A stretch of 35,321 nt of DNA from positions 1 to 35,321 of the IMG/VR virus record IMGVR_UViG_3300033145_000761. One strand, 5' to 3'. The notes under the pieces were generated by a model. It did no database searches. It had not been told where the DNA came from and saw nothing but the letters and a program-made list of their open reading frames with translations. A program made the position numbers and the translations under genes. This document shows positions 1 to 35,321 of the stretch, piece by piece. The stretch comes from a virus. The number at the start of each line of letters is the position of its first letter. Position 1 is the stretch's first letter.

Positions 1-63
1 ATATCCCGGTTTAACAACTTGAACTTTATTTTGTTTTCCCATCATTTTTATCTTTAACTTTTC
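1..63. repeat. Terminal direct repeat, left copy (circular junction)
   Basis: Bases 1-63 are identical to 35259-35321. It contains the last codons of the coiled-coil protein gene ending at 26 and the first 15 codons of the ERF gene (start at 45, equivalent to 35303). Because coding runs smoothly across the join, the simplest reading is the overlap of a circular assembly. A genuine short terminal redundancy is possible but unproven. Confidence 0.95.
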
Positions 64-430
64 GGATAGAAATAAATTCTGTCGTCTTTATTTCTGTTCC
101 GTCCGGTGTTAGATTTTGTTTAACTGCCTCTGTCGCAAAACCTCTAAATAAAGAGGAATTAATACGCTCTTTAACCAAATCAGTTAGGCCACGCTTTTTC
201 AAATCTTGAACCAATACATCCTCGTCAATAATTGCGAGCGTTTTTCGTGATGATTTTGAAATTGTCGCAATATCTGTTTTTATGCTTGAAAATCCTTGCT
301 TAATCATATTCTTCATAATATCTGCCTGTAATTCATCGCGCTCAATTTGGAATGGCTTAATTGCTTCTGCCATCGCATTAATCTTTTCGCGCAATTCTAA
401 TAACTGATTTGTTTTTTCTTTTAATGTCAT
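26..430 (-). CDS. Coiled-coil recombination-module protein (Gp157-like in layout)
   Basis: This 134-residue protein is of uncertain function. Residues 1-45 form a charged helix of the coiled-coil type (repeated L/I with E/K), followed by a beta-rich part with a KSSRKTLAI segment and a helical tail. That layout recalls the siphovirus Gp157 family, often found beside single-strand annealing genes, but I cannot confirm the family. The ATG overlaps the TGA of the RadC-like gene (ATGA), and a nearly ideal Shine-Dalgarno, AAGGGGGTGAT, lies 6 bases upstream. Its 3' end overlaps the ERF start by 20 bases across the circle junction, so the two are co-translated. A role in recombination or replication is inferred from position only. 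Confidence 0.7.
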   Translation of the reverse strand: MTLKEKTNQLLELREKINAMAEAIKPFQIERDELQADIMKNMIKQGFSSIKTDIATISKSSRKTLAIIDEDVLVQDLKKRGLTDLVKERINSSLFRGFATEAVKQNLTPDGTEIKTTEFISIRKVKDKNDGKTK

Positions 431-858
431 CCTTTTATCACCCCCTTACTTTTTAATGATACAAATTTTCCTTTTTCGTTTATAATAATATGATCTAATA
501 TTTCAATCCCCAGCATCTTTCCGGCTTCAACCATTCTTTTCGTCACTGTCAAATCATTTTCTGATGGCTCAATATCATCGCTCGGATGATTATGAATAAT
601 AATCAAACTGGCGGCCGAAGAAGTCATTGCGTGCTTAAATACATCACGCGGATGAACAAGACAAGCATTAAGTGTTCCTAAATGTATCAATTCAATCTTG
701 ATAATATTATTACGCGCGCCAAGATATACTCCCCAAAAATGTTCTTTCATTCTGTCGTCCTTGTGTTCTGCTTTTAATACCTTTACTAAAATATCAGCAA
801 TTTTGTCGGGTTTTCCGATTGCTTCTTTTTTTATTTTTTCACTTATTTTTATTAACAT
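427..858 (-). CDS. RadC-like JAMM/MPN domain protein
   Basis: This 143-residue protein consists essentially of a RadC-type JAB domain. The metal-binding JAMM signature is complete: Glu39, then H89-x-H91 and Asp102 spaced as H-x-H-x10-D, inside IIIHNHPSDD. RadC relatives are MPN+ metalloproteins whose biochemical role is unsettled; they are common in mobile elements and phages near recombination genes. The helix-hairpin-helix part of chromosomal RadC is missing. It is the first gene after the promoter at 886-914, with a GAAAGGAAT ribosome site 5 bases before the ATG, and is therefore probably an early protein. Confidence 0.88.
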   Translation of the reverse strand: MLIKISEKIKKEAIGKPDKIADILVKVLKAEHKDDRMKEHFWGVYLGARNNIIKIELIHLGTLNACLVHPRDVFKHAMTSSAASLIIIHNHPSDDIEPSENDLTVTKRMVEAGKMLGIEILDHIIINEKGKFVSLKSKGVIKG

Positions 859-885
859 TCTTATTCCTTTCTTATTTATATCCTA

Positions 886-930
886 ATTATAATCCCACAG
901 AAAAATAAAGTCAAGTAATGTTATCCCCAA
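886..930 (-). promoter_or_regulatory. Early promoter P1 with 22-bp shared upstream box
   Basis: On the minus strand the -35 box TTGACT (909-914) and -10 box TATAAT (886-891) are separated by exactly 17 bases, so it is a near-consensus sigma70/sigmaA promoter. The predicted start near 879 gives a leader of about 20 nt before the RadC-like ATG. The 22-bp segment 909-930, which includes the -35, recurs at 34062-34083 with one difference and is a candidate operator or activator site. Confidence 0.88.
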
Positions 931-943
931 TAGCCAATTAAAA

Positions 944-1000
944 AACCGCCCAGTCCAAGATGGGCGATTGGACATTCCCAGACGGAACACATGGGCGGTT
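944..1000 (-). terminator. Branched intrinsic terminator after the lysis genes
   Basis: On the minus strand the outer 9-bp stem AACCGCCCA/TGGGCGGTT (992-1000 with 944-952) runs into a run of T. Inside it are two small hairpins, TTCC/GGAA (975-978 with 984-987) and GTCCAA/TTGGAC (968-973 with 953-958), giving a three-way junction. A shorter alternative hairpin using the inner CGCCCA can pair with the same 3' arm. It follows the holin stop and precedes promoter P1, so it ends the late transcript. Confidence 0.88.
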
Positions 1001-1005
1001 CTTAT

Positions 1006-1197
1006 TTATTTATTATAGATAAATTTTCTTGTGGCATAACTTGCACCACCAAACAAGACAGTTGAAATCCCCATAATCAATATAACCTCTGCCTCACCTA
1101 ATATGCTTTTGGTAGCCATATAAGCAACACTCAATCCAACAATGGAAGCAATAGCGCCTTTTTTACCACTTAAAAATTGTAAAATTGATTTAATCAT
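1006..1197 (-). CDS. Two-helix holin
   Basis: This 63-residue protein has a basic amphipathic start (about 1-13) and two hydrophobic segments, roughly residues 14-30 and 36-53, with a short basic tail. Size, topology and position immediately after the amidase fit a class II holin that would permeabilise the host membrane and release the endolysin. No family motif is visible beyond this. Its ATG overlaps the end of the amidase gene by 8 bases, implying coupled translation. The branched terminator starts 6 bases after its stop. The 63-residue single-TM protein at 2299-2490 is a second holin-like candidate. Confidence 0.75.
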   Translation of the reverse strand: MIKSILQFLSGKKGAIASIVGLSVAYMATKSILGEAEVILIMGISTVLFGGASYATRKFIYNK

Positions 1198-1825
1198 TTT
1201 CGTTTTTTTTTATTAGTTCTAACAACTTATCAGCCCAAGTTTTCTTTGACTGAATCGCGACCTTTAACTCTTTGATAATATTCTTAGCATTAGTTAATTT
1301 TGTCATCAATTTTGTGTTTTTTTGCTTAAGTTGACCATTAGCCACCCTTAACTCCTTAATCGTTCTTAAAAGTTCTTTGGTGGCCTCTGATTCATTATAT
1401 CCATCGATCTTCCTTATTGTTTTAATGAATGTTGTTAAATGCGTTCCCGGACAAACTGTTTTTGCGCCCTTAACTTCTTTATGGCCTAAAACATTTTCCG
1501 TTGGAATATTCCACTCTTTTTTTAATTGATCAACTAAATTTCTTAATGTTGATAATTGCTTTTCTATCGGTTGCTGTTTTTCAAAATTTCCAGTTAGACA
1601 AATTCCGATTGATTTGTAATTCATTCCGTCTGCCCGGCAATGCGCGCCAACTATATCTTGACCACGCGCTTCGGGATAGCCATGCAAAACACCATCGGCC
1701 GTAATTAAAAAGTGATAGCCAATGTTCCCATAGCCTTTACTAATATGATATTTTTTCACAGCTTCAAATGTCGTATGATCTCGATCTGTTGCTGTGTGAT
1801 GAATAATAATATATTTTGGTTTCAT
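1190..1825 (-). CDS. Endolysin: N-acetylmuramoyl-L-alanine amidase (Amidase_2/PGRP fold)
   Basis: This 211-residue enzyme should cut the amide bond between N-acetylmuramic acid and L-alanine in peptidoglycan. Residues 1-140 match the T7-lysozyme/PGRP fold: IIIHHTAT with zinc ligand His9, GYHF with Tyr37, GAHCRADG, SIGICLTGNF, and GHKEV...TVCPG supplying His115 and Cys125. The tail, about 145-211, is a Lys/Glu-rich coiled coil that may bind the wall or mediate oligomerisation. There is no signal peptide, so release depends on the adjacent holin. A good ribosome site, GAAAGGTAAT, precedes the ATG. Zinc ligands are assigned by motif alignment from memory. Confidence 0.93.
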   Translation of the reverse strand: MKPKYIIIHHTATDRDHTTFEAVKKYHISKGYGNIGYHFLITADGVLHGYPEARGQDIVGAHCRADGMNYKSIGICLTGNFEKQQPIEKQLSTLRNLVDQLKKEWNIPTENVLGHKEVKGAKTVCPGTHLTTFIKTIRKIDGYNESEATKELLRTIKELRVANGQLKQKNTKLMTKLTNAKNIIKELKVAIQSKKTWADKLLELIKKNEND

Positions 1826-1888
1826 CTTATTACCTTTCGTTAATTTACCTTTTTATAAAACCATTTTAAATAGTTTCATAAAGAGATA

Positions 1889-1944
1889 GGGCGACATCAT
1901 CAGTGGCAAAAGCTATTTTTGTTTTACCTAAAGATGAGTCGCCC
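1889..1944 (-). other. Long interrupted hairpin between Cys-rich ORF and endolysin
   Basis: On the minus strand three collinear stems nest: GGGCGAC/GTCGCCC, then CATC/GATG, then GGTAAAA/TTTTGCC, around a loop of about 10 nt. It begins 3 bases after the stop of the Cys-rich ORF. The tract after it (TATCTCTTT) is only mildly U-rich, so it is a weak terminator at best and could equally be an RNA-processing or stability element upstream of the lysis genes. Confidence 0.6.
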
Positions 1945-1947
1945 GAG

Positions 1948-2112
1948 TTATTGTTCTGAGCATTGTTTACATACTCCCTCGATACATTTTTCTTCAATAT
2001 ATCGTTCTTGGCAAAATTCAGCATCGGAACATTTATGGCAATACTCTGTCTTGTTGGTTTTTTCATCAACACATCCGATAGTTTCTGAACATTTTTTGCA
2101 GACGATTAGCAT
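1948..2112 (-). CDS. Small Cys-rich zinc-ribbon-like protein
   Basis: This 54-residue ORF begins MLIVCKKCSETIG. Nine cysteines include three C-x2-C pairs (Cys5/8, Cys25/28, Cys48/51), typical of small treble-clef or zinc-ribbon proteins. The ATG lies 2 bases after the stop of the preceding 50-codon ORF, so translation is probably coupled. The conserved Cys spacing is the main evidence that it is real rather than noise; an overlapping 68-codon ORF in another frame (1866-2072) lacks any such pattern. Function unknown. It sits with small accessory genes just before the lysis cassette. Confidence 0.62.
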   Translation of the reverse strand: MLIVCKKCSETIGCVDEKTNKTEYCHKCSDAEFCQERYIEEKCIEGVCKQCSEQ

Positions 2113-2114
2113 AA

Positions 2115-2267
2115 CTATTCACCTAATTCATTAAAACAAGCTGTTTGGTTTTTATCTGAACCATCGATATTAATCGTTCCGTTTTTATCAATACTAACAA
2201 TTTTACAATTATGTTTACTGACTGTTGATGAAATAACGGACAAACCTATTTTAGTCATTGCATTCAT
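2115..2267 (-). CDS. Small hypothetical protein, 50 residues
   Basis: The ORF starts MNAMTKIGLSVISSTVSK and ends FNELGE. It carries a strong ribosome site, AAAAGGAGGGAC, directly before the ATG, which is the main support. The composition is ordinary, without membrane segment or motif, and a short predicted beta-hairpin (CKIVSIDKNGTINIDG) is visible. It is followed after 2 bases by the Cys-rich ORF. No function can be assigned. Confidence 0.6.
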   Translation of the reverse strand: MNAMTKIGLSVISSTVSKHNCKIVSIDKNGTINIDGSDKNQTACFNELGE

Positions 2268-2298
2268 TGTCCCTCCTTTTTAAAGAACTAATTTCTGA

Positions 2299-2490
2299 TT
2301 AACTAATTATTAATCCAAGCGTTCCTGCTATAATAACCAATAAAACTGCCCAACTAATTCTCGTATTATTTTTAACAGCTAATTTCATCTTTCCCATTTC
2401 AGATATTAATCCACATTGATGATTTGGATTTCCAAAAAGAATACCCCACATATCTTCTATTAATTCTCTGTCTGTTTTTTTTCCATTCAT
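2299..2490 (-). CDS. Small C-terminally membrane-anchored protein (XhlA/holin-like layout)
   Basis: This 63-residue protein starts at the ATG at 2490, one base after the stop of the tail-tip gene. A longer frame back to 2553 would overlap that gene by 62 bases and is less likely. Residues 1-42 are soluble and partly amphipathic (ELIEDMWGILFGNPNHQCG), and residues about 45-62 form one transmembrane helix ending the protein. The arrangement resembles XhlA-type accessory lysis proteins encoded between tail tip and endolysin, but similarity is only in layout. It could alternatively be a membrane-located receptor or superinfection factor. Confidence 0.65.
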   Translation of the reverse strand: MNGKKTDRELIEDMWGILFGNPNHQCGLISEMGKMKLAVKNNTRISWAVLLVIIAGTLGLIIS

Positions 2491-2491
2491 G

Positions 2492-4528
2492 TTATGTTGA
2501 ATAAGAGGCCGGCGCGTTTTTGGTGTTGGCTTCGCTAACTTGTCTTGCGACATGCTCTAAACGATCAACTATCCCGGCACGCGTTGGCTCAATGGTTAAT
2601 CTAACTTTTTCTAATGTATACTCGACCTTAGTAATTAACATATTTTCCTTAAATGTTTCACTTAACGCTTCTGAAAATCCGCTGAAAATACAGGTCTGTC
2701 CCGGCTCTATGCTTTCAATATCGTATCCGCGATAAGGATCTTCGGCATTATCAATAATTTCAACTAAAACTTTAATGTCTGGCTCTTTATGTTCGGCTAC
2801 AAAAGCGTCCCCAATTTTATCCGCGTCAATCGTTGCGCCAACTCGTCCTTGATCAATATGTTTAATTACTCGACGGCCATGATCACTAACAGAAGTCGCG
2901 TCAACATATAATTTGTAAATCTTATTATCGGCTGTTTCTCTATTCCAAAATAGCAAAGCGTTCTTAATTTTTTCCATACTTTTTTCAACCTTTACGCTAT
3001 GAAAATGTCTGCCAAAAATAAAAGTATGATCGGTTGTTGTCGGTTTACTTTTGAATTTTACTTTATGCCATTGATCAACATACCACCACCAATCAGTCGG
3101 CGCTAAACTCTTAATAACTTCTATCCCCTCGCGATAAGTCATCATTTCAAAAGCATAAGTCGCTGTTGTTCCCGTGGCTGTGATGCTTTCAAGCGAATAA
3201 TGTAATTTAGGCGTTGTCGTTTCGGCAATATATCTATCCATTAAATTTCTAAACATCGTCCCGACATCAGTTGCCGTTTCTTGAATAGTTGTCGTTGTCC
3301 CGTTTTTATAAATATCCTGCGCAAATTTTGTATAGTATCCCAAGCAATGAACAACAACCCCCTCTCGGCCACCCTCTATCCAAGGCGTGTATTTTGAAAT
3401 ATACCCGGAATAAATAAGAATATATTTATCATCTGTCCCGCGTGTGTCGCGATCTGTGATTAAAATTCTGACTTCGTTATTATGTTTGACATCAAAATAC
3501 TCGCCATAATTATCAAATGTTCTGCCTAACTTAATTTGGCACTCGCCTAATCCTCCGTTGATTTCTTTTGTAAATCCTGCGAATGTCGCATCATCCCAAC
3601 TTTCAAGATAGTTTCCCTCATTATCATAAACTTTAATCAAAATATGTTTTTCTACTAATGCCGGTAGTTTTGTCACTGTGACATCGTCCACTCCGGCTCC
3701 ACTATCGCTTACTTCTTTCGCGGCAGTTATTGTTACTGTGATAGTTTCCGCGCCAACTCCGGAATCAGTCATCAATAAATCTTTATTGATTTTAATATCT
3801 TCCGCGCCACTTCCTGCTTCGCTAACAACTAAATCTTTATTAACCAATACATTTTCCGCACCCACGCCGGAATCAACAACCTCTTTTTCAACTATTACTG
3901 CCTCACTTTCCCAAGCCAATCCATAAGCACGACCCTCACTTCCTTGACCAGTAAAACTATCAAGAACAGAATTACTAAATCCTGAATATTTAACAATTTT
4001 AACTCCAGCACCAAGCAATACTATAAGATTATTATTCTCATCCTCTGTCATTCCAAGGGGATCAGTCACAGCGAATGAATCAGTAATTGTTGAACTAAAT
4101 CCTGAAAATTTATAAACCTTATCGGTGTCAACAGAACCAGTTACTACATTACTACCCAACCAAGTCATTCCTTGTGTTGTGCCTCCAGGACTTGAGAAAC
4201 TATCTAAAACAGTTGAACTAAATCCTGAATACTTATAAACTTTTTCGTTTATAACATTATTCCCATAAAGATTGCTGTCTTTCCAATCTAACTCTCTTGG
4301 ATAATTCACTGCCTTTGTGAAACTATCAGTTATTGTTGTGGTAAATCCTGAATGTTTATAATATTTATCGCTTCCATCATCTACACTATAAAGATTAGTA
4401 TTATCCCAAGCAACACCCCTTACCGCAGTGCTTGGAGAAGCTATACTACTTGAAACAGACGAACTAAAACCAACATATTTAATAATTTGGCTCGCAACAT
4501 CTTCTGATTGAAATAAATTATTTGCCAT
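2492..4528 (-). CDS. Tail-tip protein: beta-propeller-like repeats fused to Gp37-like domain
   Basis: This 678-residue protein is probably the host-contact tail protein. Residues 10-210 hold five repeats of about 41 residues, each with a KYSGFSSTI-like core (GF at 20, 61, 102, 143, 183) and an aromatic W/L-acid stretch, as in propeller blades. Residues 215-290 carry four shorter repeats around DSGVGAE. The remainder, about 293-650, resembles the siphovirus ReqiPepy6 Gp37-like/baseplate domain (KVYDNEGNYLESWDD, many beta strands, WWWYVD). It follows the Dit-like protein and two small tail genes, matching a Tal/receptor-binding position. Its ATG overlaps the preceding glycosyltransferase by 11 bases and lacks a clear ribosome site. 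Confidence 0.8.
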   Translation of the reverse strand: MANNLFQSEDVASQIIKYVGFSSSVSSSIASPSTAVRGVAWDNTNLYSVDDGSDKYYKHSGFTTTITDSFTKAVNYPRELDWKDSNLYGNNVINEKVYKYSGFSSTVLDSFSSPGGTTQGMTWLGSNVVTGSVDTDKVYKFSGFSSTITDSFAVTDPLGMTEDENNNLIVLLGAGVKIVKYSGFSNSVLDSFTGQGSEGRAYGLAWESEAVIVEKEVVDSGVGAENVLVNKDLVVSEAGSGAEDIKINKDLLMTDSGVGAETITVTITAAKEVSDSGAGVDDVTVTKLPALVEKHILIKVYDNEGNYLESWDDATFAGFTKEINGGLGECQIKLGRTFDNYGEYFDVKHNNEVRILITDRDTRGTDDKYILIYSGYISKYTPWIEGGREGVVVHCLGYYTKFAQDIYKNGTTTTIQETATDVGTMFRNLMDRYIAETTTPKLHYSLESITATGTTATYAFEMMTYREGIEVIKSLAPTDWWWYVDQWHKVKFKSKPTTTDHTFIFGRHFHSVKVEKSMEKIKNALLFWNRETADNKIYKLYVDATSVSDHGRRVIKHIDQGRVGATIDADKIGDAFVAEHKEPDIKVLVEIIDNAEDPYRGYDIESIEPGQTCIFSGFSEALSETFKENMLITKVEYTLEKVRLTIEPTRAGIVDRLEHVARQVSEANTKNAPASYST

Positions 4529-5156
4529 AATTTTTTAGAAGTTCAAGTGTTTTTAATATTCCATTATGATCACAAACATAATCCCAATTAACCCAAACCT
4601 TAAACCCTTTCTTTTTTGCTTTTTCACAAAAGTTAAAATCGTGTCCTAATTTTTGTAATCCATTTTTATCAAACAATCTAATAGACATTGGATTAACTTT
4701 TTCTAAAACACGCCTGCTAACTATTAAACAACCATTTGAAACTACATCTACTTCCATTAAGCCGTTTCTGTTACTAACTGGAACTTGAATATATCCATCA
4801 TCTTTTTTTATAAGAGATAAAAATAAAATATCAGTTTCTATTTCGTTTGATTTCCAAGTTGGAACTACACAAGAAATAATATCTTTATTTAATAAAACCA
4901 AATCTAATGGATTTTTTAACGGAGTTATATCGTCATCAATTAATAATAAATAATCATTGTTGCTTTCAAGAAATCTTTTTTGAATACTATTAATATTATG
5001 TTCAATCGGTCTTTTATTCGTTTCATTAAATGGTTGAAAATCTAAGTTAAACCTTTTTTCGTTTAACCTTAAAAAAGTTAGAAAATCAACAAGTCCTACA
5101 TTTAACTTTCCTTGATTAAGAACACTTATTTGGATATTTTTATTTAAGATGTTCAT
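4518..5156 (-). CDS. GT-A-fold glycosyltransferase within the tail module
   Basis: This 212-residue protein has the core of a family-2-like glycosyltransferase. LLLIDDDITPL (about residues 70-80) is the acidic DxD-type nucleotide-sugar/metal site, followed by VVSNGCLIVSRRVL and LGHDFNFCEKAKKKG, which resemble the acceptor-side region. It should transfer a sugar from a nucleotide-activated donor; donor and acceptor are unknown. It is the only glycosyltransferase among the tail genes, overlapping its neighbours by 17 and 11 bases. Position directly before the tail-tip gene suggests, without proof, that a tail protein or the receptor glycan is its substrate. Confidence 0.78.
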   Translation of the reverse strand: MNILNKNIQISVLNQGKLNVGLVDFLTFLRLNEKRFNLDFQPFNETNKRPIEHNINSIQKRFLESNNDYLLLIDDDITPLKNPLDLVLLNKDIISCVVPTWKSNEIETDILFLSLIKKDDGYIQVPVSNRNGLMEVDVVSNGCLIVSRRVLEKVNPMSIRLFDKNGLQKLGHDFNFCEKAKKKGFKVWVNWDYVCDHNGILKTLELLKNYGK

Positions 5157-5580
5157 TTAATAGATCATCAAATAATACAGATTTGTTAATTCCTGCTTCT
5201 GCTTTATCAGGATTAAGCGCGTCTTTTTCTATCTGTGTTAATCCTTTGCCTTGTCCAATTTTCGCTAAAATCATCATTACTTTTTCTTGGTCAATTATTT
5301 TCTCTCGCTGTGGTCGCCATTTTCTACCAAGAACATTGGCGTTTTTTTGTGTGATTTCTATAATATCTTTGCTTTTAAGAAACTGTGAAGCATGCTCGTC
5401 TTTAACCACGCCAATACAATATTCATTTTTATTCCCTCTATTTTGAACGACTTCTAATTCTCCTGTGCTTTCGTAGCACAATACTTGTATTTTTTTGGCA
5501 TCGTATTCCAACGGATAAGTATAATGTGTCCCGGCAGGCGTTTGATCTCTTTTAATTTTTACTTTTAATATTTTGGCCAT
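5140..5580 (-). CDS. Hypothetical tail-module protein
   Basis: This 146-residue protein belongs to no family I recognise. Residues 1-75 look beta-rich (KILKVKIKRDQTPAG, IQVLCYESTGELEV), and the second half is helical and charged with LTQIEKDALNPDKAEAG. There is no signal peptide or membrane segment. It starts one base after the stop of the preceding tail gene and overlaps the downstream glycosyltransferase by 17 bases, so it belongs to the tail operon. A role as a small baseplate or fibre-associated subunit is only a positional guess. Confidence 0.7.
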   Translation of the reverse strand: MAKILKVKIKRDQTPAGTHYTYPLEYDAKKIQVLCYESTGELEVVQNRGNKNEYCIGVVKDEHASQFLKSKDIIEITQKNANVLGRKWRPQREKIIDQEKVMMILAKIGQGKGLTQIEKDALNPDKAEAGINKSVLFDDLLNEHLK

Positions 5581-5581
5581 A

Positions 5582-6058
5582 TTAAGTTATTGTTATTGTT
5601 AATGTTAAAGTCCAAGTTTCGCCAGACGCTTTTGTTCCTTTCGTGACTACTCTGCGGTTTAGATTTTTGTCTGCGGATGATCCATTTCTAACAGAGAATT
5701 CGTGCCATAAGAAGTTTGCCACAGCCGAACCGAACTCTGATTTGAATGTGACAGTCCGCCCTGAAACAGTCGGATAACCTGCTTCCATTCCTTGCCAGTT
5801 AGTTGAAGCGCCCTGTAAATCAGTTTGCGATGTCGCTGTGGCCGCCGAACTATTCCCAACGCCTAACTGCGCGTTGGCATTGCTGAATGAAGTTTCCGCG
5901 CCACCAATAAGAAGCGTTAGCATTGCGCCAATACCCTCGCTCAACATCATATTGCCGTCAAATTCCTCAACGGCGTATGGTTTGTCGTTTTTTCTGTCCT
6001 CATCATTGAGATATTTTTCAATCTTCCAATGTGGTTGCCAGTGTAATTTTTCGTCCAT
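5582..6058 (-). CDS. Putative tail or fibre-associated structural protein
   Basis: This 158-residue protein contains a central AQLGVGNSSAATATSQ-TDLQG segment and a beta-rich, Thr-rich tail ending WTLTLTITIT. This pattern (a short helical start, then a 'GVGN/S...TDL' turn and beta sandwich) recurs in uncharacterised phage tail-region proteins. A ribosome site, TAAGGAAC, precedes the ATG. The gene follows the Dit-like gene after 56 bases, which show no further feature. It is probably a virion component, but neither receptor binding nor enzymatic motifs can be seen. Confidence 0.68.
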   Translation of the reverse strand: MDEKLHWQPHWKIEKYLNDEDRKNDKPYAVEEFDGNMMLSEGIGAMLTLLIGGAETSFSNANAQLGVGNSSAATATSQTDLQGASTNWQGMEAGYPTVSGRTVTFKSEFGSAVANFLWHEFSVRNGSSADKNLNRRVVTKGTKASGETWTLTLTITIT

Positions 6059-6114
6059 TTTTTTTGTTCCTTAATTATTGATTACGGCTAAATAAATTTA
6101 GACGCGATAAATAA

Positions 6115-7413
6115 TTAGAGGTATCTTTTTGTATAATCTATATCCAAAGTTAATGTTCCTCCCGGACTATCAACCTTGCCTCCATATAATAACTTAAATC
6201 CTCTATCCCAAGTTGTTTCTCTTGTCCAAGTTGATCCGCCATCAAGAGTATATGCCGCGCAACCTCTGCCATAAGTTGCTTCCGCGCCTTTGACAGTTGA
6301 CCACTTCCCAAACACATTTGAAGCATCGCCGACTGGCATAATCACTATCCAATAAATTGTGTTAGCGCTTAATTCAAATCTATTCGCCGAATTAATTGTC
6401 ACCCAAGCATAGGAAGTTGTTAAATCAGCCAAAAGAAGCGTAAATGTGGCATTCGTGACGGCTGTTCCAGATGGTTCACCATTGCTGTCTGTTTGTATTT
6501 CAACATCAAAGTTAGCCGTTCCTAATCCTGTTCCTCGCCCTATTCTTAGCATCAATCCTTGATAAGTCGCGTCCGTATGCGTGACAGAAAAACTTTGCGC
6601 TGGATAATCATTGCCATTTGCTATGCTTGAAGTTCCTAATGCGCCGATTGCTGTTTCATTCGCCGCGCTATCAAATTGTTGATCAATTAAATCGCCTGCC
6701 TTAATTTTAATATTACTTGAGCCAATAATAAATGATGGGAACACGCGATAAAATTCTATCTCACCACCATTCAATTCAACTTTTTTATTAGCGCAATCTA
6801 TTTCCAACACATCGCCATCACTAAATCCATCTGAATAATTAACAATACATTCCTCCTCTGTATCTGTATTTTCAAATTTAATTCCATAGGCGTTAGTCCA
6901 ACCGCTTCCTAATGTTAATTTAATAACTGGTTTTGGCTCGGCCGAACCGCTGAATGTGACTGATCCTGAATAAGTCGGGTCTGCGGATACAGCATCAAGC
7001 GCGGCCGTGACGGATGTATCTTTTCCAATTCCTGCCGGGACAATAAACTCAATATCATACGGCGCGAAATTGAGATGAAAGAAATCCCTGTCAATATTTA
7101 CCGAACGGCTATAAGCAACATATCGTCTTGTTCCGCCTGCATAAGAAATATCTAAATTCTTATTTTTACGCGACAATAATTCCTTAAAACTGTCAATCTC
7201 TGTTTCAAGATTTGCTTGATTACTCGCTTTAATCATTCCGCTAATTCGTATTGCCTTTGATTGATAATGTTCTGAAACAAAAACTCCACCCTCATTTCTT
7301 GCTAACGGCAAAATCTCAATCTCTCTATTAGGCGCGCTATCATGCCGGGCTGATTTAACAACCTTGTTAATATTCTGCAAACTTACGCTATCAAATGTGA
7401 CTGTTGTTGACAT
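6115..7413 (-). CDS. Distal tail (Dit-like) protein with C-terminal beta domain
   Basis: In this 432-residue protein, residues 1-140 match the Sipho_tail/Dit N-domain: it opens with a substrate-free beta region, then RNEGGVFVSEHYQSKAIRI, LETEIDSFKELLSRKN and a short RYVAYSR strand pair. In siphoviruses Dit forms the hexameric hub joining tail tube and tip. Residues 150-432 form an added Ser/Thr/Gly-rich beta region with a jelly-roll-like look (NANTIYWIVIMP-type strands), possibly carbohydrate binding as in evolved Dit proteins. It has a strong ribosome site, TAGGAGGAAC, and starts one base after the tape-measure stop. Confidence 0.85.
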   Translation of the reverse strand: MSTTVTFDSVSLQNINKVVKSARHDSAPNREIEILPLARNEGGVFVSEHYQSKAIRISGMIKASNQANLETEIDSFKELLSRKNKNLDISYAGGTRRYVAYSRSVNIDRDFFHLNFAPYDIEFIVPAGIGKDTSVTAALDAVSADPTYSGSVTFSGSAEPKPVIKLTLGSGWTNAYGIKFENTDTEEECIVNYSDGFSDGDVLEIDCANKKVELNGGEIEFYRVFPSFIIGSSNIKIKAGDLIDQQFDSAANETAIGALGTSSIANGNDYPAQSFSVTHTDATYQGLMLRIGRGTGLGTANFDVEIQTDSNGEPSGTAVTNATFTLLLADLTTSYAWVTINSANRFELSANTIYWIVIMPVGDASNVFGKWSTVKGAEATYGRGCAAYTLDGGSTWTRETTWDRGFKLLYGGKVDSPGGTLTLDIDYTKRYL

Positions 7414-7414
7414 A

Positions 7415-8875
7415 TTATGTTCCTCCTAAATTTCTTAATTCCGACTCTCTGTCTATAACAGATTTGATTTCTCTGATTAACTGGTCTTTGTCAGCAATCA
7501 TTGCGTTTGAAAAATTGAAATTGTAATTATAACTATTTCCCACTTCCTTGTCGGCTGGGATAATTGTTTCACCGCCGTGCGCCATAATCGGAACTGGTTG
7601 GCTTGGCAATCCCGGAACTACACCACCCTTTTGAAAAAATGGCAAAAATGGAATATTTTTTTCCCCCCTGCCTGATCCAGTTAAAAATCCGCCAATCGCT
7701 CTACCTACTTTGCCAGTTGTTCTGCCTGCTCTCGCGACTGCTTCATTAACTTTATCGGCGGCTATAAAAACTTTTGACAAAGCCGTTGTCACAAAATCCC
7801 AACCCTTTCCTGCTTTCTCAAGAATTCCCGGCAACGCTTTCATCATACTTACTAATGGCGGCAAAATAACAGTCCCTAAATCTATCATAGCAACATTCAA
7901 ATTATTTTTTAACATTTTATATTGATTAGCAGCGCTTTCTGTTTGTTTATTAAAACCCTCTGTTAAAGAGTCTGTGCCGCTATTTATATCCTCTAAAACT
8001 TTTTTCATTGCCGCGCCACCATCCTCTGATGTTAAAGCGAATATAGCGTTGGCCGCTTCAACCGAACCAAACAAATCTGCCAATGCTTGTTTGTCGTCGC
8101 CGGCCTTGTCTGCTATCTCTACCAACATTCCTGACAATCCTTTTGCTTCTAACGCACCAAGATTAAACGATATGCCTAATTTTTCAGAAACATCTATCGC
8201 ATCTTTGGTTGGTTTCAAAACATTAGAAATCATCGCTTTCAAAGCGGTCTGCGCCTCGGCCGCTTTAATACCACCAGTTGTTAAAACGGCAGTCGCGGCG
8301 GATAAATCCTCAATACTAATTCCTGTTTCTTTCGCGATAGCGGCAACTTTACCAAATCCTTGCGCTAATTCAGAAACTGTTGTTTTACCGGCCTTAACAG
8401 TTTTGAAAAGAATGTCGGCTAATTGTTCGGAGTTGTGGCTCTCATCGCCATAAACATTAATGGCGGAAGTTAAAAGGTCAACCGCTTCTTCAGTTGTTGA
8501 TAATCCTGCTACCGCTAATTTGCCGGAAGTTTCCAAAACATCCATCGCATCGGCCGCATCAATTCCTGCCGATCGAACATTATAAAGAGCAGTGGTTAAA
8601 TCCACCATATCAACAGGAATACGCTTGGAAATCTCTTTAACTTTCTTGCCCATCTCATCCATATTTTCCGTGCTTGTATCAAGTAAAGTTGCAACATTCG
8701 TCATTCCTGATTCAAAACTGGCCGCCGCCTGAACGGCCTTAACACCCATTCCAACAGCAAAAGCGCCGACAGCCACGCCGGCCATTTTCAAAGCCCCCGA
8801 GAATTTACCCAGTTTTGCGCTCGCTCTATCTTGGGCTTCTATTACGACTTTTAATTTCTTGGTTATGTCTGGCAT
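7415..8875 (-). CDS. Tail tape measure protein (TP901 core type)
   Basis: This 486-residue protein sets tail length and occupies the tail lumen. Residues about 55-330 match the TP901-type core (AAASFESGMTNVATLLDTS, LTTALYNVRSAG, TAVLTTGGIKAAEAQTALKAM). A hydrophobic Gly/Ala segment lies at 28-50. The C-terminal part has PFLPFFQKGGVVPG and IMAHGGETIIPAD, the latter frequent at tape-measure ends. It is short for the family; at about 1.5 angstrom per residue the tail would be roughly 70 nm. No lytic or peptidase domain is visible. It is preceded by the frameshifted chaperone gene, as in most siphoviruses. Confidence 0.93.
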   Translation of the reverse strand: MPDITKKLKVVIEAQDRASAKLGKFSGALKMAGVAVGAFAVGMGVKAVQAAASFESGMTNVATLLDTSTENMDEMGKKVKEISKRIPVDMVDLTTALYNVRSAGIDAADAMDVLETSGKLAVAGLSTTEEAVDLLTSAINVYGDESHNSEQLADILFKTVKAGKTTVSELAQGFGKVAAIAKETGISIEDLSAATAVLTTGGIKAAEAQTALKAMISNVLKPTKDAIDVSEKLGISFNLGALEAKGLSGMLVEIADKAGDDKQALADLFGSVEAANAIFALTSEDGGAAMKKVLEDINSGTDSLTEGFNKQTESAANQYKMLKNNLNVAMIDLGTVILPPLVSMMKALPGILEKAGKGWDFVTTALSKVFIAADKVNEAVARAGRTTGKVGRAIGGFLTGSGRGEKNIPFLPFFQKGGVVPGLPSQPVPIMAHGGETIIPADKEVGNSYNYNFNFSNAMIADKDQLIREIKSVIDRESELRNLGGT

Positions 8876-8969
8876 TGATTATTTTTACGCAAAGATAAAT
8901 GAAATCAACTGGTTGAGAATACAATTCTTGAACAGTCCACCCAAATTCTTTGCATAGATTATATTCCAT
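8826..8969 (-). CDS. Frameshift extension of the tail assembly chaperone (gpT-like)
   Basis: This 47-codon frame reads MEYNLCKEFGWTVQELYSQP and overlaps the tape-measure start by 50 bases. The short, Trp-containing helical sequence between chaperone and tape measure is the usual 'T' extension. It is in the -1 frame relative to the 100-residue chaperone, and that frame is open through the A9 run at 8975-8983. It is therefore best read as the C-terminal part of a 148-residue frameshift product. Its ATG also overlaps the chaperone stop (TAATG), so separate reinitiation is an alternative. Confidence 0.75.
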   Translation of the reverse strand: MEYNLCKEFGWTVQELYSQPVDFIYLCVKIINARHNQEIKSRNRSPR

Positions 8970-9271
8970 TATTCTTTTTTTTTAATCTCCAAAGCAGAAA
9001 CCAATTTTTGGATTAAAAGATTGCTGTCATTAATAGGCAACTTCTTAATATTTTCAGAAGTAATCGGCAAGACAACATCTTTGCTATCCGTCAAATTCCA
9101 ACTCTTAATAAGCCGGGTAATCATTAGGATATTTTTCTCGGTGGGATTTTCTATTTCATCAAGCCCAAGCATATCACCAAAAATCAAACTATCGTAAATA
9201 TTAACTTTACTATCAGGAAATGATGGTAATTCTATTGTTTCAACTTTTCTAAAATCTTTTAATTGTGGCAT
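8969..9271 (-). CDS. Tail assembly chaperone (gpG-like)
   Basis: This 100-residue protein lies between tail tube and tape measure, where siphoviruses encode chaperones that coat the tape measure during tail assembly. The sequence is acidic-helical (SLIFGDMLGLDEIENPTEKN, LITRLIKSWNL) and similar in style to the DUF-type chaperones of Gram-positive phages, although I do not recognise the exact family. It ends ...EIKKKE with three AAA codons; the same A-run provides the slip site for the longer product. The tail tube gene stops one base upstream. Confidence 0.8.
   Translation of the reverse strand: MPQLKDFRKVETIELPSFPDSKVNIYDSLIFGDMLGLDEIENPTEKNILMITRLIKSWNLTDSKDVVLPITSENIKKLPINDSNLLIQKLVSALEIKKKE
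8975..8983 (-). promoter_or_regulatory. Programmed -1 ribosomal frameshift site (A9)
   Basis: On the coding strand the chaperone frame reads ATT AAA AAA AAA GAA TAA, giving an A AAA AAA slippery heptamer. Slipping -1 leads into AGA ATA ATG GAA and a 49-residue extension that bypasses the stop at 8969-8971. An internal GGAG at 8987-8990, just upstream of the run, resembles the Shine-Dalgarno stimulators of bacterial -1 frameshifting such as dnaX. The predicted fusion is 148 residues. Confidence 0.75.
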
Positions 9272-9272
9272 A

Positions 9273-10241
9273 TTAATAACTTGCTACTTCGTTTTTCAGA
9301 TAGCAGTCCGACCATAGACGGCTATTTGAAATTTCGTAGTAAGCCTCAAAAGTTAATGTTTGACCGACAATGTCATCTAAAATATTATCCTGTTCCCACG
9401 CTTCAAAGATAACTTTCGGCAAGTCAATTCTGAATGATGGATTAGTTGTGCCGATTGTTCTGTCGGTATTTACCAAATCAATTCTCATCGCTTTGATTGT
9501 TCCATCAACGGCGTTTGTTCTGAAAGAATTATCATCAAGATTTAATACAATCGTTCCAGTAATTTTGAATGAAGTATTAAATATGTCTTTTGGCTCAACA
9601 CTTCCTAAAACGCTATCTCTAACCAATGGCTTCTCAATCGTCAAGGTTAATTCTTTAAGTGATGTTTCACTTGCGGCGGATAGTCCGGCAATACTGCTTG
9701 CGATTTTGAATGTTAAATGTTTCTTAGTAAATTTATTCTCGGCCACATAAGACGGAGTGAATGACGACCAGTCTTCCGATACATGGGACATAAAATTGGC
9801 CGTAAATGAAACAATCTCATCCATTCGACAATTAATTGATAAACTTCCAAGCATTCCGCGCCTGAACATATAGTTATTATCCGGGTCTTTGTAGGCAATA
9901 GACAACGAATCGTGCCTATTATCGTTTTGGAGTGAATATGTGTGCTTGTATGCGCCACTGCTTGCCGCCGAACTAACTGTCCCAAAGGTTGCTAATAGTA
10001 TCAATCCAAAGGATTTATCCCTAATCTCGCCCTCAATATCGCCCTCAGCCCATTGCTCGGTAATATAACCAGTCGTCACGGCCGCAATATTTCCGACTGA
10101 TCCCGCGCTTTTAACAAGATTTGATTTGTTGTTAAATGTTAGGCCTGTTTTTTCAAGCCAATATGTAGGCGATTGAGCAGTCCCTCTTGTGGACTCTTTG
10201 GCTATGCCTATTTGTGTTAATCTTCCTATGAATTTTGACAT
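9273..10241 (-). CDS. Major tail tube protein
   Basis: This 322-residue beta-rich protein has the features of siphovirus tube proteins: a start such as RLTQIGIAKESTRGTAQSP (the 'KE..RGT.A' opening of the TTP_2/3-type families), a central IEGEIRDKSFGLILLATFG, and IEKPLVRDSV in the second half. It polymerises as hexameric rings around the tape measure. It is longer than simple tube proteins (about 150-250 residues), suggesting an added surface domain in the second half. Position between tail terminator and chaperone agrees. Confidence 0.87.
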   Translation of the reverse strand: MSKFIGRLTQIGIAKESTRGTAQSPTYWLEKTGLTFNNKSNLVKSAGSVGNIAAVTTGYITEQWAEGDIEGEIRDKSFGLILLATFGTVSSAASSGAYKHTYSLQNDNRHDSLSIAYKDPDNNYMFRRGMLGSLSINCRMDEIVSFTANFMSHVSEDWSSFTPSYVAENKFTKKHLTFKIASSIAGLSAASETSLKELTLTIEKPLVRDSVLGSVEPKDIFNTSFKITGTIVLNLDDNSFRTNAVDGTIKAMRIDLVNTDRTIGTTNPSFRIDLPKVIFEAWEQDNILDDIVGQTLTFEAYYEISNSRLWSDCYLKNEVASY

Positions 10242-10278
10242 ATTTATTAAGTGTTGCCTTTTTTATTAAGTTAAAAAA

Positions 10279-10716
10279 TTAACTCAATGAAACAGAAACC
10301 CTTATATTTAATGTTATTTCTATACCAATTAATTTTGAATCGGGATTTTCAATCCAATCACTAACGGCAGGATCAACAGCAACCATTGTATATCCAGTCG
10401 GCAAAGATATTCCTGTCATTGTTTCGTCTTGGTCAAACGCATCTAAAATATCATCTTTCAAATCGTATAAAGTTAACATTGCGTTTGCCATTCCAACATC
10501 CTGAATATCTTGATAAATAGTGACCTTGAATGAATAAGTCCTTAAATTCTGATTTGATGATTGCCTTTCCGCATCTTCCGGCGCCGGGATAATTACAGCC
10601 GATGGAAATCCGCTTAATTTCAAAGTTGGGTCATCTTTGACTTCTTGGATTTTATCAATATCATCTAAAACATCTGATATTTTATCCCTTAAAATTTTTG
10701 TTGCTGAATCAGCCAT
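10279..10716 (-). CDS. Tail terminator / tail completion protein
   Basis: This 145-residue protein sits between the gp10-like protein and the tail tube, the standard place of the tail terminator (lambda gpU-like) that caps the tube and joins it to the head. It is alpha/beta with a helical start (LRDKISDVLDDIDKIQEV), strands SAVIIPAPEDAE and SFKVTIYQDI, and a C-terminal strand IGIEITLNIRVSV, as expected for this fold. It starts one base after the preceding stop. The assignment rests on position plus predicted fold rather than a signature motif. Confidence 0.78.
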   Translation of the reverse strand: MADSATKILRDKISDVLDDIDKIQEVKDDPTLKLSGFPSAVIIPAPEDAERQSSNQNLRTYSFKVTIYQDIQDVGMANAMLTLYDLKDDILDAFDQDETMTGISLPTGYTMVAVDPAVSDWIENPDSKLIGIEITLNIRVSVSLS

Positions 10717-10717
10717 A

Positions 10718-11089
10718 TTATCTCCTCGCTATTTTTCTCAATGTTTTCTCTAATGCTTCCGAGAAAAATTTATTAATTTGTCCAAACGATTCCACCAACC
10801 CTTTTTCCATAAATTTCGCTTCACCAACTCTATGCCTAAATCCTAAATTCTCGTGTTGTTTGAAAGCGTATTTTACCGGATTAAACAATGTCCCTGTTAG
10901 TAATCCAAATTTATGCTTATATCCAGCGCGCAATCGTCCTGTGTCAACTGGCGTTTTCGGCTTTGCTTTTCTTTCAACCTGAAAAATAGATTTTGATATT
11001 GCTTCCTGAATATTTTTTGCGGATATAGCCGGGTATTTTTTCAAACTTCTTCTTAACTGGTCTAATCCCTCTATTCTCATTTTAATCAT
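10718..11089 (-). CDS. HK97 gp10-like head-tail protein
   Basis: This 123-residue protein matches the HK97 gp10 family pattern: MIRIEGLDQL-like start (here MRIEGLDQLRRSL), a basic helix, then AKPKTPVDTGRLRAGYK, whose 'TPVDTGRLR' block is the hallmark, and YAFKQHENLGFRH. These proteins act at the head-tail joint or neck during tail completion. The ATG overlaps the end of the head-closure gene by 8 bases. Length is normal for the family. Confidence 0.9.
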   Translation of the reverse strand: MIKMRIEGLDQLRRSLKKYPAISAKNIQEAISKSIFQVERKAKPKTPVDTGRLRAGYKHKFGLLTGTLFNPVKYAFKQHENLGFRHRVGEAKFMEKGLVESFGQINKFFSEALEKTLRKIARR

Positions 11090-11396
11090 CGTATTTTTTC
11101 AAAACCACTTCCAAGTGAACATTATGTCCAAAATCCTGTTTGTTTGTGGCTACCACCTTATATTCATTATTATCCGGGTCAATCACTTTATCGCCTTTTT
11201 TAATATCATCGTCCACATCACACCACGCTTTATGGGTTGCGCCCAATACTCCGAATGTTTGAAAGTCCGCCTCGTCTGTTAATTTTTGGAGGTGCGCGTC
11301 AATCGTTCCTGTTGATACGAATTTCTTTTTATATCCTGAAACACTTGAAAGCCGTCTGATAATTATTGATTTGTTAAAAAAATGGTTAATTGACAT
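11082..11396 (-). CDS. Head closure / stopper protein (SPP1 gp16-like)
   Basis: This 104-residue beta-barrel-type protein fits the phage head-tail joining family. Visible features are IIIRRLSSVSGYKKKF, a strand pair near GATHKAWCDVDDDIKKGD, and DNNEYKVVATNKQDF, the 'G.Y.V...' strand close to the C-terminus typical of the family. It would cap the portal vestibule after packaging and bind the tail. It starts one base after the connector stop. Support is position and fold pattern. Confidence 0.82.
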   Translation of the reverse strand: MSINHFFNKSIIIRRLSSVSGYKKKFVSTGTIDAHLQKLTDEADFQTFGVLGATHKAWCDVDDDIKKGDKVIDPDNNEYKVVATNKQDFGHNVHLEVVLKKYDD

Positions 11397-11397
11397 A

Positions 11398-12039
11398 TTA
11401 ATGTTGATATGGCCGTTTGTATTTTGTTAATATTCCGTCAATTTCAGGATCGGCCATAACTCCTTTTCTAAATAAAACAGAATAATCGCCTAACTTCTCG
11501 GATTGGACATTTGAACTTACTTTGCGGTTATTAAACGCTTTCGCAACTAATTTCCAAACGGCATATTCTAAATCACCGATACCGACACTTTCTAATGTGT
11601 TTCCCGGCGTGACATTATCAAAATCATATCCGGCCGTATAAGTAACTCTGTAATGTTGCGGCGCTTTAATAAAGACAGCGCCCTCAGGAATATAACTGCC
11701 GACATATTCAATAATCCCTTCTTCTTCTTTAACAAAATATGCTTCCGAATCAATCGTTGAGAATGAACTTTGATTATTATAAGAGTCGCGCCTTTCTAAT
11801 GAAAATGTTTCGCCGGAAACAATTGGATATTGTTTTAACAGCATTTTATTGCTTCCATTTCCGTCATAAACCTGATTTGAATATACAGTTTTCAAAAATC
11901 GCCTGTCGCAAAACTTCTCAACAAAATCAGAAACTTGATTAATAAGTATCTCAAGCAAAGTATTGTGTGTTGACGCGCTAATCCCTAAAAAAGATTTTAC
12001 GCGCGCGACTGTGGTTAATCCATAAGATACAATAGCCAT
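11398..12039 (-). CDS. Head-tail connector / adaptor (gp6-like)
   Basis: This 213-residue protein resembles HK97 gp6/SPP1 gp15 adaptors: the opening TTVARVKSFLGISASTHNTLLEILINQVSDFVEKFCDRRF is the characteristic first two helices, and WKLVAKAFNNRK is the following helix; an inserted beta region occupies about 60-135. Adaptors form a ring under the portal. Its ATG overlaps the stop of the tiny basic ORF upstream (TAATG), so translation is coupled. The location immediately after the capsid gene agrees. Confidence 0.87.
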   Translation of the reverse strand: MAIVSYGLTTVARVKSFLGISASTHNTLLEILINQVSDFVEKFCDRRFLKTVYSNQVYDGNGSNKMLLKQYPIVSGETFSLERRDSYNNQSSFSTIDSEAYFVKEEEGIIEYVGSYIPEGAVFIKAPQHYRVTYTAGYDFDNVTPGNTLESVGIGDLEYAVWKLVAKAFNNRKVSSNVQSEKLGDYSVLFRKGVMADPEIDGILTKYKRPYQH

Positions 12040-12152
12040 TATTTTGTAATGTATCCGCCCTTATTTCTTCGAGGCGACATCTCTTTCTTAAGTTTCCTTA
12101 ACTTTTTCTTATTCCGCTTTTTATTATTCTTTTTTGTTTTTTTTCTAAACAT
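12039..12152 (-). CDS. Extremely basic 37-residue microprotein
   Basis: The ORF begins MFRKKTKKNNKKRNKKKLRK; more than half its residues are Lys or Arg. It occupies the capsid-connector gap, and its TAA overlaps the connector ATG (TAATG). No good Shine-Dalgarno is visible. It could be a nucleic-acid-binding or capsid-associated peptide, or merely an upstream ORF coupling connector translation. The lysine-rich capsid and protease tails nearby show that A-rich stretches occur in this region, so chance cannot be excluded. Confidence 0.5.
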   Translation of the reverse strand: MFRKKTKKNNKKRNKKKLRKLKKEMSPRRNKGGYITK

Positions 12153-12169
12153 ATATTAATAACTAACTC

Positions 12170-12211
12170 TTGCGCGCCAAGCATTAAAGGGTTTCCCGCC
12201 TCAACGCGCAA
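12170..12211 (-). other. Hairpin downstream of the capsid gene
   Basis: On the minus strand a 7-bp stem TTGCGCG/CGCGCAA (12205-12211 with 12170-12176) encloses a second small hairpin GGG-AAA-CCC (12189-12197). It begins 20 bases after the capsid stop. There is no T-run, so it is more likely an mRNA stability or processing element than an intrinsic terminator. Confidence 0.5.
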
Positions 12212-12231
12212 TTTGCTAAATATCAATCAGT

Positions 12232-13434
12232 CTAAGATACACCACTATTACTAACCTGCGTAAATGCGCGGGTTGTGGCCAATTCAGCATCAACTCGTCC
12301 CTCAAGACGAACAGCAATCAAGTTTCGTTCCCACAATGACACTCCGGCAACAGTCGCCTGATCGGCAATATCGATCTTCATAGGCAACTTTTCACCGACA
12401 TAATACATTGATAGGTCAACAAAGTTGATCACGGATGATGGCAAATCGTTTTGCTCATAAACAGGTCTGCCTTTCAATGATGGAATACCCGCTTGGGTCA
12501 TAATTCCATTATCGAGCAACAGGGGTCTGTTATTACTATCCTGCAGATTTGAAACGACTTCAATAGTCCTTCCATTCATTAACCAAACAGCCTTATTCCT
12601 GAACGCTTGCGGCATCCTCCAATAAGCGGAGTTAATATGTCCCCAAGCAACAGCGCCACCGGCATTAACAACACGCCCTGCGGTGTAATTATTAATACCA
12701 GTCGGTCGGCCAGTTCCGTTTCCAGTCGCAAACGCGGCTTCCTCTGCCTTAACATAGGCTTCGCCTAATGCTTTAATAATGATTTGAACAATATTAAACG
12801 GCGAGTCATCACGCAATTGCATAGAAAATGGAACAATAGCGGCTAACAAATAAGGAGTAAGTGAAATCTGATTAAACTGCATAGACGATGTCGCCTTAGC
12901 GGTATTTTCAGAACCCCACTGAGCAATAGGCTTTGATTCAATACCTGAAATGTCAAGTTGATTTGTCTTCATACCTGACATGTCAATTACTGTCGCGCCT
13001 GCCTTAATAACGGCTTTATCCTCAAGTAAAGGAATAAGATAGTTATAAAGAAGTGTAGGAACAAGGTTTCCACCAACATTGGCAGTTCCCTCTAACAACG
13101 GCTGGAATTTCTCAATCGCGCCATTTTCCAACTTATTATAACTTTTAATCATTCCTGAACGATCCTTGAAAAGCAACGCTCTAAACCATTCACCAAGTTC
13201 TTTGGTTTGATCGTTAGCTGGCGCAGTTATCTGCTTGCCATCCTTAAGTTTATATAACTTAATTTCACGATCGCCAAATCCGGCTTTTGATTTTGGAGTT
13301 AGTTTGCTTTTCTTTTGCTTGGCTTTCTTGCTGATTTTCTTACTCGCTAAAATTTCCTTCAAACCATCACTAATTTTAGTTCCGATTTGTTCGGCTAATT
13401 TTTCGGGAGTAATTTTTTTCTTTTTCTTAGGCAT
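12232..13434 (-). CDS. Major capsid protein (HK97 fold)
   Basis: The 400-residue product begins at the ATG at 13434 (MPKKKKKITPEKL), which has the ribosome site AAAGGAGA and lies 1 base after the protease stop; an upstream frame to 13473 would overlap it. Residues 1-110 are a Lys-rich helical scaffolding-like delta domain, expected to be removed by the protease. The rest matches the HK97-fold family: GGNLVPTLLYNYLIPLLEDKAVI, FNQISLTPYLLAAIVPFS, EAYVKAEEAAFATGNG-TGRPTG and WLMNGRT. It forms the icosahedral shell. Confidence 0.94.
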   Translation of the reverse strand: MPKKKKKITPEKLAEQIGTKISDGLKEILASKKISKKAKQKKSKLTPKSKAGFGDREIKLYKLKDGKQITAPANDQTKELGEWFRALLFKDRSGMIKSYNKLENGAIEKFQPLLEGTANVGGNLVPTLLYNYLIPLLEDKAVIKAGATVIDMSGMKTNQLDISGIESKPIAQWGSENTAKATSSMQFNQISLTPYLLAAIVPFSMQLRDDSPFNIVQIIIKALGEAYVKAEEAAFATGNGTGRPTGINNYTAGRVVNAGGAVAWGHINSAYWRMPQAFRNKAVWLMNGRTIEVVSNLQDSNNRPLLLDNGIMTQAGIPSLKGRPVYEQNDLPSSVINFVDLSMYYVGEKLPMKIDIADQATVAGVSLWERNLIAVRLEGRVDAELATTRAFTQVSNSGVS

Positions 13435-13435
13435 T

Positions 13436-14188
13436 TTACAATCTCCTTTTCTCTCTATGGATCGCAATTTCAACAGCGCGATCCACAGTTCGCAACGCCT
13501 CTAAAACACCATCGGTTTTTTTAGCCTTGCGAGATCCGACCTTTTGACCACCCTTTTTTGGTCTTGGCTCTGTTGAAGCCAACACCTCTTTTAAGGTAGT
13601 GATTGTGTTTCTAATCAACAATCTTTTTTCTTCAGACAAATATCTTTTTTTACTAACTTTCTTAATTTTCTTTTTCTTTGCAATTTTCTTAATTTTCTTT
13701 TTAAACATTGATTTTTCATCTTTTTCAAATGATTTATATTCATGGCTTAACCTTGCCTCTGCGTTTGCCGGAACATTTACCATTGAAATCTCAAGCAATT
13801 CCATTTTTTTATATGTGTCTGTTTCTCTATCAAAATCCAATGGCCTAAAACCAACAGAAAAAGTATTTAAAAATCCGCCACGAACAAGATCAGCAACTTT
13901 TTTGGCAAAATCATTTTCAGTTTCAGCAAATTCAGCATCAAAAACTAATCTTCCCTTATCGTCTGTTTCTATTCGTGTGACTTTTCCAATAGGTAATTGT
14001 CGTGAATCATGCGCCCAAAGTAATCTTGGCGCTTTCTTAAATGCTTTCAAAATCCAACCCTTAGGATCTAAAATCTCGCCATCGCGGTCTGTTGAGCCAG
14101 TCGAAGCAACAGCTCCGGCAATCGTGCCATTTTTTCTTATCTTCTTAATTAAACCTTTAGCAAATACTTTTAATTTTAGTTTTGGCAT
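13436..14188 (-). CDS. Prohead maturation protease (HK97/S78 type)
   Basis: This 250-residue protein has residues 20-145 forming the prohead protease domain: GSTDRDGEILDPKGW, LLWAHD with catalytic His60, FLNTFSVGF with catalytic Ser111, and ELLEISMVNVPANAEA. The C-terminal third is extraordinarily Lys-rich (KKKIKKIAKKKKIKK). It would cleave the capsid delta domain and itself during maturation. It sits between portal and capsid as usual. No Shine-Dalgarno is visible: the ATG follows a hairpin and T-run (element at 14196-14258) by 6 to 9 bases. Confidence 0.92.
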   Translation of the reverse strand: MPKLKLKVFAKGLIKKIRKNGTIAGAVASTGSTDRDGEILDPKGWILKAFKKAPRLLWAHDSRQLPIGKVTRIETDDKGRLVFDAEFAETENDFAKKVADLVRGGFLNTFSVGFRPLDFDRETDTYKKMELLEISMVNVPANAEARLSHEYKSFEKDEKSMFKKKIKKIAKKKKIKKVSKKRYLSEEKRLLIRNTITTLKEVLASTEPRPKKGGQKVGSRKAKKTDGVLEALRTVDRAVEIAIHREKRRL

Positions 14189-14195
14189 ACTTTTA

Positions 14196-14258
14196 ATAAA
14201 AAACGAGGGACAAAAAGCAAAGAATAATCTTTGATTTAAGTCCCTCGTCTTGTAGTGA
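14196..14258 (-). terminator. Hairpin/U-run element before the protease gene, copy 1
   Basis: The minus strand holds TCACTACAAGACG (14246-14258) leading into a 9-bp stem ACGAGGGAC/GTCCCTCGT (14240-14248 with 14203-14211), with an inner CAAAG/CTTTG hairpin, then TTTTTTATT and the ATG. By form it is an intrinsic terminator, but the protease start follows at once with no promoter visible. The 13-nt leader motif recurs in the element before the portal gene. TTAAGT/ACTTAA flanking the motif could form a competing hairpin. Confidence 0.75.
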
Positions 14259-14268
14259 ACTTAATATT

Positions 14269-16431
14269 TTATTTTAATACAGGAACAGTCGTGCATCTAC
14301 ATTGAGCATGAAGCGGCGGCTGTTCTACTTTTCCATAATCCATATTAATCGGCCGTTCAGCGTTGCCTGTGTATGAATCACCCTCATCAAAGAAATTTTT
14401 ATCAATACTAACAATCTTTCCATCCATTGGCGCGCAATAATCACATAATCTTTCATCTGGCGTTGTCAACCATTCTTTCGCTCTGACAACTTTTGATTGC
14501 TTGTATGCCTCAACTGTTGAGAAGTTAGAAGCCCTTGATACTTCCGTCCTCGCAATACTTTTTGCTCGCGTAATCCTTGCCGCTCTAAATATTCCTTTAA
14601 TTCTATTTCTGATTGTCGCTATATCCTCACCTGCTTCAGTTCCGGCCGCGATTGATTTTGATAATTTCTTTTTTGTCACTTTGTTAATTTCATTAGCAAA
14701 TTTCAATCCATCCTTTTCAAGAAATGTTGCCACTTCATTAACATCCATATCAAATCCCACTAAACCAAGTAATGCCATTGTATCATCACCATGCTCTTTT
14801 ACCAAACTTTCTATTATTGGTCTAAATGCCGCGATAGCTAATGTTGTTTCTGATTTTACATCAAATCTAATTGAAATACCGCCCTTTAATGTTGGCAATA
14901 CTCTTTTTTCCTGCGCTGTAAAATAATTTCTAACTTTTATTCTAAGTAAAGCTTCCTCACGATCTGCTCTTTTAATATGATTAATAGCGTATTTTTCTCT
15001 CTGCGCTTTATTAAAAAAATTCTTCTTTTTCTTTGTCTTTTTTATTTTCTTTGTCTTTTTTTTCTTTCCAAAAACTGATTTTGATAATTTTGTTAAACTA
15101 TCTTTAGCTTTATCAGTGACACTTTTTATAACATCATCAATTTTTTCCTGTGTTGTTCGTCTGCGCCTGATCATATTAAATTTAATACTCTTTTTCTTTT
15201 TAGGCGCTTTGCCAATCGGAATCATATTAACAGGCATATAAATTCCCTCGCCTCCCTCATACGCGGCATAGCCCTCTTGCTCTCTGATTTCATTAGGCGA
15301 CAACCAACCATTTTTTATTCCTGATTCGTAAACCTTTAACTGGCTTTCAATATCTCTAATAGTCGGATCGGCAAAGTCAAAAAACAATTCATCTTTTTCG
15401 TCAAAATCAGGCAGTAAAAATTCATTAAGATAAGATACAAATTTCTTATACTTCGGAATTATTGTATTTTTAACAAAAACACTTTCGTGCGTTTCAGCAA
15501 CAGCGCGGTTGACATCTTCCGCAATCATAATTCCCTTAGGAATACCAAACGCAACAAAAATTTCATCTCGACCAAACTTTCTTTGTTCAACAAAATCCAT
15601 ATCTTTTTGGCCAAAACCAATTTCTTTGAAATCCGCCGCAATTTTGTCATTATTTCCTCCCTCCAAAATAGCAATCCTGTTTGAATTCTCAACTCCACCA
15701 TGTCCAACTTCCCATTGTAATTGTAATCTTTTATATTGATCATCTGTCATCGTGCCGGGATAAATAACAACTCCATAAGGCTTTGCTGAATTCTTAAAAA
15801 AGTTAAAGTTCCACTTAGCCGCTTGTTTATCTGTTGAGATAGCATACTCAGCTGCCTTAACAGCCGATAGTCCACGATAAGGATTAAGAGGATTTGGATA
15901 TTTAAAATGTATAATCTCATCGGGCCCGAATGGAATTGTTTGATTTGTTCCCGGAACTGTATAAATATATCCTTTAACAAAAGTGTTCTTATCTGGAACA
16001 ACTGCCATATTAGGCGGTGATAGATATGGATAAATTGAAACAACATTGCCTTGCTCATCTTTAATTTTCCACCAAAAACATTCACCTGACATTTCCCAAA
16101 TTAATCCAGTATATTCAAATAAATCATATCGGGTCATATAGTTATTGACCCTATCAAGTAAATCTAAAACATCATGCGTTTTTTCTTCCTCAACATCACC
16201 TGCTTTTTTTCTTTTATAAAGTAATAGATTTATATTAGCGAATTCAGATGATATTTTTTTGGCGCAAGCATAAACCCAAGAATTATAAGAAGCAAGTTGC
16301 GCGGCCTGATCCATTGGCGCTGGTTCAGGCAATCCATAGGCCGCCGTTGGCGTAAAAGGAATTACCTTGCCCGGCTTGGCTTCTTTAATTCCAAGTATTC
16401 TTTGTTGTATAAATCTTTGAAATCCGTTCAT
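14269..16431 (-). CDS. Portal protein fused to a MuF-type C-terminal domain
   Basis: The product has 720 residues from the ATG at 16431; a longer frame uses a TTG inside the upstream hairpin and is rejected. Residues about 1-400 are an HK97-type portal (YNSWVYACAKKISSEFANI, IIHFKYPNPLNPYRGLSAV, FVAFGIPKGIM). A Lys-rich linker (about 410-470) leads to a Phage_Mu_F-like domain ending with ARTEVSRASNFSTVEAY, DERLCDYCAPMDG and LHAQCRC, a Cys/His cluster probably binding metal. The portal is the dodecameric DNA gate; MuF domains are minor head parts, usually a separate gene. No ribosome site precedes the ATG. Confidence 0.93.
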   Translation of the reverse strand: MNGFQRFIQQRILGIKEAKPGKVIPFTPTAAYGLPEPAPMDQAAQLASYNSWVYACAKKISSEFANINLLLYKRKKAGDVEEEKTHDVLDLLDRVNNYMTRYDLFEYTGLIWEMSGECFWWKIKDEQGNVVSIYPYLSPPNMAVVPDKNTFVKGYIYTVPGTNQTIPFGPDEIIHFKYPNPLNPYRGLSAVKAAEYAISTDKQAAKWNFNFFKNSAKPYGVVIYPGTMTDDQYKRLQLQWEVGHGGVENSNRIAILEGGNNDKIAADFKEIGFGQKDMDFVEQRKFGRDEIFVAFGIPKGIMIAEDVNRAVAETHESVFVKNTIIPKYKKFVSYLNEFLLPDFDEKDELFFDFADPTIRDIESQLKVYESGIKNGWLSPNEIREQEGYAAYEGGEGIYMPVNMIPIGKAPKKKKSIKFNMIRRRRTTQEKIDDVIKSVTDKAKDSLTKLSKSVFGKKKKTKKIKKTKKKKNFFNKAQREKYAINHIKRADREEALLRIKVRNYFTAQEKRVLPTLKGGISIRFDVKSETTLAIAAFRPIIESLVKEHGDDTMALLGLVGFDMDVNEVATFLEKDGLKFANEINKVTKKKLSKSIAAGTEAGEDIATIRNRIKGIFRAARITRAKSIARTEVSRASNFSTVEAYKQSKVVRAKEWLTTPDERLCDYCAPMDGKIVSIDKNFFDEGDSYTGNAERPINMDYGKVEQPPLHAQCRCTTVPVLK

Positions 16432-16437
16432 AAGAAT

Positions 16438-16484
16438 AAAAAAGGAGGCGCGCAAATACTTGCGAACCCCCCGTCTTGTAGTGA
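16438..16484 (-). terminator. Hairpin/U-run element before the portal gene, copy 2
   Basis: The minus strand carries TCACTACAAGACG (16472-16484), then GGGGG paired with CCTCC (16444-16448) around a CGCAA/TTGCG hairpin, then TTTTTTATTCTT directly before the portal ATG at 16431. Motif, hairpin, T6 and start codon occur in the same order as in copy 1 at 14196-14258. As a terminator it would cut off the head genes unless antiterminated. Confidence 0.75.
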
Positions 16485-16510
16485 GCCCTTTATTTAATTC
16501 TAATTCCTAT

Positions 16511-16714
16511 TTAATCTTCTGTCAAGGGCATTTCTTGATTACCTGTGTATAAGTCAAATCTAACAGATTTAACAGGATTTAATAATTTAATTGGCTCGCC
16601 TTTAATAATACTCAACTGACCCTCCGCATATTGAATGCGCCGGCAAAATTCTAAAAACTGCTTTTCAGTTTTTGAAACCAACATCTCTATTTTTCTGTTT
16701 TGTTCTTTTGGCAT
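16511..16714 (-). CDS. Small hypothetical protein before the portal
   Basis: This protein has 67 residues from 16714, or 57 from the ATG at 16684 that lies 2 bases after the upstream stop. It is helical and charged, with KTEKQFLEFCRRIQYAEGQ and a short beta end (SVRFDLYTG). Small proteins of this type with a single helix-turn pattern occur next to portals in many metagenomic phages, but no function is known. It closes the glycosylation block, followed by the hairpin element before the portal. Confidence 0.7.
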   Translation of the reverse strand: MPKEQNRKIEMLVSKTEKQFLEFCRRIQYAEGQLSIIKGEPIKLLNPVKSVRFDLYTGNQEMPLTED

Positions 16715-17547
16715 AGTGTGATTAAATCCTTAAATTCTTTGACCGATTGTTTAACATCGCAATTTTCCTTAATAAATTTCAATTTATCTTCGGCAACCTT
16801 AATTCTTTCATCGGGATCAACCATTTTTTCTAAATCATCAAGAGTATCAGCGACAGGCAATCCTAAAGCATTCGCAATCCAAGTTTTGTTGTCTGATTTG
16901 TATTTGAACCTCGTATTGATTGCGAATGGTTGTGGATTGATAACTATATCAGCATTGATTAAATCATATTTCAGCGTGTCCCAATTAAATCGTTTGTTGA
17001 TAATTTCAACTTCATACGCGCCGCCGTCATTAAAATAATCTTCATTTGAAATAACAACCAAGCCAACGCCAATCCGCGCAAGCGATGGCAAAACGGCTGG
17101 CAATACAGTTTTGGCATTATGTCCGTATCCAAACCAAGCGACCTTTTGTAATTTTCCGCTATGCTCTTTTTTTATATCAAAAAAATCAAGGTCAAGGCGA
17201 TCAGGAATAAAACGGACAGGACACTCAACAATTTTATTTACATAATCATACAATCCTTTTGACGAACAAGTTATCGCATCAACTAATTTTGAAATCTTAA
17301 CTAATTCTAATTCGCCAGTCAGCCAGTCCGGGTCACATAAATCTAAAATCTTAATTCCCGGATATGCTTTCATCATTTCAGGCCAATATACTTTTTGAAA
17401 TATCATCACATCACTTTTCGCGCCCTCTGTCCAAAGTTCTGCCTCTGGCCAATGATTAACAATCCATTGTCCCCTAATAATTGACGAACCGATTGAACCG
17501 TGCCGGCGGCCGTGTTTTTTCTCAAATGTTATTACTTTTATTTCCAT
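16687..17547 (-). CDS. GT-B-like glycosyltransferase, divergent
   Basis: This 286-residue protein appears to have two Rossmann-like halves. The first has DVMIFQKVYWPEMMKAYPG and ILDLCDPDWLTG; the second, from about 125, has VAWFGYGHNAKTVLPAVLP, VVISNED, and YDLINADIVINPQP, then FKYKSDNKTWIANALGLPV, which resembles the donor-binding helix of GT4-like and CgeB-like transferases. It therefore probably transfers a sugar, but the usual E-x7-E pair is not obvious. It is the last enzyme of the nine-gene block, overlapping its neighbours by 10 and 28 bases. Confidence 0.72.
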   Translation of the reverse strand: MEIKVITFEKKHGRRHGSIGSSIIRGQWIVNHWPEAELWTEGAKSDVMIFQKVYWPEMMKAYPGIKILDLCDPDWLTGELELVKISKLVDAITCSSKGLYDYVNKIVECPVRFIPDRLDLDFFDIKKEHSGKLQKVAWFGYGHNAKTVLPAVLPSLARIGVGLVVISNEDYFNDGGAYEVEIINKRFNWDTLKYDLINADIVINPQPFAINTRFKYKSDNKTWIANALGLPVADTLDDLEKMVDPDERIKVAEDKLKFIKENCDVKQSVKEFKDLITLCQKNKTEK

Positions 17548-18548
17548 ATTTTTTTGGCGATAAGGTCAAGCCAATCTTGGCGATATCGCGTATAATTAAA
17601 CTTTTCTATTGCTGTTTGTTTCCCGGCTTGGCCTATTTCCACGCATTTTTTATAGCCGTTCTCTAATAAATCATTAACTTGTTTGGCTATTTCCTCCGCG
17701 TTATCGGGAACAATAATCATATTCTCGCCATTAACAGCAAATTTGTCTAAATCGTGCGCGCCCTCGACTTGAACAACGCAACAACCGCTTAACATTGCCT
17801 CTGTCCTGCCCCTATTCATAGGCGTTCGGACAGAAGTATCAATATAAATAAGTGATTTTCCTAAGAATTCCCGATATGTGTCAAAGGATTTTTCTGTGTC
17901 GGCGTTCACACGCGCCCACCAAAGCGTTATTCCATATTTAGTGCTTAATACCTGCGATAATTCGTTCATTCTTTCGCGATTATAGTATAAATCACAGCCG
18001 GCCGGGCTTAATGCGGTGAATACTCGCGGCTCTTTTACTAAATCAAGCCAGTCGGCCGGGTTCATTCCGTGTATAATCGGCTCGCCCCAACCCCATTCGG
18101 CCTCTGTCGCGCCACTATGCGAATTCAAAACCATTGTCCTATTACCAACTAACTCTCGCATATCTCTTTTACATTTTTTCTCAGCATACTTAAAACTTTC
18201 ACCATCGCCTATTTTCAAAAATTCAGGATAAACTGGACTGCCGTGATTGATAACAATTACCGGGATGTCTTTAATTAAATCCCTCATTTCTTTATACAAT
18301 CTCGTCTTGCCAAGATTAGGATTAACACATTGTTGATCAACATCTAAAATAGCAAGATCATATTTCCCTTTTTCGTAATAAGGAACATACTGCGCGTTTT
18401 CAGGTAATGGTCTTGTTTCTAAATACCACTTCTTACTTGAATTATGCGCTAAAAAGAAATCTGCATCATCTTTTAAAGCATTAAACAAATCCCAGAAGTG
18501 CATTGTGTGCCATGGAGTTGTGAATATCTTTAACTTTTTTTTACTCAT
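17538..18548 (-). CDS. GT4-like glycosyltransferase, paralogue A
   Basis: This 336-residue protein has a GT-B layout: KIFTTPWHTMHFWDLFNALKD at the start, PVIVINHGSPVYPE near 125, AEWGWGEPIIHGMNP, and the C-terminal TPMNRGRTEAMLSGCCVVQ, equivalent to the donor-phosphate helix of GT4 enzymes but with only one of the two usual glutamates. It should transfer a sugar to an unknown acceptor. The protein at 27958-28899 is a clear paralogue, sharing these motifs in the same order. It overlaps both neighbours (8 and 10 bases) within the block. Confidence 0.82.
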   Translation of the reverse strand: MSKKKLKIFTTPWHTMHFWDLFNALKDDADFFLAHNSSKKWYLETRPLPENAQYVPYYEKGKYDLAILDVDQQCVNPNLGKTRLYKEMRDLIKDIPVIVINHGSPVYPEFLKIGDGESFKYAEKKCKRDMRELVGNRTMVLNSHSGATEAEWGWGEPIIHGMNPADWLDLVKEPRVFTALSPAGCDLYYNRERMNELSQVLSTKYGITLWWARVNADTEKSFDTYREFLGKSLIYIDTSVRTPMNRGRTEAMLSGCCVVQVEGAHDLDKFAVNGENMIIVPDNAEEIAKQVNDLLENGYKKCVEIGQAGKQTAIEKFNYTRYRQDWLDLIAKKIWK

Positions 18549-20142
18549 ACATTTTTTGTAGTTTTAACTTTGATTTCCAACATTCATCTTTTTTCTTATA
18601 CCTCGACCTGTGTATAATTTCTTTACATTTCGCGCTTGGAACTCTTAAAAATCTAAATCCTTGCGCACTAAACCTTTGTCGTGTTTCTTGACTTAATCCA
18701 CCCCATAAAGTCATCTGCTCGCTAAACATTCCAGCGTTGATAAAATCCTTTTTGCCAATCCAAGAAAAGTTTTCAATGAATGAAGTTTTTGTTGATTCCT
18801 TGCCTCTAATAACTTTAACGCCATGACCAAAAGATTTTGGCATAGTTGTTTTGGCAGCAATTTCTAATACTCCTTGATTAAGCGTGTATCTGTCATCTAA
18901 AAACAAAAGGATTTCGCCCAATGCTTCAATAGCGCCGGCATTTCTTGCTTTGGCCAGTCCATAGTCAAGTTTTGTTCCAGTTTTTAGATATCTAATCGGT
19001 GTGCTAAATTTTTTCTTGGCTTCGTGAACAATAATCGGTGTATGGTCTGTTGAGCCATCATCGCAAACAATAATTTCCTTTGCCGGATACGATTGATTTT
19101 CAACCGATAGCATAACTTTTAATAATTCATCGGCTCTTTGAAATGTCGGAATAACAACTGAAATTAATTTGTGATCAGTGTGAACTAATTTATAATAGGC
19201 CTTAGCATATTCGCGTGCCATTGCTTCCTCTGAATAAGTTTTAATTGTTTGCCACGCTTTCTGTCTGATCTCTTTTCTCAACTCAACATCCTCCATTAAC
19301 ATCTTTAATTTTTCCTTAAAATTCTCTGGCGTGAAAAATATCCCGTTTTCGCCGTCCTTAATCAAATCTCTGGCCATTCCTTGCTCTGTGGCTAATACTG
19401 GAATACCACGCGCCATTGCCTCTAACAAAGGAAGTGTCCCTGATTCTTTCTCATCTGTTGAATACATAACAAAGACAGACATATTACGATATATTTCTGT
19501 GGCAAAACTTTCGGAGGCCATTGATTGCCTGCCGAACCCTCCATTAAATTCTAAAAACTTGTCATCCTTTGGGACAGTTTCCCAATAAGCAGGTTTATCA
19601 ATATAACCGCAACCGACAACTTTGTATTTTAATTCTCTTGATGCTTCACAAATTTCTCTTAGATGCTTCCATTCGCAAACACGGCCAACATATCCAACAT
19701 TTTTAATTTCCTCGTTATAATCTTTAATGAAAGAATATTTATCAAGATCAACGCCGTGTGGAATTTTTACGACATTGTTATGCCTTTTTTCTAAAACTCT
19801 AACACCCCAATTAGTCATTTCATTAAGCATATCAAAACCCAATTCCTGCCAGTTTTCATTTTCCAAGCAATGATGATTATGATGTGTTAATAAAATAGGG
19901 ACATCTTTTAACTCCGGCATAAATTGTAAAACCTGCCGGGCGCTGTTCCAATACTGCGCGTGCCACATATCAAACTTAACGCCAGATCTAATCAATCTCT
20001 GTATTTCAGCAATGCCCTGTGGAATTCCACGCGGATGAACACAAACTTTATAAAAATTAAATCGTTTGTTGTGCTTCATTATTGACCGCGTTAAATTCCC
20101 GATAGCCCAATCATCAACATCAGGCGTAATTAGTATATTCAT
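18541..20142 (-). CDS. Bifunctional GT4-GT2 glycosyltransferase
   Basis: This 533-residue protein carries two enzymes. Residues 1-330 form a GT4 (GT-B) domain: HAQYWNSARQVLQF, VVKIPHGVDLDKYSF, NVGYVGRVCEWKHL, and ESGTLPLLEAMARGIPVLA with the E-x7-E pair. Residues 335-533 form a GT2 (GT-A) domain: SVVIPTFQRADELLKVMLS, IIVCDDGSTDHT, GLAKARNAGAIEALG and EILLFLDDRY as the DxD-type site. Such fusions can add two successive sugars or act on the same glycan. It is the largest enzyme of the block, overlapping its neighbours by 4 and 8 bases. Confidence 0.88.
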   Translation of the reverse strand: MNILITPDVDDWAIGNLTRSIMKHNKRFNFYKVCVHPRGIPQGIAEIQRLIRSGVKFDMWHAQYWNSARQVLQFMPELKDVPILLTHHNHHCLENENWQELGFDMLNEMTNWGVRVLEKRHNNVVKIPHGVDLDKYSFIKDYNEEIKNVGYVGRVCEWKHLREICEASRELKYKVVGCGYIDKPAYWETVPKDDKFLEFNGGFGRQSMASESFATEIYRNMSVFVMYSTDEKESGTLPLLEAMARGIPVLATEQGMARDLIKDGENGIFFTPENFKEKLKMLMEDVELRKEIRQKAWQTIKTYSEEAMAREYAKAYYKLVHTDHKLISVVIPTFQRADELLKVMLSVENQSYPAKEIIVCDDGSTDHTPIIVHEAKKKFSTPIRYLKTGTKLDYGLAKARNAGAIEALGEILLFLDDRYTLNQGVLEIAAKTTMPKSFGHGVKVIRGKESTKTSFIENFSWIGKKDFINAGMFSEQMTLWGGLSQETRQRFSAQGFRFLRVPSAKCKEIIHRSRYKKKDECWKSKLKLQKMYE

Positions 20143-20684
20143 TTTTTTGATACTTCTAAGGCAATAAACAGGGGAGTTTTTAATTTAATTTCCCTGCATA
20201 TAAAATCCTTAAAAAGTTCTTTTAATTCTTTTATATTAAACTCTTGAAAATGATGGCTTTTTATCTCGCGACCCTCAATCTTTTGATCAGTGATGATTAA
20301 ACCGCGCTTTACTACGCTATCCTTAAATATCTTAACTATGTTTTTTGGATTTTCTACATGCTCAATCGTATTCAAACAAACCATATAATCATAAACCCAA
20401 TTTGATGAATACTTATCAAGGTCTGCTTTAATATAAGTTCCGGCCGGCGCTAATTCTTTCGCTAACTCTAATCCTTTTTTATTGCTATCAACTCCGCAAA
20501 CAGCATATCCTGCTTTTAATAATAATTTACAAACCAATCCATCACCACAACCTAAATCCAAAGCCGTCTTGCCAATCGCCCGGCTAACACATAGATCCGC
20601 CACTTCTTTATACCATGGTATGCTTTTGCGATACCATTCGTGATGAAGCGCGCCCGACTCATCGTATTTTTTATAATAAATCAT
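20139..20684 (-). CDS. Class I SAM-dependent methyltransferase
   Basis: This 181-residue protein has a compact Rossmann methyltransferase. Motif I is ALDLGCGDGLVCKLL (41-55), followed by AVCGVDSNKKGLELAKE (motif II) and MVCLNTIEHVENP (motif IV), as in Methyltransf_11/UbiE-like enzymes that act on small molecules or sugars. Neighbouring glycosyltransferases suggest O- or N-methylation of a sugar, but no substrate feature is visible. It overlaps the upstream GT gene by 14 bases and the downstream fusion by 4. Confidence 0.87.
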   Translation of the reverse strand: MIYYKKYDESGALHHEWYRKSIPWYKEVADLCVSRAIGKTALDLGCGDGLVCKLLLKAGYAVCGVDSNKKGLELAKELAPAGTYIKADLDKYSSNWVYDYMVCLNTIEHVENPKNIVKIFKDSVVKRGLIITDQKIEGREIKSHHFQEFNIKELKELFKDFICREIKLKTPLFIALEVSKK

Positions 20685-21561
20685 TGAACATTGATAAAAT
20701 CTTTTCTTTTGAATATCGGCCAGCGACCCATTGGCGATATTTTTCAGGTTCGTATGGCAACGCCAGTATTCTGTCTATATCCTCAAAATTATTGTATAAA
20801 AATTCTTTCGGCCATAATTCCTCCGCGCCCTGAAAATTCCTGATGATTGGCTTGATACCTTTACACAAACATTCAGCAATCGCTCGGCCAAAACTTTCTG
20901 CGATAGACGGAAAGAATAAATATGTTTTATCTTCCAACCACTTATTTATCTCATTAAAATCTATCCACTCTTTGTGCTTATAACGATTGACTATTTGTTC
21001 CTTTTCTAATTTCCACCTGACATATTCGGCAACGCTATATCCATAGGCGCAAATCGTTCCATAGTGAAGTATATTTTTGTCCGGGTATCTCATTAAGAAT
21101 TCCGGTATCTGATCAGACCCTTTCCGGCCAGTCACATTTGAAAGCATTGCGACTCGGCTTGTGACTTCCGGCTTTTCTCGCAAAGTAAATTTATCCAACG
21201 GCGCGACTTGTGGCAACCAACCAATATTCTGTGGCTTACAATTATATCTACCCCAACGCCTTTCAAAATAATCCTTTTGATGTTTGCCTAAAACTAATAA
21301 CCATTTTACATTTTGCCAACATATCTTGCGCAAATTTCCCTCGTAAACTTCAACGCCTCTCGTGCGTATCATTAAATTCTTATGTTCGTGTTTACTTGCC
21401 GATATCGCTTCAAGGCCTAAATATTCAACTAATAAAATATCATAATCATTTGGATTGTGAATATCACGATAACTCTTAAAATCGTCAACTTCAAAATCTA
21501 TCCTTAATGCTTTGGATAATTCGCCACCATAATAATCTCTTGTAATGTGTGCTATTCGCAT
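20671..21561 (-). CDS. GT4 family glycosyltransferase
   Basis: This 296-residue protein is a GT-B enzyme with a reduced N-domain. ITRDYYGGELSKALRI opens the first fold, WLLVLGKHQKDYFERRWG ends it, VAMLSNVTGRKGSDQIPEFL starts the donor domain, and SIAESFGRAIAECLCKGIKPI supplies the E-x7-E helix that binds the nucleotide sugar. It should be a retaining transferase with unknown donor. Overlaps of 10 bases (upstream) and 14 bases (downstream) tie it to the block. About 60-100 residues shorter than typical GT4 enzymes. Confidence 0.86.
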   Translation of the reverse strand: MRIAHITRDYYGGELSKALRIDFEVDDFKSYRDIHNPNDYDILLVEYLGLEAISASKHEHKNLMIRTRGVEVYEGNLRKICWQNVKWLLVLGKHQKDYFERRWGRYNCKPQNIGWLPQVAPLDKFTLREKPEVTSRVAMLSNVTGRKGSDQIPEFLMRYPDKNILHYGTICAYGYSVAEYVRWKLEKEQIVNRYKHKEWIDFNEINKWLEDKTYLFFPSIAESFGRAIAECLCKGIKPIIRNFQGAEELWPKEFLYNNFEDIDRILALPYEPEKYRQWVAGRYSKEKILSMFNDLL

Positions 21562-22160
21562 ATTGCCCCCACTTTATCTGCTAATTTTTTAATTCGTTTC
21601 GCTGTTTCATCTGACCTGCCTTTGTTGTTGATTATGCTTTCAATCCCACAATGGATTACAATTTCCTCATCATTCAACACGGCCACTTTGCCACCTGCTT
21701 TTTGGACACGCTCACGGAACATATTTGTTTTGTCGCGGTGAACATCAAACTCGCCAAATTCCTGCCAAACTTCTTTTTTCATTAATAGACAACCGCCTGT
21801 CATTCTATCCGTGATATTTATTCCTTTTCTCTTTTCTAAAACTTTATGCGCCGGCCATTTGATTGCTGATAAAATATAGACATCAGGATTGTCTTTTAAT
21901 AATTCAACCATTTTCTCTAACCAATTATCATTGAAATATAAATCATCATCAACAAAGCAAATATACTCATAATCAAAATCAATAATAGAAGCCAAATGGT
22001 TTCTAACTTTAATATCGTCCGGGTGTGTCGAGCATTCGCCCTTGATCAACCGACAATAATATTCTGTATTTTCTATAATTGTTTCAGTGGCCTGTTTTTC
22101 AAGATTAGGCCGCTTTCCTGAAACAACCATAATTATTGGGACTTCAATGTTCCTTTCCAT
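21552..22160 (-). CDS. GT2-type (GT-A) glycosyltransferase
   Basis: This 202-residue protein is a minimal GT-A fold. PIIMVVSGKRPNLEKQA opens the nucleotide-binding region, YEYICFVDDDLYFNDNWLE provides the DDD metal/nucleotide-sugar site (about 70), and DRMTGGCLLMKKEVWQEFGEFD is the GT2 acceptor-side block. It is inverting by family expectation. The C-terminus is a Lys-rich helix without a membrane span, so it acts in the cytoplasm. It overlaps the neighbouring genes by 28 and 10 bases. Confidence 0.86.
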   Translation of the reverse strand: MERNIEVPIIMVVSGKRPNLEKQATETIIENTEYYCRLIKGECSTHPDDIKVRNHLASIIDFDYEYICFVDDDLYFNDNWLEKMVELLKDNPDVYILSAIKWPAHKVLEKRKGINITDRMTGGCLLMKKEVWQEFGEFDVHRDKTNMFRERVQKAGGKVAVLNDEEIVIHCGIESIINNKGRSDETAKRIKKLADKVGAICE

Positions 22161-22648
22161 AATGTTTTTGACAAAAACTGTCCGTTATATTTTTCCATAG
22201 CGCAATGATAATATTCTCTGCCGGCATCGTGAAGCAATACAATTCCACCCGGCTTTAATAATTCCAATGCCTCTAATAAACAACGCCTGCGTTTCCGGCC
22301 ATCAACAAAAATCACATCATACTTTTTCCCTAATTTTTTCGGAAACAAAACATATTCATTCATCGGCTTATTTCTCAACGCGCGCCTATCGTCATTCCGT
22401 AAAACCTCCTCATCAAATAAATGTAATCTAACCTGCGGCATAGAATAATACACTAATTCCAAATACCATTTCAAATCGTATTCTATTGATTCCCAAGTTA
22501 GATTAAGTAAACCAATTTTGTCTATAATGAAATTAGAAAAATAAATTGTGCTTCCGCCTGATCCCCATTCTAAAACATCAATCGGGTTAAACTTTAATAA
22601 CTCCTTTTCAACTAACTTAACATCTTGGTCTGTCATTAATGGTTTCAT
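22133..22648 (-). CDS. SAM-dependent methyltransferase (Methyltransf_24-like)
   Basis: The product has 171 residues from the ATG at 22648, whose ATGA overlaps the upstream stop; a longer frame starts at 22663. NPIDVLEWGSGGSTIYFS (about 21-38) is motif I, VIFVDGRKRRRCLLEALELL is the acid/VDG block, and LKPGGIVLLHDAGREYY is the following strand, as in the Methyltransf_24/capsular-type O-methyltransferases. It probably methylates a sugar or lipid intermediate. The loop LRNDDRRALRNKPMNEY is unusual. Substrate unknown. Confidence 0.85.
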   Translation of the reverse strand: MKPLMTDQDVKLVEKELLKFNPIDVLEWGSGGSTIYFSNFIIDKIGLLNLTWESIEYDLKWYLELVYYSMPQVRLHLFDEEVLRNDDRRALRNKPMNEYVLFPKKLGKKYDVIFVDGRKRRRCLLEALELLKPGGIVLLHDAGREYYHCAMEKYNGQFLSKTLWKGTLKSQ

Positions 22649-23757
22649 TTGTGGCAATGCCAAATTGCTTTGTCGCCGTGATCTGTGGCACGACCGACAA
22701 ACTCAATCCGGCTGAAATCCTTTTTTAACATTTCAAAAGTTTTACTTTCGCATTCTTTAACGCTCAATCCTTTTTTCATATTCCAATGGTTCCATTCCAT
22801 TATCAATAACTTGCCTGTAATTTGTTCTAACCAATCAGGATAACCAATATGGTAAAGCATTGACAAAAATAAAACTATGTCATATTTCTTTTTTTGTGGC
22901 TGTTCTTTTTCTAAATCAATCGGCAAGTAATCATTATTAAAATTGCCCAAATGGTTTGCTAACAACTGACTGGCGCGGACTGGATTAGGCAAATCAATTC
23001 CGACAACTCTTTTCGCGCCACGCTTGGCCGCATAATTACAAAACACTCCTGATGAACAACCAATATCTAAAACTGTCTTGCCGTTGAAATCTAATTTGTC
23101 AAGGCATAATTCTTTATATCTCAATTCTGTCTTTCTAAACTTCCGCATATCTAATTCGGGAATGCCTTGATAATGTGTCTTGCCCCACTTTCCTAATTCG
23201 TGGATTAAATCTTTAATTTTTTGTTCGTAATCACCTGTTAAATTAAAACTCTGAAAATCAACAAACTTTCCGCCAATAACATCTTTCCGGCCATACTCTC
23301 TATAATTTACTTTCCAACCATACTTTTCACCTAATTTTATTATCTTATCATAAAGCGCTAATGCTTCGTTGTCGTCTTTAATATGGTCTGTTCCAAGATA
23401 TTCAGTAATCTGTGCTTGACAAACTTTGTCTTTATGTTCTATTCCTTTCCTACCTTTGCCAGTCCAACTAACATCAACCATTCCATAAACTCTCGGCGCT
23501 AATCCCTCAAAGGCGCAAATGTTCTGAATTATATTCGCCTCTTTTAGTGTCGTATTTCGTTTGTCGGTTTTGTCATCTTTATCATCGCCCCAATTCCCTT
23601 TGACATCTTGGTCATAGAAAACTTTAAGGCATAATTCCTGATCCTCCCGGCCTAACTGCTTCGCTATCTCTTTAACTTCCTCGCCACGATAAACAAAACA
23701 ATGCTTTCCTAAAACTACTTCTGTTGTGTATTTGAAATCGTAATTTATTTTAATCAT
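22645..23757 (-). CDS. Kinase-like domain fused to SAM methyltransferase
   Basis: This 370-residue protein has two parts. Residues 10-205 look like a small-molecule kinase fold: HCFVYRGEE glycine-loop-like strand, CLKVFYD with Lys45, EANIIQN with Glu73, ITEYLG hinge-like, and GGKFVDFQSF (VDF at 166-168) in place of the DFG region; the usual catalytic HxDxxxxN is not recognisable, so activity is doubtful. Residues 205-370 form a methyltransferase with VLDIGCSSGVFCNYAAKRG (229-247), VVGIDLPNP and DIVLFLSMLYHIGYPDW. It overlaps its neighbours by 4 bases on each side. Confidence 0.75.
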   Translation of the reverse strand: MIKINYDFKYTTEVVLGKHCFVYRGEEVKEIAKQLGREDQELCLKVFYDQDVKGNWGDDKDDKTDKRNTTLKEANIIQNICAFEGLAPRVYGMVDVSWTGKGRKGIEHKDKVCQAQITEYLGTDHIKDDNEALALYDKIIKLGEKYGWKVNYREYGRKDVIGGKFVDFQSFNLTGDYEQKIKDLIHELGKWGKTHYQGIPELDMRKFRKTELRYKELCLDKLDFNGKTVLDIGCSSGVFCNYAAKRGAKRVVGIDLPNPVRASQLLANHLGNFNNDYLPIDLEKEQPQKKKYDIVLFLSMLYHIGYPDWLEQITGKLLIMEWNHWNMKKGLSVKECESKTFEMLKKDFSRIEFVGRATDHGDKAIWHCHK

Positions 23758-24680
23758 AACTTTTTAATATCTTTATCTTTTAATATCTTGTGACCCATTA
23801 ATCCATTCCAATTATTAAAACCCCATTGTTCCGGCTTCAAATTCTTAATCCTTTCCTGAATATGTTTCGGGTGGCTTTCTAATCCGATCGGGTGTAGTTT
23901 TCTGTCAATTCTGCCTTTCATCATATTAACCCAGTATTGAAACGCCTGCTTGGGTGTCGTTCCCCAACTTTTATCAAAGGCGGTAGCGTATGCCTGCGCA
24001 AACCTCCAAAATACTTCTTTCTGTTTATCTTTCGTTCTGAAAATAGAGTCGTAATTCCAAACATCAATTTCCGTTTCATAAATCATTGGCGGAGTGACTA
24101 ATCGGCCGACTGGAACATCGTTTATTTTATCGCCTATATCAAATGATTGTGGATAATTATTAACTAAAATAGGCATACACCAATCGCTTTTTTCATTAAA
24201 ATCTATCCCAAATTTTATTGTATCACTTACCATCGCTTTATTGATAGCAATCGGCAAATTAACTTTTCTATACAATCCGTGTTTATTAACAATCACTCTT
24301 TTAACAAACGAAGCGACCATATAATTCTTGGCAGGATTTTCTAATGCATATCTGATTGATGAAAAATCTTTGTCGTGAAAGAAGTAATCAATATCTGTTT
24401 TAATAACCCAATCGCCTGTGGCGGCCTCTAATCCTGCGTTGAGGTGAACTGGCAACTCTGACCAATGCCATTGTTTCGGCCAAGGGACATCAATAATTTT
24501 TAATTTATTACTAACAATATTATTAAATAAATTCTTTGGCAATAAAGAATGAATTAATTTTTTACCCCCATTAACAACAATAACTTCATCGGCTAATTCT
24601 AAATAATTCTCAATCGCTTCACGCCAAGCATATTGGTTTAATGTCGGATTTGTGATTGTCGTTATAATACTTAACTTCAT
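23754..24680 (-). CDS. GT2-like glycosyltransferase (large)
   Basis: This 308-residue protein has a GT-A start, LSIITTITNPTLNQYAWREAI, then DEVIVVNGGKK, HLNAGLEAATGDWVIKTDIDYFF with the acidic metal site in TDIDYFF, and a long C-terminal region (190-308) rich in aromatic residues with FAQAYATAFDKSWG and HPKHIQERIKNL. Position of the DID motif and preceding GDWVIK match GT2-type enzymes. The gene starts 4 bases inside the terminase stop, so the glycan block is translationally coupled to packaging genes. Confidence 0.82.
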   Translation of the reverse strand: MKLSIITTITNPTLNQYAWREAIENYLELADEVIVVNGGKKLIHSLLPKNLFNNIVSNKLKIIDVPWPKQWHWSELPVHLNAGLEAATGDWVIKTDIDYFFHDKDFSSIRYALENPAKNYMVASFVKRVIVNKHGLYRKVNLPIAINKAMVSDTIKFGIDFNEKSDWCMPILVNNYPQSFDIGDKINDVPVGRLVTPPMIYETEIDVWNYDSIFRTKDKQKEVFWRFAQAYATAFDKSWGTTPKQAFQYWVNMMKGRIDRKLHPIGLESHPKHIQERIKNLKPEQWGFNNWNGLMGHKILKDKDIKKL

Positions 24681-26059
24681 AAAAATCTAACGCTGGGTTC
24701 GGCTTGCTTGCGTTGTTGCCACGCAATACCACGCGCGAATACCCTGTCGTCGTGTTTATTTGTCGGATGAATTGGTTTGTTTTTCTCGTCATAAACCATA
24801 TCCATCAACTCATTTTTTGCTTCCAAATATGTTTCAAGCAACTCTGCCTTGCGATATGCTTCCTCTAATTCTGATATAAGGACTGGCCGGGACGAACCTG
24901 TCGTGTCCCAAGAACTGAAACTAACGCCTAATTCTTTTAATTTATTTACATGCGCGACACCAACTCCATTTTTCTCAACTCCCAATCTAATTTTATATTT
25001 CCCTGTCATTTCAGCCACTTTCTTACAGAAAACATCTATTGGCTCGTTCGAGGTTATCTCATAGACGACTTTTGCTGGCGGATTAGGGTCAATGATAGCG
25101 AAGCAATGGTTATCGCCCCCAGTCACGCCCTCAGCGCCGTCAATGCCACCTAAATACTGCTTGTCGGTCTGTAAATCAATCTTTTCAATCATTTTGACGA
25201 TTTTGAATACCGGCCGGCCTGATTGAAGAAAACAATCAACATCATTCTCGGGATACTCTTGTTGAAATGTATCGGCTAAATCCCATATCTTAAACCTGCG
25301 CCACCAAATTTGTTCTATTGTTAAATTATGCTGTTTAACCAAACTTTGTTCCTCGTCCGTCAATTTTTCCTCCAAAATAACATTCCTGATATCCTCTTTG
25401 ATTTTTAATAAATTCAATCGTTCTTTCGTCAATTGATATTCTCTATCAATAAACCACGGAATGAAATGCGGAGTGTAGGCGCTCTCGCCCTCTTTGGCCG
25501 CCTGCCACATATCATAAAAATCATTTCCTCGTCCGTTGGCCGTTGACTCAATAACTATCTGTCCGTCCATTGGGACTGACTCTGATAAACCTGTTAGAAT
25601 TTCTTTTGGTTTCTGCCAAAAAGCGAACTCTGATAAGTGCGCGCGGTGAATAGTATCGCCTCGTCCAAATGCTTTCTGCCCGGCTGTTCCAATATAATAA
25701 TTACTATTGCGTTTCTGAAAGAAAATATCTGATTTCGTGTCATATTTCAAATCCGGCTTAACTTCTAAATTGTCAATATAATACTTTACTTTTGCGAACA
25801 ACCTTTTTGTCGCATCTTTCTCATGGCTAATCACAACAGCGTTTGTCGGTTTGCTAACGCAATCAATGAACTGATCGGCTAAAATATAAGTGCTAAACCC
25901 TTTCTGCCTCGCTTTTAGTATCAGATCCCTCAGCGTTTTCTTTTCCCGGTAATAATTTTGTGTCTGATTTAGAATGAACCTTTGTCTTTTTCCCTGTTTG
26001 TTTTGTATCCAAAGCAGGCTCTCTATCAGTATTTTGTTGTTTATCTTTTTTTGCGTCAT
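24677..26059 (-). CDS. Terminase large subunit
   Basis: The product has 460 residues from the ATG at 26059, which has AGAGGAT upstream; a TTG one codon earlier is less likely. ATPase: LILKARQKGFSTYILA (about 47-62) is the Walker A variant K-A-R-Q-K-G-F-S-T, and AHLSEFAFW with its acidic residue acts as Walker B, with IESTANGRG as the following motif. Nuclease: GGIDGAEGVTGGD, LGVEKNGVG and KHDDRVFARGIAW provide the RNase-H-like acid residues. It packages DNA into proheads and cuts concatemers. The first 167 bases overlap the small terminase gene. Confidence 0.93.
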   Translation of the reverse strand: MTQKKINNKILIESLLWIQNKQGKRQRFILNQTQNYYREKKTLRDLILKARQKGFSTYILADQFIDCVSKPTNAVVISHEKDATKRLFAKVKYYIDNLEVKPDLKYDTKSDIFFQKRNSNYYIGTAGQKAFGRGDTIHRAHLSEFAFWQKPKEILTGLSESVPMDGQIVIESTANGRGNDFYDMWQAAKEGESAYTPHFIPWFIDREYQLTKERLNLLKIKEDIRNVILEEKLTDEEQSLVKQHNLTIEQIWWRRFKIWDLADTFQQEYPENDVDCFLQSGRPVFKIVKMIEKIDLQTDKQYLGGIDGAEGVTGGDNHCFAIIDPNPPAKVVYEITSNEPIDVFCKKVAEMTGKYKIRLGVEKNGVGVAHVNKLKELGVSFSSWDTTGSSRPVLISELEEAYRKAELLETYLEAKNELMDMVYDEKNKPIHPTNKHDDRVFARGIAWQQRKQAEPSVRFL

Positions 26060-26474
26060 CAATTAAATCCTCTAATGTTTTGTCGCGATTGATATTTTCT
26101 TGTTTAGGTATCCATTGATTAATATATTCCAACCATAATTTCGCGCCCTGCGCTGTGCCTTTGCCTTGACTAAGTATAGTTTGATAAAGCGCCTGAACAA
26201 CATTTGATGTTTTATCTTGAAAATACTTACGCATTTCATCTCTAACCTCGTCCCAAAACTTCTCTCGTTTTTTCCAATTCGTCAAAGTGTCCTCATCAAC
26301 TCGGAACTCCTTGCTTAAATCTCTTTGTGTTTGTGGCTTTCTTAACACGCTTGGCAACGCTGTCCACTTGACAAACTGGACATATTCAAACGGCTTTCTC
26401 AAATCACGCTCAACTTTCTTTTTTTCTGATTTAATCCGAGCCTTTTTTTGAATAGAATCAATCTTTTGTTTCAT
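25893..26474 (-). CDS. Terminase small subunit
   Basis: This 193-residue protein contains a helix-turn-helix around residues 48-70 (TQRDLSKEFRVDEDTLTNWKKR), the DNA-recognition part of phBC6A51-like small terminases. The middle is helical (VVQALYQTILSQGKGTAQGAKLWLEYIN), likely oligomerisation, and the C-terminal 60 residues are hydrophilic and disordered. It recognises packaging DNA and stimulates the large subunit. Overlaps: 17 bases with the methyltransferase before it, and an unusual 167 bases with the large terminase after it, read in another frame. Confidence 0.88.
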   Translation of the reverse strand: MKQKIDSIQKKARIKSEKKKVERDLRKPFEYVQFVKWTALPSVLRKPQTQRDLSKEFRVDEDTLTNWKKREKFWDEVRDEMRKYFQDKTSNVVQALYQTILSQGKGTAQGAKLWLEYINQWIPKQENINRDKTLEDLIDDAKKDKQQNTDREPALDTKQTGKKTKVHSKSDTKLLPGKENAEGSDTKSEAERV

Positions 26475-27282
26475 CGTTAATAACTTTCTTAAATATTAAA
26501 ATATGCTCAATCGCCTTAACACAATAACGCCTTTTATAATTCCGGCGCCTCGTTGTTATTGACATACTGTTTATCTTTTGGACTGAATGATCCCATAATT
26601 CAAAACCAACTTCCTTTGATATTTTACTCCAATCATTATGCGCGTCCACTAAAATTCCTTTTAATCTAAAATCAGCCATTGTGAATATCGCTAATCCGTT
26701 TGGTTTTAATACGCGATAGCATTCGCTCGATAATTTCTTAATTTTGTCCGCCCACTCATTATAATCATCATTGACAGAAATATCATCTTTTGTTTTTGAA
26801 TAGCCCTCTAAATTAAAAAACGGCGGATTACAATAAACTATATCAAAGGTATTATCCTTAAATTCAAGATTGAGCGCGTCCATCTCTTTAATCTCAACCT
26901 TTCCTTTGCCCGGCATAGCGTCTAATTGTTTCTTTGAATACTTGAGCGATGTATCCCAAATATCAATTCCTACTCCGCTGTATCCATAGAATTTAGCCAC
27001 CGAACTAAACGAAGCCCAACCAACGCAACTCTCAAGAAAATAATCCCCCTCGCGCATATAACTTCTGACTATCTTTTCTAATTCACAAGGTTGCGTTCTT
27101 GAATAGCGCATGCGGTTTCTTGATTTGTCAAACATATTGAGCGGTAGCGGTAAAAAGTATTTTCCTGTTTCTGTATTGGATATATGGACACCATCCCAAA
27201 CACTTAATAAATCATAGCCAACTAATTCGTTGATGCCGTCCGGGTTGATAGTCCAACCCTCCTCTTTGCTTTTTTTGCCCAT
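26458..27282 (-). CDS. DNA methyltransferase (N6-adenine/N4-cytosine type)
   Basis: This 274-residue protein has motif IV as NPPF at 152-155 (IVYCNPPFFNLEG), with a SAM-binding region before it (YFLESCVGWASF, YSGVGIDIWD) and later strands AIFTMADFR. The DPP/NPP-Y/F/W motif marks amino-methylating DNA enzymes; the usual DPFxGxG is degenerate here (ESCVGWA). It may protect phage DNA against host restriction or mark packaging DNA. No restriction enzyme partner is nearby. Encoded directly before the terminase genes with a 17-base overlap. Confidence 0.83.
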   Translation of the reverse strand: MGKKSKEEGWTINPDGINELVGYDLLSVWDGVHISNTETGKYFLPLPLNMFDKSRNRMRYSRTQPCELEKIVRSYMREGDYFLESCVGWASFSSVAKFYGYSGVGIDIWDTSLKYSKKQLDAMPGKGKVEIKEMDALNLEFKDNTFDIVYCNPPFFNLEGYSKTKDDISVNDDYNEWADKIKKLSSECYRVLKPNGLAIFTMADFRLKGILVDAHNDWSKISKEVGFELWDHSVQKINSMSITTRRRNYKRRYCVKAIEHILIFKKVINDETKD

Positions 27283-27314
27283 TTGTTCTTTGCCTGCCTG
27301 TTCTAATCTTTCGT

Positions 27315-27398
27315 CTAAAATGTTACAGCAATAATATAAATTATTAAAAACCTGAAAAAATTGTCTTGAATGCTTTGAGTTAAATCTATTAATTCCAT
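27315..27398 (-). CDS. Possible 27-residue membrane peptide
   Basis: In the 120-base gap between nuclease and DNA methyltransferase, one ATG frame reads MELIDLTQSIQDNFFRFLII and ends AVTF. It is hydrophobic in the second half, enough for a short membrane helix. No ribosome site is evident, only an ATG 5 bases after the nuclease stop, so it may be chance. The gap shows no clear promoter or hairpin. Confidence 0.28.
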   Translation of the reverse strand: MELIDLTQSIQDNFFRFLIIYIIAVTF

Positions 27399-27402
27399 AT
27401 TT

Positions 27403-27846
27403 TTATTTCTCTAATACTTTTAATGCTCGCTTGGCCGCCTCAATTAATGCTCTAATTTTCCACGCGGCATCTTTGTCGGGTTCTTTAATTGTTGGCTCTT
27501 TGTCTTTATGAAGTAATTTTAGAAATTGCCAGAAATCTATTACCGCATAAACTTCTGGTCTTGCTTCAGGTGTTCTTGGATCGCGGAATATCAAAGCCCA
27601 TTTCTGCGGATCATAATTACCTGCATGCGCCTGTTCTTTCGATTGGTCTATCCATTCTTTTATGTGGATTGTTTTTTGGTTCTTACATTCCAACATAAAC
27701 TTTAAATTGTTAAATGAGTCGCCTTTTAATCTTCCACTTCCGCTTCCGGGTGTTCGTGTTGCTTTTCCTAATCCCTCTGCTTCTATTTCAGCGTTGACAA
27801 AGTTTTCAAATCGCTTACCCTTTTCTATTGCTGATTTTTGTTTCAT
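27403..27846 (-). CDS. PD-(D/E)XK nuclease, Holliday-junction-resolvase-like
   Basis: This 147-residue protein has a compact nuclease fold. EKGKRFENFVNAEIEAEG is the first helix with a conserved Glu14; RTPGSGSGRLKGD supplies Asp43; and FMLECKNQK supplies Glu53 and Lys55 of the PD-(D/E)XK site. Such phage enzymes resolve branched DNA from replication and recombination before packaging, which fits its position ahead of the terminase. Resolvase versus general endonuclease cannot be decided from sequence. The upstream 48-codon ORF overlaps its start by 32 bases. Confidence 0.8.
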   Translation of the reverse strand: MKQKSAIEKGKRFENFVNAEIEAEGLGKATRTPGSGSGRLKGDSFNNLKFMLECKNQKTIHIKEWIDQSKEQAHAGNYDPQKWALIFRDPRTPEARPEVYAVIDFWQFLKLLHKDKEPTIKEPDKDAAWKIRALIEAAKRALKVLEK

Positions 27847-27961
27847 CTATTTTTTTAATAGCATCCTTGTATTCATCAGTAAAAAATGAAGAAAACAAGA
27901 CACACATCCCAATTATAAAACCCATTATTAATCCCACTAACCACCAAGCGAAATAAATCAT
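27815..27961 (-). CDS. Small single-TM protein, 48 residues
   Basis: It begins MIYFAWWLVGLIMGFIIGMC; residues 3-26 form one strong transmembrane helix, and the remainder is a charged cytoplasmic tail ending TKISNRKG. Its ATG overlaps the TGA of the upstream glycosyltransferase (ATGA), so it is probably translationally coupled, and it overlaps the nuclease start by 32 bases. Function unknown; a holin-like pinholin or an anchor for the surface-modification enzymes are both possible. Confidence 0.6.
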   Translation of the reverse strand: MIYFAWWLVGLIMGFIIGMCVLFSSFFTDEYKDAIKKIDETKISNRKG

Positions 27962-28899
27962 AGAACTCCTTTGATTAAATCGAGCCAATTATTTCTATAT
28001 CTCTCTCGGTTAAATAACTTTTGCGCCGTTTCTTTCCCGGCCTGGCCGACCTTTATACAACGATCATAATCATTAATTAATTCCAGTAATAATTTGCTCG
28101 CGGAATACGGATTGTTTTTAACGATAAATCCATTCTTGCCGTCAACAATATACTTCTCTACATCGTGGTTTTTTGCCGTGACTACACAACAGCCAGACAG
28201 CATCGCTTCTGTTTTCGCGCGGTTCATTGGAGTATGTAAGGAGTAATCAAAATAAATCAGCGAACGACCAAGATAATCTTTGTAATCGTCCCAATCCTTA
28301 AAAAATGCGTGTATTCTAAAATGAACTATTTGTATGCCATGCTTACCTAATTCTTTGTCGGTTGCTTTGTATAGCCGCCTATTATAATAAGCATCCAATC
28401 CTGCCGGACTAACGGCCGTCACTATGCGCGGGTCTTTTGGTAGATCGCGCCATTCGTCTAATCCCATTCCGTGCCAAATAACTTTTCCAAATCCCCACTC
28501 CTCGCGCGCCTTATGAGAATTAACAACCATCACATTGTAGCCAACTAATTTTCTTATACTTTTTACAATTTCCTCTTTCGTGTAAACTTCAGGCCAAATT
28601 GGCGAGCCGTGATTTATAACAATTTTTGGTATATCTTTAATTATAGCATTAAGTTCGCGATACAACAAACCTTTACAACTTCGCGCCGAGTCAATACATT
28701 GTTGATCTAAATCCAATATAGCTAAGTCATATTTGCCGGGTTCATAATGGCTCACCATTCTTGCATTCTTTGGAAACGGCCTTGAATTTTCCGCCCACTC
28801 GCGACAATTATTTATTAACAAATCAAACTGGCAATCTTTTAATGCATTAAATAGATCGTATTGATGACCACAATGCCATGCCGTTGTAAATATCTTCAT
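27958..28899 (-). CDS. GT4-like glycosyltransferase, paralogue B
   Basis: This 313-residue protein shares its whole layout with the protein at 17538-18548: KIFTTAWHCGHQYDLFNALKD, YEPGKYDLAILDLDQQC, PKIVINHGSPIWPE, WGFGKVIWHGMGLDEW, YFDYSLHTPMNRAKTEAMLSG and KVGQAGKETAQKLFNRERY. It is therefore a paralogue, about 10 kb away and outside the main block, with a shorter middle. A sugar-transfer role is expected by family, with only one Glu in the donor helix. It overlaps the methyltransferase before it by 4 bases (ATGA type). Confidence 0.83.
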   Translation of the reverse strand: MKIFTTAWHCGHQYDLFNALKDCQFDLLINNCREWAENSRPFPKNARMVSHYEPGKYDLAILDLDQQCIDSARSCKGLLYRELNAIIKDIPKIVINHGSPIWPEVYTKEEIVKSIRKLVGYNVMVVNSHKAREEWGFGKVIWHGMGLDEWRDLPKDPRIVTAVSPAGLDAYYNRRLYKATDKELGKHGIQIVHFRIHAFFKDWDDYKDYLGRSLIYFDYSLHTPMNRAKTEAMLSGCCVVTAKNHDVEKYIVDGKNGFIVKNNPYSASKLLLELINDYDRCIKVGQAGKETAQKLFNRERYRNNWLDLIKGVL

Positions 28900-29393
28900 A
28901 ATTTTATTTCCACAGTCACAAAAGTATCATTTTTACTTCCGCCATGTGCTACGGCCATAATTTCAATAATTCTAAACCCGCGCGCTTTCCCAAATCCGTT
29001 TGTATTCCAACCAAACGAAATCGCGTATCCGCCTTTTTTAATTTTCTCACACATATTAGTTTTGATTATTTCGTAAAATTTCATACTCGCTTCCTCTTTT
29101 GTAAAATCCATTCCTAATTTTTTGTAATGTTCTTTAATTTGTGTGAATGAATATGGCGGGTCATATAAAATGCCGTGATATTTTCCTTCTAATTTGGCCG
29201 TAAAATCGCGCGCGTCCATACAATGCTTTGCTTTTCTTTCAGGATTATGGTCATTTGTTATCTCGGCAGGTGAAAATTTACCAGCAAACGGGTCTGAAAA
29301 TGTCCAAGCATTAGGCATCGCCCAGACACGACTAAATTTAATATCTAATTCCTCAAATTTTCCTTTATATAGTTGTGCTACTTTTTTGTTCAT
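28896..29393 (-). CDS. DNA adenine methyltransferase-like protein
   Basis: This 165-residue protein contains DPPYS at 78-82, the motif IV of DNA amino-methyltransferases, after ITNDHNPERKAKHCMDARDF (acidic and turn region) and with WAMPNAWTFSDPFAGKF near the start. This set (WAMPN.xTF, DPFA, TNDxNPE, DPPYS) is familiar from a small phage family annotated as adenine-specific methyltransferase. SAM loop DPFAGKF is shortened. It may protect phage DNA. The gene overlaps both neighbours by 4 bases (ATGA). Confidence 0.8.
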   Translation of the reverse strand: MNKKVAQLYKGKFEELDIKFSRVWAMPNAWTFSDPFAGKFSPAEITNDHNPERKAKHCMDARDFTAKLEGKYHGILYDPPYSFTQIKEHYKKLGMDFTKEEASMKFYEIIKTNMCEKIKKGGYAISFGWNTNGFGKARGFRIIEIMAVAHGGSKNDTFVTVEIKL

Positions 29394-30091
29394 TTCTTTA
29401 TCGCTTTAACAATATACCCAATCTCGTTGTGATCTATTCCGCTTTTTACCGGGTGCATCTTTTGGTCTGAATACCAGCCTTTAATATCTTGCTGACTATT
29501 CTGTGGAGGATCTTGATTATAGTCTATTTCGACTTTTTGTGTTCGCGCGCGTATTTCATCAATTTCAAATCCTGTTTCTGTTAATAATTTAATCACACCC
29601 CAACGAGTATATCTTAAAAAATCGTGGCCGGCTGGATTGTGATGTGGATATACGAAAGGGAATGAAATATAAAGAATTCCTTTATCTTTTAACATAAACT
29701 TTAAATTATTTATTGCCGTGCGAGGATCCAAAATATATTCCATTACTTCAAGACAAAATATTATATCAAAATTATAACAATCACCATCGCCTTTAATAAT
29801 AGGAAGTTTATCAACACCAACAATTTCATCACCACCACATCCCGGACAATCTATATATAATCCATTGTGTCCAACAAATCTATCGTATGATTTATTTAAA
29901 TCGCAAACAAAGTCAGGTTTTTGTTTCTGATCCTCTAACTCATTGTCTAATATCTTATACTCCCCTACATTCCAAAGTTTAACTCTGTCTTTAACTGGTA
30001 ACGCGCCGCCGCCAACATCAAGAACGCGATCAGCGCGAACCTCTAATCCTTTTAACCAATCCTCTAATTGTGTTCTAAAATATGAAGCCAT
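29390..30091 (-). CDS. SAM-dependent methyltransferase
   Basis: This 233-residue protein has motif I as VLDVGGGALPVKDRVKLWN (about 23-41), then YKILDNELE and later FDIIFCLEVMEYILDPRTAINNLKFML (motif IV and helix), and a large C-terminal part with HNPAGHDFLRYTRWGVIKLL, a feature of Methyltransf_11-type enzymes with 'HDFxRYT', common in glycan clusters. Cys81-Pro-Gly-Cys84-type segment DCPGCGGDE could bind metal. The gene has no Shine-Dalgarno and starts 11 bases after the structured element at 30103-30231. Confidence 0.84.
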   Translation of the reverse strand: MASYFRTQLEDWLKGLEVRADRVLDVGGGALPVKDRVKLWNVGEYKILDNELEDQKQKPDFVCDLNKSYDRFVGHNGLYIDCPGCGGDEIVGVDKLPIIKGDGDCYNFDIIFCLEVMEYILDPRTAINNLKFMLKDKGILYISFPFVYPHHNPAGHDFLRYTRWGVIKLLTETGFEIDEIRARTQKVEIDYNQDPPQNSQQDIKGWYSDQKMHPVKSGIDHNEIGYIVKAIKK

Positions 30092-30102
30092 AATTTTATT
30101 TA

Positions 30103-30231
30103 TTTAGGAAACTAATGGCCGAATATCAGAAGCCGGCAACATGAAGAGTATTTTAGACTCACCGGATAAACCAACTTCTGCCCGTCGGCCACAGGTTAAT
30201 AATCTACTTATCCGGCCGTTAGCTCCCTAAA
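30103..30231 (-). ncRNA. Structured 129-nt inverted-repeat element
   Basis: Its ends form a 19-position stem with one mismatch and a few G-T pairs: TTTAGG...GGCCG (30213-30231) with CGGCC...CCTAAA (30103-30121). The 90-nt interior holds further pairings such as CAGAAG/CTTCTG, GAGT/ACTC and CCGGATAA/TTATCCGG, the last competing with the outer stem. It fills the whole gap between the zinc-ribbon membrane gene and the methyltransferase gene and codes for nothing. Candidates are a regulatory or self-processing RNA, or a small inverted-repeat mobile element. No known class is recognised. Confidence 0.6.
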
Positions 30232-30232
30232 T

Positions 30233-30424
30233 TTATTTTTTAATTACATTTCTAAACTCACATCTTGGACAACCAAAATATCTCGTTGACAACCTCCAAA
30301 TTGAATAAAGTATGCCCGGAAAAATAAAACAACACCATAAAAAGATTTCTACTAAAAACGATCCTTGTGTTATTACTTTTCCTCTACCTATATATTTACA
30401 ATTTGGACATTCAATTTTTTTCAT
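30233..30424 (-). CDS. Small membrane zinc-ribbon protein (LITAF-like layout)
   Basis: In this 63-residue protein two C-x2-C knuckles, Cys6/Cys9 (ECPNCK) and Cys52/Cys55 (GCPRCE), flank one hydrophobic segment at about 24-44 (LVEIFLWCCFIFPGILYSIW). That is the layout of LITAF-type zinc ribbons, in which the hydrophobic stretch dips into a membrane. A perfect Shine-Dalgarno, AAGGAGGTGAT, lies at 30431-30441, and the ATG overlaps the upstream stop (ATGA), so expression is expected to be strong. Function unknown; membrane-located interference is a guess. Confidence 0.78.
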   Translation of the reverse strand: MKKIECPNCKYIGRGKVITQGSFLVEIFLWCCFIFPGILYSIWRLSTRYFGCPRCEFRNVIKK

Positions 30425-30879
30425 TTGTTAATCACCTCCTTAAAGATTTCTAAATACTCCGCGCCCATTTGCGTTATTGTATATGGCGTAATTTTCATTT
30501 TATCATCTAATCCAACACTGACATTTTTAGCAATTAATTCTGCCGTTCCACCCTCTCTATTCACTCCAACAACACGGCAACCACAAGCCATTGCTTCTGC
30601 AACAACATTCGGACACGCTTCTGCGAATGACGGATAAAGTAAAACATCACAAGATTTGTATAATTGAGCCATTCTTTCTGGTGTATGAAATATCCCCACA
30701 TATTCAACAATTCCATCTGTCGGTAGATCCCAATTATATTCAGGATGTTCTAAATAAATTTTTGGAACATTCCCGGCCACAATTAAATGAATATCATTAT
30801 CCATCCGCCAATCCATATCAAAAATATATAGTGTCTCATCAAATCTTTTATTCGGATTGTCGTTATAATTCACAGACAA
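30421..30879 (-). pseudogene. GT4 glycosyltransferase, C-terminal half (after in-frame TAA)
   Basis: These 152 codons continue in the same frame immediately after the TAA at 30880-30882. The first codon is TTG, which makes independent initiation unlikely. It carries the donor-binding half of a GT4 enzyme: MDWRMDNDIHLIVAGNVPK, GIFHTPERMAQLYKSCDVLLYPS, and EACPNVVAEAMACGCRVVG with E-x7-E. Without the N-terminal half it should be inactive. The conserved reading frame suggests the stop is recent, suppressed, or a sequencing error. Confidence 0.8.
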
Positions 30880-31314
30880 TTATGTTTTGCCATCGCTTTC
30901 CCGATCATCCTCGTTAAAAATTTCTGTATCAACTCCATTTGTTATCACAACGCCATTGCCGGCAAAATATCCGGCATAAGCAAACGCCCATTCGCTTTGA
31001 TAAACTACCGTATCAGCTAACTTGCCAAACTCTTTTAATCTCTCGGCCGGGCTTTGTCTTTTGTTTCTCGATCGGCGCGGAATATTATCAACTCTTAAAA
31101 CTAATTTTTTTCCTGCTTTGACTGCTTCGTGAATTTCGTTTTTATCAATCGTGGTAATTCCAAAGACAAAAACTATATCGCAATCCTGCCAAGTGCTGAC
31201 AAATTCAACTTCGTCTTTCAACGACTTTTTTAGATTGCGCAGGAAAGTAAAACCTCCGCCAATTGCTGTTTGTGAAATGTTAGGGATGTATATTTTTAAT
31301 TCTTTTTTGTTCAT
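30880..31314 (-). pseudogene. GT4 glycosyltransferase, N-terminal half (ends at in-frame TAA)
   Basis: These 144 residues start at the ATG overlapping the upstream stop (ATGA). They contain the acceptor-side Rossmann half: IYIPNISQTAIGGGFTFLRN, the phage/cell GT4 opening with GGG loop, DIVFVFGITT, VLRVDNIPRR, DTVVYQSEWAFAYAG and NGVDTEIFN, after which a GT4 linker is expected. The frame reads D-G-K-T then TAA then L-S-V-N-Y, and continues in-frame to 30421. The intact enzyme would have 297 residues. Confidence 0.82.
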
Positions 31315-31478
31315 TTGTTTGGGGAGGTTAAATCTATTTCTTTTAATGCTTTTGAAGCAATTTCAACCATATCCTCAATAGTGTTCCTCGCAAACTCTTC
31401 TGGGTCACGAGAAAATCTACCAGTTGGTTTAGTAAGTTTTTTTAGTGCCTCTATTGCTATTTCTAATTTTTTATCCAT
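31311..31478 (-). CDS. Small hypothetical protein, 55 residues
   Basis: It begins MDKKLEIAIEALKKLTKPTG and ends DLTSPNK. A good Shine-Dalgarno, GAGAGGAGTG, precedes the ATG, and the TGA overlaps the next gene's ATG (ATGA), both supporting expression. Two amphipathic helices are predicted (2-15 and about 31-48). No motif or membrane segment; function unknown. It occupies the gap between the Cys-rich protein and the broken GT4 gene, with 40 bases of untranslated sequence upstream. Confidence 0.7.
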   Translation of the reverse strand: MDKKLEIAIEALKKLTKPTGRFSRDPEEFARNTIEDMVEIASKALKEIDLTSPNK

Positions 31479-31518
31479 ATTCACTCCTCTCTGCTCAATT
31501 AAGAGCGGGTTAGTTTAA

Positions 31519-31719
31519 TTATCTTTTTCTTGATTCAAACTCGCCACAGAAATCATTATCGTAATCTTCATAAACTTCTGGGCGAACTTTATTATATTTA
31601 ATTTTTGGAAAAATACTTTTAATAATCAGTTTGGGCGGATATCTATAACAATTACCCCAAACACTATCTCTACAGCGATAGTATTTACAATTCCCGCAAA
31701 CTTGTTTTTGTAATTTCAT
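31519..31719 (-). CDS. Small Cys-rich protein (CxxCxYx type)
   Basis: In this 66-residue protein four Cys in the pattern QVCGNCKYYRC...GNCYRYPP...DFCGEF recall the small 'CxxCKYF...GxCxRYPP...DxCGEF' family widespread in phages and bacteria, thought to bind Zn or Fe-S, with no defined activity. A strong ribosome site, AAGGAGTAAGT, precedes the ATG. A basic, beta-rich middle (PKLIIKSIFPKIKYNKVRP) separates the Cys clusters. It lies between the deacetylase and the 55-codon ORF. Confidence 0.77.
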   Translation of the reverse strand: MKLQKQVCGNCKYYRCRDSVWGNCYRYPPKLIIKSIFPKIKYNKVRPEVYEDYDNDFCGEFESRKR

Positions 31720-31737
31720 ACTTACTCCTTCCTCGGC

Positions 31738-32364
31738 TTATGAGCCGTTAAAATCCTTAATCCAAGCAAACAATTTTTCTAACTTTTCCCAATCGCCATA
31801 TTTTTCTATTTCCCAAGCATGTCCCCAAAAATGAATATTACGCGCATCACTTCCTGCCTTGAAATTGTCGCATAAAAATTCAATCCAATCGCGCACGTAT
31901 TGCGGCCATTCCTTGCCATTGTATTCTGCGCGGTTGTAGCAATGAAATGAAGTCGGGAACGCAAGATTGTCTATTGAATTTTCAACCTTAACCCTTGTTG
32001 TCCGGGCGAATTTATAGCCGGCTTCTTTAACAAATTCCATTACTCGATCATCATATCGGCCGCGTGGATAACAAAACCAATTTATTTCTTGGCCAGTTAG
32101 CGATTGTAATTCTTTTCTAACATCAATAATTTCTGTTTTTAGCTGATCATCGTGTAATAATTTCAAATCTTGTGGATGATTATAAGTATGCGCGCCGATC
32201 TCAAATCCCATTTTGGCCAATTTGACAACTTGTTGCTTTGCATTATCGGAACATAAATCAATAAAGAATATCGCCGGCAATTCATACTTCAAAAGCATTT
32301 CAGCTAATTTAATATTATGCTCACTATAATCATCCCAACTTGTTTGAATTTTTATTTTGCCCAT
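31738..32364 (-). CDS. Polysaccharide deacetylase (NodB/CE4-like)
   Basis: This 208-residue protein removes acetyl groups from N-acetylated sugars by family expectation. Motifs are SWDDYSEHN (Asp11-Asp12, catalytic base and metal ligand), HTYNHP with His59-x3-His63 (metal ligands), CYPRGRYDDRV (98-108) and GHAWE near the C-terminus. It is a minimal CE4 domain without signal peptide, so it would act on a cytoplasmic intermediate or after lysis. The nearby glycosyl- and methyltransferases suggest a shared glycan. The ATG overlaps the coiled-coil gene by 13 bases. Confidence 0.87.
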   Translation of the reverse strand: MGKIKIQTSWDDYSEHNIKLAEMLLKYELPAIFFIDLCSDNAKQQVVKLAKMGFEIGAHTYNHPQDLKLLHDDQLKTEIIDVRKELQSLTGQEINWFCYPRGRYDDRVMEFVKEAGYKFARTTRVKVENSIDNLAFPTSFHCYNRAEYNGKEWPQYVRDWIEFLCDNFKAGSDARNIHFWGHAWEIEKYGDWEKLEKLFAWIKDFNGS

Positions 32365-32720
32365 CGTGATCGTTTAATGTAATCCTCTAAAAATGAGATA
32401 TACTCAATCAAATCTTTTTCTTTTGTGATTAACTGATTGATAGTTGTCATCGTTTCTTTGTATTCCTGTAATTGTTCGTTGACTGTATTGATTTTTTTCA
32501 CCAACATTGCCCGGCGTGCTTTTTCTTTCTCGCCTTTCCAATTCTTTTTTAATTTTAATTCGCTCTCAATTTTTACGATAGTATCTTGAAGCGCCAACGG
32601 ATCAAGTTTTAGTAAATCCTCTTTATTCTCGTGATAGAAAATCAAATCCATTTCAATAAATTTAAGATTTATTTTTCTACTTTCTAACAACTCCTTTGTT
32701 TTCTTTTTAATATTTGACAT
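32352..32720 (-). CDS. Coiled-coil hypothetical protein
   Basis: This 122-residue protein is almost all helix with heptad-like spacing (LLESRKINLKFIEMDLIFY, TIVKIESELKLKKNWKGEKEKARR, NTVNEQLQEYKETMTTINQLI). It is highly charged, has no Cys and no membrane segment. It lies between the 3D-domain protein and the deacetylase, overlapping the latter by 13 bases, and its 13-base upstream gap contains no other gene. Role unknown; a structural or scaffolding partner is a guess. Confidence 0.72.
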   Translation of the reverse strand: MSNIKKKTKELLESRKINLKFIEMDLIFYHENKEDLLKLDPLALQDTIVKIESELKLKKNWKGEKEKARRAMLVKKINTVNEQLQEYKETMTTINQLITKEKDLIEYISFLEDYIKRSRWAK

Positions 32721-32733
32721 AGTTTTTATTTAT

Positions 32734-33261
32734 TTATTTATTTAATAATCTAACTTTTAATTGTTTTCGACCAAATTCTTTTGCACGTTTTTTTGCATCC
32801 GCGCCCTCGCCCATATAAATATCAAGATAATTTCCATCTCTGTATCGCTCAGCCATTCTATCTAAACAAACAAACACATTCACTCCCTCAATCCAAAATT
32901 CTGTTCCAAAAGGATATCCCGGTGGACAAGCAACTATACCCCATCCGTGCCAAGTTTTGTTTTCAAATGAAAACGACTCATTTTGATATGCTTCGCAAAT
33001 ATCAACTCCGCTTGCCGTGCCACAGGGATTGCTGTCGGTTTCTTCAGGCGAACTCGTAAAGGCGGATACTTCAAAAGTTTCAAATACAAGCGGCGCGCTT
33101 TTCGGACAAATACAATCCGCCAAACCTGTGTCGTTTGTAATGCGATCAAAAATACATTCCCATTGGCCTGCTCTAACTCCAAATATCCAAGCGCAATATG
33201 TTAATATAATTAAAACGACTATGAACGATAATACTGTTAAAACAAAAATCTTATTTTTCAT
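32734..33261 (-). CDS. Membrane-anchored 3D-domain protein
   Basis: In this 175-residue protein residues 5-27 form an N-terminal transmembrane anchor. Residues about 60-172 match the 3D (Asp-Asp-Asp) double-psi barrel domain: FEVSAFTSSPEETDSNP with Asp76, GTASG, GIVACPPGYPFGT, VFVCLDRMAERY with Asp134, and YLDIYMGEG with Asp147, followed by FGRKQLKVRLL. 3D domains occur in peptidoglycan lytic-transglycosylase-related and stationary-phase proteins. It may modify or loosen the host wall from outside the membrane. Extra cysteines near 36-52 may form disulphides. Confidence 0.82.
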   Translation of the reverse strand: MKNKIFVLTVLSFIVVLIILTYCAWIFGVRAGQWECIFDRITNDTGLADCICPKSAPLVFETFEVSAFTSSPEETDSNPCGTASGVDICEAYQNESFSFENKTWHGWGIVACPPGYPFGTEFWIEGVNVFVCLDRMAERYRDGNYLDIYMGEGADAKKRAKEFGRKQLKVRLLNK

Positions 33262-33263
33262 AT

Positions 33264-33572
33264 TTATTTTTTCTTTAATTGACTTTTAACTTTATCGAGT
33301 TCTTTATTCACTAATTCTTGTTCCTCTTTGGTTCTTTTTCTAAAAATATTTAACCTATTGTTCTTTAATTCTTGTTCTTTCTTATTGTTTGTGCCACGAG
33401 GTGCCCCCTCTGATGCCCTAATCTGCCCCCTCTGAAACTTATTTTGCCCCCTCTGACTACCAGACGGGGCAGGGTTGCCCCCCCAGCTTGGATTTTTCAA
33501 TAAATAATAAACATAATGATATTGGCCATGTCTTTCTCTTTTAATTATTTTTAGATCAATTAGTTTTTTAAT
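33264..33572 (-). pseudogene. Replication-initiator-like protein, C-terminal part (after in-frame TAA)
   Basis: These 102 codons follow the TAA at 33573-33575 in the same frame: IKKLIDLKIIKRERHGQY continues a winged helix (recognition helix end and wing), then HYVYYLLKNPSWGG, a Gly/Gln-rich linker with RGQ repeats, and a Lys/Glu-rich coiled tail. A downstream ATG at 33500 lies past the wing, so independent expression would yield only the linker and tail. The protein would be intact as 188 residues if the stop were read through. Confidence 0.78.
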
Positions 33573-33830
33573 TTATCTCTTAGCGGTGTCTCGGCTAACT
33601 CCAATCAAATCACCGATAGCCGATAATGATGGCCACGCTTTTTGTGTTTTATTATTTGAAAACCCAGACAAAACATTATAAACAGCAATCCCGTTTGGTT
33701 TTATTTCCCGGCCGTATTCTTTGATTACCCATTTATGTATCCAATACCATTCGCCGTTGCGTAAATCCCTAACTTCAAATGTGGTTTTATCTTTGATTCT
33801 GTTTTTGATTAAATCCTTTATTTTTTCCAT
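33573..33830 (-). pseudogene. Replication-initiator-like HTH protein, N-terminal part (ends at in-frame TAA)
   Basis: These 85 residues start at the ATG at 33830 (MEKIKDLIKNRIKDK); a TTG at 33848 lies in the upstream hairpin. The sequence GEWYWIHKWVIKEYG and KPNGIAVYNVLSGF, then KAWPSLSAIGDLIGVSRDTAKR, is the winged-helix start typical of phage replisome-organiser/RepA_N-like proteins that bind the origin. TAA interrupts it exactly at the end of the recognition helix, where homologues continue into IKKL. No ribosome site; the ATG follows a T-run. Confidence 0.8.
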
Positions 33831-33836
33831 AAAAAC

Positions 33837-33869
33837 AAAAGGAAGCAACTATTAAGATCGCTTCCTTTT
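33837..33869 (-). terminator. Bidirectional hairpin with U-run before the replication gene
   Basis: GGAAGC/GCTTCC (33841-33846 with 33860-33865), extended by A-T pairs on both sides, spans the last codons of the sigma-like gene. On the minus strand it is followed by TTTTGTTTTT and then the ATG at 33830; on the plus strand by six T. It is a third case here of hairpin plus U-run directly before a start codon without Shine-Dalgarno. Confidence 0.65.
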
Positions 33870-34031
33870 TTCCTCTTGAAGAATTTGTCTAACTCTTTCT
33901 TTTGTGATTCCCTCGCGTGTTGCTATTTCCGGCATAGTTAATCCAACTTTATTGTATAGCCGACAAATATCACGATCGCGCCTAATCATTTTTTGTTTAT
34001 TTAATGGATTTGTTCTCGGTGTGAATTTCAT
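33852..34031 (-). CDS. Sigma-70 region-4-like HTH regulator, 59 residues
   Basis: From the ATG at 34031 (MKFTPRTNPLNKQ) the product is 59 residues. A longer ORF from 34067 would have the -35 box inside its coding sequence. Residues 31-51, LTMPEIATREGITKERVRQIL, form an HTH like sigma-factor region 4, including the 'ERVRQI' recognition helix. It is too short for a sigma factor and is more likely a DNA-binding regulator or anti/auxiliary factor. The -10 box ends 6 bases before the ATG, so the mRNA is probably leaderless. Confidence 0.83.
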   Translation of the reverse strand: MKFTPRTNPLNKQKMIRRDRDICRLYNKVGLTMPEIATREGITKERVRQILQEEKRKRS

Positions 34032-34037
34032 ATTTCT

Positions 34038-34083
34038 ATTATAATCTATTTTGCGAAACATAGTCAAGTAAAGTTATCCCCAA
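34038..34083 (-). promoter_or_regulatory. Early promoter P2 with 22-bp shared upstream box
   Basis: -35 TTGACT (34062-34067), 18-base spacer, -10 TATAAT (34038-34043) on the minus strand. The segment 34062-34083 matches 909-930 in 21 of 22 positions (TTGGGGATAAC, then A or T, then TTACTTGACT), indicating co-regulation with P1. The expected start lies at or next to the ATG at 34031. The box begins 4 bases after the preceding gene's stop. Confidence 0.87.
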
Positions 34084-34086
34084 TTT

Positions 34087-34455
34087 CTACCCAGTAATAT
34101 TTTCCATTTTCCCTTTGTATTGATCAGCTAATTTTTCAATATGCCTGCGATAAAAAACTTCAAAATCATCTTCACTCCCGACAATTTCCCAATAGCGATA
34201 AATACACGCACGCAGGTGTTGGCTTGGTGTTTTGCCATCATACTTCGCATCGTCTTTCGGAATATCTGCATCAGAAAATTTATTAGCGCGAAATAATAAA
34301 TAGCCAAAACTCTGAAAAAATCCCATTAAAGTTAATTTTTCATTATCAGTCATTTCTTGAGTGTGAAAACGAAGTGATAAACTTCCGTCTTTGAGATGTC
34401 CAATCCCCTCAAGAATAGCAGGTATTTGGAATGTGTTTGTATTTTTTTTGGCCAT
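34087..34455 (-). CDS. Hypothetical protein of the recombination module
   Basis: This 122-residue protein belongs to no family I can name. FQIPAILEGIGHLKDGSLSLRFHTQEM is a short beta region, LMGFFQSFGYLLFRANKF a helix, and PSQHLRACIYRYWEIVGSEDDFEVFYRRH a second helical part. Similar small proteins are often found beside ERF or RecT genes in phages and are presumed to help recombination or ssDNA handling. The ATG lies 2 bases after the ERF stop, so they share a transcript from promoter P1. Confidence 0.7.
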   Translation of the reverse strand: MAKKNTNTFQIPAILEGIGHLKDGSLSLRFHTQEMTDNEKLTLMGFFQSFGYLLFRANKFSDADIPKDDAKYDGKTPSQHLRACIYRYWEIVGSEDDFEVFYRRHIEKLADQYKGKMENITG

Positions 34456-34457
34456 AA

Positions 34458-35303
34458 CTATTTTTTAAATTGATAATCTTTTTGACACTTTCTGCAAAGA
34501 CCCCAATCAGCAAATTTATCTCTACTATATTTATCCTCCGCCGCTGTGATTTCATTTCCACAATCATGACAAATTAATCCCTTGCCTGCAGCCGGTTGAT
34601 TAATTACTTCCGGCTCATTAATAGGTTCGCCATGTTCACCAACTTTTTGAGGTTGATATTCTTGTTGTGGTTGCACAACTGGTTTTTTCTTACTATCAGC
34701 ACCATCATTATCATCATCGCCTGTCATAATTCCAAACGCATTTTGAAAAGCATATCGCTTTGAGAATGTAGATGCAGCCGCGACTACCTGTGGCGCGGAC
34801 ATCACATTAGTTTGTGTTCCGAGCGGAACTTCTAACTCACTTTCTTCTGAATGTCCTAATCTATGATTAACAACACAAACTGAAGTGACTGTTTTTTGTC
34901 CTTGTTCATCTTTTCCGATTTTTGTTTTTATCCTATAAGAAAATCCATGCTTACTGATTAAATTTTTTACCTGATCAACAACTGACTCAAGCGGTGCAAA
35001 ATAATATGCGACCACTCCTATTTTTGTTGATCCTCCGGCTTTCGTTTTTTTGATAGTCGGACATTCACCTTGAAAATCAGCCATTGCATTGTCAAATGCT
35101 TCTTTCGCTTGTTCAGCGCGCAATTCTTTTCTCATGGCCAACATTCGTTCCATTATATCAACTGGCGTTTTTTCTTTAATAGCCGTTGTGATTAAATTTT
35201 CAATACTCATCGTTTCCGCCGGGACAATTTCATTTTTCTTTTTCCGTCCTTTATTCATATATCCCGGTTTAACAACTTGAACTTTATTTTGTTTTCCCAT
35301 CAT
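34458..35303 (-). CDS. ERF family single-strand annealing protein with zinc ribbon
   Basis: In this 281-residue protein residues about 30-200 match ERF/Sak-type annealing proteins: LRAEQAKEAFDNAMADFQGECP, VAYYFAPLESVVDQVKNLISKHGFSY, SELEVPL, and VVAAASTFSKRYAFQNAFGIMTGDDDND, the family hallmark near the C-terminus of the core. The added tail, 235-281, has a CHDCGNE...LCRKCQK zinc ribbon. It anneals complementary ssDNA during phage recombination and possible circularisation. Start is one of two adjacent ATGs in the duplicated end; the true upstream gene is reached across the circle junction. Confidence 0.9.
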   Translation of the reverse strand: MMGKQNKVQVVKPGYMNKGRKKKNEIVPAETMSIENLITTAIKEKTPVDIMERMLAMRKELRAEQAKEAFDNAMADFQGECPTIKKTKAGGSTKIGVVAYYFAPLESVVDQVKNLISKHGFSYRIKTKIGKDEQGQKTVTSVCVVNHRLGHSEESELEVPLGTQTNVMSAPQVVAAASTFSKRYAFQNAFGIMTGDDDNDGADSKKKPVVQPQQEYQPQKVGEHGEPINEPEVINQPAAGKGLICHDCGNEITAAEDKYSRDKFADWGLCRKCQKDYQFKK

Positions 35304-35321
35304 TTTTATCTTTAACTTTTC
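35259..35321. repeat. Terminal direct repeat, right copy (circular junction)
   Basis: This is the exact 63-base copy of bases 1-63. It holds the start of the ERF gene and the last 20 bases of the preceding coiled-coil gene. Removing one copy gives a 35,258-bp circle with continuous minus-strand coding. Confidence 0.95.

Follow-up and report, generated by a model that had tools for sequence, protein, structure and literature searches.

The gap upstream of the methyltransferase gene

The window, by which we mean the whole 35,321-nt stretch analysed, represents the 35.3-kb genome of a phage and has a terminal repeat of 63 bp; all of its 52 called genes lie on the minus strand. As shown in Table 1, a gene encoding 63 aa is followed by a methyltransferase (MT) gene, and the two are separated by a 141-nt noncoding gap (30092-30232) running from the stop codon of the 63-aa gene to the MT ATG. 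Read on the minus strand, the order is the TAA stop codon, a folded element of 131 nt, an A/T-rich linker of 10 nt and the ATG. The gap contains many stop codons and no ORF, in agreement with the initial annotation of this DNA, which had described a noncoding, gap-filling element followed by an ATG without a ribosome site. The latter point also holds: no Shine-Dalgarno (SD) sequence was found before the MT ATG, where the duplex with the anti-SD reaches only -1.7 kcal/mol. The SD of the 63-aa gene is the strongest among the called genes. SD-less starts are ordinary in this phage: over half of its 52 genes have one, also where no hairpin is present. The element lies in what we read as a glycosyltransferase-methyltransferase operon of the phage and would be transcribed within a polycistronic mRNA.

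Table 1. Positions of genes, structural elements and pairing strands at the MT junction, in window coordinates.
Feature	Position	Strand	Remarks
Upstream gene, 63 aa	30233-30424	minus	zinc-ribbon-like, with a membrane segment; weak Pfam Pmp3 match
Folded noncoding element, 131 nt	30102-30232	minus (coding strand)	directly follows the upstream stop codon
P1, 5' strand, AUUUAGGGAGCUAA	30219-30232	minus	MFE; pair probability 0.98
P1, 3' strand, UUAGUUUCCUAAAU	30102-30115	minus	MFE; pair probability
C.A mismatch between P1 and P1b	30218/30116	minus	
P1b, 5' strand, GGCCGGAUA	30209-30217	minus	pair probability 0.97
P1b, 3' strand, UAUUCGGCC	30117-30125	minus	pair probability 0.97
P2, hairpin CCUGU-GGCCG-ACGGG	30181-30195	minus	pair probability 0.99
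P3, CAGAAGUUGGU ... GCCGGCUUCUG, apical hairpin	30127-30180	minus	11 bp; pair probability 1.00
P3 arms	30170-30180 and 30127-30137	minus	
UUAUCCGG, alternative partner of CCGGAUAA at 30208-30215	30162-30169	minus	competes with P1b
Linker, A/T-rich, AAATAAAATT	30092-30101	minus	from helix to ATG; without Shine-Dalgarno
Downstream gene, methyltransferase, Methyltransf_23	29390-30091	minus	

Several other features of the window were recorded. The upstream glycosyltransferase is present as two ORFs (30880-31314 and 30421-30879, minus strand) where relatives have a single intact gene; it is split by one in-frame TAA at 30880-30882, which is either a nonsense mutation or a sequencing error. A 37-nt repeat stands on both sides of the portal gene (14242-14278 and 16468-16504; 78% identical, core CACTACAAGACGRGGG), and its downstream copy is part of a terminator-like hairpin. 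At 1842-1981 (minus strand), a stretch made up of a 68-aa ORF and a short gap, a very stable fold of -46.6 kcal/mol is predicted although GC is only 34%.

Predicted structure of the element

Single-sequence structure prediction gave -55.2 kcal/mol (z -7.0) for the sense RNA of 30095-30235, that is the minus strand, and -34.6 kcal/mol (z -3.0) for the weaker fold of the plus strand. The relevant strand is thus the minus strand, which corrects the initial annotation. With a GC content of only 41%, the element has the lowest energy among all 140-nt stretches of the window on either strand. The predicted closing helix consists of 14 bp, a C.A mismatch and 9 bp, giving 23 pairs of which three are G.U. 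A long stem had been proposed earlier and is present, with this length instead of the 19 positions ascribed to it. It encloses two more helices of 5 and 11 bp in a predicted three-way junction, and the mean pair probabilities of the helices range from 0.97 to 1.00. The closing helix starts 0 nt from the upstream stop codon and ends 10 nt short of the MT ATG. As inverted repeats, its arms (30102-30125 / 30209-30232) are complementary at 20 of 24 positions and tie for the best 24-nt inverted repeat of the window (gap 20-300 nt).

Merely decayed DNA inverted repeats are expected to fold about equally on both strands. The sense strand of the element has an advantage of 19 kcal/mol, and this asymmetry was compared with 300 simulated palindromes carrying eight random transitions each, the structure being taken from the sense fold, which favours that strand. 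None of the 300 matched the advantage in that direction, and 0.7% matched it in either. Because simulated palindromes rarely match the asymmetry, the structure seems to have been shaped, or at any rate maintained, at the mRNA level.

Interior pairings competing with the outer stem had also been noted. One such pairing exists: CCGGATAA/TTATCCGG (30208-30215 / 30162-30169) is a perfect 8-nt inverted repeat, through which CCGGAUAA in the 5' arm pairs with UUAUCCGG 38 nt downstream. At equilibrium, however, it is 12 kcal/mol worse, with a mean pair probability of about 2e-8, and it could be relevant only as a co-transcriptional intermediate. When prefixes of the transcript were folded, an alternative 10-bp helix was predicted to form first and to be displaced once the 3' arm appeared. 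The pairing is no evidence of a switch, because 8-nt complements are no rarity in a sequence of 141 nt.

The junction in related phages and searches for homologues

Relatives were gathered with portal and methyltransferase profiles, which placed MT relatives in 47 loci; a terminase query yielded no relatives. In about 38 of 41 non-redundant relatives the upstream gene ends within about 25 nt of the MT start, and the overlapping ATGA form is frequent there. In L018, from a contig whose portal is 66% identical to that of the window, only an 8-nt linker separates the glycosyltransferase stop from the MT ATG, with neither the 63-aa gene nor the element. An empty site in a relative had been named beforehand as the prediction of a miniature element (MITE), and this junction is empty as predicted. 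Since this clearest empty site lacks the 63-aa gene as well, the insertion event is not cleanly dated.

The gene preceding MT varies among relatives and includes small membrane proteins, HNH/NUMOD3 endonucleases and others. HNH/NUMOD3 homing-endonuclease genes occupy the glycosyltransferase-methyltransferase junction at L033:2287-2931, L037:2526-2999 and L055:2472-3014, and homologues of the 63-aa gene in L036 and L037 sit elsewhere, before the glycosyltransferase. Because the contents of the junction are so variable, we regard it as insertion-prone and the element as a lineage-specific insert. Another relative carries a 157-nt noncoding insert at this junction (L040:2844-3000) with a 23-bp closing stem that extends from 2 nt after the stop to about 8 nt before the ATG. 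Its fold has a z of -3.8 (last 150 nt), and it had no Rfam match. The two inserts are not significantly similar in sequence (Smith-Waterman score 26 vs 21.8 +/- 3.1 for shuffles, maximum 28).

Two further noncoding stretches were seen among the relatives. Near the same junction, a 204-nt intergenic stretch (L056:2430-2633) folds at -61.6 kcal/mol and has no Rfam match. A 115-nt gap at L058:1046-1160 has a long near-perfect closing stem (AATGGGCGTAGAAT / ATTCTACGCCCATT) and MITE-like anatomy.

A further hairpin separates the major capsid gene from a short lysine-rich 37-aa ORF (window 12155-12228, minus strand; L017:3589-3653; L020:4487-4549). It is kept in the three phages with much of its sequence changed (outer stem, internal loop, inner stem), and it ends a few bases upstream of an SD-less ATG. 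As a candidate conserved structured RNA, the capsid-gene hairpin is stronger than the element at 30102-30232.

No family was matched in Rfam 15 at the gathering threshold, and at a permissive E of up to 5 nothing but a chance snoRNA appeared. Searches with the models of the hatchet (RF02678) and twister-sister (RF02681) ribozymes returned nothing up to an E of 10. For the hatchet, true phage examples were fetched and the consensus was read from L009 and L010: the element shares the short string AACCUGUGG, the source of the hatchet lead, but has neither the conserved GUGCAGACGUUAAAAUCAGG strand nor the hatchet fold. These results bear out the earlier statement that the element belongs to no known RNA class. 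A covariance model of the element (R1) recovered the element itself at 181.7 bits and matched nothing else when run over about 50 records of related phages, among them whole contigs. BLAST found nothing significant in related records, only weak short matches in phages and nothing in plasmids. In IMG/VR, an exact 17-mer gave five chance matches on GC-rich contigs and a 19-mer gave zero; in IMG/VR and 84,980 genomes (GTDB) together, the end-repeat pattern gave three chance matches without a second arm. This absence is not absolute, as the sequences closest to the window may be missing from the collections and copies may exist in the host. No homologue that might show covariation was found in the collections searched or in the 50 related records. 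Readings of the element as a promoter or as an intrinsic terminator, for which a GC-rich hairpin with a U run behind it was sought, were rejected; neither has a site on the sense strand, which continues AAAUAAAAUU.

Origin and possible role of the element

The element has the size and anatomy of a bacterial MITE, being 131 nt long, within the limit of 200 bp, and noncoding, with terminal repeats that pair the 5' with the 3' end (PMC2229807). Correia/NEMIS elements of Neisseria are similar noncoding inserts of about 107-155 bp with terminal repeats of about 24 bp, and their transcript is a long stem proposed as an RNase III target (PMC2229807). ERIC/IRU/RU-1 elements of enterobacteria, about 127 bp, are likewise co-transcribed between genes, with a reported orientation-dependent effect on mRNA stability (PMC2229807). 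The accounts of bacterial MITEs in PMC2229807 and PMC2649163 include co-transcribed inserts with long stems between 5' and 3' ends, and RNase III or mRNA-stability functions have been proposed for such transcripts (PMC2229807). NEMIS differ, however, in being repeated in the genome, with TA ends and target duplications, and ERIC in forming a conserved repeat family. The element here has one copy in the window, and no further copy was found in IMG/VR, GTDB, plasmids or related records. Its ends, TTTAGG / CCTAAA, have no terminal TA dinucleotide, although TA ends are not common to all MITE families (PMC2229807). TAAA stands on both sides of 30103-30231, an identity of 4 nt expected at about 1% per fixed boundary; as a target duplication it is weak, since the flanks are low-complexity A/T and several boundaries are possible. 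The ends are MITE-like, as described earlier. Because no repeated copies were found and the TAAA duplication is weak, we do not claim MITE membership.

The reading we favour, though tentatively, is a lineage-specific, MITE-like noncoding insert in an insertion-prone junction, any effect of which would be exerted in cis on the processing or insulation of the mRNA. The insert would be transcribed as part of the polycistronic mRNA, and its RNA would form a long imperfect duplex capped by the three-way junction, between the stop and the SD-less start. This duplex may be cut by RNase III, for which the predicted length of 14 + 9 bp fits, or may shield the upstream message; in either case the fate of the 63-aa message would be separated from that of the methyltransferase message. 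Besides the MITE anatomy, a sense fold beyond that of shuffles and far better than the antisense one, the 8-nt linker of L018, the varied small genes and HNH/NUMOD3 genes of other relatives and the unrelated insert of L040 argue for an insert of probably mobile-like origin. Against it stand the lack of a second copy, the absence of the 63-aa gene at the empty site, the prediction from a single sequence and the bias of the strand simulation to the sense strand.

A genuine MITE, with its parent transposon and other copies in an unsequenced host, would account for the length, the 24-nt imperfect terminal repeats, the TAAA flanks and the empty junction of L018. We think it rather unlikely, given that no further copy was found anywhere searched, that the flanks allow several boundaries and that the strong strand asymmetry is unexpected for terminal repeats acting at the DNA level. 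Unlikely to a slightly greater degree is translational coupling bridged by structure, in which the helix draws the stop and the SD-less start to about 10 nt from each other, allowing terminating ribosomes or 30S subunits to reinitiate on the far side of the 141-nt gap. The spacing of the helix from stop and ATG agrees with it, as do the relatives in which the genes overlap or stand 8 nt apart, the same stop-helix-ATG anatomy built from unrelated sequence in L040, and the stop, hairpin and SD-less ATG at the junction of the capsid gene and the 37-aa ORF in three relatives; coupling efficiency is known to depend on the stop-start distance (PMC12548453). But this phage commonly uses SD-less starts, with or without hairpins, the upstream gene is not constant among relatives, ribosomes unwind helices, and no instance of such bridging was met in the literature searched. 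The intercistronic hairpin of f1 VII/IX also ends shortly upstream of the downstream start (PMC12548453); it differs in overlapping the upstream gene, where ribosomes unfold it, whereas the element here lies wholly past the stop codon. Bridging stays speculative, because starts without an SD are frequent here and few gaps have long closing helices.

The initial annotation had proposed a candidate novel RNA, such as a switch or a ribozyme. A self-contained functional RNA, be it a ribozyme, a riboswitch or a phage small RNA of a class not yet described, would suit the strong fold, the predicted multi-helix junction and the alternative helix of the transcript prefixes, and yet we consider it improbable. 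Of the covariance searches proposed at that time, the one against Rfam gave no meaningful match and the one over related phage records recovered only the element itself; neither homologues nor compensatory changes were found, and an internal complement of 8 nt is no rarity at this length. As no relative of the element was found, no new RNA class can be claimed, and this reading is unsupported rather than excluded.

It is more doubtful still that the lineage uses sequence-unrelated RNA bridges, from stop to SD-less start, by which translation passes over noncoding inserts; the examples would be the window element, the L040 insert and the conserved capsid-gene hairpin. If true, bridging would reveal a way in which phage operons withstand large noncoding insertions between genes that are coupled in translation. 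Should the element be no more than an insert, it is a record of an insertion-prone junction of environmental phages where homing endonucleases, small genes and folded noncoding inserts accumulate.
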